The position numbers and the translations under genes were made by a program. A stretch of 64,000 bases of DNA from Ferrimicrobium sp. (GTDB taxonomy: Bacteria; Actinomycetota; Acidimicrobiia; Acidimicrobiales; Acidimicrobiaceae), in assembly GCF_027364955.1 (NCBI RefSeq), contig NZ_DAHXOI010000001.1, forward strand, positions 248,001 through 312,000, read 5' to 3'. Each line of letters starts with the position of its first letter. The first letter of the stretch is position 1. This document shows positions 1 to 64,000 of this stretch, in pieces. The notes under the pieces are model-generated. The model was not told the DNA's origin. It saw nothing but the letters and a program-made list of their open reading frames with translations, and did not search any database.

Positions 1-261
1 GTCCTCTTGTCGGAGGACGCGCTTGCGTGGTCGGTGCCAAACCTCGATATTCAGATCAGCGATGTGAAGTGCTCACATGCCTCCACCGTCGGTCCTATCG
101 ACGAGGAGGAGTTGTTCTACCTCGCCTCAAAGGGTTTTCCGGCCGAGGAGGCTCGACGTACCCTCGCGCGTGCGTTCTTCGCTGACATGGGAGATACTTT
201 TGCGGTTGAACAGCAGCGCCTGCGAGCGGCAGTCGATGAGAAATGGGAGGCAGGGGCGTAA
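1..261 (+). CDS. sufD: SufD, C-terminal part (cut by window edge)
   Basis: The reading frame is open from base 1 and gives 86 residues that match the end of SufD, the scaffold subunit that pairs with SufB and SufC in SUF iron-sulfur cluster assembly. Recognisable are the SufB/SufD C-terminal signature around 'DVKCSHASTVG' and the following 'ELFYLASKGF' helix region. The stop codon TAA overlaps the ATG of the next gene by one base, so the two are translationally coupled. The rest of the protein, and presumably sufB, lies upstream. It could in principle be a SufB end, since the two share this domain, but position just before the Rieske gene and sufC suits SufD. Confidence 0.85.
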   Translation, partial: VLLSEDALAWSVPNLDIQISDVKCSHASTVGPIDEEELFYLASKGFPAEEARRTLARAFFADMGDTFAVEQQRLRAAVDEKWEAGA

Positions 262-599
262 TGGACAAAATTGGCACAACGCGAGATTTTGAAGAAGGCA
301 AGCCGGTGAAGGTTGATTTCAACGGCTTTCCGGTGGTGGTTGTTCGAGTCGATGGTGAACTCTTTGCTATTGGTGATACCTGCTCACATGCCAAATACAG
401 CCTGTCGGAGGGCGAAGTGTATGCAGAGGAGCGTGAGATTGAATGCTGGAAGCACGGCAGCACCTTTTCGCTCCGTGACGGGCACCCAACTTGCTTCCCA
501 GCGACGAAGGCCGTTCCGGTCTTTGAGGTTATCGAGCGGACTGGCGACGTCTTCCTGGAGGCACCCGAAGACAGCAAAATCAACACGAAGAGAAGTTGA
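261..599 (+). CDS. Rieske-type [2Fe-2S] ferredoxin of the SUF operon
   Basis: A 112-residue non-heme ferredoxin. The Rieske ligands are visible as Cys41-x-His43 and Cys62-x-x-His65, which bind one [2Fe-2S] cluster with two Cys and two His. Such small bedroom-size Rieske proteins are common in actinobacterial suf operons between sufD and sufC, where they are thought to carry electrons for cluster assembly; that role is inferred from context. The ATG at 261 overlaps the sufD stop. An in-frame ATG at 243 exists but would add six residues and overlap sufD further, so 261 is preferred. The protein is soluble with no signal peptide. Confidence 0.88.
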   Translation: MDKIGTTRDFEEGKPVKVDFNGFPVVVVRVDGELFAIGDTCSHAKYSLSEGEVYAEEREIECWKHGSTFSLRDGHPTCFPATKAVPVFEVIERTGDVFLEAPEDSKINTKRS

Positions 600-606
600 G
601 GAAAAC

Positions 607-1362
607 ATGGCGTTCTTAGCAATCGATGACCTTCATGTCGCAATCGGTTCCAAGCAGGTACTCCAAGGTGTTGACTTGTCGGTCGACAAGGGTGAAGTCG
701 TCGCGGTGATGGGTCCGAATGGATCGGGGAAAAGTACCCTCGTCTCGACGGTCATGGGTCGCCCCAACTACCAAGTCGTTGGGGGCTCGGTCACGATCGA
801 TGGGGAGGAGATTGCTGGTTGGGCCACCGATGAGCGAGCTCGTCAAGGCATCGCTTTGATCTCTCAGAGCCAACCAGAGATCCCCGGTGTTCGGGTCGAC
901 GAACTGGTGACAGCGATGTACCGCTTCCGTGGCCTTGATCCACAGGGCGTCTCCGAACGCATCGTTGCTGAGGCTGTCGAGCTCTCGCTCGATCAGGCAC
1001 TGCTCAACCGTTGGGTGAACGTTGACCTCTCGGGTGGGGAGAAGAAAAAGCTCGAGACGCTGCTGGTGAGTGCGGTACCGCAGTCATTGGTTATTGGAGA
1101 TGAAATCGACTCTGGCCTCGACATCGATGCATTGCGGGATGTCGCTCGTCGACTTCGACGGCTGAATGAGGAGCAAGGAACTTCGCTGCTCCTGATCACC
1201 CATTACCCTCGTCTCTTGCGTGAGATCAAAGCTGACCGAGTCGTTGTCCTCGTGCGAGGTAAGATTGTCGCCGAAGGCGGTATGGACTTGGCGGTCGAAC
1301 TAGAGCGTTCGGGCTATCAACAGTTTGGTGCTGAACCAGCTGAGCACGCCGCGTTCGACTGA
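607..1362 (+). CDS. sufC: SufC-like ATPase, copy 1
   Basis: A 251-residue ABC ATPase. Walker A is at residues 36-43 (GPNGSGKS), Q-loop Gln87, ABC signature LSGGEKKK at 141-148, Walker B acidic pair Asp165-Glu166 and H-loop His199, followed by the SufC hallmark 'DSGLDIDAL'. SufC powers the SufBCD scaffold. It starts 7 bases after the Rieske stop, behind GTTGAGG. Compared with the second copy at 2882 it differs in the Q-loop region (SQSQPEIPG instead of FQYPEEIPG), in Walker B (VIGDEIDSG instead of AILDETDSG) and in the signature (Lys instead of Arg-Asn after EKK). Position in the sufD operon suggests this copy works with SufBD. Confidence 0.88.
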   Translation: MAFLAIDDLHVAIGSKQVLQGVDLSVDKGEVVAVMGPNGSGKSTLVSTVMGRPNYQVVGGSVTIDGEEIAGWATDERARQGIALISQSQPEIPGVRVDELVTAMYRFRGLDPQGVSERIVAEAVELSLDQALLNRWVNVDLSGGEKKKLETLLVSAVPQSLVIGDEIDSGLDIDALRDVARRLRRLNEEQGTSLLLITHYPRLLREIKADRVVVLVRGKIVAEGGMDLAVELERSGYQQFGAEPAEHAAFD

Positions 1363-1417
1363 ACCAAGCGAGGCTTGACGACTCTTCAAGCAGCCTTGCC
1401 CTGGGAGCTGCGAGCCA

Positions 1418-2563
1418 TCACTGGCTTCCCAGTGAGGCAGTGATCCTATCTCGCAACTTGGTGAGCTCCTCTGGCGCGTTCATGAGTACGGCACCCTCGA
1501 GGCGGTCGTCACGCCGGTAGAGGAAGATCTTGCCGCCCTCGACCTCCTCGACCTCCTCGGTGAGATCGGGACCTGGTACTCCAATCACTTGGAGTAAGAG
1601 ATCGCCTTGATCACTCCATCCAAAGGGGAGTTCCCCATAGGCAACGCGTCTGTTGGCCACGAGCGCCTGGGCCGTGTGGAGGGCGTGGTTGGTAGCTACC
1701 TCAAAGTGCTCAAAGCGCACCGAACGACCATAGAGAGGGTGATCCCAACTGGCGACGTCACCAGCGGCTCCTACTTGCTCAAAACCCTCGACGAGCCCCA
1801 TTTCGTTCACATGGATTCCCTCGTCCTCGGCCAATGGGAGCGCTCCGCCGAGCCACGCAGTGCAGGGCACGACTCCCACCCCTACCACCACAAGGTCGGT
1901 GGGCCAGGACTGTGTTCCGTTACTGACGAGCCGATGGTCTCTCATGGTCTCAAGGTTTGCTGTGCTATTGAGTAGCAGTTCGATATTGCGTTCATGGAGA
2001 TTGTGTTCGACGATGCTGCTGACACGCTGGCCCACGGCACGCGAGAGGAGGTGCGAACTCTGTTCGACGACGGTGACGTTGACGCCCAGACTGCGTGCTG
2101 TGACCGCAACCTCGGCACCGATGAAACCACCACCGATGATGGTGAGGTGACCGATCCGCGTCAGTGCTTCCTTGAGGCGCGTTGCATCTGTCAAGGTTCT
2201 TAGGTAGATGATCGCTTCATCGGGGGCGAACCCTCTGAGTTGGCGAGGCTCGGCGCCGGTTGCCACCACCAGGAGATCAAACGGATAGGCGTTGTCTGCG
2301 GTGAACACCAGTGACTTCGCAAGATCAACACCTACCGCAGGGCTGCCAGAGAGAAACCGGTAGCCTTCGCCACCTCCTCGCAGTCGTACCCGCTGGGCGG
2401 AGACGGTTCCGGCTAAGTAACCCTTGGAAAGGGGCGGACGTTGATAGGGTAGCTCGTCTTCACCGGCGAGCACCGTGATATCAAGCTCCGCATCGAGGCG
2501 ACGAGCTTGGATCGCTGCCCGATGACCGGCGAGTGCCCCTCCGACAACGACGAGGCGACGCAT
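1418..2563 (-). CDS. FAD-dependent ferredoxin reductase (rhodocoxin/putidaredoxin reductase type)
   Basis: A 381-residue flavoprotein of the pyridine-nucleotide-disulfide oxidoreductase superfamily without the redox disulfide. It has an N-terminal FAD-binding GGALAG loop, the 'YQRPPLSKGYL' segment typical of ferredoxin reductases that serve P450 systems, a second Rossmann fold with GGGFIG near residue 144 for NAD(P)H, and a C-terminal 'AAGDVA' FAD contact. It starts 4 bases after the stop of the small ferredoxin gene, so the two form a reductase-ferredoxin electron-transfer module. The pair sits reversed between two sufC genes, which makes a role in supplying electrons for Fe-S assembly possible. 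A P450 or Rieske oxygenase partner elsewhere is an alternative. Confidence 0.85.
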   Translation of the reverse strand: MRRLVVVGGALAGHRAAIQARRLDAELDITVLAGEDELPYQRPPLSKGYLAGTVSAQRVRLRGGGEGYRFLSGSPAVGVDLAKSLVFTADNAYPFDLLVVATGAEPRQLRGFAPDEAIIYLRTLTDATRLKEALTRIGHLTIIGGGFIGAEVAVTARSLGVNVTVVEQSSHLLSRAVGQRVSSIVEHNLHERNIELLLNSTANLETMRDHRLVSNGTQSWPTDLVVVGVGVVPCTAWLGGALPLAEDEGIHVNEMGLVEGFEQVGAAGDVASWDHPLYGRSVRFEHFEVATNHALHTAQALVANRRVAYGELPFGWSDQGDLLLQVIGVPGPDLTEEVEEVEGGKIFLYRRDDRLEGAVLMNAPEELTKLRDRITASLGSQ

Positions 2564-2567
2564 GTCG

Positions 2568-2759
2568 TTAATCGCTCACGCTGATGGCCTGTGTGGGGCA
2601 TTGCGCTTGAGCGGCAAGGACAGCGGCATGGAGATCTTCGGGAGGATTTTCGTTGATGACATAGAGGAACCCATCATCTCGAACCTCGAAAACGGAGGGT
2701 GCAAGCCCCTCACAGACGGCGTTGGACTGACACTTGTCGTAGTCGACTTCAATACGCAT
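2568..2759 (-). CDS. [3Fe-4S]-type ferredoxin
   Basis: A 63-residue acidic ferredoxin. Cysteines lie at 10, 16 and 54, the last in a Cys-Pro pair. The spacing C-x5-C...CP, with Asn13 where a fourth ligand would sit, is the pattern of single-cluster [3Fe-4S] ferredoxins used with actinobacterial P450s and related oxygenases. GGGGTG lies six bases before the ATG. It is the first gene of a two-gene reversed unit with the ferredoxin reductase and is divergent from the sufC copy 2 operon. Confidence 0.88.
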   Translation of the reverse strand: MRIEVDYDKCQSNAVCEGLAPSVFEVRDDGFLYVINENPPEDLHAAVLAAQAQCPTQAISVSD

Positions 2760-2847
2760 CGTTCACCCCACTTTTTGGCACAAGTTCGGAGTTGAGTCTA
2801 TCAGGTAGGACTTTCGCACAGTCCTCGCTTGGTCCTCAATTGCACTA

Positions 2848-2875
2848 TTGGGATAGGGTTAATTGCTACTAGACT
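2848..2875 (+). promoter_or_regulatory. Promoter of the sufC2-sufS-sufU operon (probably leaderless)
   Basis: TTGGGA (2848-2853), a 16-base spacer and TAGACT (2870-2875) resemble sigma-70 -35 and -10 boxes. The GTG start of sufC2 begins at 2882, six bases after the -10 box, so transcription would start at or next to the start codon. No Shine-Dalgarno sequence precedes the GTG. Confidence 0.5.
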
Positions 2876-2881
2876 GGCGTT

Positions 2882-3637
2882 GTGACTGTTCCATCATTGT
2901 TTGAAGCCCGGGATCTATGGGTATCGGCCGCTGGTACTACGATTTTGAAGGGTTTTTCGATCGCTGTTGCTCCGGGTGAGTTGCATGTGATCATGGGTCC
3001 CAACGGATCTGGTAAGTCAAGCTTTGCGAACGCGATCATGGGGAGTGCTGATTACCACATCGATAGCGGGCAGGTCGTCTTCAAAGGGGTCGATATTAGC
3101 GCCCTCCCGGTTGATGAACGAGCAAAAGAGGGTATCTTTTTGGCTTTTCAGTATCCCGAGGAGATTCCTGGCGTCTCGGTGATTCAGTTCCTTCGTCAGG
3201 CTCTGCAGGCGCGACGCGGGGCTGATGTATCAGCGATCGAGGTACGTTTTGACCTTCTTGAGTGGTTAGAGCGTCTAGGACTTGACCCCTCCTTTGCGTC
3301 ACGCTACTTGAATGAGGGGTTCTCTGGAGGCGAGAAGAAGCGGAACGAGATTATCCAGATGGCGATGATGCAACCCGAGCTAGCCATTCTGGACGAGACC
3401 GATTCAGGGCTTGACATCGATGCCTTGCGCACGGTGGCTCGTGGTATCGAGACGGTTCGAGAGGCGAAGCAGGAGATGGGTGTCATTCTGATCACCCATT
3501 ATCAGCGCATTTTGGATTGGCTCACCCCCACGACCGTTCATGTCGCGGTCGATGGCCGAATCGTTGGATCCGGTGGCATGGAGTTGGTGGAGGATCTAGA
3601 ACGAGAGGGATATCAAAAGTGGCGAGTGTCAAAGTAA
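2882..3637 (+). CDS. sufC: SufC ATPase, copy 2
   Basis: A 251-residue ABC ATPase that fits canonical SufC closely: Walker A GPNGSGKS at 39-46, Q-loop Gln90 in 'AFQYPEEIPG', signature FSGGEKKR at 147-154, catalytic Asp171-Glu172 followed by 'TDSGLDIDA', H-loop His206. It starts with GTG, has no ribosome-binding site, and is the first gene of an operon with sufS and sufU. Having a second SufC only 1.5 kb from the first, with no SufB or SufD of its own here, is unusual. It is not a recent duplicate, because the two proteins differ across most of their length outside the ABC motifs. Confidence 0.9.
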   Translation: MTVPSLFEARDLWVSAAGTTILKGFSIAVAPGELHVIMGPNGSGKSSFANAIMGSADYHIDSGQVVFKGVDISALPVDERAKEGIFLAFQYPEEIPGVSVIQFLRQALQARRGADVSAIEVRFDLLEWLERLGLDPSFASRYLNEGFSGGEKKRNEIIQMAMMQPELAILDETDSGLDIDALRTVARGIETVREAKQEMGVILITHYQRILDWLTPTTVHVAVDGRIVGSGGMELVEDLEREGYQKWRVSK

Positions 3638-4869
3638 CGGATCAGTTCAGCGAGCTCCGGAAGGATTTCCCTATTTTTGCCGATATCCAGGCGAGTCGGC
3701 CGTTTTACTATCTTGATTCTGCGGCATCGTCGCAGCGACCAGCGGTGGTGATCGATACCATGAGTCAGTACTATCGCCACTCGCATGCCAATGTGCACCG
3801 AGGAGTCTACGGCTTGGCTGAAGAGGCCACCGGGATCTATGAGGCCGCTCGGAGGCACCTTGGCAGATTCATCGGTGCAAGCGATCCTGAGCGAGAGATC
3901 GTCTTTACCAAGAATGCCACCGAGGCGCTCAACTTGGTCGCGCAGGGTCTTGGGCGTGTCTTGCTGACACCGGATAGCCACGTGCTCCTCACGGAGATGG
4001 AGCACCATGCCAATCTGGTGCCGTGGATGATCCTGCAAGAGCAGCTCGGTTTTACCATCGAGTATCTTCCCTTTGATGCCGAGGGGTTGCTGGTGCTTGA
4101 CAACTTGGATGCACTCCTGGAGCGTGCGAGCATCCTTGGTGTTACCCTGATGTCGAATGTGCTTGGAACGTTGAATCCGATTGCCGCGTTGAGCGAGCGA
4201 GCACATGAACACGGTGTACTGGTGGTTGGCGACGGTGCACAGTTCGTACCCCACTTTGCTACGGATGTCCGTCAGCTTGGCGTCGATTGTCTAGCCATTA
4301 CTGGTCATAAAATGCTCGCTCCCACTGGGATCGGCGCACTTTGGGCAAAAGCGGAGATCCTTGAACGTATGCAACCATTCCTTGGTGGTGGTGAGATGAT
4401 CGCTGATGTGCGACTCGATGGTTTCAGTGCTGGTGAGATCCCGCATAAATTCGAGGCTGGCACTCCCCCGATCGCAGAGGCTGCGGGCTGGGATGTCGCT
4501 TTGGACTATCTTGAGATGGTTGGGATGGACGCCATCACCAACCACGATCGCCGGCTCACGAGCTACGCGATGACGCAGATGCGCGAGAGGCTCGACGATC
4601 GTATCAGAATCTTTGGCCCGCAAGACGTGACCAAACGAGGGGGTGTTCTCTCCTTTGAGCTCACTGACGTTCACCCTCACGACGTCGCCCAGGTCCTCGA
4701 TCAACATGGGGTTTGTGTGCGCGCTGGACATCACTGTGCGAAGCCGCTCATGCGTGAGTTGGGGGTAGGGGCTACGGCTAGGGCCTCGTTCTACCTCTAC
4801 AACGACGAGCGAGATGTTGATGCATTGATCGATGCATTGATCGACGCCTATGAGCTGTTTCACGGTTAG
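3619..4869 (+). CDS. sufS: SufS cysteine desulfurase
   Basis: A 416-residue PLP-dependent class V aminotransferase-fold enzyme that takes sulfur from cysteine for Fe-S assembly. PLP lysine is Lys231 in 'ITGHKMLAP'; the catalytic persulfide Cys373 lies in 'RAGHHCAKP', followed by the SufS-type 'ATARASFYLYN'. The GTG at 3619 overlaps the sufC2 end by 19 bases and has GAGAGGGA about 8 bases upstream; longer in-frame starts inside sufC2 encode no conserved sequence. The C-terminus contains a perfect 12-base duplication (GATGCATTGATC, near 4820-4845) that repeats Asp-Ala-Leu-Ile. It works with SufU, encoded 8 bases downstream, as sulfur acceptor. Confidence 0.92.
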   Translation: MASVKVTDQFSELRKDFPIFADIQASRPFYYLDSAASSQRPAVVIDTMSQYYRHSHANVHRGVYGLAEEATGIYEAARRHLGRFIGASDPEREIVFTKNATEALNLVAQGLGRVLLTPDSHVLLTEMEHHANLVPWMILQEQLGFTIEYLPFDAEGLLVLDNLDALLERASILGVTLMSNVLGTLNPIAALSERAHEHGVLVVGDGAQFVPHFATDVRQLGVDCLAITGHKMLAPTGIGALWAKAEILERMQPFLGGGEMIADVRLDGFSAGEIPHKFEAGTPPIAEAAGWDVALDYLEMVGMDAITNHDRRLTSYAMTQMRERLDDRIRIFGPQDVTKRGGVLSFELTDVHPHDVAQVLDQHGVCVRAGHHCAKPLMRELGVGATARASFYLYNDERDVDALIDALIDAYELFHG

Positions 4870-4877
4870 GAGTGACG

Positions 4878-5333
4878 ATGAACGATTTAGACGATCTGTA
4901 TCGCGAAATTATCCTTGATCACTATAAGAATCCCCGTAATCAGGGAGTGCTTGAGGGACCGACGGTCCATGCTGAAGAGGGCTTCAATCCACTGTGTGGC
5001 GACGAGGTGAAAATCTATGTGCAAGTTGAGGATGGTGTCGTTCAGGACATCAAGATCACTGGCCAAGGTTGTTCTATCTCCCGATCATCGGCTTCACTGA
5101 TGTCACAGGCGGTCAAGGGGCAGTCCATTGCTGAGGTAAAGGCGACGGTGAGCCGTTTCAAGCGAATGATTACTGTCGAGGAGACCGATGGCGAGCCAGA
5201 GCCAGTTGACCTGAGGGTCGTTGGTGAATTGGCTGCGCTGCAAGGGGTCGTGAAGTTCCCGGTTCGGATCAAGTGCGCGACGTTGCCGTGGAACACCCTG
5301 ATGCTCGCGTTGGAAGCGGCACAACTCGGTTAA
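4878..5333 (+). CDS. sufU: SufU sulfur-transfer protein
   Basis: A 151-residue IscU-fold protein that accepts persulfide sulfur from SufS. The zinc/sulfur ligands are Cys40, Asp42, Cys65 and Cys133, and the insert between residues 98 and 120 that separates SufU from IscU is present. The ATG at 4878 has GGAG five bases upstream; a GTG at 4872 is in frame but lies inside that site. It is the last gene of the sufC2-sufS-sufU operon. Confidence 0.92.
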   Translation: MNDLDDLYREIILDHYKNPRNQGVLEGPTVHAEEGFNPLCGDEVKIYVQVEDGVVQDIKITGQGCSISRSSASLMSQAVKGQSIAEVKATVSRFKRMITVEETDGEPEPVDLRVVGELAALQGVVKFPVRIKCATLPWNTLMLALEAAQLG

Positions 5334-5343
5334 GGCCTAGGGC

Positions 5344-5375
5344 GAGCCGCTCTCTATCGGAGGAAGGCGCGGCTC
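5344..5375. terminator. Possible terminator hairpin between sufU and the reversed operon
   Basis: Perfect 7-bp inverted repeat GAGCCGC (5344-5350) and GCGGCTC (5369-5375) with an 18-base loop, placed between the convergent ends of sufU (5333) and the phosphodiester glycosidase gene (5402). There is only a short T-rich stretch after it, so it is a weak intrinsic terminator at best, possibly serving both strands. Confidence 0.35.
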
Positions 5376-5401
5376 CCTTTGTGTCGAAGGGGATCCTTAC
5401 C

Positions 5402-6595
5402 TTAGAGCGGGTTCTTACGGGCGACGACGGCGACAAAGTCCCTTGCTGTTCCCTCAAAGTACCGTTGTGGCGGTCGTTCCATGTTGTAGACCAACCGATA
5501 ACCATTCGTTGGGCTTGCGGGTGCACCGAGCGTGTGGTTGAAATAGAAGAAGTTCGTCCATGCGGAGTTGATATCAAGCTCCATAGCGTTTACGGCACCG
5601 GCTCGTTGGAGCAGGCGAGCAAGGGATGGGACGGAGAGTCCTGGCCCACTGACGTAGACGATGGCACCATTGGAGGTGACGCCCACTCCTGATCGCCAGA
5701 CGAGCACTTGATTGCCCACGGTGGTGCCCCAGACCTGGTAGTTTGAGGAGTAGACCACGGGATTGATCTTTCCCGACTCCACGAGTGGAACGAGGTTCTG
5801 TCGCACGACCTTGATCGATGAGGGAACATTCTGGCCATGGGTCCATTGCTCGACGGTCGCCGTACCTTGGGCGTTGACGACGAAGGAGGCAGCTCCATTT
5901 CGTAGCGGGACTGCCATGCGACCATAGGCGTAGTATCCACCCTGTGCATCGCTCATACGAAACCCTGAGTTGAAGGCTGCGACAAGGTTGTTTGCCTGCG
6001 ATCCTTGGATCGGCGCCATGTAGGGCCAGGCCCCTCCGCCCGGGGGTTCTTGGGCGCCGGCGTACTGGAGGAAGCTCACCAGATGGGGGTCCATCCAGGC
6101 AACACCCGCCACGAGCGAGGTGTGCACCTTGTCAGGTCGCATCAGGGTGACATAGAGGGCCGGGGAGCCATCGATCAGTGGGCCCTCTGGGGTCCACTGT
6201 CCCTCATGGGGCAACGGTGGACTTGCGATAGGGGTGATGGCTTTTGGCGCGGGGAGGATCTTCGAGGTAGCCGTCACCTGACTCTGCCGTACACTGGCCA
6301 CTGGTCGTAGTGAACCTTTCGGTGGTTCCCCACCGACTGCTGGCTGATGGGTTGTGTACCAGATATTCTCAGCGGTTTGGACGATGCTCGCACCACCGTT
6401 TCCGCGAACCCACTCCACAAACTTGACGCCCAGGCTGGCAGATCCGGGCGCACCTAGTGCGCTGATCATGCCGACACCTCCGTAGCCCCCAGCGACGACC
6501 ACTCCGGCTACGGCAATGGCTCGAACGCGACGATAGGCGAGTGAGTGTCGCTTGGGTTGTTGCTTCACAGTTGGTGTTTGCAAAAGTTGTGTCAA
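5402..6595 (-). CDS. Membrane-anchored phosphodiester glycosidase (NAGPA / DUF2233 family)
   Basis: A 397-residue protein with one N-terminal membrane segment at about residues 27-48 and an extracytoplasmic C-terminal domain from about 165. 'AFNSGFRMSDAQGGYY' near residue 210 and 'NAMELDINSAWTNFF' near 340 match the phosphodiester glycosidase family, which in other bacteria cleaves GlcNAc phosphodiesters, for example in wall glycopolymers or exopolysaccharide. The substrate here is unknown. Translation starts with TTG overlapping the stop of the histidine kinase gene (TTGA), and no better start precedes the membrane segment. Cotranscription with the two-component genes suggests it belongs to an envelope response. 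Confidence 0.78.
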   Translation of the reverse strand: MTQLLQTPTVKQQPKRHSLAYRRVRAIAVAGVVVAGGYGGVGMISALGAPGSASLGVKFVEWVRGNGGASIVQTAENIWYTTHQPAVGGEPPKGSLRPVASVRQSQVTATSKILPAPKAITPIASPPLPHEGQWTPEGPLIDGSPALYVTLMRPDKVHTSLVAGVAWMDPHLVSFLQYAGAQEPPGGGAWPYMAPIQGSQANNLVAAFNSGFRMSDAQGGYYAYGRMAVPLRNGAASFVVNAQGTATVEQWTHGQNVPSSIKVVRQNLVPLVESGKINPVVYSSNYQVWGTTVGNQVLVWRSGVGVTSNGAIVYVSGPGLSVPSLARLLQRAGAVNAMELDINSAWTNFFYFNHTLGAPASPTNGYRLVYNMERPPQRYFEGTARDFVAVVARKNPL

Positions 6596-8175
6596 ACCTT
6601 TTCCTTTAATGGTGTTGCTGATGGTAGAACGTTAGCCGCCTCCGATGGTACCTGGTCTTGCGCGAGGATCGGCAACTGCACCCGAAAGTACGCTCCGCCA
6701 AGATCAGAACTCCCGACCATGACAGTGCCTTCGAGCAGTTCGACCAAACTACGCACGATTGGCAGACCGAGACCTGATCCACCTTGGAGGCGGCTTCTTG
6801 CGGGATCCAGACGAGTGAAGCGCTCGAAGATGGCGTCCCTTCGTTCCAGGGGGATGCCTGGACCGTCGTCGCCGACCGTAAAGATGGCGGATGGTCCAGT
6901 CGTCGAGGCGGTCACCGCCACGGTTGTTCGCGCGTAACGGACGGCGTTTTCGATGAGGTTGCGCACAATGCTGCGGATCTGTTCGGGATCGCCCAGTAGT
7001 CGCACTGCGCTGACGCGAGACATATCGATATTGACTCCAGGATGGGTCCGGCGAATACGATGAACCTCGTCTCGGCAGAGTTCATCAAGGTCGACCGTGA
7101 CCCGAACTGCCTGCACCCTGGCCTCTGCTTTTGCGAGCGTGAGTAGGTCTTCGATCAGACGTTGCATGCGTTCGCTCTCCCTAAGGGCGATGCCCGCGGT
7201 CTGTTGCCAATCGGTTAACTCGCTGTGGAGGAGCCCGACCTCAAGAGAGGCACGTAGGGCTGAGAGCGGGCTTTTGAGCTCGTGAGATGCATCCGCGATA
7301 AACTGTTTTTGCTGCTCGGCGGCGGCATCGAGTCGTCCCAACATGGAGTTCATGGTTGCGGCGAGTCGTGCTATCTCATCGTCGCCTTCGGGTTGGAAGA
7401 CTCGGTTGGATAAGTTCAGAGCGGTGATCTCCTCTACATCGCGTCGTATCTGGTCGACTGGAGCAAGGGCTCGGCGACTCAGAATCCAGGTGGAGATGGC
7501 GACGACTGCCAAGATGATGGGGTATACGATGAAAAACTCACGTTTTAAGGCCGCCACCGAAGCGTCTACGGAGGAGAGGGATGCGATGGTGTAGACGTAG
7601 AAGGTCGTCGGTTTGCCGTTTGACCCCGCCATCAGATGGCTGTCGCTGGCCGGCTTGGATCTTGAAATTACGCCGACGAGGAAGGTCGGCACCTGCACCT
7701 GATCAGCAACAAAAACTGTGTGGCGATCTACGTTACCGTTGATTGCCAGACGGTTGGCGCGAGCGGAGTCTTCGGTCCGTACGATACCTCGGGTTGGTAC
7801 CGCTTGGGGGGGGCGCAGGGCTTTCGCCCCTTTTAAGTTTGGTGAGTACGCAATGACCGTACCGTGGCTGGACACGACCTGGGCGGCAAGGTCACCCCGT
7901 GGGATGGGCAATGGGTTGGGCAGGTGCCCATCGCGAACGAGGAGGACGATGTCGTCAGCTTCGTTTTTTGCCGTGTTCACTACGTTACGCGTCAACGCAG
8001 CCCGCAAGGTAAGCGCCACCGCGATGAAGGCCGCCAGGAGTACTAAGCCGACGACGACAGTAGCGGCGATGGTGGTGCGCTTCCGCACCGATGCGAGCTG
8101 ACGTCCGACCCAACGAAGCGGAGGGAACTGCGTTCTCGAGACGTGATTGAGTTTCTCCATCGAGGCCAGTTTCAA
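6592..8175 (-). CDS. Sensor histidine kinase (HAMP, HisKA, HATPase)
   Basis: A 527-residue membrane kinase. Segments at about 34-58 and 214-233 flank an extracytoplasmic sensor of about 155 residues with no recognised domain. A HAMP region follows (about 234-286), then the H-box 'ASHELKSPLSALR' with phosphoacceptor His298, the N-box 'NLIENAVRYA', the G1 box 'GDDGPGIP' and a G2 region 'GGSGLGL'. It starts 24 bases after the response regulator and ends overlapping the glycosidase start. The TTG at 8175 has CGGGGGTC upstream; an ATG at 8160 is a possible shorter start. It is a typical actinobacterial partner of an OmpR-family regulator; the stimulus is unknown. Confidence 0.9.
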   Translation of the reverse strand: MKLASMEKLNHVSRTQFPPLRWVGRQLASVRKRTTIAATVVVGLVLLAAFIAVALTLRAALTRNVVNTAKNEADDIVLLVRDGHLPNPLPIPRGDLAAQVVSSHGTVIAYSPNLKGAKALRPPQAVPTRGIVRTEDSARANRLAINGNVDRHTVFVADQVQVPTFLVGVISRSKPASDSHLMAGSNGKPTTFYVYTIASLSSVDASVAALKREFFIVYPIILAVVAISTWILSRRALAPVDQIRRDVEEITALNLSNRVFQPEGDDEIARLAATMNSMLGRLDAAAEQQKQFIADASHELKSPLSALRASLEVGLLHSELTDWQQTAGIALRESERMQRLIEDLLTLAKAEARVQAVRVTVDLDELCRDEVHRIRRTHPGVNIDMSRVSAVRLLGDPEQIRSIVRNLIENAVRYARTTVAVTASTTGPSAIFTVGDDGPGIPLERRDAIFERFTRLDPARSRLQGGSGLGLPIVRSLVELLEGTVMVGSSDLGGAYFRVQLPILAQDQVPSEAANVLPSATPLKEKV

Positions 8176-8199
8176 GGGTGCTGACCCCCGGTGTGAAGT

Positions 8200-8919
8200 T
8201 TAGACAGGCGCGGAAACCTCATCGCAGGTGACAACCGCCGCCGATCCACCATCCTCCTCAAGGAGGTAACCGACCCCACGCACCGTACGGATCGATTTTG
8301 TCCCAAAGGGGGCATCGATTTTCTTGCGCAGGTAGCCAATGTACACCTCGACGATATTGGAGTCTCCCTCAAAATCGTAGTCCCAAACGTGTTCAATGAT
8401 CTCACGTTTGTTCAGCACTTTACCCTTGGATCGCATCAGCAACTCAAGAAAGGAAAACTCACGGGTGGTGAGGTCGATAATGGTATCCCCGCGGGAGACT
8501 GAGTGACTCGATGGATCGAGTTTGAGATCACCGGCGGCGAGCACGGGTGGTCGACTGTCGACGTTACGACGGAGCAGTGCCCGGATTCGAGCGACGAGCA
8601 CGGTGAACGAGAAGGGTTTCTTGAGAAAGTCATCAGCGCCGGTATCGAGAGCCTCAGCTTCATCGAGCTCTCCATCCTTGGCGGTCAGCATCAGGATCGG
8701 TGTCCAGATCTCCTCGCTTCTTAAGGTAGCGGTGAATTTAAAGCCGTTCATGCCCGGCAGCATGATATCGAGAACGATGCAGTCATAGGGCGCACTCCTC
8801 GCCAGATTGATACCATCTATTCCGTTGAGACAGGTGTCGACTGCAAAACCCTCCGCGACGAGCCCACGTTTCAGGGTGTCCACCAATGTTTCTTCATCAT
8901 CCACTACTAGGATTCGCAT
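8200..8919 (-). CDS. OmpR/PhoB-family response regulator
   Basis: A 239-residue two-domain regulator. The receiver domain has the acidic pair at Asp7-Asp8, the phosphoacceptor Asp51 in 'CIVLDIMLPG', Thr in 'LMLTAKD' and Lys in 'DDFLKKPF'. The C-terminal winged helix (about 130-228) ends with 'VYIGYLRKKID' and 'RTVRGVGYLL'. The ATG is preceded by AAAGGAG at 6 bases. It is the first gene of a three-gene unit with the histidine kinase and the phosphodiester glycosidase, and probably controls the operon or other envelope genes; targets cannot be read from the window. Confidence 0.93.
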   Translation of the reverse strand: MRILVVDDEETLVDTLKRGLVAEGFAVDTCLNGIDGINLARSAPYDCIVLDIMLPGMNGFKFTATLRSEEIWTPILMLTAKDGELDEAEALDTGADDFLKKPFSFTVLVARIRALLRRNVDSRPPVLAAGDLKLDPSSHSVSRGDTIIDLTTREFSFLELLMRSKGKVLNKREIIEHVWDYDFEGDSNIVEVYIGYLRKKIDAPFGTKSIRTVRGVGYLLEEDGGSAAVVTCDEVSAPV

Positions 8920-9015
8920 GCGATTCTCCTTTCGCTGTCTTTAGGATACGCAGACTTCTCAAAGGAAGGCTAGGAGTAACCCGAAGAATTGCTGAGAGAG
9001 GCGCTCCAGAGGCTG

Positions 9016-9714
9016 TCATGTGAGCGTTGTAGTGTGAGGCCAGAGCTCTCGCTCCAGCCAGCCAAGAATGAGAGCGTAGGGCCGTGGGTCGTTGTGGAGC
9101 CTCGTCGATGTCGCGTAGACCCGATGGAGCTCGGGGTGAAACGTTGCAACGAGATGCTCAAGCATAGAGTTGTCGGGTCGAGGACGGTCGCCAGGGACGA
9201 TCATCATCCAGCGCCTGGAGAGATCGGTTAAGGCCCGCATATAACCGGAGACCGGGAAGACTCCTGCTGGATCGAGTCGGGCCCCGGTGGCTGTCAGCTC
9301 CTCACGCGAGAGCTGATCGACCAGAGGATCGACGGTGACGACCCCGACGACCGAGCTGCTGTCTTTGGTGGCGAGCATGGCATAGCCAACCAGCCCAAAG
9401 CCGATGATGACGAGCGGCTGCGGTGCGAGGAAGTCGATGACCGCCTCAAGGTCGGCAACCAGTGCTGTCGCTTCAAGGGTCCCGTCAGACTCACCAATGC
9501 CATGGGGGTTCACGCCAACCACTTGGGTTCGACAGTAGAAGCTTAGGCGTTCGGCGGCCTCTTGGAGAACCCGATCGCTGCTGCCGCCGATGTCGGTATC
9601 GGCGATGCCCGGGGAATATAGCACCGTCGGTCGTCCAGGAGTGGAGCTCTCCTTCACCGTCGCCACAAAGAGTGAGAGCCCAGCGGGTTCGCACCATAAC
9701 TGATCTACTGGCAT
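9016..9714 (-). CDS. Alpha/beta-hydrolase-like protein lacking the nucleophile
   Basis: A 232-residue protein with the outline of an alpha/beta hydrolase: 'VNPHGIGESDG' near residue 70 matches the Asp-x-x-Gly-x-Gly-x-Ser oxyanion region, and a helix 'VADLEAVIDFL' precedes the nucleophile-elbow strand. The elbow reads G-F-G-L-V-G at 105-110, so the usual Ser of G-x-S-x-G is Gly107 (codon GGG). A possible acid (Asp177/Asp181) and His207 remain. It may be a non-catalytic relative or use a different residue. The start at 9714 has a strong GGGAGGTG; a longer frame to 9756 lacks a site. It is divergent from the ATP-grasp pair, suggesting a functional link, but no function is assigned. Confidence 0.65.
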   Translation of the reverse strand: MPVDQLWCEPAGLSLFVATVKESSTPGRPTVLYSPGIADTDIGGSSDRVLQEAAERLSFYCRTQVVGVNPHGIGESDGTLEATALVADLEAVIDFLAPQPLVIIGFGLVGYAMLATKDSSSVVGVVTVDPLVDQLSREELTATGARLDPAGVFPVSGYMRALTDLSRRWMMIVPGDRPRPDNSMLEHLVATFHPELHRVYATSTRLHNDPRPYALILGWLERELWPHTTTLT

Positions 9715-9805
9715 CACACCTCCCTCTCTAGACTGTAGCCGTGCAAGGAATTTCATCAGGATGGAGATGCGCTCTGGATCGGGTGACCGATTGAGTCAAT
9801 CACCT

Positions 9806-10681
9806 ATGCGCACCGAGGATCGAGAGGTGGTTGTTGTAGCCAACCTTGGCCTCGGGGAGAAGTTTTTCGATCACGGCATCCTCTATCAACGTGGACTCAG
9901 TAAGACCTTTGAACATGTCGAGCTAGTGAGCACCGAGTATCTCCTCAGCCGAGTGACACATGTTGATCGACGACACGAGCTCATTCTCTTTCTTGACAAA
10001 GATGTTGCAGTTGCAGAGGTACTTGAGCTCCAAGGTGCGACGGTGATCAACAGCTCGTTGTCGATCGCGATCTGTGATGACAAGCGCCGCACCTATGCCC
10101 ACCTAGCGGCAGCGGGCTTGCGTATTCCAAAGACAGTGATGATGCCGCCGCTCTATCCAAAGCAGAAAATCGCCACCCACTTGGTGCTATCGGCGGTTGC
10201 GGAGGTTGGGCTCCCCCTGGTGATCAAAGAGGCGAATGGATCCTTTGGAGCTCAGGTGTACCTGGCCCAAACTGTCGATGATGTTTTTGCGATAGTCGAC
10301 GCATTGGCCGATCGACAGCTGCTCGTACAGGAGTTTATCGCGAGTTCACGAGGACGTGATCTACGGCTACAGGTCGTCAATGGGCGCTGCATTGCCGCCA
10401 TTGCTCGTCAGCATCCTGATGACTTTCGCGCAAATCTTTCGGCTGGGGGCGTTGGCGCCCCCTACAAGCCCTCGGCAGCGGAGTGCGCGTTAGCCGAGGC
10501 GAGCGCGGCGGCGGTTGGGGGCTTCAATGTCGGTGTCGATCTCCTCTTTGACGATGCGAATGAGGGTTCTATCGTCTGTGAAGTGAACTCCAATGCGCAC
10601 ATCTGGAGGTTGTCGGCGATCTCCGGGGTGGATGTGCCCTATCACGTGGGCCTGGCGCTTCGACAATGGCTCTGCGCGTAG
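9806..10681 (+). CDS. RimK-family ATP-grasp ligase 1
   Basis: About 291 residues of a RimK-like ATP-grasp enzyme, a family that joins amino acids or peptides through an acyl-phosphate. Visible are the ATP-binding 'PLVIKEANGSFGAQVYL', the grasp 'LLVQEFIASSRGRDLRLQV', 'DFRANLSAGG', and the metal-binding end 'VCEVNSNAH'. The sequence resembles RimK-like proteins of Firmicutes more than RimK of proteobacteria. The start is uncertain: ATG 9761, ATG 9806 and GTG 9827 are all in frame, conserved sequence begins at 'VVVVANLG', and only 9827 has a GAGG at a plausible distance. It overlaps the second ATP-grasp gene by 16 bases. Substrate unknown. Confidence 0.78.
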   Translation: MRTEDREVVVVANLGLGEKFFDHGILYQRGLSKTFEHVELVSTEYLLSRVTHVDRRHELILFLDKDVAVAEVLELQGATVINSSLSIAICDDKRRTYAHLAAAGLRIPKTVMMPPLYPKQKIATHLVLSAVAEVGLPLVIKEANGSFGAQVYLAQTVDDVFAIVDALADRQLLVQEFIASSRGRDLRLQVVNGRCIAAIARQHPDDFRANLSAGGVGAPYKPSAAECALAEASAAAVGGFNVGVDLLFDDANEGSIVCEVNSNAHIWRLSAISGVDVPYHVGLALRQWLCA

Positions 10682-11439
10682 CAATCTACTACGATCGCCA
10701 GCAGCTCCAGCCGAACGGCTTCTTCTTGAGGGCACTCGTGGCGGCTGGTCGATCGTTTGGAGCTCAGGTCATTGCGTTGGTTGGTCCAGAGGAGCTCCAG
10801 TCGCGCGAACTGGCTCATGTCGATGTCGTCTTCGTGCGCTCGCGGTCACTTCGCCAGCGCCTTTGGTTGGCCCGTCGTATTCCTCGTGTGGTGAACAGCC
10901 CGCTGCTGGCGCTGGTCGGCAACGACAAGCTCGCCCAATACCTCTGGTGCCAGCAGCATGGATTTGCTACGCCAGCGGTGTTTTCCACTCATGCGGTCCC
11001 AACTCCCTGGGTGAGCAAGCCCAGATTTGGCCATGGAGGTCGGGGGGTACGGTTGGTCGAAACATCGGGCTGGCGAGGTGGTCTTGATGTACTACTTGCT
11101 CAGGAGTATCATCCAGTCGGCACCGTGGATCGACGTCACTATATCCTGGGCACGACGATCGCGGTGACGGTTGAGCGGAGGGCGAATGGGGATTTCCGAT
11201 CGAACCTCTCACGAGGAGCCTCACCCCGGCTTGTGACGGCGAGTGGTGAAGAGCGCGATTTTGTGCAAACGATCGCGGTCCGATTGGGGCCGGGTTACTA
11301 CGGTATCGATATCGTGACTGGACCTCAAGGTCCGATGGTCATGGAGATCGAGGATTTGGTGGGCGCTCGATCGCTCTACCAGCTGGGGTTCTCCGATCAT
11401 GCGACCCAGGTTATGCAATGGGTGTGCCAGGTCCCATGA
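10666..11439 (+). CDS. ATP-grasp ligase 2
   Basis: A 257-residue second ATP-grasp protein. It has a shorter nucleotide-binding region, 'WVSKPRFGHGGRGVRLV' (P-loop-like glycine-rich segment), 'LLAQEYHPVG', 'DFRSNLSRGASPRLV' and a degenerate final strand 'PMVMEIEDLVGARSLY' in which the usual Glu-x-Asn is Glu-x-Glu-Asp. The ATG lies inside the end of the first ligase gene, a 16-base overlap that implies coupled, equimolar translation. The pair may work on successive steps or as a heterodimer; paired ATP-grasp genes of this kind occur in other bacteria without known product. No peptide substrate gene is visible next to them. Confidence 0.7.
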   Translation: MALRVAIYYDRQQLQPNGFFLRALVAAGRSFGAQVIALVGPEELQSRELAHVDVVFVRSRSLRQRLWLARRIPRVVNSPLLALVGNDKLAQYLWCQQHGFATPAVFSTHAVPTPWVSKPRFGHGGRGVRLVETSGWRGGLDVLLAQEYHPVGTVDRRHYILGTTIAVTVERRANGDFRSNLSRGASPRLVTASGEERDFVQTIAVRLGPGYYGIDIVTGPQGPMVMEIEDLVGARSLYQLGFSDHATQVMQWVCQVP

Positions 11440-11459
11440 CGGACGGGTCAGCGAGCGTA

Positions 11460-11834
11460 CTAGCTATCGCTCGGGTGGTAATCGCGTTCGTACTCATCGA
11501 ATGCCTCAAGCGCTCTGGGTCCGTACACCGTGCCGGGCCCACCGGTGAGCAAAATGGTCACCCCGAGCGTCTCGGCGATGGCCTGGCGACTTACTCCGGC
11601 TCGGGCTGCCCCACGTGCGTGAGACGTGATACAACCGTCGCACTTAAGCGCTACGGCGACCGCTAACGCGATAAGCTCCTTCGTCCCGGTGCTGATCTCG
11701 CCACTGGCCATTGCACTATGGTGGAGACTGCCATACGACTTGAGTACATCAGGGATCATCGCTCGAAGTTCCTTCGCAGGTTGGCGAAGATCCTCCTGGA
11801 CCTGGTGCCATGGCTGATGCTGATCGTCGTTCAT
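11460..11834 (-). CDS. Carboxymuconolactone decarboxylase / AhpD-like protein
   Basis: A 124-residue AhpD-fold protein. The redox motif Cys-Asp-Gly-Cys with a following His ('KCDGCITSHARGA') sits near residues 65-77, and 'GVSRQAIAETLGVTILLTGGP' is the typical second half. Proteins with this C-x-x-C-x-x-x-H pattern act as thiol-dependent peroxidases or peroxiredoxin reductants, while the decarboxylases of the family lack it; a peroxide-defence role is therefore the better guess. No ribosome-binding site is present and a promoter ends six bases before the ATG, so it is probably translated from a leaderless mRNA. Confidence 0.82.
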   Translation of the reverse strand: MNDDQHQPWHQVQEDLRQPAKELRAMIPDVLKSYGSLHHSAMASGEISTGTKELIALAVAVALKCDGCITSHARGAARAGVSRQAIAETLGVTILLTGGPGTVYGPRALEAFDEYERDYHPSDS

Positions 11835-11840
11835 GGTTCC

Positions 11841-11869
11841 AGGTTAGACGGGATGATTGCTCTTTGCAA
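11841..11869 (-). promoter_or_regulatory. Leaderless promoter of the AhpD-like gene
   Basis: On the minus strand TTGCAA (11869-11864), a 17-base spacer and TAACCT (11846-11841) are followed after six bases by the ATG at 11834. The -10 box overlaps the TAA stop codon of the upstream DUF1707 gene. The spacing predicts transcription starting at the ATG. Confidence 0.5.
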
Positions 11870-12269
11870 GGCTTCGTTTGATCGGACGGTAGCGCAGCCA
11901 CTGCACTCCGTACCCTAGGTTCGTCAGCAGGAATGCAACGATGACGATCGCCAAGACGGGGAAAATCCAACCCATGAAGAAGCTGAGCGCTGCCAGCGCC
12001 ACGACTGGGATCAGACCAAACGAGTCAAGACGACGAATTCGGCGATCCCAACGAGGACCCACGAAGGGTGCGCGTGTCTTCTCAAACGTTGCTTCATAGA
12101 TCTGGGAAACCTTGCGGGCCTTGGCAAGCAACATGAGACGAACTTCGTACTCGTCAAAGTCAAGATCTCCGGACCTGAAGCGTTCAAGCAGCAGGGCGCG
12201 AGCCCGCTCTCGATCTTCGGCGGATGCCTGCAGCTCGCTGCTCTTGTCTGGGGTACTCTCTCGATCCAT
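11844..12269 (-). CDS. DUF1707 membrane protein
   Basis: About 141 residues. The N-terminal half carries a DUF1707 domain ('DRERARALLLERFRSGDL' then 'DFDEYEVRL'), a small helical domain common in actinobacterial membrane proteins; two hydrophobic segments follow (about 87-105 and 107-125), then a basic tail. Function unknown. Of two nearby ATGs, 12269 has GGTGG seven bases upstream and is preferred over 12275. Confidence 0.72.
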   Translation of the reverse strand: MDRESTPDKSSELQASAEDRERARALLLERFRSGDLDFDEYEVRLMLLAKARKVSQIYEATFEKTRAPFVGPRWDRRIRRLDSFGLIPVVALAALSFFMGWIFPVLAIVIVAFLLTNLGYGVQWLRYRPIKRSLAKSNHPV

Positions 12270-12360
12270 ATTCATTCCACCACTCAGGTAACCATCTACC
12301 TACTAATATTCTACTCGCTCGGATTCGATAGCGCGATACTCGTCGGAGAAGTGCTTGCCA

Positions 12361-13473
12361 CTAGATGATACCGAGGAGCTGTGCGAGTTTACGTCGTTGG
12401 GCAGGCCCGTTCCCAAACAAGATTTGGTCGGCTTTGGCCCGCTTGAAGTACAGATGGGCATCGTGTTCCCAGGTGAAGCCGATACCGCCATGCACCTGAA
12501 TCGAGGATGCTGCGATGCGATAGTAGGCATCCCCACAGGTTGCCTTTGCGGTCGTGGCTGCAATCGCCTGATCATCTGCCTGATCTGCGAGTGTGAAAGC
12601 AGCGTAGAGCGCTACCGACTTCGCGGATTCCAAGTCAACAAGCATGTCCGCGAGACGGTGTTTGACGGCTTGGAAACTACCGATTGGACGGCCGAACTGA
12701 TGGCGGTCCTTTGCGTAGGCAACTGACATCTCGAGTACACGTTCGGCTCCACCAACCATGTCTTGAGCCATGCTTGCGTTCGCCAGTGCCTCGAAGGCAG
12801 GCGTTGCTGCCTCCAACGCTGGACCATCGAGCACCATCGTTCCTGGTGAAGCGTTGAACGAGACCTGGGCCATTGGCCGGGTGAGGTCAAGTGTGGTCTG
12901 TTGGGTGAGCACAACCCCCGGGGCGTCGGCTCGCACGAGTGCGAGTACCCGCTCGCCCTCTCTCTCAAGGGTGATGAGCAGATGGGTGGCCTGGGTGCCG
13001 TCGAGCACGAATCGGCTTTCGGCGTCGATGCCGGTGTCATGCCAGGTGCCACTTGGATGGAGTGGATGCTCGGCGGTCCCGCTGACCAGCCCGAGCACCA
13101 CTGCGCCACTGCTGATCCCCGCGATCGTCTCTGCGATGACAGGATCATCATTGGTCGCTTGGTTGAGGAGGCTAGCACCAAGGACTGACGTCACCAGGAA
13201 CGGGAGAGGAGCCACCGCGCGGCCAATCTCTTGGAGGACGCAGGCTGCCTCGACGAAGCCAAGCCCGAGTCCCCCTTGGGACTCAGGGATGAGCAGGCCG
13301 GCAATCCCCAGTTCGTTGACCATCGCCTGCCAAAGATCGATGGGGATGGGGGTCGTGGACTCCATCGTGGTGCGTACGAGACTTGTTGGCAAGCGTTGGG
13401 TAAGAAATCGACGGGTGGTAGCCTTGAGCTCTTCCTGTTCCGACGTAAACGCAAAGTTCAACGTAGCCCTCAC
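12361..13473 (-). CDS. Acyl-CoA dehydrogenase family protein
   Basis: A 370-residue flavoprotein of the acyl-CoA dehydrogenase family. N-terminal helical domain ('TSEQEELKATTRRFL'), central beta domain, and C-terminal helices with 'RHQFGRPIGSFQAVKHRLADM' and 'QVHGGIGFTWEHDAHLYFKRA', the pattern of FadE-type enzymes of lipid or sterol side-chain breakdown rather than short-chain acyl-CoA dehydrogenases. The GTG start at 13473 is poorly spaced from its upstream purines; TTG at 13461 has AGGG five bases before it and may be the true start. No second subunit gene or thiolase lies nearby, so substrate is unknown. Confidence 0.88.
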   Translation of the reverse strand: MRATLNFAFTSEQEELKATTRRFLTQRLPTSLVRTTMESTTPIPIDLWQAMVNELGIAGLLIPESQGGLGLGFVEAACVLQEIGRAVAPLPFLVTSVLGASLLNQATNDDPVIAETIAGISSGAVVLGLVSGTAEHPLHPSGTWHDTGIDAESRFVLDGTQATHLLITLEREGERVLALVRADAPGVVLTQQTTLDLTRPMAQVSFNASPGTMVLDGPALEAATPAFEALANASMAQDMVGGAERVLEMSVAYAKDRHQFGRPIGSFQAVKHRLADMLVDLESAKSVALYAAFTLADQADDQAIAATTAKATCGDAYYRIAASSIQVHGGIGFTWEHDAHLYFKRAKADQILFGNGPAQRRKLAQLLGII

Positions 13474-13582
13474 TTTCTTTGGCTCGCTATTTCGCTGGCG
13501 TCCTATCGTTTGGCGCTATCGCCAAGATCGTACGCACTGACTAGCCTACTGCTAGAACAGCTTCAAGAGAGGGCAGAGCGTC

Positions 13583-14188
13583 GTGCAAACCACGTATACC
13601 GTTGGGGATCTTACGATTGAGCAGTTTGTGGTAGGGCCGCTTGAGAATAATCTTTACGTCCTGACCACCCCGAGTTCACCAGAGGCACTCCTCATCGATG
13701 CCACCGCCGGCGATGATGTTCTTGTCGATGCGTTGGTCCAGCGGAACGTCACCAAGGTCATCATTACGCATGGTCATCACGACCATATCGGTGCTGTGGC
13801 GGCACTGCGACAACAGGGAATGAGGGTGATGGTGGGAGAGCCTGATGCTTCGTTGCTCGATGGGTTTGATACGACCTTGGTCGATAACGAATTGATCAGG
13901 TTTGGTGCTCTCAATCTACGTATTTTGGCGACGCCGGGACACACCCCTGGATCTGTTTGCATCGCTCCTGAGGGTTATGAACTGCTCTTTACTGGAGATA
14001 CGCTGTTCCCAGGCGGACCTGGGGCGACCAAGTTCCCTGGTGGCGATTTCCCTACCATTATCGAGTCGATCCGCCGCATCTTTGCCACTTTCCCCGCCGA
14101 AACAGTCCTACTGCCGGGTCATGGTGCTTCGACTACGATTGGAACACAGGTCGGCAGCTTGGACGAATGGATCGCAAGAGGCTGGTGA
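13583..14188 (+). CDS. Metallo-beta-lactamase-fold hydrolase (glyoxalase II-like)
   Basis: A 201-residue hydrolase with the complete metal site: His63-x-His65-x-Asp67-His68, then 'TPGHTPGS', 'FTGDTLFPGG' and 'LLPGHGAST'. The proportions match the YcbL/glyoxalase-II-like group that hydrolyses thioesters or acts on other small molecules. GTG start at 13583 behind GAGAGGG. It is divergent from the acyl-CoA dehydrogenase gene; specific substrate cannot be read. Confidence 0.87.
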   Translation: MQTTYTVGDLTIEQFVVGPLENNLYVLTTPSSPEALLIDATAGDDVLVDALVQRNVTKVIITHGHHDHIGAVAALRQQGMRVMVGEPDASLLDGFDTTLVDNELIRFGALNLRILATPGHTPGSVCIAPEGYELLFTGDTLFPGGPGATKFPGGDFPTIIESIRRIFATFPAETVLLPGHGASTTIGTQVGSLDEWIARGW

Positions 14189-14569
14189 GCTGTACTCTTC
14201 TGAGAGACGCCTGGCCTGCATCGGGTTGGTCGTCCGCATGCATTCGATAGGAGGCGAGATGTACGCGGGGATAGTCGGTAACGGTCCACGACGCTCTCGC
14301 GTGAACCCAGTCTTCGCTGCTGGAGTGCTGCGGCGTGCAAGGGCCTTGAGCCACGACGAGACCGTAACGACCGCGCCCCGTTGGTTCCAGCGAGTTGCTT
14401 GTGTGGTAGTACGCCTGCGTTTCGTTGTGGAAGACCGCTCAGTGCTGTGAGCGCCCGAGAATCCCACAACCTGCAGCATTGAGCTAGCCTGGCAAGGCTT
14501 CGACGACGATAGGCCACCAACATCAGGACCGTAACAGTAAAGCACTGCTTGTTCCTCTTGGGCAGGTAG
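14189..14569. other. Intergenic region with a weak small-ORF candidate
   Basis: This 380-base gap lies between the convergent metallo-hydrolase and drug-exporter genes. It has no tRNA-like cloverleaf, insertion-sequence end or clear terminator. A 63-codon frame at 14259-14450 on the plus strand has AGGAGG four bases before its ATG, but the product is arginine- and valine-rich with no recognisable family. Minus-strand frames across the gap have the Arg/Ser/Pro-rich look of non-coding frames. Confidence 0.4.
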
Positions 14570-16051
14570 TCAGTTTTGCGTGTGGACGGGTTTATGTGCT
14601 GAGGCGGTGATGAGGCCGTGACGAACGCGAGTTGCCGAGAGGATGGCTGCAACCACTAAAAAGATCATTGATGCGTAAAAGGCCGAATGTAGCCCGTTAA
14701 CGAATACCTGTGCGATCTCCCCATGGAGTTTAGCGGTACCGACGAAGATCGCAAAGGCTACTTGCCGAGGGATCGAACGCGATGCGATCAGAATCGCCAT
14801 CGAGAAAGAAAAGACCATACCGGTATTTTGAAAGGTCCTCAACATGCCTGACGCGATCCCGAAGACCTGGCGTGGGGCCGCCTTCATTACTGCTGAGTTG
14901 TTAGCGGGGAAGAAACTGCTTGAGCCGATGCCATTGACCACGCTTGCGACTACGACTAGCCATAGCCCGGTGGTCATGCCCAACTGAGCGTAGAGCAGCA
15001 GACCAATAATCTGCGTCGCGAGACCGAAGGTGGCAGGGAGTACAGGTCCGATTTTGTCCGCCATTCTCCCCGAGAAGGGGCCGATCGCACCACCGACTAA
15101 GTAACCGGGAACCAAGAGGAGTGAGGCGTCGAGGGGCGAGAGGCCACGCGGCCCCTGGAGGTACATCAGAACCAGAAAGAGCACGGCGTAGTTTGCGAGT
15201 CCTTGGCAGAGTGAGGCAAGTAGCGATGGAGTCATGGTCGGTACCTTGAAAAGAGAGAGATGGACCATGGGGTCGGTTTGCCGATGCTCGATAAAGACAA
15301 AAACGATGAGGACGACGATGCCGCCGATGAGAAAGAGGAGTAGCGACAGGTCGAGTGTGTGCGTGGCGAGGTTCGTCACCGCCCACAGGATACCAAAAAG
15401 GCCGAGACCCGCAGTCAGCATTCCCCACAGGTCGATCTTCCTGCGTTCACGAGTTCCGCCATCGTGGAGGACGCGAAGGGCGAGGATGACGGCCACGAGA
15501 CCGATCGGTACGTTGATCCAGAAGATCCATCTCCATGAGATAAAAGTGACGATGATTCCTCCGAGGACGATTCCGAGTACGGCACCGAGGCTGTAGCCAA
15601 TGCCGTTGAAGCCATAGGCACGCCCCCGTTTCTCCGGTGGGAAAAGATCGGCGATGACCGCGCCGCTGTTGGCGGTCACAAGCGCTCCGCCGATTCCCTG
15701 AAGAATCCGGAACGCAATGATTGCTGGTTCATCCCACGAGATGGCACAGAGCGCTGAGCCGATGATGAAGACGACAAAACCGGTCTCATACATTTTGACT
15801 CGTCCGTACATGTCGCCGAGCCGGCCGACTTGCGAAGCAAGGAGTGTCACCACCAGTAGATATCCGATAATTATCCAGATGACCGAGGCGAGTGCAACGT
15901 GGAGGCCCCGTTCGATTTCAGGTAGCGCAAGCACAACGATCGTGGTATCCACCGCTGTGATGAGCACCCCGGTCATGACCACTGCGAGGGCCAACCCGGT
16001 TCTGGTCGTCGATGGTCTGGTTGCTGTTACCTTGGGGTTATCTGCACTCAA
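14570..16051 (-). CDS. DHA2-family 14-TM MFS multidrug exporter (EmrB/QacA type)
   Basis: A 493-residue transporter with about 14 hydrophobic segments. Motif C-like 'LDTTIVVLALP' equivalent ('VDTTIVVLALPEIE') in TM1, motif A 'GRLGDMYGRVKMYETG' between TM2 and TM3, and 'GFNGIGYSLGAVLGIVLGG' in TM5 identify the proton-driven drug:H+ antiporter-2 group. It begins with TTG and is preceded by an exceptionally long Shine-Dalgarno match (see 16053-16064). An inverted repeat further upstream could bind a regulator, but no regulator gene is adjacent. Confidence 0.9.
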   Translation of the reverse strand: MSADNPKVTATRPSTTRTGLALAVVMTGVLITAVDTTIVVLALPEIERGLHVALASVIWIIIGYLLVVTLLASQVGRLGDMYGRVKMYETGFVVFIIGSALCAISWDEPAIIAFRILQGIGGALVTANSGAVIADLFPPEKRGRAYGFNGIGYSLGAVLGIVLGGIIVTFISWRWIFWINVPIGLVAVILALRVLHDGGTRERRKIDLWGMLTAGLGLFGILWAVTNLATHTLDLSLLLFLIGGIVVLIVFVFIEHRQTDPMVHLSLFKVPTMTPSLLASLCQGLANYAVLFLVLMYLQGPRGLSPLDASLLLVPGYLVGGAIGPFSGRMADKIGPVLPATFGLATQIIGLLLYAQLGMTTGLWLVVVASVVNGIGSSSFFPANNSAVMKAAPRQVFGIASGMLRTFQNTGMVFSFSMAILIASRSIPRQVAFAIFVGTAKLHGEIAQVFVNGLHSAFYASMIFLVVAAILSATRVRHGLITASAHKPVHTQN

Positions 16052-16052
16052 A

Positions 16053-16064
16053 GGATCACCTCCT
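16053..16064 (-). promoter_or_regulatory. Twelve-base Shine-Dalgarno sequence of the exporter gene
   Basis: On the minus strand AGGAGGTGATCC stands directly before the TTG start (AGGAGG is seven bases from it). It is complementary over all 12 bases to the conserved 3' tail of bacterial 16S rRNA, far longer than the 4-6 base sites of neighbouring genes. It fixes the start codon despite the rare TTG. Confidence 0.75.
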
Positions 16065-16113
16065 CCGCAATGCCACGCAGCCTAATGAGCTTCTCTAGCC
16101 CTAGTGTCGCCAG

Positions 16114-16137
16114 ATCGCGAAGCTTTGTTGACGCGAT
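16114..16137. promoter_or_regulatory. Inverted repeat upstream of the exporter gene (operator candidate)
   Basis: ATCGCG (16114-16119) and CGCGAT (16132-16137) form a perfect 6-bp inverted repeat with 12 bases between, about 65-90 bases upstream of the exporter start. The geometry would suit a TetR-type dimer, but no such gene is adjacent. Confidence 0.25.
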
Positions 16138-16282
16138 GGGACTGGCATGGTGACTTCTGGTACAAGCCTAGTCGTCGAGCCGCGATTGGGTCAAGAGGCG
16201 TTTTGCGAAGCTAGACCTTACCTGGCGGGTTGGAGCATCTGGCATAGATTCTCCCAGTTCATTGGGCCGGGCCTTGTGAGGT

Positions 16283-16897
16283 CTATCGCTGCCACGAGTC
16301 GATCAGGTCGCCATGATCGCCGTAGACACCGATCCAATCGATAGCGTTTGGGGCATACGGAAGTGCAGCGTCGAGCGCAATCTTGGATCGGTTCGTGCCA
16401 CGCCACGTGGTGGTAACTCGCCCCGAGTGGGTGGCAACAACCATTTGGATTTTACCCGTGGTGGGGAGGTTCGCAAAGGTTGCGTGCACCTGAGTCCCCC
16501 AGGGTTTGCGATACAGAGCAAGCGACCCATTGACCCCAGTTTGATTCGATGACATCGCGATGACGTCGGTCGGTTTGGCGGTAGTTGCTGGAGTGTGAGC
16601 AATGGACACTCCGACGAGGAGGCCAGCAGCGATACCGGCAATGAGAATGCCAGCTCGTGCGAGCCAAACGGTCGGTAGCTTCGTGACCTTGGTAGGTTGA
16701 GGCGGTGCTGGTGGCCCGGGACTGGTTTGCGGGTACTGGCTCTCAAGCGTAAGAACCAACATGGTAGTACGGTCAACCGCATCGCGACATTCGTCGCAGG
16801 TGATCAGGTGCTCCTCAAAGGCGCGCTGCTTGGTGGGGCCCAAGGCTCCAAGCGTGTACTCAACCAAGAGGTCGTGTGATGAACTATCGGGTGTCAT
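16283..16897 (-). CDS. Zinc-binding anti-sigma factor with RskA-like domain
   Basis: A 204-residue single-pass membrane protein. The cytoplasmic N-terminus has the zinc anti-sigma pattern His30-x3-Cys34-x2-Cys37 inside a helical domain ('LLVEYTLGALGPTKQRAFEEH'); a proline-rich linker and one membrane segment (about 78-100) follow; the extracytoplasmic part resembles the anti-sigma-K (RskA) domain. It would hold the adjacent ECF sigma factor inactive until an envelope signal triggers proteolysis. The ATG at 16897 overlaps the sigma gene by 14 bases; a longer frame through the sigma gene is not credible. Confidence 0.87.
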   Translation of the reverse strand: MTPDSSSHDLLVEYTLGALGPTKQRAFEEHLITCDECRDAVDRTTMLVLTLESQYPQTSPGPPAPPQPTKVTKLPTVWLARAGILIAGIAAGLLVGVSIAHTPATTAKPTDVIAMSSNQTGVNGSLALYRKPWGTQVHATFANLPTTGKIQMVVATHSGRVTTTWRGTNRSKIALDAALPYAPNAIDWIGVYGDHGDLIDSWQR

Positions 16898-17375
16898 GAA
16901 CGTGATCCAATTTTGTGCGAAGGATTTTGACAGCGTAGTGGAGCCGCGATCGCAGGGTTCCCTCGGGAACACCAGTTTTTGCGGCTAGATGCACCAGTGG
17001 AGTGCCGTTCACCAGTACCTCTTGGACGACCTGCCGATGGTCGCTGGAGAGTGTGTCGATGGCCGACTCGATCACGAGGCGGTCGAGGACGCTATTGTTC
17101 TCCTCGTGGCTGTAGTCCAAGGTGCCAATATCGATTTGTGAAAGTCGACTTGATCGGCGCAAATGGTCAATAGCACGGTTGCGTGCAACGATCAACAACC
17201 AACCTTTTAACAGCTCTTTATCGATCAGAAGAGAGTCCTTGTGGTCAAGGGCGGCGAGGAATGTTGCTTGCACCAGATCGTCGCTGACCGAGGTATCCCC
17301 GACGATGGCGAACACTTGAGCACGAATGAGAGGGGAGAATGACTCGAAGAGATCTTGCAGTATCACTTCGAGCAT
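16884..17375 (-). CDS. ECF-type RNA polymerase sigma factor
   Basis: A 163-residue sigma-70 family protein with only regions 2 and 4. Region 2 includes 'DLVQATFLAALDHKD' and 'WLLIVARNRAIDHLRR'; region 4 has 'LSSDHRQVVQEVLVNGTPLVHLAAKTG' in pieces and 'VPEGTLRSRLHYAVKILR', a helix-turn-helix for the -35 element. The ATG at 17375 follows GGGAGGGGG by about five bases. It lies between the gene of a secreted protein (35 bases upstream) and its anti-sigma gene, and probably directs transcription of this operon. Confidence 0.92.
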   Translation of the reverse strand: MLEVILQDLFESFSPLIRAQVFAIVGDTSVSDDLVQATFLAALDHKDSLLIDKELLKGWLLIVARNRAIDHLRRSSRLSQIDIGTLDYSHEENNSVLDRLVIESAIDTLSSDHRQVVQEVLVNGTPLVHLAAKTGVPEGTLRSRLHYAVKILRTKLDHVHDTR

Positions 17376-17409
17376 CGTGCCCCCTCCCATCGTCATCAAA
17401 GTCCCAGCG

Positions 17410-19080
17410 CTAGAGCAGCGGGTTCGCTGCAGCAGTGAAGGTCATTCCCTTGCCAGCGCCTGATCCAGAGAATCCAGCGTCACCGAAGTTGAAGACTCCT
17501 CCGTCCTTAGCTACTAACCAATAACCAGCACCATCTGGTGTGCTGATTATTCCCAACACGGGCATATCTAAGGGATGCATGCCACTCAATCCGGTCAGTC
17601 CATCGCTATAGGTGTTGCCATAGTAACCAGCGTCACCGAAGTTGAAGACTCCTCCATCTGCTCCCACGAGCCAGTAGCCCTTCCCGTCCGGGGTCGAAGC
17701 GATGCCGACGATGGGGGCGTTCAGTCGAAGGTTGTTGACCCCACCGTAGTTTTTGGCGTTTCCGGCCGCGTAGACCGCGCCATTTGCGGTCACTTCCCAG
17801 TAACCAGTACCGCCGTTACCAGCCGCGTAGGCCATCCCGACGACCTTGCCAGTGACTTTGGGGGCTGTCGGTGCTGGTGCTGTGGTGGTGCCAAAGGCGG
17901 AGACGGAACCGTCACTTTGGGCCAATTGGTAACCGCTATAGCCGACGGTGGGAGCGCTGAGCTCGTCAAGTGTGGAGGTATTGGAGTCGTCAAAGTAAAT
18001 TCCGAGATGTCCCGCATTCATTGAGGTGGTTGCAAGGCCAAAGAGCGCCCCGGCGGAACCTCCATCAAGTGTCCTGGTGGCCACGACTTCTCCCGTCGTG
18101 GTGACTTCGACAAGGTTATTGTTGCCGGCACCGTTGACGACGAACAGATCGTGATTCACAGGGTTGATGGCGATCCCCTGTGGAGAGTTGAGGGCCCCAC
18201 CTTGGGCAATCATCACTGGAGTCACCGGCCCCGTAGCGGTCAACGCATTGGGCAGCGCGTAGATCGCATTGTTGTAGTCGTCGGTCACATAGAGCGTACC
18301 GTTGGTAGCGTCATAGACCATACCCTGGGGACCGGCCACGGTACTTGGGCTGAGCGAGGTACCTGCCATATCAGAGGTCGGTAGGTTCGTCGCCAAGGGA
18401 GCGTACGTCGCACTGATCGGCTGACCGTTCGCGGTGGCCCCTGGGTGGGGATTGAGTCGCCAGACCTGCCCCGTCGTTCCTTGTGCATTAGGAGTCGCTG
18501 CCCCTGCGTTGGACCAGAAGAAGGCCCCCGGAGCAAAGGCTGCTCCCCAAGCACCCTCGAAGAGGTTCTTCTGACCTTTATAGGAGCTCGTGGTGTTGGT
18601 GTAGTTGTCGAGCAGTGTACCCTCATTCGAGATCACTGCGTAGCCTGAACCTGACCCATTGGCAGCTGTTCCGTAGTAGGTGACCCAGACGATATCAGCC
18701 GATGGGTTGATAGCGATCCCGACAGGTCCCGTGATGTCGGCGTTCTGGTAGAACACCTTCGATGCACCAGTAGATGGATTGACCTCGACCAACGAGGTTC
18801 CCCCACCCATAGCCGATGAACTGTTAAAGTCGGTGACCAGCACATCACCAGCGGTAAGGTTGCCTAGTGTCTTTGGAATGACGGCGATCCCGTAAGGATT
18901 GGTGTCGCCGTTGGTTGCATTGGTCGATCCAACCTGGTGGATTGACATCTCCGGGAACAGGTGTGACGATGGCATCACCTGTGCAAAGGCGGTCTGCGGA
19001 AGAAGTACAAGGCTCATGGCCCCGGCTCCAATCCCCAGGGTGACAACTCTCATGGCTTTTCTGGAAGCACGTATCTTCAT
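17410..19080 (-). CDS. Secreted NHL/beta-propeller-like protein with C-terminal GYW-type repeats
   Basis: A 556-residue exported protein. The signal peptide covers about residues 1-33 with an AFA cleavage site. Residues 40-390 have repeated 'GPVGIAINPSAD', 'SPQGIAINPVNHDLFVV' units of an NHL/SMP-30-like propeller. The C-terminus has three repeats around 'TPDGKGYWLVGADGGVFNFG', a repeat frequent in actinobacterial surface proteins. A 29-base stretch occurs identically twice (17474-17502 and 17627-17655) in the DNA for two of these repeats. The ATG at 19080 has AAAGGAAA upstream; the frame runs further but upstream sequence is not protein-like. No catalytic residues are recognised; a surface or ligand-binding role is inferred. 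Confidence 0.83.
   Translation of the reverse strand: MKIRASRKAMRVVTLGIGAGAMSLVLLPQTAFAQVMPSSHLFPEMSIHQVGSTNATNGDTNPYGIAVIPKTLGNLTAGDVLVTDFNSSSAMGGGTSLVEVNPSTGASKVFYQNADITGPVGIAINPSADIVWVTYYGTAANGSGSGYAVISNEGTLLDNYTNTTSSYKGQKNLFEGAWGAAFAPGAFFWSNAGAATPNAQGTTGQVWRLNPHPGATANGQPISATYAPLATNLPTSDMAGTSLSPSTVAGPQGMVYDATNGTLYVTDDYNNAIYALPNALTATGPVTPVMIAQGGALNSPQGIAINPVNHDLFVVNGAGNNNLVEVTTTGEVVATRTLDGGSAGALFGLATTSMNAGHLGIYFDDSNTSTLDELSAPTVGYSGYQLAQSDGSVSAFGTTTAPAPTAPKVTGKVVGMAYAAGNGGTGYWEVTANGAVYAAGNAKNYGGVNNLRLNAPIVGIASTPDGKGYWLVGADGGVFNFGDAGYYGNTYSDGLTGLSGMHPLDMPVLGIISTPDGAGYWLVAKDGGVFNFGDAGFSGSGAGKGMTFTAAANPLL
17474..17655 (-). repeat. Two identical 29-base copies inside the secreted-protein gene
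   Basis: Bases 17474-17502 and 17627-17655 are identical. They encode the Gly-Gly-Val-Phe-Asn-Phe-Gly-Asp-Ala core of two adjacent protein repeats, so recent internal duplication or gene conversion has kept the DNA uniform. Confidence 0.75.
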
Positions 19081-19116
19081 TGTGGTTTCCTTTCTTGTGA
19101 AACAACTATGAACAAG

Positions 19117-19142
19117 TACGCACCACTTTGGTGTTTCGTTCA
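19117..19142 (-). promoter_or_regulatory. Possible ECF-type promoter of the secreted protein-sigma-anti-sigma operon
   Basis: On the minus strand TGAAC (19142-19138) and CGTA (19120-19117) are separated by 17 bases, resembling the GAAC / CGTN elements of many ECF sigma factors, about 40-60 bases before the ATG of the secreted-protein gene. The spacer contains a CACCA-CTT-TGGTG dyad (19121-19133). Autoregulation by the operon's own sigma factor is an inference. Confidence 0.3.
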
Positions 19143-19167
19143 ATGCAAAGTGAAGTTTTCTTTGCAT
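19143..19167. promoter_or_regulatory. 8-bp perfect inverted repeat upstream of the envelope/sigma operon
   Basis: ATGCAAAG (19143-19150), nine bases, CTTTGCAT (19160-19167). It abuts the upstream side of the candidate -35 element of the operon reading leftwards, a position suited to an activator or repressor. In RNA it would form a hairpin, but no T-run follows, so a terminator is less likely. Confidence 0.5.
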
Positions 19168-19421
19168 CGTGCGATGGCGAGGTTGGTAGAGTGCTCGGGG
19201 GTGCGTGTTGCATGCAGTGGATGGAGTGCTAGGAGATGTAGGAGTGGTTCAGCAAGGGGAATCGCCTCGTCACGTGAGGACTCGGATAGGCACCAATGGC
19301 ACCCCCCTAGGTCTCAATATCAGTGTGTGCGCTGGTATTAATAGTCAGTGCGCCATCCTGTTACGGAAGCAGGAACAACCAATTGTCGGTATGTTGCACC
19401 GGTAGAAGTGGCAACAACAGA
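19168..19421. other. Intergenic region without recognised genes
   Basis: Between the promoter region of the secreted-protein gene and the 3' end of the HhH-GPD gene. Only short frames without ribosome-binding sites or family resemblance are seen. It probably holds the 3' untranslated region of the aceE operon, which reads into it on the minus strand; no strong terminator is visible. Confidence 0.4.
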
Positions 19422-20006
19422 CTATGCCTTGGCAGCAGCTTTCATACTGGCCTTAAAGTTCCGTATCTGTTCGAGCGCCTCGGGAGAGCTGGCATCGGCA
19501 ACTGAACGGACCTCATTGGTTCGTCCAAAGGGATCTGAAGCCTGTTCCCAGCCGGCTGGAGCTGCTTTGAAGCGCTTGCCAAGCAGCGCCATGAAAATCT
19601 TCGCCTTGTCGGCTCCAAAGCCGTTCAACGCCTGCAATCGGGATAGAAGTTCCTCCCCTGATGGTGCCTCTTCCCAGATGGCGGTGGTCTCACTGTGGTA
19701 GTCCGTGACGATACGGTCAGCGAGAAGGTGGCATTTTGTTGCCATCGCCTTCGGAAAGCGATGTAAGGCGGGCTTCTCTGAAAAGAGTGCGATCAACTGT
19801 TCCTCATCGAGTGCCACAATGGTCGCCGGTTCGAGGGTCTTGCCATAGTGTTGCTGCAGTCTCGTATGTAAGAGATACGGGGCGCCGAAGGCTCGTTCCA
19901 TGGGTATCTGCTGGTCCAGCAACATGCCAACCAGGAGCCCAAAGGGGTTCTCTTTGAGGTAGTTGTTCGCATCCGGATCAGGCGTGAGATAAATATCTCC
20001 GTTCAT
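19422..20006 (-). CDS. HhH-GPD-family DNA repair glycosylase-like protein
   Basis: A 194-residue protein of an uncharacterised actinobacterial HhH-GPD family. It opens with 'NPFGLLVGMLLDQQIPMERAF', the helix of base-excision glycosylases that follows the substrate-binding pocket, and has the helix-hairpin-helix 'LQALNGFGADKAKIFMALLG'. The usual catalytic Lys/Asp of EndoIII-MutY enzymes and the Fe-S cysteines are not evident, so activity is uncertain. It starts 21 bases downstream of aceE and probably shares its transcript. Confidence 0.82.
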   Translation of the reverse strand: MNGDIYLTPDPDANNYLKENPFGLLVGMLLDQQIPMERAFGAPYLLHTRLQQHYGKTLEPATIVALDEEQLIALFSEKPALHRFPKAMATKCHLLADRIVTDYHSETTAIWEEAPSGEELLSRLQALNGFGADKAKIFMALLGKRFKAAPAGWEQASDPFGRTNEVRSVADASSPEALEQIRNFKASMKAAAKA

Positions 20007-20026
20007 CGTGCGCTCGTACCTCTCAA

Positions 20027-22768
20027 TCAGACGGTCGGATCGTGGTGGTCGTAGACAACACTGTAATGCGTCATTGCATCCGCGACCTCTTCTGGCTTGG
20101 CCTCACCCTGCTTGGATAGCGCTGAGAGCGTAGCAACGACGATCGATCCCTCATCGGTTTCGAAGAATCGGCGGAGGGCTTCGCGCGTGTCTGAACGGCC
20201 GAAGCCATCGGTTCCGAGGGAGACGAAGGGTTGGTGCACAAACGGCCGAATCTGATCAGGGACCAGTTTGACAAAGTCGGTAGTAGCCACGATCGGTCCT
20301 TCTGCACCGGCAAGAAGTTGGGAGACCCAGGGAGACTCCGTCTTTTCACCGGGATGGAGCCGTTCGAAGCGTTCTACGGCTTCGGCATCCTCTCGAAGGC
20401 GCTTGTATGAGGTGATCGAGTAGACATCGCAGACAACATTCCAGTGCTCCCGGAGTGCATCGGCAGCCGCACGCACCGAGGATTGCGCGGTGCCCGAGAA
20501 TAACAAGGTGGCGTGGCGCGCACGGTCCCTTGGTGTCGCAGATGAGATGGGTGAGAGCTTCTCTGGGTTGTGGCCGGTGGCGAAGAGATATCCGCCGCGC
20601 ACAATGGAGTCCATAAGCTCTTCGAGGTTTCTCTCCGCGTCTACGGGGGGCATCACGTAGTTTTCGTTGTAGGTGGTGAGATAGTAGATGACATCCCTAC
20701 CATGTGGACCAAACATGTCAGCGATGCCGTGTTTTACAATCGCGGCGATCTCATACGCAAAGGCCGGATCGTACGCTTGAATATTTGGATAGACCGCTGC
20801 CAGTATCTGGGAGTGGCCATCGGTGTGCTGGAGCCCCTCGCCAATCAGCGTGGTCCTGCCTGCCGTTGCTCCGATGAGAAAGCCCTTCGCGCGAGCATCG
20901 GATGCCGCCCACAGGAGATCTCCTGAACGCTGGAAACCAAACATCGAATAGAAGAGGTAGACGGGAATCATGGGCACCCCAAGCGTTGCATAGGAGGTGC
21001 CAGCGGCGGTAAACATCGCGGTCGACCCATCTTCGGTGATACCCATCTCGAGGATCTGACCGTCTTGGGCTTCGGTGTAGGAGAGGAGCAGTCCCGCATC
21101 AACGGGTGTGTAGCGTTGGCCAATCGTAGAGTAGATTTTTGCCTCGCGGAACAGGGCCTCAAGGCCGAAGGTTCTCGCCTCATCAGGCACGATTGGAACT
21201 ACGCGGGTCCCGACTTGGGGATCTTTCATGAGGTTACGGAGGAGTTTGGAGAAGACCATTGTGGTCGAAACCTGTTGTTTGGCAGACCCAAGGTAGAACT
21301 CCTTAAAGACATCATCGCTTGGTGCTGGCAATTCCGCACTTCTATTCATGCGGCGCGGCAACGAGCCTCCGAGTTGCTTGCGGCGTGAGCTCAGGTAGGC
21401 AGCCTCGATGGATCCCTCGGGCAATCGTATGTATGGAGGCTCTGGAGCTTCCAACATCTCATCGGTAATAATGTCGTTGAGATGGAGGCGGTCTCGAAAC
21501 TGACGCAGCTGCTCATCCGTCATCTTTTTGATCTGGTGCGTCGAGTTGCGCGCCTCGATGTCAGGCCCTAATGTCCAGCCCTTGACGGTGTGAGCGAGGA
21601 TCGCGGTTGGCGAACCGTGGTGATTGACAGCGGCATGATAGGCCGCATAGAGTTTACGGTAATCATGCCCCCCTCGTGGCAGCTGCTGGAGGTCCTCATC
21701 GCTTAAGTGGTCCACCAGGGCACGCAACCGTGGGTCTGGCCCGAAGAAATGTTCCCGAATGTAGGCGCCGGATTCCGTGGCAAGTTTTTGAAAGTCTCCG
21801 TCAGGGGTGGTGTTCATCTTGTTGAGGAGGACTCCATCAGTGTCTCTGGCCAACAGCTCATCCCACTTCGAACCCCAGACCACCTTGATCACATTCCATC
21901 CGGCTCCCCGGAAGGTGGCCTCGAGCTCCTGGATGATCTTGCCATTGCCACGCACAGGACCATCGAGGCGCTGCAGGTTACAGTTGACGACCCAAATCAG
22001 ATTATCCAGATGCTCGCGTCCCGCTAGCGACAATGCCCCGCTGGTCTCTGGCTCGTCGAATTCACCATCGCCGACAAACCCCCATATCCGACTCTCGGTC
22101 GTACTGGCGAGATGTCGATCATTCATGTAGCGATTAAAGAGGGCATGGTAGATCGATTGGATCGGACCCAGTCCCATCGAAACAGTTGGGAACTCCCAAA
22201 ACTCGGGCATAAGGCGAGGATGGGGATAGGAGGGGATTCCAAGGCCATCTACCTCCATGCGAAAATGGTCGAGTTGGTCTTCGCTAAGACGGCCCTCCAA
22301 GAAGGCCCGTGAGTAGATACCCGGTGAGCCGTGTCCTTGGAAGTAGACAAAATCACCTGGAGACCCGTTGTCCTTGCCACGGAAGAAATGATTGAAGCCC
22401 ACTTCGTAGAGTGAAGCCGAACTCGCATAAGTCGATAGATGGCCACCGATGCCATCCGCGAGGTGATTAGCCCGTGTCACCATAGCCGCGGCGTTCCAGC
22501 GGATAAAGGCTCGAATCCGTCGTTCAACCTGTTCGTCTCCCGGAAACCAGGGTTCGTTTTCGGGCGCGATCGTGTTGATATAGGGGGTAGAGACCGTCGC
22601 AGGGAAGCCTACTTGTCTTTCCCTGGCGGCTTCTAGCAGCTTCATCAGGAGGAAAGTGGCGCGCTGCTTACCGCGTCCATCCACGAGCGAGCCGAATGAC
22701 TCTACCCACTCTGCTGTCTCTTCTGGGTCTATGTCTGGAATCTGATGTGCAAAGCCGTCGATAATCAC
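20027..22768 (-). CDS. aceE: Pyruvate dehydrogenase E1 component, homodimeric type
   Basis: About 913 residues, the length of homodimeric AceE. The thiamine-diphosphate motif starts with 'GDGEFDEPETSGAL' and ends at 'WVVNCNLQRLDGPVRGNGKII', and the transketolase-like middle domain has 'LLLSYTEAQDGQILEMGITEDG'. It decarboxylates pyruvate and passes the acetyl group to the lipoyl E2. The E2 and E3 genes are on the other strand 3.9 kb away. The frame is open far upstream to 23008, but that part overlaps rnhA and is not protein-like; GTG at 22768, just before 'IDGFAHQIPDIDPEET', is the likely start although its ribosome-binding site is weak. Confidence 0.93.
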   Translation of the reverse strand: MIIDGFAHQIPDIDPEETAEWVESFGSLVDGRGKQRATFLLMKLLEAARERQVGFPATVSTPYINTIAPENEPWFPGDEQVERRIRAFIRWNAAAMVTRANHLADGIGGHLSTYASSASLYEVGFNHFFRGKDNGSPGDFVYFQGHGSPGIYSRAFLEGRLSEDQLDHFRMEVDGLGIPSYPHPRLMPEFWEFPTVSMGLGPIQSIYHALFNRYMNDRHLASTTESRIWGFVGDGEFDEPETSGALSLAGREHLDNLIWVVNCNLQRLDGPVRGNGKIIQELEATFRGAGWNVIKVVWGSKWDELLARDTDGVLLNKMNTTPDGDFQKLATESGAYIREHFFGPDPRLRALVDHLSDEDLQQLPRGGHDYRKLYAAYHAAVNHHGSPTAILAHTVKGWTLGPDIEARNSTHQIKKMTDEQLRQFRDRLHLNDIITDEMLEAPEPPYIRLPEGSIEAAYLSSRRKQLGGSLPRRMNRSAELPAPSDDVFKEFYLGSAKQQVSTTMVFSKLLRNLMKDPQVGTRVVPIVPDEARTFGLEALFREAKIYSTIGQRYTPVDAGLLLSYTEAQDGQILEMGITEDGSTAMFTAAGTSYATLGVPMIPVYLFYSMFGFQRSGDLLWAASDARAKGFLIGATAGRTTLIGEGLQHTDGHSQILAAVYPNIQAYDPAFAYEIAAIVKHGIADMFGPHGRDVIYYLTTYNENYVMPPVDAERNLEELMDSIVRGGYLFATGHNPEKLSPISSATPRDRARHATLLFSGTAQSSVRAAADALREHWNVVCDVYSITSYKRLREDAEAVERFERLHPGEKTESPWVSQLLAGAEGPIVATTDFVKLVPDQIRPFVHQPFVSLGTDGFGRSDTREALRRFFETDEGSIVVATLSALSKQGEAKPEEVADAMTHYSVVYDHHDPTV

Positions 22769-22854
22769 ATCTACTATTCTTGCAGCTTTTGGCGAAGACT
22801 TCCACCTGGTACACTGACGTCCGGAAAAGAGCAACCTTAGGGAGAGTAATTCGC

Positions 22855-23283
22855 ATGACGTTGTTGGTGTACACGGACGGTGCGTGCAAAGGCAATCCAG
22901 GTCCAGGGGGCTGGGCCTGGTTTGAACCGGCTTCGCTGGCCTACGATTCAGGTGGAGAGTCTCTGACCACCAATCAACGGATGGAGCTCGCGGCGGTCTT
23001 GCATGCACTTGAGTCCCACACCGGTGATCTTACGATCCGATCAGACTCCACGTACGTGGTCAATTGCTTCCGTCAGGCATGGTGGAAGAAGTGGGAAGCG
23101 AATGGCTTCAAAACCAGCAAGGGTGATGCGGTGGCCAATAGTGATCTCTGGCGACCGCTGCTCGTTGCGGCGTTGCACGCTGGTCGAAGCGTCACTTTTG
23201 AGTGGGTGAAAGGTCACAGCAGGGATCCGCACAACAACAGAGTGGACGCACTTGCCCAGGAAGCAGCGAATCGCTTCCGATAA
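22855..23283 (+). CDS. rnhA: Ribonuclease HI
   Basis: A 142-residue RNase H that cuts RNA in RNA-DNA hybrids. The four catalytic carboxylates are visible: Asp in 'VYTDGACKGNPGPGG', Glu in 'QRMELAAVL', Asp in 'RSDSTYV' and Asp in 'NNRVDALAQ'. The basic handle region 'WWKKWEANGFKTSKGD' of type HI is present. ATG at 22855 follows AGGGAGAG by eight bases; a TACACT -10-like box lies at 22810-22815. It is divergent from aceE. Confidence 0.94.
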   Translation: MTLLVYTDGACKGNPGPGGWAWFEPASLAYDSGGESLTTNQRMELAAVLHALESHTGDLTIRSDSTYVVNCFRQAWWKKWEANGFKTSKGDAVANSDLWRPLLVAALHAGRSVTFEWVKGHSRDPHNNRVDALAQEAANRFR

Positions 23284-23317
23284 GTCTGCTGTCCGCATTC
23301 CTGTCGAGTTGACTGAT

Positions 23318-23347
23318 TTGAGGCAGCCGTTACGCCTCGACTAGGGT
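23318..23347 (+). promoter_or_regulatory. Leaderless promoter of the SDR gene
   Basis: TTGAGG (23318-23323), an 18-base spacer and TAGGGT (23342-23347), with the ATG at 23354 six bases after the -10 box. No Shine-Dalgarno sequence is present. Confidence 0.5.
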
Positions 23348-23353
23348 GGCGGT

Positions 23354-24118
23354 ATGGATATTCGAGGAGAAGTCGCGGTCATAAGCGGCGGAGCATCAGG
23401 CTTGGGATTCGCAGCGGCAGCTGCGCTGGCTGAGGCCGGGGCACATGTGGTGTTGGCGGATCGCAATGAAGAGGCGGGACGAGAGGCGGCAGGGAAGATC
23501 GGCGATCTGGCAACGTTTGTGCCGACTGATGTCGTTGAGGAGACCTCGGTTGGCGAACTGATGGTAGAGGCCGCTAAAGTCGGCGTGGTTCGCATGGTGG
23601 TCAGCTGCGCGGGCATTGGGATCGCGGAACGCACAATTGATCGCAACGGCAACCCGCATGATTTTGCGAGCTTCGAGCGAGTGATCCGGGTGAACCTGAT
23701 GGGAACCTTCAACATGCTGCGTTTTGGCGCGCAATATTTATCACGCAATGACCCTCGCGATGGCCAACGAGGCGTAATCGTCAATACCGCCTCTATCGCT
23801 GCCTATGATGGCCAGATTGGCCAACTCGCATACGCGGCTTCAAAAGGCGGTATCGTAGGACTGACGCTACCTGCAGCACGTGATCTTTCGAGTGTTGGCA
23901 TCCGGGTTGCTACTATTGCCCCTGGCATCATGGATACGCCGCTCTTAGGCATGTTGCCTGAGGAGGTGCGATCAGCGTTGGGAGCTTCTATTCCTTTCCC
24001 GAAGCGACTTGGATTCCCGGCTGATTTTGCCAAGCTCGTTCTCGCCATCCTCGACAATGACTATCTCAATGGCGAGGTCATTCGTCTCGATGGCGCGCTC
24101 CGTATGCCACCTCGTTGA
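23354..24118 (+). CDS. Short-chain dehydrogenase (3-hydroxyacyl-CoA dehydrogenase type II-like)
   Basis: A 254-residue classical SDR. NAD-binding 'GGASGLG' at 12-18, Asp36-Arg37 that favours NAD over NADP, 'NTASIAAYDG' with the catalytic Ser, and Tyr-x3-Lys in 'YAASKGG'. The 'PGIMDTPLL' loop and overall order match human type-II HADH-like and actinobacterial 3-hydroxyacyl-CoA dehydrogenases of beta-oxidation. Probably leaderless (promoter at 23318). Other SDR activities are possible. Confidence 0.88.
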   Translation: MDIRGEVAVISGGASGLGFAAAAALAEAGAHVVLADRNEEAGREAAGKIGDLATFVPTDVVEETSVGELMVEAAKVGVVRMVVSCAGIGIAERTIDRNGNPHDFASFERVIRVNLMGTFNMLRFGAQYLSRNDPRDGQRGVIVNTASIAAYDGQIGQLAYAASKGGIVGLTLPAARDLSSVGIRVATIAPGIMDTPLLGMLPEEVRSALGASIPFPKRLGFPADFAKLVLAILDNDYLNGEVIRLDGALRMPPR

Positions 24119-24249
24119 TTGGCTGTCGGACAATGGGGACGCTGCCGGCGCGGGCAACTATGGAGAGTATCGGTCTACCTTCGGTCAGGAGATAGGTGTC
24201 TGAGTTCGTTTTGCGAAGCACGCCCGATCGGTGTTTTGGATGTGACACC

Positions 24250-24255
24250 TAGGCT
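24250..24255 (+). promoter_or_regulatory. -10 box of the aldo-keto reductase gene (leaderless)
   Basis: TAGGCT ends six bases before the GTG start at 24262, the same distance as at several other genes in this window. No convincing -35 box is seen at 16-18 bases upstream and there is no Shine-Dalgarno sequence. Confidence 0.4.
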
Positions 24256-24261
24256 GAAGAG

Positions 24262-25176
24262 GTGAGATATCGAGAGCTCAATGGCATTCAGTTCAGTGTG
24301 ATCGGGCTGGGAACATGGCAATTCGGATCGCCTGAATGGGGTTATGGTCGTGAGTATTCGGAGCGGGTCGCTTACGAACTTGTTGAGGAGGCCCTGAGTC
24401 TGGGCATCAACTTATTTGATACCGCCGAACTGTACGGGTTCGGTCGCTCCGAGACCATCCTCGGCCAGGCGCTTGGCTCACATCGCCGGCAGGCATTGAT
24501 CGCTTCGAAGTATGCCCCGATCCTTCCCCTGCCCGGTGTCGGAAGAAAGCATGCACGACGTTCAGCGGCTCGGTTGGGGGTGGAGGAGATCGATCTTTAT
24601 CAACTCCATTTTCCTAATCCATTGTTTTCGCTACGCGCAGAAGTTGCAGAGTTCGAGCCAATGCTCCATGCGGGTGATATTCGGATGCTGGGGTTGTCCA
24701 ACTACTCACTGGGAGCATGGCGGCGCACACAGGATTCAGTCAGCTTTCCGCTGTGGACGAATCAGGTCCATCTGTCACTTTTCGCGCGTAGACCAGTGCG
24801 CGAGATGGTCCCTTGGGCGATAGCAAATGATCGACTGATTATCGCGTACTCACCGCTTGAACAAGGTCTATTGTCTGGGCGATATGATATTGACAATAAG
24901 CCGACGAACCTTCGACGGTTGAAACGGGAGTTCGGTGACCGTACGCTGTTGGCGTTTAGGCCGGTACGAGAAGTGATGGAACGCGTCGCGCGAAGTTATG
25001 ACGCGACAATCGCTCAGGTTGCGTTAGCCTGGGTGTTGTCTCACGAGTCTGTGGTAGCGATTCCTGGTGCGTCCTCCGTTGAACAGCTGAGGTCGAATGC
25101 TCAAGCCGCTGACTTGATTCTTTCGGAGGATGACTATCTTGACCTGGCTGAAGTTGCACAACGAATGTGGCCATGA
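24262..25176 (+). CDS. Aldo/keto reductase
   Basis: A 304-residue TIM-barrel oxidoreductase. The catalytic tetrad is recognisable: Asp in 'NLFDTAELYG', Tyr five residues later, Lys in 'LIASKYAP', and His in 'DLYQLHFPNP'. The NADPH-binding end 'IPGASSVEQLRSN' is complete. It resembles YajO/AKR-type reductases of aldehydes and ketones; physiological substrate unknown. It stands alone with its own promoter. Confidence 0.9.
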   Translation: MRYRELNGIQFSVIGLGTWQFGSPEWGYGREYSERVAYELVEEALSLGINLFDTAELYGFGRSETILGQALGSHRRQALIASKYAPILPLPGVGRKHARRSAARLGVEEIDLYQLHFPNPLFSLRAEVAEFEPMLHAGDIRMLGLSNYSLGAWRRTQDSVSFPLWTNQVHLSLFARRPVREMVPWAIANDRLIIAYSPLEQGLLSGRYDIDNKPTNLRRLKREFGDRTLLAFRPVREVMERVARSYDATIAQVALAWVLSHESVVAIPGASSVEQLRSNAQAADLILSEDDYLDLAEVAQRMWP

Positions 25177-25221
25177 GGAATCCAGGCAGTGCTCCTCCAA
25201 TTTATTAACCAGGCGTAATTT

Positions 25222-25237
25222 CTACTAAAACTAGTAG
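25222..25237. promoter_or_regulatory. Palindrome in the promoter region of the lpd operon
   Basis: CTACTA (25222-25227), AAAC, TAGTAG (25232-25237): a perfect 6-bp dyad 24-39 bases before the lpd start, in the only A/T-rich stretch of the gap. It could be an operator overlapping the promoter, or simply contain the -10 box. Confidence 0.35.
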
Positions 25238-25260
25238 GGGGGCGGTGCAAGGAAGGAACG

Positions 25261-26649
25261 GTGTTGAGCGAAGAGCAAGTTTTTGATGTGGTGATTCTGG
25301 GTGCAGGGCCAGCTGGTTATGCGGCAGCGCTTTACGGTGCGTCGGCAGGCCTCAAGATCGGTATCGTGGAGCGCGATCGAGTTGGTGGTACATGCCTGCA
25401 GCGTGGTTGCGTGCCTGCCAAGGAGTATCTAGAGACGGCTGCGGTCTACCGCTCTATTCGTGGATCGGCTGAGTTCGGGATTGCTGTTAGCGACCCGGTT
25501 GTGGATTTTGCCGTCTCGCAAAAACGCAAGCAAGCGGTAGTGGATAAGTTAACGGGTGGGTTGGCTGGTATCATGAAGAGCCGCGGGATCGTGACGTATG
25601 CGGGTGACGGTGCCTATGAAGGTGATGGGCGTATCTCGGTGTCGACAGGAGAGAGGCTCGTTGGCGACAAAGTCATCATCTCAACCGGGTCGCGTCCGCG
25701 TGTCATTCCTGGTTTTGAGGTCGATGGTCGTTACGTCCTGACCTCCGACGAAGTCTTGTTGTTGGAAGAACTACCTAAGTCGGTAGCCATCGTCGGTGGC
25801 GGGGTTATTGGTTGTGAGTTCGCCTCTTTGATGGCGGATCTTGGTAGCAAGGTTACGATCGTTGAGGCACTTCCACGGTTGCTGCCAGGTGTCGATCAGG
25901 ATCTTGTCGACGTGATGATACGCTCGTTCAAGAAGCGTGGAATTGCGATTCGTACTGGTGTTGGAGTCACCGGGCACAGCCCTGATGGTAAAGAAACCAC
26001 CCTGACGTTGGCAGATGGCAGCTCATTGGTGGTCAACCAAATTGTTGTTGCGGTTGGTAGGCGTCCCAATTCTGAGGGTATTTTTCAGGGTGGAGCCGCG
26101 GTTTCGGTGTCCGAGAGAGGCTTTGTAGAGGTCGACGAAAACTATGAAACCTCGGAACCAGGCGTCTATGCAATTGGCGATTTGATTGACACCGCTCAGC
26201 TTGCACATGTGGGCTTTGCAGAAGGGGTTGCGGTAATCAAGACAATACTTGGCGAGAGGTCTACTCCGGTTGATTATTCCAGAGTTCCCTGGTGTATCTA
26301 TACCCATCCCGAGATCGCCTTCGCTGGGCTGACGGAGGAGCAGGCCAAAGAACGGGGGTATGACCCGATCGTGAAGAAGGATCCACTCGGTGGAAACTCG
26401 CGCGCGCGCATCATCGGCGAGGTGGATGGCTTCGTAAAAGTGGTTGCAGATCGAGCAACCCATCAAATTTTAGGTGTCCATATTGTTGGTCCTTGGGCAA
26501 CAGAACTGCTTTCACCGGGCTACCTAGCGGTGAACTGGGAAGCAAGTGCCGAAGAGCTGGCGCATTTTATTCAACCACATCCGACCCTTTCGGAGGCGTT
26601 CGGAGAGACAGTTTTTGCACTTACCGGAAGGAGTTTGCACGTTGGCTGA
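25261..26649 (+). CDS. lpd: Dihydrolipoyl dehydrogenase (E3)
   Basis: A 462-residue flavoprotein that reoxidises dihydrolipoyl groups of 2-oxoacid dehydrogenase complexes. FAD-binding 'GAGPAGYAAA' at the N-terminus, redox disulfide Cys-x4-Cys in 'GGTCLQRGCVPAKE', NAD-binding 'GGGVIGCEFA', and the C-terminal catalytic 'HPHPTLSE'-type His-Glu pair seen here as 'QPHPTLSEAF' (His440 region). GTG start at 25261 behind AAGGAAGG. First gene of a four-gene operon with E2, lipBA and an M24 peptidase. Confidence 0.94.
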   Translation: MLSEEQVFDVVILGAGPAGYAAALYGASAGLKIGIVERDRVGGTCLQRGCVPAKEYLETAAVYRSIRGSAEFGIAVSDPVVDFAVSQKRKQAVVDKLTGGLAGIMKSRGIVTYAGDGAYEGDGRISVSTGERLVGDKVIISTGSRPRVIPGFEVDGRYVLTSDEVLLLEELPKSVAIVGGGVIGCEFASLMADLGSKVTIVEALPRLLPGVDQDLVDVMIRSFKKRGIAIRTGVGVTGHSPDGKETTLTLADGSSLVVNQIVVAVGRRPNSEGIFQGGAAVSVSERGFVEVDENYETSEPGVYAIGDLIDTAQLAHVGFAEGVAVIKTILGERSTPVDYSRVPWCIYTHPEIAFAGLTEEQAKERGYDPIVKKDPLGGNSRARIIGEVDGFVKVVADRATHQILGVHIVGPWATELLSPGYLAVNWEASAEELAHFIQPHPTLSEAFGETVFALTGRSLHVG

Positions 26650-27748
26650 TGTAATTATGCCACAGTTGGGAGAGACCGTTACCGAGGGCACGATCACGAA
26701 GTGGTTGGTGCAGGTTGGTGATACCGTTGAGATCGACCAACCCCTCTTTGAGGTCTCTACGGACAAGGTGGATTCTGAGGTTCCAGCCACCGCATCAGGA
26801 GTGGTGAGTGAGCTTGTAGTGCCAGAAGGGGAAACCGTTGCTGTAGGTACTGTGGTTGCGAGGGTGGGCGATGCAGCCCCAGCCCCACAGCCGGCCCCAG
26901 CCCCACAGCCAGCCCCGGCCCCACAGCCAGCCCCCGCCCCACAGCCAGCCCCGGCCCCACAGCCATCTTCGGCGACTCCTGTTCGCAGGGAAGATTCGCC
27001 AGTGGCGTACTCCGGTCCGGATATTGAGCCGGGCTCACGGGATTATGTCGTTCCGTTTACCAATATTCGTCGTCGGACTGCTGAACACATGATTCATTCG
27101 AAGGCGGTCTCAGCGCATACGCTCATGTCGATCGAAGTTGACTTTGAACGTGTCGAGCGTGTCCGCCGAGCTGCTGGTGCGGACTTTAAGGCCGAGGAAG
27201 GCTTCAGCCTCACGTACCTTCCGTTTATTGCTCGAGCAGTAGTTGAGTCGGTTAGGGCCTACCCCAATGTCAATGCATCTGTGTTGGGCGAGTCGCTAGT
27301 GGTCCACCGAGATATTAACCTCTCTATCGCGGTCGATCTCAACTTGGAGGGGTTAATTGCCCCGGTAGTTCATGGCGCTGATGGGAAGCGATTGACCGGA
27401 ATCGCTCGGGAGATTCATGATCTTGCTTCCCGTGCCCGTACCCGCCGCTTAGCTGCCGACGACATCGCTGGCGGTACCTTTACGATTACCAATCCGGGTC
27501 CGTTTGGTACCTTCATGACAGGCGCAATTATCAACCAACCGCAGGTCGTTATTCTGGCGACTGACGGCATCGCTCGCAAGCCGGTCGTGATTGTCGACGG
27601 TGAAGGTAATGAGTCGATTGGGATCCACTCGGTTGGCATGTTGACACTGAACTTCGATCATCGAGCAGTCGACGGAGCTTACGCGGCAGCGTTCCTTGCG
27701 AAACTCAAGCAGGTGATCGAGACATGGAATTGGGAGCAGGAGCTTTGA
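26642..27748 (+). CDS. 2-oxoacid dehydrogenase E2 (dihydrolipoyl acyltransferase), short form
   Basis: A 368-residue E2. One lipoyl domain (1-78) with lipoyl-Lys42 in 'FEVSTDKVDSE'; a linker of five Ala-Pro-Ala-Pro-Gln-Pro units (79-108); and an acyltransferase domain from about 134 with His340-x3-Asp344 in 'FDHRAVDGA'. The 26 residues between linker and core are too few for a peripheral-subunit-binding domain, and none of its motifs is seen. TTG start at 26642 overlaps lpd by 8 bases and has GGAAGGAG eight bases upstream; earlier frames lie inside lpd. It could serve pyruvate (with AceE) or a branched-chain/oxoglutarate complex; AceE being the only E1 here favours pyruvate. Confidence 0.9.
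   Translation: MADVIMPQLGETVTEGTITKWLVQVGDTVEIDQPLFEVSTDKVDSEVPATASGVVSELVVPEGETVAVGTVVARVGDAAPAPQPAPAPQPAPAPQPAPAPQPAPAPQPSSATPVRREDSPVAYSGPDIEPGSRDYVVPFTNIRRRTAEHMIHSKAVSAHTLMSIEVDFERVERVRRAAGADFKAEEGFSLTYLPFIARAVVESVRAYPNVNASVLGESLVVHRDINLSIAVDLNLEGLIAPVVHGADGKRLTGIAREIHDLASRARTRRLAADDIAGGTFTITNPGPFGTFMTGAIINQPQVVILATDGIARKPVVIVDGEGNESIGIHSVGMLTLNFDHRAVDGAYAAAFLAKLKQVIETWNWEQEL
26876..26965 (+). repeat. Five 18-base tandem repeats encoding the E2 linker
   Basis: Five in-phase units of GCC-CCN-GCC-CCA-CAG-CCN, each giving Ala-Pro-Ala-Pro-Gln-Pro, differ only at third positions. They form the flexible linker between lipoyl domain and catalytic core and could change copy number by slippage. 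Confidence 0.9.
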
Positions 27749-29382
27749 TGGTAGAGAGCCGACCAGAATTAGGGGCTCGTTGGTTGGGACGCGTTGGTTA
27801 CGAGGATGCGTTGGTATTCCAACAGAGACTCCGCGAGGGGACGAGCTCGCATCTCTTGCTGCTCGAACATCCCCATGTGTATACGATGGGCGTCCGGACG
27901 GATCCTGCCCATCTGTTGGTTGACCCTGCTTCGGTGAACGCAACTTCTTGTTGGACAGACCGTGGTGGTGACATCACGTATCACGGGCCAGGGCAGCTGG
28001 TAGGTTATCCCATCATCGACGTCCCGTTCGGTCCAGATTCCACCCCGCAGTATGTTCACACGCTTGAGGCATCGATCATTGCACTGCTTGCCTCGTACGG
28101 GATCGAGGCCTTTACACTCAAGGAGTTCCCGGGGGTGTGGGTTGGTCCGGCTGACGCTCCTCGCAAGATCGCTGCCATTGGGGTGAAGTTAAGTCGCGGA
28201 CGATCAATGCACGGTTTTGCCTTGAACGTACATACTGATTTGTCTATGTTCGAACATATTGTTCCATGCGGTATCTCTGATAAGGCGGTCACCTCAATGG
28301 AGGCTGAAGGTGTCCATGCATCGTTGCGTGAAATAGCTCGCGCTTACGCGAAGGAGTTTGCTGCCCATTTTGCGTTCGATCAGCTTGACTATCAGGGTGT
28401 GGATGATGCCTCTCAAGTAGCCGTTGCACAAGAAGGAGCACGGACGCAGAGCGCGCTCGCCTCTCGGTTGAATAAGCGTTTGGCGAAGGCGGGCTTCTCC
28501 TTTGAGTCTGCTGTTCCCTATGTCTCACGAAAGCCGGAATGGGTGCGTAGTGAGGTAAACCTTGGTACGGAGTATCGGTCGTTGCAGCATCTTGTGCGGG
28601 ATTTGAATCTTGTAACGGTCTGTGAAGAAGCGGGTTGCCCAAACATCTATGAGTGTTGGAAGGATGGTACGGCGACATTCATGATTAACGGTGAACGTTG
28701 CACGCGCGCCTGCGGCTTCTGTCTCGTAGATACCTCGAAGCCGCTACCACTCGATTCGACAGAGCCCAGTCGGGTAGCGCAAGCGGTCGCGGCCCTGAAG
28801 CTCTCCTTTGCGGTCGTTACTGCAGTGGCCCGTGATGATCTGCAAGATGGAGGTTCTGGTGCCTTTGCGGAGACGATTCATGCGATTCGCGAGCTCAATC
28901 CTGCCTGCTCGGTTGAGGTCCTCATCCCTGACTTTAAGGGCGACCATGCATCGCTGGAGACGGTGTTGGAGGCTAGGCCCGATGTTTTGAATCACAATTT
29001 AGAGACAGCATTGCGATTGCACCGTGCCGTCCGTCCCTCTGCGAACTATGTGCGTTCTTTGACAGTACTGGCACGCGCGAAGGAGTTTGGCTTGACGACA
29101 AAGTCGGGTCTCATCGTTGGAATGGGCGAGTCGATTCCAGAACTCAAGTCAGTGATGCGTGATATACGGTCGGTAGGTGTTGATATTTTGACGGTAGGAC
29201 AGTACCTTCGGCCGACGCGAGATCACTTGCCGGTCTCTCGCTACTACCACCCTGAGGAGTTTGTCGAGTTGCGTGAGTATGCGATGAGTCTGGGCTTCCG
29301 TTATGTGGAGGCGTCGCCGCTAGCGAGGTCCTCCTATCACGCACGTCAAGGGTCCGATGCTGCTATTGAGGCGATGGCATGA
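27748..29382 (+). CDS. LipB-LipA fusion: octanoyltransferase and lipoyl synthase in one protein
   Basis: A 544-residue protein with two complete enzymes. Residues 1-about 225 are LipB: 'RGGDITYHGPGQLVGYP' (72-88), catalytic Lys140 in 'RKIAAIGVKLSRG' and Cys174 in 'IVPCGI'. After a linker of about 25 residues, residues 255-544 are LipA: auxiliary-cluster Cys292, Cys297, Cys303, radical-SAM Cys318-x3-Cys322-x2-Cys325, and the C-terminal 'ARSSYHA'. One chain would transfer octanoyl groups from ACP to the E2 and insert sulfur. ATG at 27748 overlaps the E2 stop (TGATG), with AGGAG five bases upstream. No stop or frameshift separates the halves. The standard arrangement is two genes. Confidence 0.93.
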   Translation: MVESRPELGARWLGRVGYEDALVFQQRLREGTSSHLLLLEHPHVYTMGVRTDPAHLLVDPASVNATSCWTDRGGDITYHGPGQLVGYPIIDVPFGPDSTPQYVHTLEASIIALLASYGIEAFTLKEFPGVWVGPADAPRKIAAIGVKLSRGRSMHGFALNVHTDLSMFEHIVPCGISDKAVTSMEAEGVHASLREIARAYAKEFAAHFAFDQLDYQGVDDASQVAVAQEGARTQSALASRLNKRLAKAGFSFESAVPYVSRKPEWVRSEVNLGTEYRSLQHLVRDLNLVTVCEEAGCPNIYECWKDGTATFMINGERCTRACGFCLVDTSKPLPLDSTEPSRVAQAVAALKLSFAVVTAVARDDLQDGGSGAFAETIHAIRELNPACSVEVLIPDFKGDHASLETVLEARPDVLNHNLETALRLHRAVRPSANYVRSLTVLARAKEFGLTTKSGLIVGMGESIPELKSVMRDIRSVGVDILTVGQYLRPTRDHLPVSRYYHPEEFVELREYAMSLGFRYVEASPLARSSYHARQGSDAAIEAMA

Positions 29383-30503
29383 TTGAACCTTCTCAGTTTG
29401 AGGCCGCTTATCAGGGACGCCAGGAGCGGACCCGACAGCTACTTGCGGCGAACGAAGTCGATGCATTGCTGATCACATTGGGTAGGGAGTTACCCTGGCT
29501 TATCGGCTATCAAGCGATGCCACTAGAGCGAATTACCTGTCTCTACATGGATGCCAGCGGGTCGACTCGTTTGGTGATTCCAAAGTTGGAGGCGCCGAGA
29601 GTTCGGGCATTGCCTGGACTGGAACTCGTGCCATGGGTAGATGGCGAGGATCCCTTTGGGCTCCTTGGATCCATGATTCGTGATGCAAAGGTTGTCGCAG
29701 TGGATGATCGTTTTATCTCTGGATGGCTGCTGCCACTGATGGAGCGAGCTCCAAGGGCTAGCCTGCGATCAGCGACCTCATTGCTAAATCCGCTTCGGCG
29801 ACAGAAAGATGCAATCGAGATCGAGTTGCTCGAGCTTGCGGCTCATGCAGCGGACCGGGTGACGGAGCGGCTGATTCGGGGCGAGATCAAGGTAGCGAAT
29901 CGCCGAGAGAGCGAGGTGGCGAAGGACATCGGCGAGGCTCTGCTAGAAGAAGGTCACACCAGCGTCAACTTTACCATTGTCGGAAGTGGGCCAAATTCTG
30001 CTTCGCCACACCATGACCCTACCCACCGGGTTATCATGCCAGGAGATGCGTTAGTCCTAGACTTTGGCGGGACATACTCGATTGATGGCGAGCCTGGTTA
30101 TTGTTCCGATACCACACGTACCTTTGCGGTCGGTGAAATTCCCGAAGGTTTCGGCGAACTCTACGACGTGCTGTACCATGCGCAAGCAGCGGCTCGTGAG
30201 AGTATCCGGGTGGGTATGTCCGGTCGGGAAGCCGATCTCGTCGCTCGTCATGTGATTGCAGATGGCGGCTATGGAGAGTATTTCGTTCATCGCCTCGGGC
30301 ACGGAATTGGCCTCGATGAACATGAGGATCCCTACCTGTCGAGCGAAAACGTGTTGCCACTGGAAGCGGGCACCGCTTTCTCAATTGAACCAGGCATCTA
30401 TCTTCCAGGTCGTTATGGTGCTCGGATCGAGGACATCGTCATCTTGGAGGAAAAGGGTGTCCGTCCGTTGAACGAGTCGCCTCGGGAATTGGCCGTGCTT
30501 TAG
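29379..30503 (+). CDS. M24-family Xaa-Pro aminopeptidase
   Basis: A 374-residue metallopeptidase with a creatinase-like N-terminal domain and a pita-bread C-terminal domain. Metal ligands are visible as Asp in 'LVLDFGGTY', Asp in 'CSDTTRTF', His in 'RLGHGIGLD', Glu in 'FSIEPGIYL' and Glu in 'RIEDIVIL'. It removes N-terminal residues before proline. Its ATG overlaps the lipBA stop (ATGA), so it is the last gene of the lpd operon, an odd partner for lipoate metabolism. Confidence 0.9.
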   Translation: MIEPSQFEAAYQGRQERTRQLLAANEVDALLITLGRELPWLIGYQAMPLERITCLYMDASGSTRLVIPKLEAPRVRALPGLELVPWVDGEDPFGLLGSMIRDAKVVAVDDRFISGWLLPLMERAPRASLRSATSLLNPLRRQKDAIEIELLELAAHAADRVTERLIRGEIKVANRRESEVAKDIGEALLEEGHTSVNFTIVGSGPNSASPHHDPTHRVIMPGDALVLDFGGTYSIDGEPGYCSDTTRTFAVGEIPEGFGELYDVLYHAQAAARESIRVGMSGREADLVARHVIADGGYGEYFVHRLGHGIGLDEHEDPYLSSENVLPLEAGTAFSIEPGIYLPGRYGARIEDIVILEEKGVRPLNESPRELAVL

Positions 30504-30522
30504 ACAACTCTGCTCCGTTGTC
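30503..30522 (+). terminator. Possible terminator of the lpd-E2-lipBA-peptidase operon
   Basis: GACAAC (30503-30508), an 8-base loop, GTTGTC (30517-30522), followed by TTCT, starting at the stop codon of the peptidase gene. The stem is perfect but short with few GC pairs. Confidence 0.4.
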
Positions 30523-30617
30523 TTTCTGGGGCCGCCGTGAGGCCCGGTACTCGGGTTGATGTGAGCAAGGGGCGACCCGATGCAAGAATGGATGCTGTTG
30601 TCCTGTCGTGTGATCCC

Positions 30618-33600
30618 TTATGCGATGAAGTATTTAGCCATGGGGTGATGGGCGATGATGGCGGTGGTTGTCTGTTCGGGATCGAGTTGGAAGTTCTCGG
30701 ACACCGTCACCCCGATCCGTGAGGCTTCTAAGAGCTGCACCAACTTCTCGTTGTCTTCGAGATTGGGGCACGCCGGGTAGCCCCAGGAGTAGCGCCCACC
30801 ACGGTAGGCCTGTTTGAAGAGACCGGTTAGTGTTGGTCCGTCTTCGCTGCTGAATCCCCATTCGCGTCGCGCCCGTGCATGCCACAACTCCGCGAGAGCT
30901 TCGGTCATTTCAACGCCGAGCCCATGGAGATGCAGGTAATCTTGGTAGCGATTGTCGCGGAAGTATTCTTGGGCCACCTCGCTGACACGTTTACCCATGG
31001 TCACTACGTGAAAGGCGACGTAGTCAACTTCTTGCGTTGTACGGGGTCGGTAGAAATCGGCGATGCATAGATGTGGTGCATTTGGCTGCCGCGGGAATTG
31101 GAAACGGGTCAATTCGCGATCATGCGCCAAAGGGTCCCATATGATCAGGTCATTGCCCTCAGAGTTGCAGGGGAAGTATCCATAGACGAGCTGGGGAATC
31201 AAGATCTGGTCCGTTTTTGCGTGATCGAGTTCTAGCGCGAGTTGCTGGCGAATCCGTTCTTTAAACTCGGCGTCAGATTCTCCCTTTTGGGGTCGATAGC
31301 CCCACTGATGACGAAAGAGCGCTGTTTCATTGAGATAGGCGGCGATCTCCTCGAGAGGGACGCCTTTGACCACCCTTGTGCCGAGAAACGGAGGAGCATA
31401 GACCGGATTATCCAATGGCACCTCTTCGGAACGAATAGTGCGCTCCACGGAGCGGACGTTCGCCTCGACTCGCATGCGCTTGACGGAAGAAGCTTTGATC
31501 TGGCGACCGAATTGGTCGTCAGTGAGTTCACCATGGGAGATTTTGACGAGCTTGTCGAGCACGTCAAGTCCTTCGAAGGCATCTTTACCGTAGAAGACTC
31601 TTCCCTGGTAGATCTCGCGTAGATCGCGCTCCACAAATGAACGTGTTAGGGCGGCTCCTCCAAGAATGACGGGGATATGCGCAAGACCCCGTTCATTGAG
31701 TTCGAGTAGATTATCTCGCATGACGAGGGTTGATTTGACCAGTAGTCCACTCATGCCTATCGCATCTGCATTCGTCTCAACGGCTTTTTCGATGAGTTCA
31801 TTGACCGCAACTTTGATACCGAGATTGTGAACACGGAAACCATTGTTTGTCAGGATGATATCCACGAGATTCTTTCCGATATCGTGCACGTCGCCTTTGA
31901 CGGTAGCAAGTACAATGGTCCCTCGATTAGTGGAGTCCGCGCGATCCATAAAGGGCTCAAGATAGGCGACAGCTTGTTTCATGGTCTCAGCCGAAGCGAG
32001 CACAAAAGGTAGCTGCATCTGACCTGAGCCGAAGAGGTCGCCGACCTCGGCCATGGCCGCGAGAAGGATGTCGTTGACGATGGCAAGTGGCGCCAATCCG
32101 CCGTCGAGTGCTTGCCGGAGGTCGGTTTCAAGACCGACTCGATTCCCGTCAACGATGCGGCGGTAGAGACGTTCATCGACGGGGAGGGACTCGAGTGGAG
32201 GTCCAGTGTCCTTGAGACTTTCTGCGGATTCGAATAAGTCAATCAGGCGCGACAACGGATCATAGTCATCCCGGCGGCGGTCATAGATGAGGTCAAGGCA
32301 GACGGTGGTGATCTCTTCGGGAATCTTCGCCAGAGGGATGATTTTTGAAGGGTGTAAAATTGCCATGCTGAGTCCATTGAGCCGACACTCTTCGAGAAAG
32401 ACGGAGTTCAATACTTCACGGGCCGCGGGCTTCAGGCCAAACGATATATTGGATAAGCCGATGATGGTATGCGATTCAGGAAAGGCCTCAGTGATGAGCC
32501 GGATGCCTTCGATGGTGGCTTTGGCATCTTGGCGAGACTCTTCCATCCCGGTCGTAATGGGGAGCACGAGCGGGTCGAAGATGAGATCAGCGGGTTGGAG
32601 CCCATACCGATTTATCGCGATAGTGGCGATAGCGGTGGCGGCTTTGAGTTTCCATTCAGGTGTTCGTGCTTGTCCCTCCTCGTCGATGCAGGTCGCCACT
32701 ACTGCGGCTCCGAAGCGCTGCGCGAGGGTGAGAAATTTGTCGAGACGCGATCCAGGGGCATCGCCCTCTTCGAGGTTCACGGAGTTAAGAATCGTTCTTC
32801 CACCGAGATGGGTCAACGCGACTTCGATCACCTCTGCCTCGGTAGAGTCAAGCATGATAGGTAGGGTTGCTGCAGTGGCGAGGCGTGCGCTCAGTTCGCC
32901 CATGTTGTGCACACCGTCTTCACCGGTATAGTCAACGCAGAGGTCGATAAGGTGGGCGCCGTCACGAACCTGTTCTTGGGCCATCGCTACACAGGTGTCG
33001 TAATCACCTGCAAGGAGAGCCTGGCGAAAGCGTTTCGAACCGTTGGCATTTGTCCGTTCGCCGACGTTCAGAAGGGAGGTGTCCTGACGGAGGGAGACGG
33101 GGGAGTACAACGACGCAACCTCGGGTTCTAGGCTTGGGTGGCGTGGTTGTGGTGTGAGATCTCGGCAGGCCTCCACCACCGCCTTAAGGTGGTCAGGCGT
33201 GGTGCCACAGCACCCGCCGATAACGTTAACGCCAAAATCGTGCACAAAGCGACGCAGAGAGGTGGCCAGCTGGTCCGGCGTGAGATCGTAGTGCATCTTG
33301 CCGTCTTTGACCGATGGGAGTCCAGCGTTGGGTAGACACGAGATTGGTAGCGGGCTGCGCTCTGCCAAATAACGGAGATGCTCACTCATCTCAGTAGGAC
33401 CGGTGGCGCAGTTGATACCAAAGACGGTCGGTTGCATGGCGCTGAGCGAAGACAGGGCAGCACCGATCTCAGTTCCAGGGAGCATGCGTCCGGTTAGCTC
33501 GATCGTCACTTGGAGCTGTAGAGGCAGCGTACGACCCTCACTCTGCATTGCCCGGCGAGCACCGATCATTGCAGCCTTTGCTGAGAGTATGTCATAGACG

Positions 33601-34079
33601 GTTTCAATCAGCAAGAGGTCAACGCCGCCGGCGATCAAACCTGACGCTTGGGTATGATAGGCCTTCACGAGTGTCTCGAACCCGATCTGTCCGAGCGTCG
33701 GGAGTTTGGTCCCTGGACCCATGCTACCAGCAACATAGCGTGGATGGTTGGGCGTTGAGAAGTCGCTGGCCACCTCGACGGCTAAGCGAGCTGCGGTTTC
33801 ATTGAGCTCGCGCGCCTCCGATGCGAGCCCGTATTCAGCCAAGACTGGCGACAGGGATCCAAAGCTGTCAGTCTCAATTATGTCCACGCCGACCTCCAAG
33901 AAGGAAGCATGAAGCTGCTGGATGACCTCTGGCTTTGTGCGCACGAGCACCTCATTACAACCCTCAAGATGTTCGCCACCGAAGTCGTCGGCAGTGAGGT
34001 CGCGGAGCTGTAGATTGGTGCCGGTCGCGCCGTCAAAGATGACGATCTGTTCTTGAACCAGCCGGGCGTAGTCGAGCAT
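30618..34079 (-). CDS. metH: Cobalamin-dependent methionine synthase
   Basis: A 1153-residue four-module enzyme. Homocysteine-binding barrel (about 1-310) ending in the zinc Cys pair of 'GGCCGTTPDH'; methyltetrahydrofolate-binding barrel (about 330-610) starting 'NVGERTNANGSKRF'; cobalamin cap and Rossmann module with 'GDVHDIGKN', whose His (about residue 732) coordinates cobalt; and a C-terminal SAM-dependent reactivation module with 'SWGYPACPNLEDN'. It methylates homocysteine to methionine in the cytoplasm. No ribosome-binding site precedes the ATG; TAGCCT lies seven bases upstream, so the mRNA is probably leaderless, leaving no room for a cobalamin riboswitch. Divergent from the pduO-type gene. 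Confidence 0.95.
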   Translation of the reverse strand: MLDYARLVQEQIVIFDGATGTNLQLRDLTADDFGGEHLEGCNEVLVRTKPEVIQQLHASFLEVGVDIIETDSFGSLSPVLAEYGLASEARELNETAARLAVEVASDFSTPNHPRYVAGSMGPGTKLPTLGQIGFETLVKAYHTQASGLIAGGVDLLLIETVYDILSAKAAMIGARRAMQSEGRTLPLQLQVTIELTGRMLPGTEIGAALSSLSAMQPTVFGINCATGPTEMSEHLRYLAERSPLPISCLPNAGLPSVKDGKMHYDLTPDQLATSLRRFVHDFGVNVIGGCCGTTPDHLKAVVEACRDLTPQPRHPSLEPEVASLYSPVSLRQDTSLLNVGERTNANGSKRFRQALLAGDYDTCVAMAQEQVRDGAHLIDLCVDYTGEDGVHNMGELSARLATAATLPIMLDSTEAEVIEVALTHLGGRTILNSVNLEEGDAPGSRLDKFLTLAQRFGAAVVATCIDEEGQARTPEWKLKAATAIATIAINRYGLQPADLIFDPLVLPITTGMEESRQDAKATIEGIRLITEAFPESHTIIGLSNISFGLKPAAREVLNSVFLEECRLNGLSMAILHPSKIIPLAKIPEEITTVCLDLIYDRRRDDYDPLSRLIDLFESAESLKDTGPPLESLPVDERLYRRIVDGNRVGLETDLRQALDGGLAPLAIVNDILLAAMAEVGDLFGSGQMQLPFVLASAETMKQAVAYLEPFMDRADSTNRGTIVLATVKGDVHDIGKNLVDIILTNNGFRVHNLGIKVAVNELIEKAVETNADAIGMSGLLVKSTLVMRDNLLELNERGLAHIPVILGGAALTRSFVERDLREIYQGRVFYGKDAFEGLDVLDKLVKISHGELTDDQFGRQIKASSVKRMRVEANVRSVERTIRSEEVPLDNPVYAPPFLGTRVVKGVPLEEIAAYLNETALFRHQWGYRPQKGESDAEFKERIRQQLALELDHAKTDQILIPQLVYGYFPCNSEGNDLIIWDPLAHDRELTRFQFPRQPNAPHLCIADFYRPRTTQEVDYVAFHVVTMGKRVSEVAQEYFRDNRYQDYLHLHGLGVEMTEALAELWHARARREWGFSSEDGPTLTGLFKQAYRGGRYSWGYPACPNLEDNEKLVQLLEASRIGVTVSENFQLDPEQTTTAIIAHHPMAKYFIA

Positions 34080-34086
34080 GTCTAAT

Positions 34087-34092
34087 AGGCTA
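34087..34092 (-). promoter_or_regulatory. -10 box of metH (leaderless)
   Basis: TAGCCT on the minus strand, seven bases before the metH ATG at 34079, with no Shine-Dalgarno sequence between. No good -35 box is seen. Confidence 0.4.
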
Positions 34093-34127
34093 GTAGGTGC
34101 TGAGCTGCGTTTTTCGAAGGGAATGAT

Positions 34128-34673
34128 GTGAAGATCTACACCAAGACAGGGGATAAAGGAACCACTGGATTGCTCTATGGCGGGAGGGTCCCAAAGAATT
34201 CACCCCAGGTCGAGCTCAATGGTGCAGTTGATGAAGCGCAGGCCCATCTCGGTCTGGTTCGGGCTCACGCCACCGGGGAACTCGCGTCAATCTGCCGGGA
34301 CCTCGAACTCGATCTCTGGATACTGATGGCGGAGGTCGCGACGCAAGCTAGTAAACGCGATCATCTCAAACCGGGTACGACGCTGGTGACTCGTGAGATG
34401 GTAGCGCACTTAGAGGGACTCATTGACGAGATTTCTCTGCGTTTTCAAGCACCAAAGGAGTTTGTCGTCCCAGGTGAGGGGGTGACCGCAGCGTTTCTGG
34501 ATGTTGCGCGCACGGTTGTTCGTCGAGCAGAACGACATAGTGTCGCCTTCGTTGAGGAGGCTCCGGACTCACTGGTGCAGATGTACCTGAACAGGCTCTC
34601 TGATCTGGTCTGGACGTTGGCGCGATGGAGTGAGGGCGTGTCGCTGACCGCACGAGGAGCTCAGAACGCCTAG
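34128..34673 (+). CDS. PduO-type cob(I)alamin adenosyltransferase
   Basis: A 181-residue enzyme that transfers the adenosyl group of ATP to cobalamin. The ATP-binding N-terminal 'YTKTGDKGTTGLLYGGRVPK', 'VDEAQAHLGL', 'VRRAERHSV' and 'YLNRLSDLVWTLARW' are the family signatures. GTG at 34128 follows GAAGGGA. Its product, adenosylcobalamin, is the cofactor of the mutase at 36692, while metH next door uses methylcobalamin. Confidence 0.93.
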   Translation: MKIYTKTGDKGTTGLLYGGRVPKNSPQVELNGAVDEAQAHLGLVRAHATGELASICRDLELDLWILMAEVATQASKRDHLKPGTTLVTREMVAHLEGLIDEISLRFQAPKEFVVPGEGVTAAFLDVARTVVRRAERHSVAFVEEAPDSLVQMYLNRLSDLVWTLARWSEGVSLTARGAQNA

Positions 34674-34723
34674 GGTGCAAGGGGACAGACTTGTTCGAAA
34701 ACGTGGACCCCAAGGAGGATGGA

Positions 34724-36088
34724 GTGAGTTTAAAGACATCGGTTTCGATTGCGCAAAACGCAAGTGTTGGCGCTGTCGATGTTCGTATTGTCGAGGGTGA
34801 GCACATAACTCGGATGCAGCCAGCCGTTGTAGACGGTGCACTGCAGTATCACCTCGGCGTCGCCGCTGAGGCAACAGCCGAACAGCTTCGCACTCTGGGG
34901 GCGGCGGTGGTCGATGAGGCGTCACGTGCTCATTTTGCTGAGGTAGCGCTGACCCTACCCGCTTTGAACGAGACCCAAATCGAGGAACTTGCCATCGGTA
35001 TGTTGCTGGCTGGGTATCGTTTCGATACCTATCGAACCCGTGAGGATACCGAATCTTCTGTCTGTACTCAGGTTGTCGTGCTTGGCCACGAAAATGAGGG
35101 CGCTGCAGTGGAGCGGGCGTTAGTGATCGCTGAGGCGGTGGCGTTGGCTCGCGATCTCGTGAACGAACCACCATCACGCTTGACCCCGATAGCTTTTGCA
35201 CGCATGGCGAGCGATGTCGCGGCTCGTTCTGGCCTTGAGATTCGCGTGTGGGATGAGCAGACTTGTGAGGAGGAGCGATTGGGCGGTCTCCTTGGGGTGG
35301 CTCGTGGGTCGGTGGAGCCTCCACGTGCCATCAAACTGACCTATCGCCCTCAGCAGACGGGTGGAAAGAAGGTCGGACTCGTAGGGAAGGGCATCACCTT
35401 TGACTCGGGCGGCCTCTCACTCAAATCTGGTGAGGGGATGATGACCATGAAAACGGACATGGGTGGCGCCGCCGCAGTGCTCGCCGCGATGTCGACTTTG
35501 GGTGCGCTCGGTGTGTCCCATGAGGTCAATGGTTATCTCATGATGACTGAGAATATGCCCTCCGGCAGTGCCCAAAAGCCCGGTGATGTGTTGGTTACGC
35601 GTTCGGGACGTACGATTGAAGTCTTGAACACCGATGCCGAGGGACGCCTCGTCTTGGCTGATGGCCTGACGCTTGCCCTGGAGGACGGCAACGATGAGAT
35701 CGTCGATATCGCGACACTCACCGGCGCTTGTGTCGTCGCATTAGGTGAAGAGGTCGCAGGATTGATGGGCAACGACGAGTCGCTTCTCGATGCACTTCAT
35801 GCCGCTGGAGCAGCAGCTGTGGAGCCAAACTGGCGACTTCCTCTCCCGTCGAGCTACGAGAAGTTGATCGCCTCGGAGGTGGCGGATATGAAGAACATTG
35901 GCAAGCGCGGTGGTGGTGCCATCGCTGCGGCTCTTCTTCTCCAGCGTTTCGTCCCAGACGCGCGGTGGGCACACCTCGATATTGCCGGACCCTCGCGAGC
36001 CGAGGCCGATCACGGCTGGATACGGGCAGGAGCGACAGGATTTGGTGTAGTGACCTTCATCCGCTGGTTACAGGGTGTGCACGACTAG
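34724..36088 (+). CDS. pepA: Leucyl aminopeptidase (M17)
   Basis: A 454-residue cytosolic aminopeptidase. The C-terminal catalytic domain has 'VGKGITFDSGGLSLK' with metal-binding Lys and Asp, and the signature 'NTDAEGRLVLADGL'. The N-terminal domain is divergent, as usual. GTG at 34724 has AAGGAGG five bases upstream; a TTG at 34691 is in frame but lacks a site. Its end overlaps the convergent hypothetical gene by 32 bases. Confidence 0.93.
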   Translation: MSLKTSVSIAQNASVGAVDVRIVEGEHITRMQPAVVDGALQYHLGVAAEATAEQLRTLGAAVVDEASRAHFAEVALTLPALNETQIEELAIGMLLAGYRFDTYRTREDTESSVCTQVVVLGHENEGAAVERALVIAEAVALARDLVNEPPSRLTPIAFARMASDVAARSGLEIRVWDEQTCEEERLGGLLGVARGSVEPPRAIKLTYRPQQTGGKKVGLVGKGITFDSGGLSLKSGEGMMTMKTDMGGAAAVLAAMSTLGALGVSHEVNGYLMMTENMPSGSAQKPGDVLVTRSGRTIEVLNTDAEGRLVLADGLTLALEDGNDEIVDIATLTGACVVALGEEVAGLMGNDESLLDALHAAGAAAVEPNWRLPLPSSYEKLIASEVADMKNIGKRGGGAIAAALLLQRFVPDARWAHLDIAGPSRAEADHGWIRAGATGFGVVTFIRWLQGVHD

Positions 36089-36638
36089 AGGTCGTGGAAC
36101 GTTCAGGTGGGTAGCCGAGTCGAAGGAGTTGGTCGCTGATCTCGTCGTCCGTTGCACCTAGGTTGGCGAGTGTGGCGGTGAGTTGGTGTAGTCGACCTCT
36201 CCGTTCGGTCTCGTTGCGATAACGTTGGAGCTCAGGCTGCGCATGAGCGACCACTTGGAGGCTCTCTGGCAGTCGTTTCAGCTGTCGGCTGCTCAGAGGA
36301 GGTAGTTCACGTGGCACCTCGATGAGCCCTGGAATGAGTTCACGGAGCACGCGGAAATCGCAGCAACGATCGATACTGCGGTCCAGCAGCGAACCTCGGT
36401 GTGGGGTATAGCCAAGTCCGAGCGATCGAGCGAGCTCCTCGGTGGAGGTTCTGACCTGTCTTGCCTCTCCGATCAGCAGGTCGAGGCGCTGCAAGAGGAC
36501 AATGCAGGATGGACCAAGTATCGGCAGCCAGAGCAGCTGCACATACTCTGATGTGATCGGCCACCACTGCTCTTGGCGGTGTGGGACCTCCCAACGGCAC
36601 ACAGTGAGGAATGCTGGACGTGGACCATCCTGACCCAT
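36057..36638 (-). CDS. Conserved hypothetical protein, winged-helix-like
   Basis: A 193-residue protein of unknown function. A Trp-rich N-terminus ('EYVQLLWLPILGPSCIVLLQRL') is followed by a likely helix-turn-helix ('STEELARSLGLGYTPHRGSL') and a basic C-terminus; similar small proteins occur in other actinobacteria. A DNA-binding role is a guess. It has a strong TAAGGAGGG before the ATG and its own promoter, which supports that it is a real gene despite overlapping the end of pepA. Confidence 0.7.
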   Translation of the reverse strand: MGQDGPRPAFLTVCRWEVPHRQEQWWPITSEYVQLLWLPILGPSCIVLLQRLDLLIGEARQVRTSTEELARSLGLGYTPHRGSLLDRSIDRCCDFRVLRELIPGLIEVPRELPPLSSRQLKRLPESLQVVAHAQPELQRYRNETERRGRLHQLTATLANLGATDDEISDQLLRLGYPPERSTTSSRAHPVTSG

Positions 36639-36667
36639 AACGACCCTCCTTAGTCTTCTCGTAACTC

Positions 36668-36695
36668 AGTTTAGCATAGAATACATCAAAATCAA
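36668..36695 (-). promoter_or_regulatory. Promoter of the winged-helix-like gene
   Basis: On the minus strand TTGATT (36695-36690), 16 bases, TAAACT (36673-36668), in an A/T-rich stretch. The -35 box overlaps the stop codon of the upstream mutase gene. A leader of about 25 bases with TAAGGAGGG follows. Confidence 0.5.
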
Positions 36696-38272
36696 ATAGG
36701 AGAAAAAGTTCCAAATATCTCGCGCAACGTATCGGCGACCTCGCCCAGGGTGGCCCGCGCCGCTAAGGCACGCTTCATCGGGTAACAGACGTTGTCGGTG
36801 CCGAGAGCGGCCACTCTGAGTTCGGCGAGTGCCCGATCGACCGCCCCTTGATCACGGCGGCGTCGCAACTCGCGGATCTCCTGTATCTGCTGTCTCTGTA
36901 GCGCTGGATCAATCGGGAAGACCTCTGGACTCATCTCCTGCTCATCGACGAAGCGGTTTACCCCAACGATCACTTTTTCGCCAGCATCAACGGCCTTTGT
37001 GTAGGCATAGGCGGCACGCTCGATCTCCTGTTGGATATATCCACTTTCGATGGCGGCGACCGCGCCACCACGTCCATCGATCTCCTCGAGGTAATCGCGA
37101 GCCTTTGCTTCGAGCGAACTGGTGAGCGACTCGACGTAGTAGGAGCCCGCGAGTGGATCGACCGTGTCAGTGACCCCGGTCTCATAGGCGATCACTTGCT
37201 GCGTCCTGAGCGCGAGTTTGGCGGCCTTTTCGGTTGGCAATCCCAGGGCCTCGTCGTAGCCATTGGTGTGCAGCGACTGCGTGCCTCCGAGGGCGGCTGC
37301 TAACGCTTGGACTGAGACTCGCACGAGGTTCACCTCTGGCTGCTGTGCTGTCAGGGTTGAGCCGCCGGTCTGGGTGTGGAAACGCATGAGCAAGGATCGT
37401 GGATCTTGAGCATGGAAGCGTTCTTGCATGATATGGGCCCAGAGCCGTCGGGCAGCCCGAAACTTGGCAACCTCCTCGAAGAGATTGTTATGGGCATTCC
37501 AGAAGAAGCTGAGTCGTGGCGCAAAATCATCGACTGCCAATCCAGCGGCCAGGGCGGCTTCGACATAGGCGATGCCGTTGGCAATGGTGAAGGCAAGCTC
37601 TTGTGCTGCCGTGGAGCCCGCTTCACGGATGTGATAGCCCGAGATGGAGATGGTATTAAAGTGGGGAAGTTCCCGTTGGCAGTAAGCGAAGATGTCCGTG
37701 ATGATGCGCATGCTTGGACGGGGAGGGTAGATGTAGGTGCCGCGAGCGGCATATTCTTTCAGAATATCATTTTGGATCGTCCCCCCAATGGCAGAGGGAT
37801 CGACGTTGTTCTCCTCGGCGACTAGCTGGTAGAGCAGCAGCAGGGTGGAAGCGGTGGCGTTGATGGTCATGGAGGTGGTGACTTTGTCGAGTGGAATTCC
37901 CTGCAAAAGTCGATGCATGTCCTCGATGGAGGAGATTGCCACGCCGACTCGACCTACCTCTCCATCGGCTCGTGGGTGATCGGCGTCATAACCCATCTGT
38001 GTCGGCAGATCGAAGGCACAAGAAAGCCCGGTTTGGCCGTTGGCGAGCAGGAATCGAAAGCGTTCGTTAGTGGCCTCAGCTGTCCCAAAACCGGCATACT
38101 GTCGCATGGTCCAGTTGCGTTGGCGATACATCTCGGGATATATCCCACGGGTGAACGGGAAGGTGCCTGGATCACCGAGATCCCTCGCATAGTTCACCGT
38201 GGTGTTCTCGGGAGAATAGAAGGGTTCGATGGGTATCTCAGAGTCGGTCTGTCTTGTGGTCACCCTTGCCAT
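36692..38272 (-). CDS. Methylmalonyl-CoA-mutase-type large (catalytic) subunit without cobalamin domain
   Basis: A 526-residue acyl-CoA mutase barrel. '[18 protein letters not shown]' contains the Tyr, and '[13 protein letters not shown]' the Arg, that select methylmalonyl-CoA over isobutyryl-CoA; '[20 protein letters not shown]' and '[19 protein letters not shown]' are also typical. It ends at about residue 526, before any cobalamin-binding module, as in archaeal-type split mutases, so a separate small subunit with D-x-H-x-x-G is needed. None is encoded in this window. The pduO-type adenosyltransferase 2 kb away would supply the cofactor. Ethylmalonyl- or other acyl-CoA mutase activity cannot be excluded. 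Confidence 0.88.
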
Positions 38273-38336
38273 CCTACTTGTATCATCTGTGATCGAGTTT
38301 GGTTGATGAAGAGTTTGATGGTCGGGCGTCTGGAGG

Positions 38337-39509
38337 CTATACCACCTTCATGTTCGGGTGATTGACCAGGCCGGATGGTCGGCCTCCGCAGCTTGGACAA
38401 TTGGGATTACGCTCAAGACGGTAGGTGTGTAACGATTGGGTCAACGCGTCGTAGGTGAGTAGGCGCCCAACGAGTGTCTCACCGATCCCGAGTAGGAGCT
38501 TGAGCGTCTCTGCGGCCTGGAGAGAACCGATGATGCCCGGAAGTACGCCCAAGACGCCCGCTTCAGAACAGGAAGGTGCGAGTTCGCTCGGAGGGGGGGT
38601 CGGTTGGAAGCATCGATAGCAAGGTCCTTGTGGTGGCGCAAAGATGGTGACCTGACCCTCGAAGCGATAGATGGAGCCGTGCACCACTGGAAGGTGTGCA
38701 GCGATCGCTGCATCGTTGATCAGGTAGCGTGTCGCAAAGTTATCGGTACCATCGACGACCAGATCGTAGTCAGCGATGATAGAGGCGATATTCGTTGCAT
38801 CGAGACGACAGTCATAGGTGATGACGTCGATATCAGGGTTCAGGGCACGGACAGCCGCACTCGCGGAGTCGACCTTACGTTTGCCAATCGAATCTGTGGT
38901 ATGAATGATCTGACGCTGGAGGTTCGACAGATCGACCTCGTCCATGTCGAGAATGCCAAGGGTTCCCACCCCCGCTGCAGCGAGGTATAGGATGATCGGC
39001 GACCCGAGGCCCCCGGCTCCTAACAGCAGGACCTTGGAGTTGAGCAACTTCTTTTGGCCCTCTTCACCGACCTCCGGTAGTAGGAGGTGGCGATGGTAAC
39101 GACGGCGCTGCGCATCACCGAGCCGTTGCGGCACCTGCCAGAGCCCCCCCTGGTTCTTCCATGCTTCAAAACCCCCAGAGAGTGACGAGACGTTCGTGTA
39201 ACCGAGTTGCCCCAATGAATGCGCAGCGAGGATACTGCGCACGCCTGCGGCGCAGTACACCACGATTGGGGTCCTCTTGTCCGGAATAACCGTCTCGATC
39301 TGCAATTCTAGGTTACCACGGGGTAGCAGAATACTTCCGGGGATGGTGCCCTGGCTGAACTCCTCGGGCTCGCGTACATCGAGAAGAACCCAACCATCAC
39401 CGAGCCTCGTCTGCAGCGTTACGGCCTCGACTTCGCTGATCTGCGCTCGTGCATTCGCCAGTAGCTCGCGAAAGTTAGACATAGAGCGTATATTGCCTCC
39501 CTCGATCAT
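38337..39509 (-). CDS. Rhodanese-MoeB/ThiF fusion (sulfur-carrier adenylyltransferase)
   Basis: A 390-residue protein. Residues 13-125 form a rhodanese domain with catalytic Cys86 in '[10 protein letters not shown]'; residues 130-390 are an E1-like MoeB/ThiF domain with '[10 protein letters not shown]' (163-172), '[10 protein letters not shown]', zinc-binding 'CYRC' and 'CPSC' pairs and '[14 protein letters not shown]'. It should adenylate the C-terminal glycine of a sulfur-carrier protein (MoaD or ThiS type) and transfer sulfur. In MOCS3/MoeZ the rhodanese is C-terminal, so the order here is reversed. ATG 39509 lies one base after the previous stop; ATG 39482 is an alternative with GGGAGG rather far upstream. 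Confidence 0.9.
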
Positions 39510-39510
39510 G

Positions 39511-40113
39511 CTACCACTGCTCGAAATGCATCAGCGTCTCCGTTGACCGGCGCTGGCGACGACTCGGTGAGCCCGTGAGACGAGGGTTGCTGGGGTGTCC
39601 AATGCAAAGAATGCCAAGCGGATGGAGCCCGTCAGGTAGCGCTAACAGTTTGCGCAGCTCCTCAGCGCCGTAGTAGATGCCCATGAAGCTTGCACCGAGA
39701 CCAAGATCCACGACCTTTAGCAACAGTTGCATGGTGGCAAAACTTGCATCAACTAGCCAATAAGGCTGGGGCCAACCGTCCTCGGTCGCCATGCCAGATT
39801 GCGCTTTGTCGGGTTCCGCGTATCGTGCGAGATAGGCCTGCTGGTTGATGATTGGGAAGATCAGGACTTGGCTGTGACGCAGTCCTTGGTGGCTGGCAGC
39901 GTTCGTCAACCAGTCTTGCGTGGTGATCAGTTCCAGGATGGTACGAATGCGTTGAGGGTCTCGTACGATTACCAACTCGGTACCCTGGGTGAAGCCAGCC
40001 GAAGGCGCACGAAGCGCCGCCTCGCAAAGGGCGTTGACCTCCTCGATAGGGACGGGTTCGTCAGTGAAGGAGCGGTGCATCCGCCGCCGTCGCAGTACCG
40101 CGTCGAACTCCAT
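39511..40113 (-). CDS. Nitroreductase-family flavoprotein
   Basis: About 200 residues. 'RRRRMHRSFTDEPVP' near the N-terminus is the FMN-phosphate contact of nitroreductases, 'APSAGFTQGTELVIV' and 'GLGASFMGIYYGAEELR' complete the fold, and 'LGILCIGHP' is the usual C-terminal strand. It probably reduces quinones or nitro compounds, or is an F420/FMN-linked member; substrate unknown. ATG 40113 is preferred over GTG 40137. It sits in a four-gene reversed unit from the biotin carboxylase to the rhodanese-MoeB gene. Confidence 0.85.
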   Translation of the reverse strand: MEFDAVLRRRRMHRSFTDEPVPIEEVNALCEAALRAPSAGFTQGTELVIVRDPQRIRTILELITTQDWLTNAASHQGLRHSQVLIFPIINQQAYLARYAEPDKAQSGMATEDGWPQPYWLVDASFATMQLLLKVVDLGLGASFMGIYYGAEELRKLLALPDGLHPLGILCIGHPSNPRLTGSPSRRQRRSTETLMHFEQW

Positions 40114-40149
40114 TCTTAGAGGCCTCGTGAAGAGCACACTTGGCGTCGC

Positions 40150-41316
40150 CTATCGGCAAGGGTGAGAGAGGAGTCGTTCTCTGGTGTCGTGAGTGAGCGC
40201 GGCGGTCATCGCTGTCATAGCCAGCGCCATGCCTCCTTCAAACATTGCTCTGTCTGCCTCCGGCGACTTCGCCGCCTCAGTGAACTCGGGTTGGTGGTTG
40301 ACGGCTGGCCATGAGTTGATGTTGATCAGAGGATGAATGGTAGCGACTTCGAGTGAGATGTTACCCATATCGGTGGAGGCCGATAGTGGTTGTTGGTCGG
40401 TCTGAAAGGTACGGCCAACTTGGGTGGCTTCCTCCACATAGATCGTGGCTAACTCCTCATCGGTTACCAGATGCGAGTAGGTGGGTCCGCGGTCGGTGAT
40501 GGTGCAGGTGGCACCAGTGGCCAAGGCTCCAGCCTCAAAGCAGCGGTCGACACGAGGGGCGAGATGTGCAAGCTCCTCAAGCGTTGCAGAGCGGGTCAGA
40601 AATTCCCCCTCAACGAGAGACGGAATGATGTTTGGTGCATCTCCCCCCTTTGTGATGATACCGTGGATGCGGTCATCGGCCAGGATGTGTTGACGGAGAA
40701 GCCCGATGGAGGTCTGGGCGATCGTCATCGCGTCGAGTGCGTTAATACCAAGCTGAGGTGCGGCCGCAGCGTGGGAGTCTCGCCCCTGGTAGGTGACGAG
40801 GAAGTGACGCGCTGCTTGTACATGCATTCGGTCAGCCTCCATTGGCGCCGGATGCAGCATCATGGCTAGGTGCGTACCGGTGAAGATCCCCTGTTCGAGG
40901 AGGATGATCTTGCCACCACCGCCCTCCTCGGCAGGAGTTCCAATGACGCGCAGCGTGATTCCGAGATCATCGACGAGGTCCACGAGTGAGGTGGCAGCGA
41001 GGAAGGCACTGGCTGCGATGATATTGTGACCACAGGCGTGTCCGATCTGGGGAAGTGCATCGTATTCGGCGCAGATAGTTACGATAAGGTCACCACTGCC
41101 GGCCTCAGCGATGACGGCGGTGTCGAGACCACCGACACCTTTCGTGGCTGTGAACCCAGATGTGCTGAGCTCATTGGTGAGCCAGGTGGCGGCCTTCTCT
41201 TCGTGAAATGCCAATTCAGGGTTTGCGTGAATACGATGTGAGAGGTCGTAAGCTCGACCATAGTTGCGTTCCGCTGCCGATCGAATTGCCTTGCGTTCGT
41301 TGTCTCCGTGTGACAT
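40150..41316 (-). CDS. M20-family amidohydrolase/peptidase
   Basis: A 388-residue zinc hydrolase. 'ICAEYDALPQIGHACGHN' contains the metal-binding residues of the M20D/aminoacylase group, 'GTPAEEGGGGK' the catalytic Glu pair, and 'GRDSHAAAAPQLGINALDA' the dimerisation-domain His. The closest type is the AbgB/amidohydrolase group that splits N-acyl or N-aminobenzoyl amino acids. GGAAGG precedes the ATG. It lies 28 bases after the biotin carboxylase gene. Confidence 0.9.
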   Translation of the reverse strand: MSHGDNERKAIRSAAERNYGRAYDLSHRIHANPELAFHEEKAATWLTNELSTSGFTATKGVGGLDTAVIAEAGSGDLIVTICAEYDALPQIGHACGHNIIAASAFLAATSLVDLVDDLGITLRVIGTPAEEGGGGKIILLEQGIFTGTHLAMMLHPAPMEADRMHVQAARHFLVTYQGRDSHAAAAPQLGINALDAMTIAQTSIGLLRQHILADDRIHGIITKGGDAPNIIPSLVEGEFLTRSATLEELAHLAPRVDRCFEAGALATGATCTITDRGPTYSHLVTDEELATIYVEEATQVGRTFQTDQQPLSASTDMGNISLEVATIHPLININSWPAVNHQPEFTEAAKSPEADRAMFEGGMALAMTAMTAALTHDTRERLLSHPCR

Positions 41317-41344
41317 AGTGTTCCTTCCGCAACTGGAGTGGTGA

Positions 41345-43114
41345 TTAGGCGATGGTGGCGACCACGTCGCCAGTACCTACGGTGTCGCCAGGCTTCACTC
41401 TGATCTCGCTGACGGTTCCTGCGCGCTCAGCGAGGATTGAGTTCTCCATCTTCATCGCCTCGAGCACGATTACTGTGTCCCCAACATTGACCTCTTGGCC
41501 TACTTGCACCGCTATCTTCACGACGGTGCCTTGCATGGGCACAGTGACGGCTCCAGATCCACCTCCTACCTTCGACGCAGCTCCCTGTGTGCGGGCTGCT
41601 CGTGGGGAAGGGGTGTCACGGCGCGGAGATGGCGTGTTCGTTGGGACCGGTGCGACCAGTTCGGACAGGAAGAGCTTGACTGCAACCCGTTTGCCATTGA
41701 CCTCGGCTACGACCTCGGTCGGCGTGGTGGTCTCCTCGGTGGCGGTGGTACTGGGTGGAGCTGTCAGCCCACTTAAGTCCAACCGATCCTCAACCCACTT
41801 GGTGGAATGTTGCGCCGCGTGGAAGTCTGGGTGCTCGAGAATGGCCAGATCAGCAGGGATGGTAGTCGTGACTCCCTCTAGCTTGGTCTCACGGAGGGCG
41901 CGGATGGCCTTAGCGATCGCCCGTTCACGATCAGGTGCCCAGACCACCAATTTCGCGATGAGATTGTCGTAGTATTGGCTCACTGCGTCTCCCGCTTCAT
42001 AGCCGGCGTCGGTGCGAACGCCAGGGCCGTCGGCGCGCTCGAAGCGCGTGATGGGGCCCGGAGAGGGGACGAAACGACCCCCCGCCGGGTCTTCAGCGTT
42101 CAAACGGATCTCGATGGCATGGCCGTTATGGCTGATCTGGTCTTGGGAGAGCGGGAGACGCTCTCCTGCAGCGATACGAAGCTGGAGCTCCACTAGGTCG
42201 AGACCGGTTACCGCTTCGGTGATGGGGTGCTCAACCTGGAGACGAGTATTCATCTCGAGAAAGTAAAATGCGCCATCTTGGTAAAGAAACTCGACCGTTC
42301 CGGCGTTGCGGTAGCCGCATGCGCGAGCGACCTTGACGGCAGCCTCGCCCATCTTGGATCGAATGTCATCAGGAAAATCTGGAGCAGGCGACTCCTCGAT
42401 CAGCTTCTGATGCCGCCGTTGGCACGAACAATCGCGCTCGCCGAGCCACAGGATCGTATCATGGGCATCCCCAATGATCTGCATCTCCACATGGCGGGGC
42501 CAAGTGAGGTACCGTTCGACGTAACACTCGTCACGCCCAAAAGCACCAAGTGCTTCTCGTTGAGCCGAGGCTAAAGCCTCGGCCGCCTCGGCGGCAGAGT
42601 GAACGACTCGCATGCCTCGACCACCTCCGCCATAGGCTGCCTTGATCGCTAAGGGCCAACCGTGGTTCTCGCCAAAGGCGACGATCTCATCGGCGCTTGT
42701 GAGGACCTCCGTGGTGCCAGGTACACCGGCGACGCCGGCTGCTGTCGCGGCAATACGAGAAGAGATCTTGTCTCCCATGATCTCGATGGCCTCTGGCGGT
42801 GGACCAACGAACACAACACCGGTGCTTTCGATGGCCCTAGCGAAGTCGGTGTTTTCACTGAAGAAGCCATAGCCAGGATGCACGGCTTGGGCGCCTGAAC
42901 GTTGAATAATCTCCAAGATGCGTTCGGTGTTTAGGTAGCTATCTCGAACGGTCGTGCCGGGCAGATTGTAGGCTTCGTCGGCGTAACGGACGTGCATGGC
43001 GTCGCGATCGGCATCGGAATAGACAGCGATCGTCTTGATGCCCATCTCCTTGGCTGTCCGGATTACGCGAACCGCGATCTCTCCTCGGTTCGCTATTAGT
43101 AACCGCTCAAACAC
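41345..43114 (-). CDS. accA3: Acetyl/propionyl-CoA carboxylase alpha chain (biotin carboxylase + BCCP)
   Basis: About 589 residues. Biotin carboxylase domain (1-450) with 'LIANRGEIAVRVIRTAKEMG', 'GGGGRGMRVV' and 'EMNTRLQVEHP'; a Ser/Thr/Pro-rich linker; and a C-terminal biotinyl domain with 'VLEAMKMEN', the Lys being biotinylated. It carboxylates biotin for acyl-CoA carboxylases; the beta subunit is not in the window. GTG at 43114 has AAAGGTG six bases upstream and gives the canonical start 'FERLLIANRGE'; a longer frame to 43153 lacks support. The biotin ligase gene is divergent next door. Confidence 0.93.
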   Translation of the reverse strand: MFERLLIANRGEIAVRVIRTAKEMGIKTIAVYSDADRDAMHVRYADEAYNLPGTTVRDSYLNTERILEIIQRSGAQAVHPGYGFFSENTDFARAIESTGVVFVGPPPEAIEIMGDKISSRIAATAAGVAGVPGTTEVLTSADEIVAFGENHGWPLAIKAAYGGGGRGMRVVHSAAEAAEALASAQREALGAFGRDECYVERYLTWPRHVEMQIIGDAHDTILWLGERDCSCQRRHQKLIEESPAPDFPDDIRSKMGEAAVKVARACGYRNAGTVEFLYQDGAFYFLEMNTRLQVEHPITEAVTGLDLVELQLRIAAGERLPLSQDQISHNGHAIEIRLNAEDPAGGRFVPSPGPITRFERADGPGVRTDAGYEAGDAVSQYYDNLIAKLVVWAPDRERAIAKAIRALRETKLEGVTTTIPADLAILEHPDFHAAQHSTKWVEDRLDLSGLTAPPSTTATEETTTPTEVVAEVNGKRVAVKLFLSELVAPVPTNTPSPRRDTPSPRAARTQGAASKVGGGSGAVTVPMQGTVVKIAVQVGQEVNVGDTVIVLEAMKMENSILAERAGTVSEIRVKPGDTVGTGDVVATIA

Positions 43115-43223
43115 CTGCGTCACCTTTCTTGCTTGCTTCGATGTCGCCGTCACCGGCGCCGCTCTCCGAGGCTATGCCCGTCGAGGAAGCTTGGCTCGAC
43201 CCTGTCCTCTAAGGTGCTGAGTC

Positions 43224-43991
43224 ATGATCAGCACTGCCCCATGGCGCATAATCCTACTTGATGAGACCGACTCTACGAATCGCACCCTTTCAAACCTCTT
43301 TGCACGGGTCAGTACCCAGCGTCTGGTCGTCGTGGCAGATCATCAACGGGCCGGCCGCGGCAGACGAGGTCGTGCTTTTCATGATCTTCCGAGAAGTGCC
43401 CTTGCCTGCTCGGTATTGATAGAGTTGCCTCGGCGTGCTGAGGTCAATCTCCTTCCGATGGCCGTCGGTAATGCGATCGTCTTTGCGATTCGGGGCCTCG
43501 GGGTCGTGGGGGTGACCTTGAAGTGGCCCAATGATCTGATGGTAGGGGAAGCCAAGCTCGGAGGGATGTTGATCGATGGCATCTTCGATGGCTCGTCCCA
43601 TCAGGTGGTCATTGGTCTTGGCGTGAACCTCACGGCCACCCCAACGCTAGAGGATGCTCGCAACCTTTGCTGTCTCAACGAGCTGATTGAAGGCACACCG
43701 GCGAAGGATTTCTTCTCGCTGCGCGATTCCCTCCTCATGCGGTTCCTGGAGGAACTCGATGACCAACTGTCACAGCTCCTTCATGGCCACACCGAGCTCC
43801 TTCTCCAAACCTACCGGTGCTGCTTGTCAACGCTGGGCCGTCAGGTACAAATTCAGTACCCAGACGAGATGGTGGTAGGATTAGCCGAAGATGTCGATCA
43901 GGAGGGTTGTTTGCTTGTCAGAACTGCGACCGGTCGGGTTGCTGTTCATGTTGGTGATATCGAACATCTTGGAGTGGTGAATGATCGATAG
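43224..43991 (+). CDS. birA: Biotin-protein ligase (no DNA-binding domain)
   Basis: A 255-residue ligase that attaches biotin to carboxylase carrier domains. 'QRAGRGRRGRAF' is the biotinoyl-AMP loop (the usual Trp after GRGRRGR is Phe here), 'KWPNDLMVGEAKLGGMLID' holds the catalytic Lys, and 'GLGVNL' follows. It lacks the N-terminal helix-turn-helix of E. coli BirA, so it is not itself a repressor. AAGGTG precedes the ATG. Divergence from accA3 couples enzyme and substrate. Confidence 0.92.
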   Translation: MISTAPWRIILLDETDSTNRTLSNLFARVSTQRLVVVADHQRAGRGRRGRAFHDLPRSALACSVLIELPRRAEVNLLPMAVGNAIVFAIRGLGVVGVTLKWPNDLMVGEAKLGGMLIDGIFDGSSHQVVIGLGVNLTATPTLEDARNLCCLNELIEGTPAKDFFSLRDSLLMRFLEELDDQLSQLLHGHTELLLQTYRCCLSTLGRQVQIQYPDEMVVGLAEDVDQEGCLLVRTATGRVAVHVGDIEHLGVVNDR

Positions 43992-44327
43992 CGTCTCGTC
44001 GGGGTTGTGCTCGCGTAGTAGATCCACATCTAAGTTGGCATGGCTTGATGTATGGGGGACCGTGGCATTGGGTCATTTGGGTACCAGAACGCATCGGGAT
44101 AGCCCTAGCAGTGGCTGTGGATGCAGCAATGATGGCAGATAGCGCGTGTTTGGAGGGGGCCCCCACGGCACCCCGGTCGAGGTGGTCACGATGATCGACC
44201 TGGACGGAGGAGTTGTCGCTTGGCGTAGTGTCTTGGCGAGGGACGCGAGAGCGCTCTTGTGCGTTGGCACGGTTACCTGGTAGAAATGTGGCGTTGAGAT
44301 TGGTGAGGATTGGACGAGGAGGTCGAT
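43992..44327. other. Intergenic region between birA and the acyl-CoA dehydrogenase gene
   Basis: About 335 bases with no convincing gene. It contains a GGGGGCCCCC palindrome (44155-44164) and must hold the promoter of the downstream gene, but no clear boxes stand out. A minus-strand frame across it is Pro/Arg/Gln/His-rich and overlaps both neighbours, which speaks against coding. Confidence 0.4.
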
Positions 44328-45467
44328 ATGTCAGTCGAGTTCGGTGAGGAACACGAAGCACTTCGTAAGGTGGTAGCTGATTTTGTGGATGCTGAGGTGC
44401 TGCCAAATGCTCTCGGCTGGGACGAACGTAGTGAGTTCCCTCTTGCACAGGTGCTCCAGCTTGGGGAGCTTGGACTGTTCGGGATGATCTTTCCCGAGAG
44501 CTACGGAGGGGGAGGAGGCGACTTCACCTCACTATGCATCGCGGTCGAAGAGCTCGCCAAAGGCGACTCCTCCCTGGCTATCACCCTCTCTGCTGGTGTT
44601 GGACTCGGTGCGAATCCGATCTACGAGTTTGGCAATGAGGAACAAAAGCAGCGATGGTTGCCCGATCTTTGCGCTGGGAAAACGCTCGGTGGTTTTGGCC
44701 TGACAGAGCCCGACGGGGGATCCGATGCGGGAGCCACCCGCACAAGGGTCGAGCGCCAGGGCGAGCGATTCCTACTCAATGGGGCCAAAGCCTATATCAC
44801 CAACTCAGGGACCCCGATCACGTCATTGGTGACCGTGACAGCCCGAGGAGAGGACGGGGTCTCGGCGTTCATCATTCCTACAGGGACACCGGGCTTTACG
44901 GTTGAACCTGCCTACAGGAAGCTCGGTTGGCACGCATCAGATACGCATCCGTTGAGTTTGGTCGATGTGGAGGTTGGTCCCGAGTCCTTACTCGGTGAGG
45001 TAGGTCGTGGGTTTGCGCAGTTTCTTGCCATTCTCGATGATGGGCGGATCTCCATCGCGGCACTCGCACTGGGACTAGCTGAGGCCTGTCTTCGAGAGTC
45101 GCTTGCCTATGCAGCGAATCGCAACGCTTTTGGAGGGCCAATCTCGCGGTATCAGGCGATCTCCTTTAAGTGCGCCGACATGGAGGTCGCTGTCGAAGCC
45201 TCGAGGCTGTTGGTCTACCGCGCGGCGTGGCTCAAGGATCACGGGCGGCCCTTCAAGAGAGAGGCGGCGATTGCGAAGCTCTATGCTACCGAGGCTGCGG
45301 TGTCGGTGGCCAGAGAGGCGACCCAAATCTTTGGAGGGGCAGGGTTCATCGAGGAGTCTCCTGTGGCACGCTACTATCGTGACGCCAAGATACTCGAGAT
45401 TGGCGAAGGAACATCTGAGGTGCAGCGTCTTGTGATCGCCCGTTCGCTCGGTCTACCAACCTCTTAG
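44328..45467 (+). CDS. Acyl-CoA dehydrogenase
   Basis: A 379-residue dehydrogenase of the classical short/medium-chain type. 'GGFGLTEPDGGSDAGATRT' and 'YITNSG' bind FAD and substrate; the C-terminal 'LEIGEGTSEVQRLVIAR' carries the catalytic Glu360. ATG 44328 is preceded by GAGGAGG. It ends nine bases before rmlA and may share its transcript, though the two have no metabolic link. Confidence 0.92.
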   Translation: MSVEFGEEHEALRKVVADFVDAEVLPNALGWDERSEFPLAQVLQLGELGLFGMIFPESYGGGGGDFTSLCIAVEELAKGDSSLAITLSAGVGLGANPIYEFGNEEQKQRWLPDLCAGKTLGGFGLTEPDGGSDAGATRTRVERQGERFLLNGAKAYITNSGTPITSLVTVTARGEDGVSAFIIPTGTPGFTVEPAYRKLGWHASDTHPLSLVDVEVGPESLLGEVGRGFAQFLAILDDGRISIAALALGLAEACLRESLAYAANRNAFGGPISRYQAISFKCADMEVAVEASRLLVYRAAWLKDHGRPFKREAAIAKLYATEAAVSVAREATQIFGGAGFIEESPVARYYRDAKILEIGEGTSEVQRLVIARSLGLPTS

Positions 45468-45475
45468 GGGACCAG

Positions 45476-46543
45476 ATGAAGGCGCTCATCCTTGCCGGAG
45501 GATCCGGGACTCGACTCCGCCCGCTGACACATACCGCCTCCAAGCAGCTGGTACCGATCGCGAACAAACCCATCCTCTTCTACGGCCTCGAAGCGATCGC
45601 TGCGTGCGGCATTACCGATGTAGGGATTGTCGTGGGACACACGGCCAGCGAGGTCAAGGCCGCCGTTGGAGACGGCTCGGCTTTTGGTTTGAAGGCGACC
45701 TATCTTCCACAGGATGCGCCGCGCGGGCTTGCTCACGCTGTTCTCATAGCCAAGGATTTCCTCGGCGATGAGGATTTTGTCATGTACCTTGGCGACAATT
45801 TTCTTGTCGGTGGCATCACCGACATTGTGCACGGGTTCACCATTCGAGACGCCGCAACAGCGGCGAGGATCTTGCTGGCGCGCGTTCCAGATCCTCGAAA
45901 GTTTGGCGTAGCCGAGGTCGCCAAGGACGGTTCGGTGCTGCGTCTCGTGGAGAAACCTGATCATCCCCCCTCCGATCTTGCCCTGGTTGGGGTCTACCTC
46001 TTCGATGCTCGTATTCATGAGGCAGTTGCTCAGATCGCGCCCTCCGCGAGGGGGGAACTTGAGATCACTGACGCCATCAGCTGGCTGATCGATCATGATC
46101 TCGGGGTGAACTCATCGATGGTGGAGGGGTACTGGAAGGACTTGGGGGATCCTGAGGCGCTGCTCGACGGCAACAGGATTGCGCTGATGGCGATTCGACC
46201 GTCAATCGCGGGTGAGGTGATCGACTCTAAGATCGAGGGCCCGGTGGTCGTCGAGGCAGGAGCGAAGGTCGTCGACTCGATCGTTCGTGGCCCCGCCATC
46301 ATTGGGCGCGATGTTGTTCTGCAGTCCAGTTACGTTGGTCCCTTCTCGTCCATTGGGGATCGATGTGCGATACTCTCATCCGAAGTGATGAACTCCATTA
46401 TTCTCAGCGACTCTACGGTTGACACTGTCGGCGCAATCGAAGGTTCGGTGATCGGGAAGTTTGCCAAGATTTGTCACCGCAGTGAACGGCCCAGCGCTAC
46501 CAAGCTCATCGTAGGCGATCACGCTCGGGTGGAGTTGCTATAG
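45476..46543 (+). CDS. rmlA: Glucose-1-phosphate thymidylyltransferase, long form
   Basis: A 355-residue nucleotidyltransferase with 'LAGGSGTRLRPLTHTASKQL' at the N-terminus, 'YLGDNFL' and 'VEKPDHPPSDLALVG', and a left-handed beta-helix from about 240. It makes dTDP-glucose, the first step to dTDP-L-rhamnose. The long form with the hexapeptide tail is typical of actinobacterial and antibiotic-type enzymes. AGGGGACC precedes the ATG. rmlB follows after 41 bases. Confidence 0.9.
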   Translation: MKALILAGGSGTRLRPLTHTASKQLVPIANKPILFYGLEAIAACGITDVGIVVGHTASEVKAAVGDGSAFGLKATYLPQDAPRGLAHAVLIAKDFLGDEDFVMYLGDNFLVGGITDIVHGFTIRDAATAARILLARVPDPRKFGVAEVAKDGSVLRLVEKPDHPPSDLALVGVYLFDARIHEAVAQIAPSARGELEITDAISWLIDHDLGVNSSMVEGYWKDLGDPEALLDGNRIALMAIRPSIAGEVIDSKIEGPVVVEAGAKVVDSIVRGPAIIGRDVVLQSSYVGPFSSIGDRCAILSSEVMNSIILSDSTVDTVGAIEGSVIGKFAKICHRSERPSATKLIVGDHARVELL

Positions 46544-46584
46544 TCTGTGCTCGCAACGTTTCCCTACCATGAAAGGCGAGGGCA

Positions 46585-47598
46585 GTGAAACTACTGGTCA
46601 CCGGAGGCGCAGGATTTATCGGCTCGAATTTCACGCGGTACTGGTCAACGGCCTATCCAGACGATGATATTGTCGTACTCGATGCGCTCACCTATGCGGG
46701 CTGTCGCGAGTCACTAACAGATCTGGGCGATCGCATCAGCTTTGTTCATGGCGATATCGGTAACACCGACCACGTGGTGGAGGTGCTTGATCGCTACACC
46801 GTCGATGTGGTGGTGAACTTTGCCGCCGAATCTCATAACTCGCTGGCCATCATCGATCCCGAGCGCTTCTTTCGCACGAATGTCACCGGGACGGTTGGTC
46901 TCCTTGAGGCTGCTCGGGCCTACGGGGGGCTGACACGGTTTCATCATGTTTCGACCTGCGAGGTGTATGGGGATCTTGATCTTGATGCCCAGGATGCATT
47001 TACGGAGGAGTCGCCCTATCGTCCGCGCACCCCGTATAACGCATCCAAGGCCGCGGCAGATCACGCGGTTCGGGCCTATGCGCTGACGTATGGCTTGCCG
47101 ATCAGCATCACCAACTGCGCCAATAACTATGGACCCTACCAATTCCCGGAAAAATTGATCCCCCTCTTTACTGCGCTAGCCTTGCAGGATCAACCACTGC
47201 CCCTCTATGCTTCGAAGGATAACCGACGAGAGTGGATCCACGTGCTCGATCACGCGAGAGCCATCGATTTGGTGATTCACACGGGGCAACCAGGGGAGAC
47301 CTATCATGTTGGTACAGGTGACGAATATTCGATCGAGGAGATCGCTGATCGGATTCTTGTTGAACTAGGCAAACCCGATACACTCAAGACGACGGTTCCT
47401 GATCGCCCCTCGCATGACCGCCGTTATCTGTTAGACTCCTCCAAGATTCGCAATGAGCTTGGTTTCACACCGTCCATCCGCTTCGACCAAGGGATCAGCG
47501 AAACGATCCAATGGTACCGTGGCAATGAGGCCTGGTGGCGTCCATTGATGGGTCGTGCCCCGGTCCAGGAGTCGGCAGCCTGGCAGTCTCGATCGTGA
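46585..47598 (+). CDS. rmlB: dTDP-glucose 4,6-dehydratase
   Basis: A 337-residue extended SDR. 'TGGAGFIGSNF' binds NAD; Tyr151-x3-Lys155 in 'YNASKAAAD' and 'NCANNYGPYQFPEKLIPL' are those of RmlB. The catalytic Thr-Asp-Glu triad appears as Thr124-Cys125-Glu126 in 'VSTCEVYGD': the Asp that helps water elimination is Cys. It may be an active variant or a related sugar-nucleotide dehydratase. GTG start at 46585. It overlaps rmlD (GTGA). Confidence 0.88.
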   Translation: MKLLVTGGAGFIGSNFTRYWSTAYPDDDIVVLDALTYAGCRESLTDLGDRISFVHGDIGNTDHVVEVLDRYTVDVVVNFAAESHNSLAIIDPERFFRTNVTGTVGLLEAARAYGGLTRFHHVSTCEVYGDLDLDAQDAFTEESPYRPRTPYNASKAAADHAVRAYALTYGLPISITNCANNYGPYQFPEKLIPLFTALALQDQPLPLYASKDNRREWIHVLDHARAIDLVIHTGQPGETYHVGTGDEYSIEEIADRILVELGKPDTLKTTVPDRPSHDRRYLLDSSKIRNELGFTPSIRFDQGISETIQWYRGNEAWWRPLMGRAPVQESAAWQSRS

Positions 47599-48461
47599 GT
47601 CAGCTGCGCTTTGTGGTTTTCGGAAGTAATGGACAACTGGGTCAGCGACTCGCGAGAAGGCTTCGCGAACTCGATCTCCCCGTTGAGGTCTTCGCCTTTA
47701 CCTCTGCTGACATCGATGTACGTCAGCGCGCTACCGTTAATGAGGTCATCCGGTCACTTCGACCTGATTGGGTGGTGAATGCTGCCGCTTTCACTGCCGT
47801 CGATCGATGTGAACGAGAGCCCGAGCTCGCGTTTGGTGTCAACGCGCTGGCGCTTCGCTGGCAGGTAGAGGCTGCCGACGCCGTGGGTGCTCGGGTTTGT
47901 AACTTCTCAACCGATTATGTCTTCAATGGCCAGTCGGTTGAACCCTACCGCGAATGGGATCGTGTCGACCCCCTTGGTGTCTATGGCCGTAGCAAGCTCG
48001 GAGGTGAGTGCGAGCTGCGTGTTGGGACTGATCTCAATATTCGAACCGCCTGGCTGATGAGCGCATCGGCCGGCAATATTGCATCTACCGTTGTCCGACT
48101 TGCCAAGGAGGGCTCAGTCCTCCGATTTGTCGGTGATCAAGTCGGTTCCCCGACTGTCGCAGACGATTTAAGCGAGGCAAGCATTCAATTGATGCTGAGT
48201 GCGTGCACCGGCAACTTTCATGTCGTCAATGGCGGTACCGCATCGTGGTATGAAGTGGTGCGCTGGATCCTCACCTCGCTCGGACGGGATCTTGACCAGG
48301 TGGTGGAGATCACCGCTGCCTCTGTTGCTGACCGATATCCAGCCCCCCGTCCTGCTTACTCAGTGCTTGCAACGGCAACCTACAGTGCTGCGCTTGGGCG
48401 TGCAACCGATGATTGGCATGATGCGATAGAACGAGTCGTTCGAGAGCTTGATCTTCAGTGA
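47595..48461 (+). CDS. rmlD: dTDP-4-dehydrorhamnose reductase
   Basis: A 288-residue SDR of the RmlD type: 'GSNGQLGQRLARRL', 'DIDVRQRATV', 'NAAAFTAVDRCE', 'NFSTDYVFNG' and 'YGRSKLGGECE' follow the family order. It performs the last step to dTDP-L-rhamnose. The GTG at 47595 overlaps the rmlB stop by four bases. The 3,5-epimerase gene rmlC that should act before it is not in the window. Confidence 0.9.
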   Translation: MSQLRFVVFGSNGQLGQRLARRLRELDLPVEVFAFTSADIDVRQRATVNEVIRSLRPDWVVNAAAFTAVDRCEREPELAFGVNALALRWQVEAADAVGARVCNFSTDYVFNGQSVEPYREWDRVDPLGVYGRSKLGGECELRVGTDLNIRTAWLMSASAGNIASTVVRLAKEGSVLRFVGDQVGSPTVADDLSEASIQLMLSACTGNFHVVNGGTASWYEVVRWILTSLGRDLDQVVEITAASVADRYPAPRPAYSVLATATYSAALGRATDDWHDAIERVVRELDLQ

Positions 48462-49309
48462 AGACCACCGTTGCCGCCATCATCGTTCTCTATCGTTCAG
48501 GCTCGACTGATCGCCTTGTCGAGGAGCTTGCAGCCCAAGGTGTTGGCACCATTGTCCTGATCGATAACGGCGCAACGGAACCTGGTGAATGGACATTCAC
48601 CTTTGCTAGCTGTGTTGTTCGTAGGGTCGCATTTGGTCAGAACCTTGGTTATGGATTGGCTGTTAATCGAGGTCTCGCGATGATCGAGGAATCGATGGTG
48701 TTGGTTATGAATCCAGATGTGACCGTACACGCCGGAGCGGTCGATGCGCTTGTCGCCACTGCGGCATCGAGTGCCGCTGTGGGCGCTGTAGGGCCGAAGG
48801 TTCTGGATCGTGATGGTGGCCGTTATCCTTCATTTCGACGCTTTCCATCACTCTGGCAATCGATCCGCCATGGTGCGATTGGCTGGCTCGTCCCAGAGAG
48901 TGCTGCTACACGCTCGTATCGTATGAGCGATCTCGATCCAAGTACGGCCGTGACCGTGCCCTGGATCTCAGGAGCTTGCCTGTTATGTCCCACTGACGTG
49001 GTCCGCGGGATTGGTGGCTTCGATCCGAAATACCATCTGTACTTGGAAGATGTCGACCTCTGTCGCCGAATGGCACTCGCTGGCTACCAGATTGTCTACG
49101 AACCTCTCGCAGTGGTGACCCACGTGGGCGGTGCATCGAGTAGTCAGCGGCGGTTAGGAGCTGTCGTTGAGCATCATCGGTCAATGGCGACGTATGCCTC
49201 TTTGGAGCAGCGCTCAACCCTGGCATTGTTCGCGGTGGAGATGGGGATTGGACTACGTTGCGTTCTGAGCGTGATGCGGACGATCATCACGGGTACGGTG
49301 CGCAACTGA
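48458..49309 (+). CDS. WbbL-like GT2 rhamnosyltransferase
   Basis: A 283-residue family-2 glycosyltransferase. 'AAIIVLYRSG', 'LIDNGATEPG', Asp-x-Asp equivalent in 'VLVMNPDVTVH', 'ISGACLLCPTDVVRGIGGFD' and 'YLEDVDLCRRM' match WbbL, which adds L-rhamnose to a polyprenyl-diphosphate sugar. In mycobacteria WbbL1 lies with rmlD, a manB-like gene and fbiA/fbiB, as here, and forms the arabinogalactan linker. Equivalent function here is inferred. GTG overlaps the rmlD stop. Confidence 0.85.
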   Translation: MKTTVAAIIVLYRSGSTDRLVEELAAQGVGTIVLIDNGATEPGEWTFTFASCVVRRVAFGQNLGYGLAVNRGLAMIEESMVLVMNPDVTVHAGAVDALVATAASSAAVGAVGPKVLDRDGGRYPSFRRFPSLWQSIRHGAIGWLVPESAATRSYRMSDLDPSTAVTVPWISGACLLCPTDVVRGIGGFDPKYHLYLEDVDLCRRMALAGYQIVYEPLAVVTHVGGASSSQRRLGAVVEHHRSMATYASLEQRSTLALFAVEMGIGLRCVLSVMRTIITGTVRN

Positions 49310-49318
49310 GGGATGCAA

Positions 49319-49347
49319 ACGGGTTAGCCATGCGTCGTGCAACCCGT
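49319..49347. repeat. 7-bp inverted repeat after the WbbL-like gene
   Basis: ACGGGTT (49319-49325) and AACCCGT (49341-49347) with a 15-base loop, ten bases after the stop codon. It can form a hairpin but has no T-run; it might stabilise or weakly terminate the rml transcript. Confidence 0.35.
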
Positions 49348-49477
49348 GCAGCGCCATGTTTGACTTTGGCCTAGCGTTTGCGATGAACTCGAGCTGTGGG
49401 TGGTTCACGGGTTTCTCGGGCAAGTCTCGCCATCTTCGGTCCTGGACGGGCCACAAAGACGGTAGCCTTAACCTGTT

Positions 49478-50266
49478 ATGGCAAGCAAAGAGAGCGCTCG
49501 AAGAGTTGCAAGAGCACAAGCTTCAGGCCGTGGAGCAAAAGTTCGACGGCAGATTCCAGTGGGGTTCTATTCCGCGCTGACAGTTATTGTGGTCGCTGGT
49601 GTCGCAGTGGTCGGCTATTCAAAGTACGAGATCGATCACCCGACGTCAGCGACAACCGCGGCCGATCAGCCGGTGATTGGGACGACATGGCACACGGCTA
49701 TCGGATTTGATGCCTGCGGCAAGTATTTGCCGGTACTGGCTAAGACGACTGATGTGAAAAGTGGCATCACGTCACTAGGAGATGGTGTCCTGACGGTTGC
49801 ACCAAAGTCGAAGTCCGAAGAGGGGGCCAATGCCACGTTGGCGTTACTTCCCAAGGCGATTCGTGGGTTGAGTGTAGCAAAGGATGGATTCACGCTACCC
49901 GGAGGCAAATCGGTGAGCGCCACCGCGGGTTGCAGTGGCAAGTCTGCTACTTTTGGTATTTACGTCTGGTCTTCGCTCCTGGCCACGAAGCCCGTGGTTT
50001 ATCGAAGTCTTGCGCAGGTGCGTCTCGCAAACGATGAAGTGATCACTCTTGGCGTGCTACCCAAGGGCACGACTCCTCCTCAACCTCCGACAGCAGCGAA
50101 TCTTGCATCGGTTGGGTCGAGTACGACCACATCGAATTCCACGACCACATCGAAGTCCACGAGCACGTCGAAGTCCACGAGCACGTCGAAGTCCACGACC
50201 ACATCGAAGTCCACGAGCACGTCGAAGTCCAAGACCACATCGAAGTCCACGAGCAGTACTAAGTAG
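49478..50266 (+). CDS. Membrane-anchored protein with Ser/Thr/Lys-rich tail
   Basis: A 262-residue protein of unknown function. A basic N-terminus and one membrane segment (about 29-47) precede an extracytoplasmic domain of about 165 residues with two Cys (in 'FDACGKYLP' and 'TAGCSGKSATFG') that may pair; the last 45 residues are a low-complexity Ser-Lys-Ser-Thr-Thr tail encoded by DNA repeats. The tail could cross the cell wall. ATG 49478 has no ribosome-binding site; TAGCCT (49463-49468) or TAACCT (49469-49474) could be a -10 box of a leaderless transcript. It ends 11 bases before the ManC-like gene. Confidence 0.72.
   Translation: MASKESARRVARAQASGRGAKVRRQIPVGFYSALTVIVVAGVAVVGYSKYEIDHPTSATTAADQPVIGTTWHTAIGFDACGKYLPVLAKTTDVKSGITSLGDGVLTVAPKSKSEEGANATLALLPKAIRGLSVAKDGFTLPGGKSVSATAGCSGKSATFGIYVWSSLLATKPVVYRSLAQVRLANDEVITLGVLPKGTTPPQPPTAANLASVGSSTTTSNSTTTSKSTSTSKSTSTSKSTTTSKSTSTSKSKTTSKSTSSTK
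50132..50257 (+). repeat. Seven 18-base tandem repeats in the anchored-protein gene
   Basis: Seven contiguous units of the form TCGAAGTCCACGAGCACG, in phase with codons, each giving Ser-Lys-Ser-Thr-Ser/Thr-Thr. Units differ at one to four bases. Copy number may vary between strains. Confidence 0.9.
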
Positions 50267-50277
50267 CAGGAGGGGAG

Positions 50278-51330
50278 ATGCGAGCAGTCGTTCTCGTCGG
50301 TGGGGAGGGCACTCGCCTTCGACCACTGACGTTTCATACTCCTAAGCAGATGCTTCGAGTGATTGGTTTCCCGATGTTGGAGCGGGTCCTGCATCGCCTT
50401 CGAGGTTTCGGTGTCGACGAGGTGGTGTTGTCGCTTGGATATCAACCAGACGCCTTCCGCTTGGCCTATCCGACTGGGGAAGCGGCAGGGGTCCGCTTAA
50501 CCTATGCCATCGAAGAGGAGCCACTTGATACGGCAGGGGCGATCCGGTTTGCTGCAGAGAGTGCTGGCATTGATGAAACATTTCTGGTGGTCAACGGCGA
50601 TATCTTGACCGACTTGGACGTAAAAGATTTGATAGATTTCCATCTCGATCGGCGAAGCCGTGCGACAATTGGACTGGTGCGAGTGGACAACCCTAGCCAG
50701 TTTGGCGTGGTGGTGAAGGATGAGCATGGGCGCGCCCTTCGTTTTGTGGAGAAGCCCTCGATCGAATCCGCTCCCTCGCATGATATCAATGCGGGGATCT
50801 ACATTTTGGAGCCGAGTGCCCTTGAGCTTATCCCTCAAGGTGGCAAGATGTCGATCGAGAGAGAGTTATTCCCGCAACTGGTAGAACAGGGCAGCCTCTT
50901 TGCCCGCGCGTATGAGTGTTACTGGCTTGATGCGGGTACGCCAAAAAACTATTATCGGGCGATTCGAGATATTCTCTTTGGTGCTCGGATGGGTGAGCTT
51001 GTTCCCCCGCGAGCCTGGTATCCCGCTCCGAATCAACCGGAAGACGCTATCGGGCATTGCTACTTTGGTTCGTCGGTCCAACTGAGTTCGGTTTCACGAG
51101 TCGTTGGATCGGTGATTGAGGACGGGGTCGAGATTGCCGATGGGGCCACGATTGTCGACTCAGTTGTCCTTGAGGGCGCCCGCGTGGGTCCGGGTTCAGT
51201 CATCCGGGGATCGATTGTCGGTGCGCACACGGTGGTTCCTGAGGATGTCCACCTCGATGAACTAGCTATTGTCGCTGAGAGTACGGATCTCCATCCAGGC
51301 GACAGCTTGGTAGGCGTGGGACAATCGTAG
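50278..51330 (+). CDS. Mannose-1-phosphate guanylyltransferase-like nucleotidyltransferase
   Basis: A 350-residue NDP-sugar pyrophosphorylase. 'LVGGEGTRLRPLTFHTPKQM', 'VVNGDILTDLD', 'VEKPSIESAPSHDINAGIYI' and 'YWLDAGTPKNYYRA' are present, with a left-handed beta-helix tail from about 255. It corresponds in type, size and location to the mycobacterial manB/Rv3264c gene, thought to make GDP-mannose; the nucleotide cannot be fixed from sequence. AGGAGGGGAG precedes the ATG. The epimerase gene starts directly after its stop. Confidence 0.87.
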   Translation: MRAVVLVGGEGTRLRPLTFHTPKQMLRVIGFPMLERVLHRLRGFGVDEVVLSLGYQPDAFRLAYPTGEAAGVRLTYAIEEEPLDTAGAIRFAAESAGIDETFLVVNGDILTDLDVKDLIDFHLDRRSRATIGLVRVDNPSQFGVVVKDEHGRALRFVEKPSIESAPSHDINAGIYILEPSALELIPQGGKMSIERELFPQLVEQGSLFARAYECYWLDAGTPKNYYRAIRDILFGARMGELVPPRAWYPAPNQPEDAIGHCYFGSSVQLSSVSRVVGSVIEDGVEIADGATIVDSVVLEGARVGPGSVIRGSIVGAHTVVPEDVHLDELAIVAESTDLHPGDSLVGVGQS

Positions 51331-52305
51331 ATGACGTCGTCTCCTGTCTTGGTCACCGGCGGAGCCGGTTTTATCGGTTCTCATCTAGTGGAGCGGCTGA
51401 TCGATGCTGGCTACGCAGTCGATGTGGTCGATAATCTTTCGACGGGCTCCCTCGCCAATCTTCGCACGGCGCGAGGTAAGGGTGATCGTGGCTTACATTT
51501 TCATAAGCTAGATATCGTCGATGGTGATCTTGAGTCGCTGATGATGCGGCGCCAACCTGGGGCGGTGATCCATCTTGCTGCGCAGGTCAACGTGCGTGAA
51601 TCCATGTTGGACCCTGTCGGGGATTTGACGACTAACGTTGTCGGTTCTCTTCGTGTCCTCGAAGCTGCACGACATGCCGGCGTCGCAAAGGTGATCTTTG
51701 CCACGAGTGCCGGTATCTATGGTGCGATAGCACCAAAAGATCTGCCCGTGCGCGAGGATATGCCTCATAATCCGGACTCCTTCTATGGTCTGTCCAAGGA
51801 TGCGGTTCTCGCCTATCTGCGGCTCTTTCGGGCGAGCTTCGACCTCGAATACACCGCTCTCGTGTTGGCGAACGTCTATGGGCCAAGACAAGGCATGTTG
51901 GCTGAGGGAGGGGTGGTGGCGAAGTTCGCTCAGGCCATCATCGCAGGCGAGCAGGCCAGTATCCTTGGAGATGGAAGCCAGACTCGTGATTTCGTCTACG
52001 TTGAGGATGTCGTCGATGCGTTTTATCGATCCCTCGAGCAGGGGGGTGGTCTTACGCTCAATATCGCCACAGGAATCGAAACCTCGATCAACACGCTCCA
52101 TAAGGAGATGTATCGGATCGCGGGGGGTGAGTACCGGCAGCCGATCTATAGCCAGGCCATTCCCGGTGAGATTTTGCGCTCAAGTCTTGATGCCAGGCGT
52201 GCTGGCTGGTATTTGAGATGGCACGCGAGCACAACGCTCGAACGAGGTCTTGAACGGGTACTCGAGTGGTATGAGGCCACTGCGACTCAGACCAGCTTTG
52301 CCTAA
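51331..52305 (+). CDS. UDP-glucose 4-epimerase-like NAD-dependent epimerase
   Basis: A 324-residue extended SDR. 'VTGGAGFIGSHLVERLIDAG', 'VVDNLSTGSLANL', 'HLAAQVNVRES', Ser-Ala in 'FATSAGIYG' and Tyr-x3-Lys in 'YGLSKDAVL' mark a GalE-type epimerase. The substrate could be UDP-glucose, UDP-GlcNAc or another sugar nucleotide of this cluster. The ATG follows the previous TAG without a gap. It ends overlapping the convergent cofE by four bases. Confidence 0.87.
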   Translation: MTSSPVLVTGGAGFIGSHLVERLIDAGYAVDVVDNLSTGSLANLRTARGKGDRGLHFHKLDIVDGDLESLMMRRQPGAVIHLAAQVNVRESMLDPVGDLTTNVVGSLRVLEAARHAGVAKVIFATSAGIYGAIAPKDLPVREDMPHNPDSFYGLSKDAVLAYLRLFRASFDLEYTALVLANVYGPRQGMLAEGGVVAKFAQAIIAGEQASILGDGSQTRDFVYVEDVVDAFYRSLEQGGGLTLNIATGIETSINTLHKEMYRIAGGEYRQPIYSQAIPGEILRSSLDARRAGWYLRWHASTTLERGLERVLEWYEATATQTSFA

Positions 52306-53006
52306 CGGAAGAGATCGAACGCGTACCCGCGGACAACGTCGGCACCGATGCTCCCATGCCCCAGGTGGCTACGGTCAACTCCTCTAACAAGGACAAATGG
52401 GGTACGACCGTCCTTGCGCTTAATGAGGTCAGCCGCTCCGGCAATCTCGTCGGCGATGCAGATCTCCGTTGCTTGCAGGGTCATGCCGTTGTGGTCCCGG
52501 GTCCCGCGTAGGTCGGCGATAGGTTGGAGGCCTGCGACACCGATAGCGATGTCGGTTACTCCTGATCGCCATGTACGGCCGAAGGTATCGGTGATGACCA
52601 CTCCAAGCTGAAGTCCTGTCCGGTATTGCAACTGATGCAACAGGCGGAGTGCGCTTCGATCAGGATCCACTGGCAAGAGCGTGACGGTACCAGGGTCGGT
52701 ATTTGATCGATCGATACCCGCATTAGCGCAGACGAATCCGTGGTGAGTCTCGGTGATCGCGAGTGTCCCTCGACGACGAAGGATGCGACGGGATTCGGAG
52801 CGCACGAGCGCGTCGAAGCTCTCCTGGTCGTCGTCATCTACGCTGACGACGCGTCCTTCGGCCTTTGAAATCACCTTTTGGGTGACCACCATGATATCGC
52901 CATCGGCGAGTTCAAAGTCTCGGACGATGAGAGCTGCGAGGTCAGCTCCCTGCACGATCTCCTCGTCGAGCGGATTGGTAAAGAGCTGGAGTCCGAGCTG
53001 ATTCAT
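52302..53006 (-). CDS. cofE: Coenzyme F420:L-glutamate ligase (CofE / FbiB N-terminal domain)
   Basis: A 234-residue GTP-dependent ligase that adds glutamates to F420-0. 'GDIMVVTQKVISKAEGR', 'ICANAGIDRSN'-type segment ('VCANAGIDRSNTDPG'), 'VVITDTFGRTWRSGVTDIAIG' and 'DLRGTRDHNG' are family signatures. Mycobacterial FbiB carries an additional nitroreductase-like domain at the C-terminus that is absent here. The ATG overlaps the cofD stop (ATGA). Confidence 0.92.
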   Translation of the reverse strand: MNQLGLQLFTNPLDEEIVQGADLAALIVRDFELADGDIMVVTQKVISKAEGRVVSVDDDDQESFDALVRSESRRILRRRGTLAITETHHGFVCANAGIDRSNTDPGTVTLLPVDPDRSALRLLHQLQYRTGLQLGVVITDTFGRTWRSGVTDIAIGVAGLQPIADLRGTRDHNGMTLQATEICIADEIAGAADLIKRKDGRTPFVLVRGVDRSHLGHGSIGADVVRGYAFDLFR

Positions 53007-53959
53007 CGTGCCCTAACCGCGAATTGGGCTAGGTTGACGGTAGCGTCAAGATCGGTCATAAGCGTTTGGGTGCTCAGGCAGGCCAGACCGGTGGCACGGA
53101 TCGATTCGACGAGGTGTGCATCGGCCGTGTCGACGATGAAGACACTTGCGACCTCCTGGTAGAGCTGTGCAACGGTCCGTGCATCGTGCTGGGTCATGAG
53201 CGAGTCGAGTATTTCTGCAAGTGGTCCCTTGACCGCTTCGCCGGCAATAATTGGGGAGATCGCGACAACAGCTCCCTCGCTTGCCCGCCGCTGCAGCTGT
53301 TCACTGATGCCCCTCAATGCGAGGATTGGCCCGATAGAGAGTATGGGATTCGAGGGGGCAATGATGATCCGGCGTGCCGTGTCAAGAGCGTGGGTGACGT
53401 CCGAACTCGGTTGTGCAGTGTTGATGTGGTCGTATCGCACCCGCAACACCCGCGGCTGGTGATGGTAGCGGACAAAATACTCTTGGAAATCGAGTTCGAC
53501 AATCTGGTCGCCTCGATTCTCTTTCGATGGGAGCTGAACGAGGACCTTAGTGGCGACCTCGTCGTTGGTCATGGGCAAAACGGTGAGGTCGACGTTCAAC
53601 TGCTCGACGATCTCCGCGGTGACTTGCGTGAGACTGACACCCTCCGCGAGTCGCTGTGTTCGAAACATGTGGAGACCAATGTCGCGGTCTCCAAGGGTAA
53701 ACCACGGGTCATCTCCGAGGCGTTGCAGCGAGGCTCTTGCGTGAAAGCTCTCATCTCGGAGGCCCCAACCGGTCTCCGGATTCACCAGATTAGCCAATGT
53801 GTAGACGATGGTGTCGAGGTCCGGGGAGATGTGAAGACCATAGTGAACCCAGTCGTCACCAGTGTTGACGATCGCGACAATCTCCTCTTGGAGCCCGGCA
53901 TTGGTGAGGCCTCGTAAAAACTTGGCAGCTCCAACCCCGCCGGCGAGTACCGCAATCAA
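53003..53959 (-). CDS. cofD: 2-phospho-L-lactate transferase (CofD / FbiA)
   Basis: A 318-residue enzyme that transfers phospholactate or phosphoenolpyruvate to the deazaflavin Fo. 'LAGGVGAAKFLRGL' at the N-terminus, 'VNTGDDWVHYGLHISPDLDT', 'DRDIGLHMFRTQRLAEG' and 'APSNPILSIGPILAL' are diagnostic. TTG at 53959 gives 'IAVLAGGVG' with AAGGAG ten bases upstream; a TTG at 53989 is in frame but adds unconserved residues. Operon with cofE; other F420 genes are not in the window. Confidence 0.92.
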   Translation of the reverse strand: MIAVLAGGVGAAKFLRGLTNAGLQEEIVAIVNTGDDWVHYGLHISPDLDTIVYTLANLVNPETGWGLRDESFHARASLQRLGDDPWFTLGDRDIGLHMFRTQRLAEGVSLTQVTAEIVEQLNVDLTVLPMTNDEVATKVLVQLPSKENRGDQIVELDFQEYFVRYHHQPRVLRVRYDHINTAQPSSDVTHALDTARRIIIAPSNPILSIGPILALRGISEQLQRRASEGAVVAISPIIAGEAVKGPLAEILDSLMTQHDARTVAQLYQEVASVFIVDTADAHLVESIRATGLACLSTQTLMTDLDATVNLAQFAVRAR

Positions 53960-54185
53960 AACTCTCGATCTCCTTAACGCTCTGCCCAAGCCTCAACCTG
54001 CATTACTTGGTCACTCGATGCCTATTCTATCGATCGACCAAGGGATACCTGAGCACCTCGCTTCGCGCTCGACGATGGAGGCAACCGGCTGAGGCAATCG
54101 CTACTAGCGTTGTTGTTCGTTAGGGATGGGTTTGTGGCAGCGCTCCGCTTTGTTCGGGAGCCGGTCCGTGGAGACGTGGAGGTAG

Positions 54186-54257
54186 GTCGTCCGAGTAGCA
54201 ATTGAGCTCACAGCGATCGTAGGGCAGCGTAGTGGTATCGGAGAGTTCGCTTATCAC
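54186..54257 (+). other. Conserved N-terminal coding sequence without a start codon, first GT4 gene
   Basis: In the frame of the first GT4 gene, the 24 codons before its first ATG encode a typical GT4 N-terminus ('VAIELTAIVGQRSGIGEF'). The frame opens at a TAG ending at 54185 and contains no ATG, GTG or TTG before 54258. GGAGGT (54178-54183) lies where a ribosome-binding site would be, and a GTC stands at 54189 where GTG would be expected. Confidence 0.6.
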
Positions 54258-55289
54258 ATGGCGGGGTCGGTGGCGCCCCACGTTGACGCAGCAGGTTTTA
54301 TGGTCTCGCTCCGTCGCCACGGCCAACTTCGACAGGCCCTGCCGATCGGAGTTGCCTACTTGAACCTTGCGCTCCCCGCACGACCACTGCTCGCTTCGTG
54401 GCAGCGGTGGTATCGGCCAGACCTTCGGGGTCTCTTTCGTGGGTTTGATGTCATCCATGGAACCAACTTTGTGGTTCCTCCCGTGCGGGGCAAGGCAACG
54501 ATCGTGACTGTCCATGATTTAGCTCCACTTCTCTATCCACATCTGTGTCGTCCAGAGGTGCTCGTGTTCCCGACGTTGGTCCGCCACGCCGTTGAGGCAG
54601 GATCGTTTGTGCATACGCCCTCCGAGTTCGTGCGTGGCCAGGTACTGGATTACTTCGGTATTGCGCCAGATCGCGTTGTCGCCATCGGGCATGGCGTGAC
54701 ACCACTTTGCGCACAACCATCGATTCCACCCATCGCCACGGAGTTGGCGGGGCACCCGTACATCCTCGCTTTGTCGACGCTTGAGCCGCGAAAAGGCCTG
54801 AGGTATCTCGTTCAGGCCTTCGCCGAGCTCGCTCCGCGCTACCCGGATCTTCGCCTCGTGCTGACAGGGCAGTCTGGCTGGGGATTGGATGAGTTGCTCG
54901 CCAGCTTGGGGGCGTCAGTTTTGGCCGGACGGATCTTGTTGCCGGGTTATGTTGCGGAGGATGCACGTTCATGGTTGCTCCGCAATGCGCACGTCTTTGC
55001 CTACCCAAGCCTGTACGAGGGTTTTGGGTTGCCACCATTGGAGGCGATGAGTGTGGGCACTCCTGTCGTCACAACGACTGCTGGTGCGATCATGGAGGTC
55101 GTTGGGGATGCGGCGATCACGGTGGCGCCGGGCTCCGCCGATGAACTGGCATCGGCGCTTACCAGGGTGATCGAGGACGACGAGCTTCGTGAATCGTTGA
55201 TTGAACAAGGATACAGCCGAGCAGCACGCTTTTCTTGGGATCGAAGTGGGGAACAGATGGCAGCATTGTACGCAAGGGTCCTACGATGA
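54258..55289 (+). CDS. GT4-family glycosyltransferase 1
   Basis: At least 343 residues of a GT-B glycosyltransferase. 'ALSTLEPRKGLRYLVQAFAEL' (nucleotide-sugar domain), 'VFAYPSLYEGFGLPPLEAM' with the E-x7-E motif and 'PVVTTTAGAIMEVVGDAA' are present. From the ATG at 54258 the first beta-strand of the N-terminal domain is missing; it is encoded just upstream without a normal start. The gene overlaps the next GT4 gene (ATGA). It probably transfers mannose, rhamnose or a related sugar from the nucleotides made by this cluster. Confidence 0.87.
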   Translation: MAGSVAPHVDAAGFMVSLRRHGQLRQALPIGVAYLNLALPARPLLASWQRWYRPDLRGLFRGFDVIHGTNFVVPPVRGKATIVTVHDLAPLLYPHLCRPEVLVFPTLVRHAVEAGSFVHTPSEFVRGQVLDYFGIAPDRVVAIGHGVTPLCAQPSIPPIATELAGHPYILALSTLEPRKGLRYLVQAFAELAPRYPDLRLVLTGQSGWGLDELLASLGASVLAGRILLPGYVAEDARSWLLRNAHVFAYPSLYEGFGLPPLEAMSVGTPVVTTTAGAIMEVVGDAAITVAPGSADELASALTRVIEDDELRESLIEQGYSRAARFSWDRSGEQMAALYARVLR

Positions 55290-56365
55290 CGAGGTCAGGA
55301 TTGCTACTGGTGGATCAACTTGTCAGACCGGTTTCAGGCGGTATTGGGGTCTATATTACGGGGGTACTCCAGGGCTTAGACCAACTCGGAATGGATCGGA
55401 ACCTTGCGCTCCTTACCTCGCGTACCTCTGCCCACATAGGTCCATCCTCGTGGCTTGGTACCCATGTACAGACGCCCCTTGATTATCGCCTCCAACAGCG
55501 TCTCTGGGACTTTGGTTGGGGTGTCCCACGGGGCAACTGGTCCTTCTATCACGCGTTTTCACTTGGTGGACCCTTGCTGAGGATGGACATGCCCCAGGCG
55601 GTGGCGGTCTATGATCTGCTGTTTCGATCAGAGCAGGAGACTTTTCCTCCGCGAGCAAGGGCCTGGCATGAACGGCGCTTTGCTCAGGTGGTTGCGAGCA
55701 ACGCACGGGTGGTGACGTTAGCTACAGAGACAGGCAAGCTGCTCGTGGAGGCTGGTGTCGCGGCAGAGCGTATCGCGATCATACCTCCCGGGGTTGATCA
55801 TGTTCCGCCTGCTGACACCGTGGCGACAGCAAAATTGTTGGACGATCTTGGCATTGCGGGACGTTACCTGATGGTGCTCGGCACGGTCGAGCCACGGAAG
55901 AATTTGCCGCGTATCCTCAAGGCGTATCAACACTATCGGGCAACGGCATTCGATCCGGTTCCGCTGGTCATCGTCGGCCCGAAGGGTTGGGGTCCAGAGA
56001 TCGTGCCGCCTCGAGGAGCGTTTATCGTTGGTAGCGTCTCAAGTGGAGTCGTTGCGGGGCTGCTTGCTCGCGCCCTCGCCTTGGTGTACGTTCCGTTGCA
56101 GGAGGGTTTTGGTCTCCCCGTGATCGAGGCGCTAGCCGCGGCGGTTCCAGTCGTCACTGCAGCGAATATTCCCGCTGCCCGATTTGGAGGCCTTGGTGTC
56201 GAGCCCAAGGATGTCGATGCCATCGCACAGGCCATGGAGCAGATCACCAGCGATGATCCATTGCGTTCCCAACTTGTTACGCAAGGGCTGCTCGCGGTTG
56301 AGGGGCTATCCTGGGTGGTGGCCGCCCAGCAACATCTTCGATTATGGGAGGAGCTAACGGCGTGA
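55286..56365 (+). CDS. GT4-family glycosyltransferase 2
   Basis: A 359-residue GT-B enzyme. 'RPVSGGIGVYITGVLQGLDQ' is the intact N-terminal glycine loop that gene 1 lacks in its ATG-started form; 'VLGTVEPRKNLPRILKAYQ' and 'VYVPLQEGFGLPVIEALAA' carry the donor-binding motifs. ATG at 55286 overlaps the preceding stop by four bases; an earlier in-frame ATG at 55235 lies inside gene 1. It shares the same arrangement as genes 1 and 3, suggesting an oligosaccharide assembled by successive additions. Confidence 0.88.
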   Translation: MTRSGLLLVDQLVRPVSGGIGVYITGVLQGLDQLGMDRNLALLTSRTSAHIGPSSWLGTHVQTPLDYRLQQRLWDFGWGVPRGNWSFYHAFSLGGPLLRMDMPQAVAVYDLLFRSEQETFPPRARAWHERRFAQVVASNARVVTLATETGKLLVEAGVAAERIAIIPPGVDHVPPADTVATAKLLDDLGIAGRYLMVLGTVEPRKNLPRILKAYQHYRATAFDPVPLVIVGPKGWGPEIVPPRGAFIVGSVSSGVVAGLLARALALVYVPLQEGFGLPVIEALAAAVPVVTAANIPAARFGGLGVEPKDVDAIAQAMEQITSDDPLRSQLVTQGLLAVEGLSWVVAAQQHLRLWEELTA

Positions 56366-57459
56366 ACCCAGTGGCTATCGATGCGACGTCTATCCCTAAT
56401 GACCCCACGGGAGTGGGACGTTATGCGAAGGAACTCGTCGCTGCTCTTTATCAACTTGAGGATCGTCCTCCCATCTCGCTCTTGACGACTCGTGCGTCGC
56501 TGCGTCTCTTTGCGCTCCCTCCAAGGGGAAACTACGAAAACCTCATTGCTGCTCCCAATAGTCGGCCTCTTCGATTGCTCTACCAGGAGCGGAGTCTCGG
56601 TTCTATCGCGATCAAAGGTGGTGCCCGTGTCTTTCATGGCCTGCACTACCAAGTTCCAGCCGCCCGTCACAAGTTGCGAGTGATCTCAACGATTCATGAT
56701 CTCACCTTCTTTGACAACCCTGAGTGGCACGAGCCGGCAAAAGTGCGTTACTTCCAGCGAGCCATCCGGCTAGCGGTGAAGCGCTCTGATGCGTTGATCG
56801 TTCCCTCGCAAGCGACTGCTGATCGTCTACGTAATCATTTCCCAACAACCCCTCCTATCCACGTGATCTATCACGGGGTTGATCCGCTGCTCGTGCCAGA
56901 GCACGGTGGTGATGAGGATGACGCAGTAGAGCTCTGCTCACTTGGGACCATTGAACCACGGAAAAATCTTGCTCGCGTGCTCCAGGCCTTTGACAAGGTT
57001 TCCGATCAATACCCAAATTGGCGGCTCCGCATCATTGGGAAGCGAGGTTGGAAGACCAGCGATTTCGATGCGGCCCTCGACGCGATGCGGAATCGGTCGT
57101 GCGTGAGCATCGAGGGCTACCTTGAGGAAAAAGACCTGCGGCGAGCACTGCGGCGAGCACGGGCGATGATCTATGTCTCCAATGCTGAAGGTTTTGGGCT
57201 CCCAGTTTTAGAGGCGTTGGCCTCCGGGCTCAATGTTGTTACCAGTAACAAGTCGGCGATGGCCGAGGTGGCGGGAGAGTATGCGTGGCTGGCTGACCCT
57301 GACGACGTCGATGCGATTGCGCACGGTATTGAAATGGCGGCGCTGACTTCGCGTACACCAGATGAGATAGAACGGCAGGTGAATTGGGCACGAAGCTTTA
57401 CATGGGAGCGCGCTGCGCGGGAGACAACCTCGCTCTATTGCCGCCTGCTCGAGGCTTGA
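56362..57459 (+). CDS. GT4-family glycosyltransferase 3
   Basis: A 365-residue GT-B enzyme. 'AIDATSIPNDPTGVGRYAKE' at the N-terminus, 'VISTIHDLTFF', 'SLGTIEPRKNLARVLQAFD' and 'IYVSNAEGFGLPVLEALAS' are diagnostic. GTG at 56362 overlaps the stop of gene 2 (GTGA). The three transferases are related to each other and probably arose by duplication. Rmd/Gmd-like SDR follows after seven bases. Confidence 0.88.
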   Translation: MNPVAIDATSIPNDPTGVGRYAKELVAALYQLEDRPPISLLTTRASLRLFALPPRGNYENLIAAPNSRPLRLLYQERSLGSIAIKGGARVFHGLHYQVPAARHKLRVISTIHDLTFFDNPEWHEPAKVRYFQRAIRLAVKRSDALIVPSQATADRLRNHFPTTPPIHVIYHGVDPLLVPEHGGDEDDAVELCSLGTIEPRKNLARVLQAFDKVSDQYPNWRLRIIGKRGWKTSDFDAALDAMRNRSCVSIEGYLEEKDLRRALRRARAMIYVSNAEGFGLPVLEALASGLNVVTSNKSAMAEVAGEYAWLADPDDVDAIAHGIEMAALTSRTPDEIERQVNWARSFTWERAARETTSLYCRLLEA

Positions 57460-57466
57460 AAGCACA

Positions 57467-58378
57467 ATGCGAGCACTCGTCACTGGTAGTCATGGCTTTG
57501 TAGGGGGGTGGCTATGTCAGCACCTTGCCGATGAAGGAGATGAGGTGATCGAGCTTGGTGAGGGCTTGAACCTGTGTGACAGAGAAGCGCTCCAGACGGC
57601 GCTCACTGGTGTGCAGGTCGATGTCTGTTACCATTTGGCTGCACTCTCGCACGTGGGAGCATCGTGGTCAGACCCTCAGCTGTATTTCTACAACAATGTC
57701 GTGGGAACAGCAAATCTGGTAGCCGTGCTCGCTCAGCTCCCACACCTACCGCGCCTCCTGCACATCTCTTCTTCAGAGGTGTACGGAAGGGTTGCGCACG
57801 ATGATCTCCCCATCAAGGAAGCTCAGTCGCTCCACCCCGTCTCCCCGTATGCAGCATCGAAGGCGGCGGCTGAATTTGCGACCTTGCAGGGCTGGTACGG
57901 TCGCGGTCTGCCAGCGGTGGTGGCTCGTCCCTTCAACCATACCGGTCCAGGGCAGTTGCCTGACTATCTCGTCCCAGCGCTTGCAATTCGCATGATAGAG
58001 GCAAAGGAGAAAGGGAAGACGAGCTTGCGCGTAGGCAACGGTGATGCCTGTCGCGACTTCATGGATGTCCGAGATGTGGTGCGAGCCTATCGCCTCCTTG
58101 CTGTCCACGGCGTGCCGGGTCAGGCTTACAACGTCTGCTCGGGCGAGTCGGTGAGTGTTCGTACGATCGTCGGCGAACTCGCTGCCGTCCTTGATTACCA
58201 GGTCGATCTAGAGGTTGATCCCTCACTCTTGCGACCCAATGATGTCGAAGTTGTCGTGGGAGATCCGCGACGAATGATGGAGGTGACCGGCTTCTCCCGC
58301 AAGTTTTCCCTTACCCAGACGGTCGCAGGGGTGGTTGAGGACGTCGGCGGTGGTCGCTACCCTAGACCTGGCGACTAG
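57467..58378 (+). CDS. Rmd/Gmd-like NAD(P)-dependent sugar-nucleotide SDR
   Basis: A 303-residue extended SDR. 'LVTGSHGFVGGWLCQHL', 'HLAALSHVGASWSDP', 'HISSSEVYGRV', Tyr-x3-Lys in 'YAASKAAAEF' and 'ARPFNHTGPGQ' match GDP-4-dehydro-6-deoxy-mannose reductases and GDP-mannose dehydratases. With Ser-Ser-Glu at the active site it is more like the reductase. It would make a GDP-6-deoxysugar such as GDP-D-rhamnose if a Gmd enzyme exists elsewhere. Confidence 0.83.
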   Translation: MRALVTGSHGFVGGWLCQHLADEGDEVIELGEGLNLCDREALQTALTGVQVDVCYHLAALSHVGASWSDPQLYFYNNVVGTANLVAVLAQLPHLPRLLHISSSEVYGRVAHDDLPIKEAQSLHPVSPYAASKAAAEFATLQGWYGRGLPAVVARPFNHTGPGQLPDYLVPALAIRMIEAKEKGKTSLRVGNGDACRDFMDVRDVVRAYRLLAVHGVPGQAYNVCSGESVSVRTIVGELAAVLDYQVDLEVDPSLLRPNDVEVVVGDPRRMMEVTGFSRKFSLTQTVAGVVEDVGGGRYPRPGD

Positions 58379-58391
58379 CGTGTAGCTTCTG

Positions 58392-61271
58392 ATGCAGGCA
58401 CCCCCTAAAGTGGCAGTGATCGTCGTCGCTCACGATCCAGGTGATTACTTCGAAGAATGCCTGGCGAGTATCTCCTCGCTGAGTTACCCCGACCTCGATG
58501 TCGTTGTGGCCAACGTCGATGAATCGAGCCGAGTTGATGAGTTGACTCATCGCTTGTTACCGATGGCACGCCTATGCGAAGTGTCCGGCAACCCGGGCTT
58601 TGCTGCGGCGGCGAACGCGAGTGTCGAGTTGGCACCAGAGGCACAGTTCCTACTCCTGTGTCACGACGATGTTGCATTAGCACCAAATTCGCTCGCTGCG
58701 ATGATGGAGGTTGCGTACGCCACGAACTCTGGCTTAGTCACCCCCAAAATTGTCGCTTATGATTCGCCCCGCCAGATTCTTGAACTCGGTAGTGATCTCG
58801 ATTTTCTGATGGGGACCGCACCCCGGGTTGAGGTCGGAGACCTCGATCAGGGTCAGTATGACGAGATCAATGAGGTCGCAGTTGCCGCCGGATGCGCCAT
58901 GCTCATCCGTGCTGATCTTTTCATGGCGATTGAGGGATTTGACGAAAATTTTGGGAGTGTCTATCAGGAAGTAGACCTCTCCTGTCGCGTGCGCATGGCA
59001 GGAGCACGAATATCGACAGCCCCACATGCTCGGGTGCGCCATCGATCAGTCTCCACTGCAGGACGCCGATCGCCGCGCCTACGGGCCGTTCAGCGTGGGG
59101 TCGTGCTCGAGGAACGGGTGGCATTGCCGCATGCTGAGCGCATCGAACTCAAGCGGCGCCACCAAGCTCGCTGTATCGCCAAGCTAGAACAGGGACGGAC
59201 ACGTGCGTTCGCGCTTGTGGTGTTCTATCTGGAACGACTCCTGGAAGCTTTTTTTCTCACACTCACCGCTCGCCCGCGAGTAGCTTGGGGTTGTCTTCGG
59301 TCCTTTGGTGTTCTCCGCGAACGGGAGGGACTGCGTCATCAGCGTGAACGCATGGCGGCGGACGGTCTTGATGTGCGATTATTGAAGTTTTCGGGATCAT
59401 GGTTGACGTTAAGAAGCTTCTTCTCGCAGGCGAGGACCAACTCGACTGCGGAGTCGTTGCCGGAGTCGAGTACTCCAAGTGTGGAGACACCAAGCGAGGG
59501 GCATAGCGCACTAGGTAGATGGGCGCTGTGGATAGCGATCGTCCTAAGTCTTGTCTTGGCACGCGCTACCCTTTTTGCACCGACACCATTAGTGGGTTCT
59601 TTCACGCTCTATTCTTCTCCGCTCCAGCTTCTTGGGGCGTACTTCTCTGGCCATGGAGCGAGCCACCTGCTCGGAGTGGCTGTGTTGCCCGCCTCGGACC
59701 TGCTGATCGGTCTGCTGGGCCTCGTGTTGATCGGGCATACGGCGCTCGGTGTTTGGTTGCTTGTGGTCGCATCTCTGATCGTGGGACCCATCGGGGCGTA
59801 TCGGGTGGCCAGACGACGCCTTCCCGATGGATTTGCTCGAGCCTCGGGTGTCCTTTATTCTCTGTCGCCTATTGTGGCGATCGCTTTGGTTCGTGGTTCG
59901 ATCTACATCATCTTTGCATATGCTCTTGCACCGCTGTTGTTGGGGGCCACCATCGACGCTATTGCTGCTCAGCGTAGGTCCCGCAGGGTGATGCGCAGGT
60001 CGAATTTGCGGGTGGCAGCACTCTTTGCCCTCGCCCTCGCTCTTTGTCCGCAACTCGCCTTTGTCTGGCTTCTAGCCGCTCTCGTGCAGCTTGTGGCCTA
60101 TGTGGCGACCGCTGGCGTCGAGAGGGCACGGAGGTTGGCGGTCGTTGTTGCCTACGCTGTTGCCTTTGGCGTCCTGGCGAATCTTCCCTGGATTGGGGCC
60201 CTTATCGCGGTTCACCCAGGGGCTGACTATGTGTTCACCGGTTTTGTCAACCCCGCAAGCTCGATGATCAGCGCCCTTTTTGGTGCATCTGTTGTGCAAG
60301 GTCTCTCCACCTGGTTGCTTGGCGCTATGGTCCTCACCCTTGTGGTGACTGTGGTTGGGTTTAGCGAAGGACAAGGTGGGGCACTCATGGTGGCAACCAT
60401 TGGTGCCGTTGGCTATCTTGTTTTTTCCGTTTTGGCCGGACGGGGCATACTCGGTGGTTCACCTATTGCCCCGGTCTACCCGACGATTTTGGCGACACTG
60501 ATCGTCTCGGTTGCGGTGCCGGGAGCCGTACGTCTCATGCTTCAAAGGCTTCGCTCCTTCGGCCTTGGACTACATCATGTGGTGGCTGGAGTCGTTGCCG
60601 TGGTGCTACTGGTGACCGTGTTAGGTTCAAGCCTCGGCGCACTCGCGGGTCAGCCAGGTCCGGCTAGCAACGCGCGTGACACGCTCCCTCTGGTGGAGGG
60701 TTTAGTCCGTGATCCGGGTTCCGTACTCTGGGTTGAGCTAGGTACAGGTCCGCGCATCGTGACGGGGGAAAAGTTGACCAACGGTGTCTACGTAGGCCTG
60801 ACCGAAGGTGTGGCTCCGACGGTATTGACCGCTGGGGCTCCCGCAATAACCCATGGGCAAGCCACTCTTGATCATCTCGTAAGCCTGGCCCTCGCCGGGC
60901 AAACGGTGCGTCTTGGTGATGATCTCGCTGCTGACGGGGTTGGAGAGGTGGTTGTCGTTGGCGCACCGCGGACCTTAGCAGCTGATGCCTTCACAACTGC
61001 CTTTGGTCGGCAACTCGATATGGTCCAGCTCTTTTCTCAGGGCGGGATCTCTGTCTATCGCTTGACGGCGCGGTTGGTGTCTCCGTTGCGCCCTGCATCT
61101 TCGACGAATCCTTGGCTGATCGTTGGCATTTCCATCCAGCTCTTGACGATACTGAGTTTGTTGCTTGGTCTCTTTGGTCGACGCTCATGGCTGCGGAGCA
61201 GGTCCTTTGGCGCTGCAAGAAGGACTGCATCACGGCTCGCTCAAGAGCCAACGGAGCCAGTCAGGGTATGA
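58392..61271 (+). CDS. GT2 glycosyltransferase fused to a multi-spanning membrane domain
   Basis: A 959-residue protein. Residues 1-about 290 are a GT2 domain: 'VAVIVVAHDPGDYFEECL', 'NPGFAAAANAS', 'LLLCHDDVAL', 'AAGCAMLIRADLFMAIEGFD' and 'YQEVDLSCRVRMAG'. A linker with Ser/Thr/Glu residues (about 355-380) leads to at least ten hydrophobic segments (about 385-760), an extracytoplasmic domain (about 765-900) and a last segment near 905-925. The membrane part resembles lipid-linked-sugar-dependent GT-C or flippase-like proteins of actinobacterial envelopes. It overlaps the DUF5719 gene (ATGA), a pairing seen in other actinobacteria. Acceptor unknown. Confidence 0.82.
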   Translation: MQAPPKVAVIVVAHDPGDYFEECLASISSLSYPDLDVVVANVDESSRVDELTHRLLPMARLCEVSGNPGFAAAANASVELAPEAQFLLLCHDDVALAPNSLAAMMEVAYATNSGLVTPKIVAYDSPRQILELGSDLDFLMGTAPRVEVGDLDQGQYDEINEVAVAAGCAMLIRADLFMAIEGFDENFGSVYQEVDLSCRVRMAGARISTAPHARVRHRSVSTAGRRSPRLRAVQRGVVLEERVALPHAERIELKRRHQARCIAKLEQGRTRAFALVVFYLERLLEAFFLTLTARPRVAWGCLRSFGVLREREGLRHQRERMAADGLDVRLLKFSGSWLTLRSFFSQARTNSTAESLPESSTPSVETPSEGHSALGRWALWIAIVLSLVLARATLFAPTPLVGSFTLYSSPLQLLGAYFSGHGASHLLGVAVLPASDLLIGLLGLVLIGHTALGVWLLVVASLIVGPIGAYRVARRRLPDGFARASGVLYSLSPIVAIALVRGSIYIIFAYALAPLLLGATIDAIAAQRRSRRVMRRSNLRVAALFALALALCPQLAFVWLLAALVQLVAYVATAGVERARRLAVVVAYAVAFGVLANLPWIGALIAVHPGADYVFTGFVNPASSMISALFGASVVQGLSTWLLGAMVLTLVVTVVGFSEGQGGALMVATIGAVGYLVFSVLAGRGILGGSPIAPVYPTILATLIVSVAVPGAVRLMLQRLRSFGLGLHHVVAGVVAVVLLVTVLGSSLGALAGQPGPASNARDTLPLVEGLVRDPGSVLWVELGTGPRIVTGEKLTNGVYVGLTEGVAPTVLTAGAPAITHGQATLDHLVSLALAGQTVRLGDDLAADGVGEVVVVGAPRTLAADAFTTAFGRQLDMVQLFSQGGISVYRLTARLVSPLRPASSTNPWLIVGISIQLLTILSLLLGLFGRRSWLRSRSFGAARRTASRLAQEPTEPVRV

Positions 61272-62644
61272 TGGCGATGCAGCGGAAGAAAGCGATATTG
61301 CTTGCGCTCGTGGTGGTACTCATTGGCGTGGTGCTCTTAACCAATGCGTATTCGGCGCAACGGGCTCGGTTTGCGGTGGCGAATGTACCTTTTGGTATCG
61401 GTAGTTTGGCGATCCCGACTGCAGTACCAGATGCGACATCGGTGAGCTGGTACTGTGTGGTCCCCGCGGCGCTTGGTGCGATTCGTTCTGATGGGATCAT
61501 CTTGGAGAATCCAACTCGATTTGATCGACGGCTGCTCATCAGCTCAGAAGTGGGTAAACACCTCAATCACGGTCTTCTCTTGGCACACTCGTCACTTCGA
61601 TTGCTGGTACCTCCTGGTCACGGACGAGTCATCGTCTCTTCTGGTGGAGTAGTGGCCTTCATGGAGACGCAGACGACCCCAACTGCGACTCCACAGCTCT
61701 CCCCGTGCAGCTCATCTCCGAGCAGCAGCTGGACCGTTGCGGGTCTCTCGACGACTACGGGTAGCCACTCGACGATCTCTGTGTACAACCCATTCAAAGT
61801 GCAAGCAGTGATCGATTTGAACTACTACTCCGCCCAGGGTGAAGTTTCCGTTCCCTCTGTCGAGGGCCTTATCGTCCGTCCCGGTGCAGTTCTGGCGATT
61901 AACGCGGAGCGCTTTGCGCCGAATACCTCTACTATCGCTGCGGGGATCTCAGCTCGGTCGGGAAGCGTCGTTGTTGCCTCGAGCATCGCGCTCCCGAATA
62001 CCCAGGAGTCGCTCGGTGATGCTGCTCCCTCGGCACGACTGTACCTCCCGTACGTTCCCTTGGTTGGGACCAAGACGCTGTCGCTCGACCTCGTGAACAC
62101 CTCGGCAACGGCGGATCCCGTGACGATCTCGATGGCCGGCTTCGATGGAACCGCGCAGGTAGCGGATATGGGTCAAATGCGTACCGTGGAGCGGGTCACG
62201 GTTCCCGCTGACGCTCCGTTGGTCGTCGACCTCACCTCGGTGGCAAGTACTATCGGGACCCGGGCGGTCGCCATCAAAGTGACCGGTCGTACTGCGCTCT
62301 ATGGGCTCGGCGCGGTTCAGACCACGAGTCCAATCTCTTCCTTTTACGAGTTAGCACCGACATTCTTTCACTCCTCGCGGTGGTGGGTCAGTTGCGCCGC
62401 AAATCCCAGCACCCACGTTCCCGAGGTGGTCTTTAGTCGGGCGAGTCTGGCCTCGATCATCGGTGGAAGCCTTGCAGGGGGAGTTGCCCAGGGTTCGACA
62501 GCAACGAATATTTTGCGCCCATCGCTTGAGCCCATCGGTCTGACTGCGACGACCCCATCACTCTATGAAGTACGCCTATCCCAGCCGATGACGGTCGCAC
62601 CGTTGCCAGCAGTGGAGGGTTGCGCCGCACTTCCTGCGACCTGA
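61268..62644 (+). CDS. DUF5719-family anchored extracytoplasmic protein
   Basis: A 458-residue protein with one N-terminal membrane segment (about 9-28) and a large beta-rich exported domain (about 180-450) that matches the actinobacterial DUF5719 family. No catalytic motif is recognised. ATG 61268 overlaps the preceding stop by four bases; ATG 61277 is nearly equivalent. Cotranslation with the GT2-membrane protein suggests a complex in envelope polysaccharide synthesis or export. Confidence 0.78.
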   Translation: MMAMQRKKAILLALVVVLIGVVLLTNAYSAQRARFAVANVPFGIGSLAIPTAVPDATSVSWYCVVPAALGAIRSDGIILENPTRFDRRLLISSEVGKHLNHGLLLAHSSLRLLVPPGHGRVIVSSGGVVAFMETQTTPTATPQLSPCSSSPSSSWTVAGLSTTTGSHSTISVYNPFKVQAVIDLNYYSAQGEVSVPSVEGLIVRPGAVLAINAERFAPNTSTIAAGISARSGSVVVASSIALPNTQESLGDAAPSARLYLPYVPLVGTKTLSLDLVNTSATADPVTISMAGFDGTAQVADMGQMRTVERVTVPADAPLVVDLTSVASTIGTRAVAIKVTGRTALYGLGAVQTTSPISSFYELAPTFFHSSRWWVSCAANPSTHVPEVVFSRASLASIIGGSLAGGVAQGSTATNILRPSLEPIGLTATTPSLYEVRLSQPMTVAPLPAVEGCAALPAT

Positions 62645-62713
62645 GACGGCACTTCCATCCCTGTGCCCGGCGTTGGTCGATCCGATCAGGGTGCGTGTTT
62701 CCATGACATCAGG

Positions 62714-63229
62714 TTACTGGAGTTGAGAAAAGCCGATGGCCCATAGGCGTTCGTAGCCCGATTCGGCTATCGCAGCGATGATGGGACTAGGATCAGCACG
62801 CAACTGGGGGTTCGCGGATATCAATGCGGTGGCCATGGCGCTCGGTATCGGGTAGGTCCCCCCCTGTTCTGCCACGCTGATCAGTCGTTCCGGCGTGTTC
62901 GGTGACTCCGTGGAGATCGGGCCGGTTGCACCCCAGCAGCGCAAGATAGTTTCACAAAGCGCGTGTAGTGACAGCCTCCTGGCCACCTGGAGCGTTGCAC
63001 TTCGGCGATTCGGGTTCAGTACGTAGGGAGCGCCGAGGTAGTCAAGTTGTTCGATGGTGACCAGTCCCAGAACCTCGGACAGGTGGGTGGAAAGTTCCAT
63101 GAGGGTTGGCCCATCGATCCATGCGAGTACCTGTTGGTTGGTCTGAACTTCGTCGGCATGCTCCTCCAGGAAGGCGAGCGCCTCATCGTAGGCGCGCTGA
63201 TAATCTCGCACAATGCGACCGAGCTGCAT
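62714..63229 (-). CDS. Hypothetical protein
   Basis: About 171 residues, mostly helical by composition, no signal peptide or membrane segment. I do not recognise the family. The reading frame continues upstream to 63304 but that part overlaps the preceding reductase gene; ATG 63229, ten bases after its stop, is the likely start, though no good ribosome-binding site is visible. Codon usage looks like that of the neighbours, so it is probably expressed with the RibD-C-like reductase. Confidence 0.6.
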   Translation of the reverse strand: MQLGRIVRDYQRAYDEALAFLEEHADEVQTNQQVLAWIDGPTLMELSTHLSEVLGLVTIEQLDYLGAPYVLNPNRRSATLQVARRLSLHALCETILRCWGATGPISTESPNTPERLISVAEQGGTYPIPSAMATALISANPQLRADPSPIIAAIAESGYERLWAIGFSQLQ

Positions 63230-63239
63230 GCTTTGTATT

Positions 63240-63905
63240 CTAGTCCAGAAGACTAAGTCGTAGAAAGGTGGCCTGTTGAGTGGTGATGCTGGCCGCCAAG
63301 TCAAAGTCGGAGGGTGTCGGCAGCTGCGTGGGGACGAGCTGAGGAGAGAGTTCTCCGACGAGCAGATGCCGTATTGTCACGCAGAGTTGATCGACCAGAC
63401 CTTGAGCGAGGAGACTACCGAGCAGTGTCGGACCTCCTTCACAGAGTATGCCGCCTGGTTGATTCTCGTCGATTTGAAGGATCCGTCCTAGTTCGACCCG
63501 GTTGAGTTGTTCAGGTAGGCGGCGGTGAAAGATAGCTAAGGAGTTGCCGTCACTGGTAGCAGTGATCGCTGCTGGTGGCTGATGTCTGGTGGCAACGATG
63601 ATGCGTAGGGGCTGACGCAACCCTGCTTGTTGGCGCACCTGAGCTAATTCAGGCGTGAGTGTCGGTGGTTGGTAGTTCTCTGTTTGTGCAGTGCCTGATC
63701 CCACCAAGATGACCTGCGCCGTTGCACGCAGCAGATGGAAAATCTTGCGATCGAGACTGGTAGAGAGGCCCTTTGACCGACCATCAATAGCAATCTTTCC
63801 ATCGAGCGAGGTTACCATATTCGCACGAAGGACCGTTGCCTCAGTTACTGGATACAGCGTCAGAAGTTGCTCATAACTGAGCGTCTCTGTCTCGGAGAGA
63901 TACAT
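63240..63905 (-). CDS. RibD C-terminal/dihydrofolate-reductase-fold pyrimidine reductase
   Basis: A 221-residue protein. 'VRANMVTSLDGKIAIDGRS', 'ILVGSGTAQTENYQPP' and 'CEGGPTLLGSLLAQGLVDQL' match the reductase domain of riboflavin biosynthesis RibD and related stand-alone pyrimidine reductases. It lacks the deaminase domain, so it could act in riboflavin/deazaflavin synthesis or reduce another substrate. ATG 63905 follows AGGAG by seven bases; a longer frame to 63920 is less well placed. Confidence 0.83.
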   Translation of the reverse strand: MYLSETETLSYEQLLTLYPVTEATVLRANMVTSLDGKIAIDGRSKGLSTSLDRKIFHLLRATAQVILVGSGTAQTENYQPPTLTPELAQVRQQAGLRQPLRIIVATRHQPPAAITATSDGNSLAIFHRRLPEQLNRVELGRILQIDENQPGGILCEGGPTLLGSLLAQGLVDQLCVTIRHLLVGELSPQLVPTQLPTPSDFDLAASITTQQATFLRLSLLD

Positions 63906-63971
63906 AGCAGGACTCCTCATTCCTTGAGCAATTGATAGTAGTTGTGCTGGAGCTAGTTCGGAGGGGAGATG

Positions 63972-64000
63972 ATGACTCCGCTCATCACGATGTACGGTAG
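63972..64000 (+). CDS. Start of a glutaredoxin-like protein (cut by window edge)
   Basis: Only nine codons are visible: Met-Thr-Pro-Leu-Ile-Thr-Met-Tyr-Gly. They match the first strand of actinobacterial glutaredoxin-like/mycoredoxin proteins, in which a Trp-Cys-x-x-Cys motif comes next. GGAGGGGAG (63960-63968) is a strong ribosome-binding site; ATG 63969 is an alternative start. The gene is divergent from the reductase. Confidence 0.5.

Follow-up and report, generated by a model that had tools for sequence, protein, structure and literature searches.

LipB octanoyltransferase and LipA lipoyl synthase are two proteins encoded by two genes in other Actinomycetota, whereas in apparently the whole class Acidimicrobiia they form one chain. 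The locus described here, in a 64,000-nucleotide window from Ferrimicrobium sp., raises the question of whether such a chain is a genuine enzyme, how widely it occurs, and whether its two domains work together. With separate enzymes, it is difficult to test whether LipB hands the octanoyl-protein over to LipA, and a natural fusion retained by nearly the entire class offers one purified protein, pairs of mutants in cis and in trans, and a single structure for such a test.

The fused gene and its neighbours

The frame at 27748-29382 on the forward strand is free of stops over 544 codons and encodes a complete LipB octanoyltransferase followed by a complete LipA lipoyl synthase. An alternative in-frame start, ATG at 27724, falls within the preceding E2 gene and would extend the open reading frame to 552 aa. 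The genes and domains of the locus are as follows.

25261..26649 (+): lpd, dihydrolipoyl dehydrogenase (TIGR01350 score 479, cut-off 408.8)
26546..27748 (+): E2 subunit of a 2-oxoacid dehydrogenase with one lipoyl domain (open reading frame; the true start is probably later than 26546)
27738..27742 (+): AGGAG, Shine-Dalgarno-like, 5 bases upstream of the ATG at 27748 (read by eye)
27748..29382 (+): fused lipB-lipA gene of 544 codons and a stop (open frame, translation, class survey)
27748..28362 (+): LipB domain, residues 1-205 (Pfam LplA-B_cat, TIGR00214, structural match to 1w66)
28165..28167 (+): codon of Lys140, catalytic dyad, equivalent to Lys142 of M. tuberculosis LipB (K in 101/101 fused genes)
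28267..28269 (+): codon of Cys174, catalytic dyad, equivalent to Cys176 of M. tuberculosis LipB (C in 101/101 fused genes)
28363..28461 (+): tether, residues 206-238, variable and partly disordered (pLDDT, length spread, pN/pS)
28462..28533 (+): RLAxAG helix and its lead-in, residues 239-262, conserved, the N-terminal part of LipA (5exk_I alignment, pN/pS)
28534..29379 (+): LipA domain, residues 263-544 (TIGR00510, structural match to 5exk_I)
28621..28656 (+): CX4CX5C auxiliary-cluster motif, Cys292/297/303 (all three Cys in 101/101)
28699..28722 (+): CX3CX2C radical-SAM cluster motif, Cys318/322/325 (all three Cys in 101/101)
29326..29337 (+): RSSY motif, residues 527-530 (conservation in 101 fused genes)
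29379..30503 (+): Xaa-Pro peptidase-like gene, its ATG overlapping the fusion stop (open reading frame; NCBIfam matches all under cut-off)

Pfam placed LplA-B_cat at residues 23-205, LIAS_N at 260-297 and Radical_SAM at 316-472. The LipB half passed the NCBIfam equivalog model for lipB (TIGR00214, 136 against a cut-off of 83.55) as well as PRK14345 (176.6 against 155), and was matched by three other LipB models, PRK14341, PRK14342 and PRK14343, with scores below their cut-offs. The LipA half passed the equivalog model for lipA (TIGR00510, 341.7 against 310.25). The first-pass annotation, made from the sequence alone, had claimed that both enzymes are complete within this frame; translation, Pfam and the equivalog scores bear this out, and the residues it named (Lys140, Cys174, Cys292/297/303, Cys318/322/325 and RSSY at 527-530) are correct.

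Both dyad residues and all six cluster cysteines were invariant in the 101 distinct fused genes compared, pieces of one gene being counted once. The arginine of RSSY was found in 97 of them and Ser529 in 96, the remainder being alignment gaps; the tyrosine was present in 92 and replaced by Phe in two and by His in two. Passages of PMC9307952 describe the role of the Cys/Lys dyad in LipB, and passages of PMC13232139 give the second serine of RSSY as a ligand of the auxiliary cluster. The chain is very probably a single-chain bifunctional lipoate-assembly enzyme with predicted activities, and we infer that both activities are real.

In the genome to which the window belongs (97.55% complete), the fusion chain matched only itself, and thus neither a further LipB nor a further LipA turned up. 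The genome carries two more LplA/LipB-fold genes, and one of them belongs to a sulfur-oxidation-like cluster that also encodes two GcvH-like lipoyl proteins. These genes would permit a different reading, in which one half of the chain serves some other purpose (LipB might charge a different acceptor, for instance) and lipoylation proceeds via the lipoate ligases of the genome. Such a reading is most improbable, as all catalytic residues of both halves are retained and the ligase of the sulfur-oxidation-like cluster adjoins its own likely targets; parts of PMC6067878 report that the lipoyl proteins in such clusters are served by specific ligases.

The E2 gene gave its best NCBIfam match to SucB_Actino (334.4, below the cut-off of 423.45). 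Its stop overlaps the ATG at 27748 by one base (TGATG), as had been claimed, and the same TGATG is found at two other loci, L034 and L035. The overlap is not general, since the congener L046 has no ATG there and the gap in other lineages reaches about 110 bp. E2 lies directly upstream of the fusion in 27 of the 32 named loci with room to look, and a homologue of the peptidase-like gene is found downstream in many named loci.

Distribution and origin of the fusion

The annotation had proposed a search for single LipB-LipA chains across Actinobacteria. Of 199 Acidimicrobiia genomes surveyed, 188 gave a match, and 182 of these carried both domains in one frame; where the matches came in two pieces, fusion was checked on DNA. 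Among the remaining six, five were truncated at the end of a contig or close to it, and one (G146) had LipB alone. Outside the class, none of the 188 matching genomes of Actinomycetota had a stop-free match spanning both halves. The fusion appears to be the usual state of the whole class Acidimicrobiia and not a local oddity.

These data also bear on the junction, where a sequencing error hiding a stop had been named as a possible refutation. The genome is a draft of 84 contigs, which leaves room for an assembly or sequencing error joining two genes; the chance of this is negligible, given that the junction is open in the 182 genomes, including the single-contig assemblies G012, G037, G041 and G061. 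The junction is real: no hidden stop was found, and the same open junction recurs throughout the class, including in a second assembly of the same genus (G006, by name apparently L034) with a 100% identical protein. A hidden stop or an assembly join is ruled out by the class survey.

Several other candidates were rejected on closer reading. In-frame stops had been reported for G019, G119, G123, G183 and G192, and the open reading frame check found both domains in one frame in each. Match ranges suggested fusions in Lentisphaerales (L071) and Desulfohalobiaceae (L068), where the halves lie in separate frames. The open-frame length reported for each match is no proof of fusion, as equal lengths were obtained despite stops: G231 and G355, of the same phylum, have TAA and TGA between the halves, and in G375 a TGA falls inside the LipA match, according to the match data alone. 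In G029, a TGA that precedes the LipA frame, some 60 nt short of where the contig ends, may be a real stop; this genome was not scored as fused. The scan of contigs for fusions used six short patterns taken from this protein, so that distant fusions could be missed.

The fusion gene can be lost, since 11 of the 199 class genomes lacked any match and four of these are at least 93% complete. The link between LipB and LipA can likewise be lost, as two class loci have LipB without LipA on the contig and are nested among fused LipB. In none of the 188 matching class genomes had separate lipB and lipA genes taken the place of the fusion. One genome, G108, has a separate lipB and lipA pair on a 5-kb contig besides its fused gene (L128); the LipA of this pair groups with Myxococcota (support 96), and the pair is taken as bin contamination or transfer. 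The trees include the pair with the separate rows; the residue comparison omits it.

In both domain trees a single branch set the fused proteins apart, with SH-aLRT support of 91 each, below the threshold of 95, and fused LipA grouped with four of the 17 separate LipA rows of actinobacterial origin with support 96. lipB and lipA adjoin in all 16 Actinomycetota loci outside the class that were read on DNA. The trees and loci fit one fusion of neighbouring genes, with moderate support.

This origin is shared by the strongest alternative to a cooperating enzyme, a neutral fusion, to which we give slightly less than an even chance. It holds that the two domains are independent enzymes on a floppy tether, made in equal amounts and co-localised, with no direct transfer, and that chance fixed the junction in the ancestor of the class. 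It has the bifunctional chain in common with our preferred explanation and denies only docking and hand-over. As the 16 loci illustrate, lipB and lipA were probably already neighbours, and one lost stop would have been enough for the fusion. The lack of any replacement by separate genes in the 188 genomes speaks against it.

Tether, possible docking and a putative hand-over

The segment joining the domains is variable. Its pLDDT falls below 50 at residues 224-237 of the AlphaFold2 model, and the interval Ser183-Pro263 spans 45-199 aa in the 101 fused genes; this wide range of length, together with the partial disorder, speaks for a neutral fusion. Among six same-genus sequences, pN/pS was 0.42 in the tether versus 0.076 in the adjoining LipA N-terminus. 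The tether is stop-free in every fused sequence, and the other two forward frames of the window junction contain stops; by these frames and the pN/pS values the tether is kept as protein. A conserved RLAxAG motif was considered as a special docking element and rejected, as the model, from residue 239 onwards, aligns to M. tuberculosis LipA from its residue 11 onwards (5exk_I), and the motif is thus LipA's own start.

A disordered tether could be cleaved, and in-frame GTG (28399) and TTG (28468 and 28480) codons could serve for internal initiation in the linker, so that two proteins would arise from one gene. This is improbable. These codons all lack a well-placed Shine-Dalgarno sequence, an AGGG standing only about 1 base before 28399; Met occurs between about 25 residues past Ser183 and Pro263 in 35 of the 101 genes; and the frame ahead of the LipA start is under purifying selection. 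Internal initiation, which had been listed among the findings that would overturn the annotation, is therefore unsupported.

A single chain could work as follows. The LipB domain would take octanoyl from octanoyl-ACP onto Cys174 and then pass it to the lysine of a lipoyl domain, mainly the one in the E2 of the adjoining upstream gene. The LipA domain would insert two sulfurs drawn from its own auxiliary [4Fe-4S] cluster. If the domains dock in a fixed arrangement, octanoyl-E2 would leave LipB next to LipA. In known LipA chemistry, one turnover is completed per auxiliary cluster until the cluster is rebuilt, and the same is expected for each fused chain.

Both domains resemble ordinary LipB and LipA, in keeping with a neutral fusion. 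The LipB half of the model matched M. tuberculosis LipB (1w66) with Z 30.3 and rmsd 1.8 over 205 aligned residues, and the LipA half matched 5exk_I with Z 40.5 and rmsd 1.9 over 295. AlphaFold2 gave a pTM of 0.87 for two fused members, one with a 44-residue disordered tether, although both models share one alignment and one method. In both models, most structural alignments of the ligase LplA run on past LipB into one and the same helix of LipA, and they also reach the region around LipB Arg152 and LipA 422-446. The pTM values, which count against a neutral fusion, and these indirect alignments are the basis for docking; they suggest that the two domains are docked. A putative hand-over of octanoyl-E2 from LipB to LipA, as the annotation had proposed, is plausible.

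Residues peculiar to the fused group lie in the same region.

28201..28203 (+): Arg152 of LipB, conserved in fused proteins and absent from the separate LipB compared
29020..29025 (+): His425-Arg426 of LipA (the class norm is Gln-Arg), conserved in fused proteins and rare in separate LipA

Arg152 was present in 29/32 fused proteins versus 0/37 separate LipB, and in 94/101 over all fused genes. Position 425 was Gln in 30/32 versus 0/37 separate LipA, and position 426 Arg in 29/32 versus 3/37; over the 101 fused genes, position 425 was Gln in 90 and His in eight, and position 426 Arg in 93. Eight fused-group positions emerged from the comparison, Arg11 being among them only through alignment gaps in the separate rows. 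The conservation of three residues almost exclusively in the fused group speaks against a neutral fusion. Such residues may, however, simply be markers of lineage, because the fusion probably happened once.

The most specific form of the preferred, cooperating enzyme is a fixed docked machine that defines the Acidimicrobiia, with LipA held on LipB through a surface around LipB Arg152 and LipA 422-446 (Gln/His425-Arg426), and the octanoylated lipoyl domain staying on the protein as it passes from Cys174 to the active site of LipA. We put this forward tentatively, as a rather doubtful extension of the models.

Relation to known lipoate enzymes

The LipB-LipA chain is a real, class-wide variant of known enzymes. 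It shares fold, catalytic residues and cluster motifs with the separate proteins of other Actinomycetota (M. tuberculosis LipB 1w66; LipA 5exi, 5exj and 5exk). NCBIfam NF053790 (LplA_LipA_fuse, bifunctional lipoate-protein ligase/lipoyl synthase) likewise combines an LplA/LipB-fold attachment enzyme with LipA, the latter at positions 329-605 of a 606-position profile. Its attachment half is named a lipoate ligase, whereas that of the Acidimicrobiia is a LipB octanoyltransferase; the window protein did not reach the NF053790 cut-off (359.7 against 800) and matched it at positions 329-605 only, the LipA part.

No published description of a LipB-LipA fusion was recognised in the literature search, as far as the available text of the articles goes, and the terms looked for were absent from PMC5962788, on markers of Acidimicrobiia. 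Sections of a GTDB survey (PMC10332631) describe other fusions, among them the lipoate ligases Lpl(AB) and Lpl(BA) with a catalytic and an accessory domain; these unite two parts of one ligase, whereas LipB-LipA unites two steps of a pathway. The complex of human LIAS and H protein (8ugo, 8v0j) represents the step of LipA, sulfur insertion, with a lipoyl carrier as partner, but in the portions of PMC12246082 concerned, LIAS and the octanoyltransferase LIPT2 are described as separate proteins.

The fusion is a candidate marker gene for the class Acidimicrobiia. Under a composite name, chains of this kind may already be listed in automatic protein databases, and the fusion is also a likely trap for misannotation, as a pipeline may name one half only.

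The fused gene and its junction

Both lipoate-assembly enzymes are encoded in the window by one gene:

27748-29382, + strand: lipB-lipA fusion, single open frame of 544 codons plus stop

As the first-pass annotation had proposed, this uninterrupted frame holds a complete LipB octanoyltransferase at approximately residues 1-205 (TIGR00214, 136 bits with the cut-off at 83.55; Pfam and NCBIfam), followed by a complete LipA lipoyl synthase (TIGR00510, 341.7 against 310.25; NCBIfam, and also placed by Pfam). The upstream gene for E2, a 2-oxoacid dehydrogenase subunit with a lipoyl domain, overlaps the fusion: the start codon ATG at 27748 shares TGATG with the E2 stop, and AGGAG lies five bases 5' of the ATG. 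The source genome is a 3.08 Mb draft, and Ferrimicrobium sp. isolate clean1785 encodes an identical protein on one of its contigs (L034). A genome of the same genus (G006) has the fused gene twice, at 100% and 89% identity to the window copy, and this bin may therefore mix two strains.

The catalytic Lys140 and Cys174 and the auxiliary and radical-SAM cysteines, six in all, which had been assigned from the sequence alone, proved invariant in all 101 distinct fused genes. PMC9307952 describes the Cys/Lys dyad and the corresponding residues of the M. tuberculosis enzyme; according to a preprint (PMC13232139), the auxiliary cluster, which is consumed, is ligated by CX4CX5C and the second Ser of RSSY. 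Arg527 of RSSY was present in 97 of the 101 genes, with alignment gaps in the remaining four; Tyr530 was substituted in four.

Between Ser183 and Pro263 the fused genes vary from 45 to 199 aa (median 82, 101 genes). Among six same-genus sequences pN/pS was 0.11 for LipB, 0.42 for the tether (residues 206-238), 0.076 for residues 239-262 and 0.070 for the rest of LipA, values that are rough at a pS of 0.6-0.7. Both alternative forward frames contain stops at the window junction, no well-placed Shine-Dalgarno sequence was seen by eye before its in-frame GTG and TTG codons, and the conserved RLAxAG helix aligns to the M. tuberculosis LipA N-terminus. Because of this selection pattern, these stops, the lack of a well-placed Shine-Dalgarno sequence and the match to a LipA N-terminus, the gene is read as LipB, a variable tether and a whole LipA, translated through.

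Fusions among lipoate enzymes are already known (PMC10332631), and NCBIfam has a model for one, a lipoate-ligase/LipA chain (LplA-LipA fusion), but the window protein falls below its cut-off. No description of a LipB-LipA fusion was found in the literature searched.

Distribution and origin

The survey of the inferred class, Acidimicrobiia, to which NCBI assigns Ferrimicrobium, covered 199 genomes (sets of 60 and 148, nine common to both), of which 188 gave a match. Both domains lay in one frame in 182 of the 188, as judged from one match running through the junction with no stop or from inspection of the ORF on DNA; a few of these end at a contig end inside LipA (e.g. G056, G098, G135, G163). 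Among the six others, four (G005, G023, G157, G194) showed only LipA sequence running into a contig end, one (G029) had a TGA approximately 60 nt from the contig end, ahead of the LipA frame, and one (G146) had LipB alone. Eleven of the 199 gave no match, also on a second search; with completeness at 70-96%, and at least 93% in four, real gene losses are possible. In a scan of named genomes 34 of 79 loci were fused, all titled as Actinomycetota or its subgroups; one further locus (L045) is cut by a contig end. One class genome with the fusion, G108, also has a separate lipB and lipA pair (contig C83, L223), whose LipA groups with Myxococcota; this pair is taken as either bin contamination or a transfer.

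The first-pass annotation had suggested searching for single LipB-LipA chains across Actinobacteria. In the phylum search 188 of 210 matching genomes were outside the class, and among the matches listed for these no stop-free one covered LipB and LipA together; the spanning matches of G383, G305 and G356 contain two stops each. Rows were ranked by E-value, and a spanning match would rank first among the matches listed; approximately two dozen of the fused class genomes, most of them long-linker cases, also matched in two pieces, and outside the class a fusion with a long linker might therefore have been missed. Thirty outside-class genomes, picked mainly for long LipA frames, were searched again, and no fusion was seen at the loci of 16 outside-class genomes read on DNA.

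Trees were built from 71 LipA and 72 LipB rows, sampling 32 fused proteins. In both, the fused proteins lie on one side of a branch (SH-aLRT 91 each, below the 95 taken as shown), with two LipB-only rows within the fused LipB. Fused LipA groups with separate actinobacterial rows (L155, L073, L218, L193; support 96), and the remaining separate actinobacterial LipA rows (families f65 and f71) are placed elsewhere. The gene order in f65 is lipA then lipB; in f71 lipB and lipA are adjacent. In G383 and G305 one match covers the two genes, with two stops inside, and in G231 both genes are in the same frame, separated by one stop, an arrangement close to a fusion:

L194 (G231), 845-2656, - strand: lipB/lipA pair of another actinobacterial family, same frame, separated by one TAA and a few codons

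The simplest reading of these sequences would be a single fusion through stop loss between neighbours. The LipB-only genes are sisters (98) inside a 15-row set (96) whose other 13 rows are all fused LipB, and they therefore look derived:

L219 (G146), 8520-9320, - strand: LipB-only gene, no LipA on contig
L091, 541-1632, strand not given: LipB-only gene, no LipA on contig

Both lie near a gene resembling cytochrome P450 by eye.

Predicted structure and possible handover

The chain very likely performs both lipoate-assembly steps. AlphaFold2, run with 33 class sequences, modelled the window protein at pLDDT 85.6 and that of L049, whose tether has 44 residues with pLDDT <50, at 86.0; pTM was 0.87 in each case. 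The two models share one alignment and are not independent. A pTM of 0.87 would be hard to reach without confident relative placement of the domains of approximately 210 and 290 residues. When the models were aligned to solved structures, most VIA alignments to LplA crossed from LipB into the same LipA helix in both (window 434-446; L049 461-473), which suggests the same predicted domain arrangement.

Only four positions per domain were at least 90% conserved in 32 fused and at most 25% in 37 separate proteins, among them LipB Arg152 (29/32 against 0/37), LipA Gln425 (30/32 against 0/37; His in the window) and LipA Arg426 (29/32 against 3/37). Such residues could belong to a domain interface or reflect no more than common descent. 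A docked machine that hands the octanoylated lipoyl domain over within the chain seems rather unlikely; a simple co-localised pair of enzymes, with no direct handover, comes close to an even chance.

Gene neighbourhood and other lipoyl genes

In the window the dihydrolipoyl dehydrogenase gene (lpd) precedes E2, and an Xaa-Pro peptidase-like gene begins within the stop codon of the fusion. E2 lies directly upstream (overlap to a gap of approximately 110 bp) in 27 of the 32 named loci where at least 190 bp precede the fusion, which supports E2 as the probable main target. The five without an adjacent E2 (L055, L056, L057, L060, L064) are alike in layout; in these class loci lpd lies approximately 0.6-2.5 kb upstream despite the lack of an adjoining E2.

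Two further loci were noted in the window's genome:

L200 (contig C14), 2172-16747, strand not given: Hdr-like cluster; HdrB-, GcvH- and ligase-like names mostly below cut-off, others by eye
L003 (contig C9), 1378-2058, strand not given: LplA/LipB-fold protein, 226 aa, weak NCBIfam match

Besides Etf-like genes, the L200 cluster, perhaps a second lipoylation system, encodes a lipoate-ligase-like protein of 380 aa, a DsrE-like protein and, side by side, two GcvH-like lipoyl proteins. The L003 gene adjoins mraZ- and mraW-like genes, as judged by eye.
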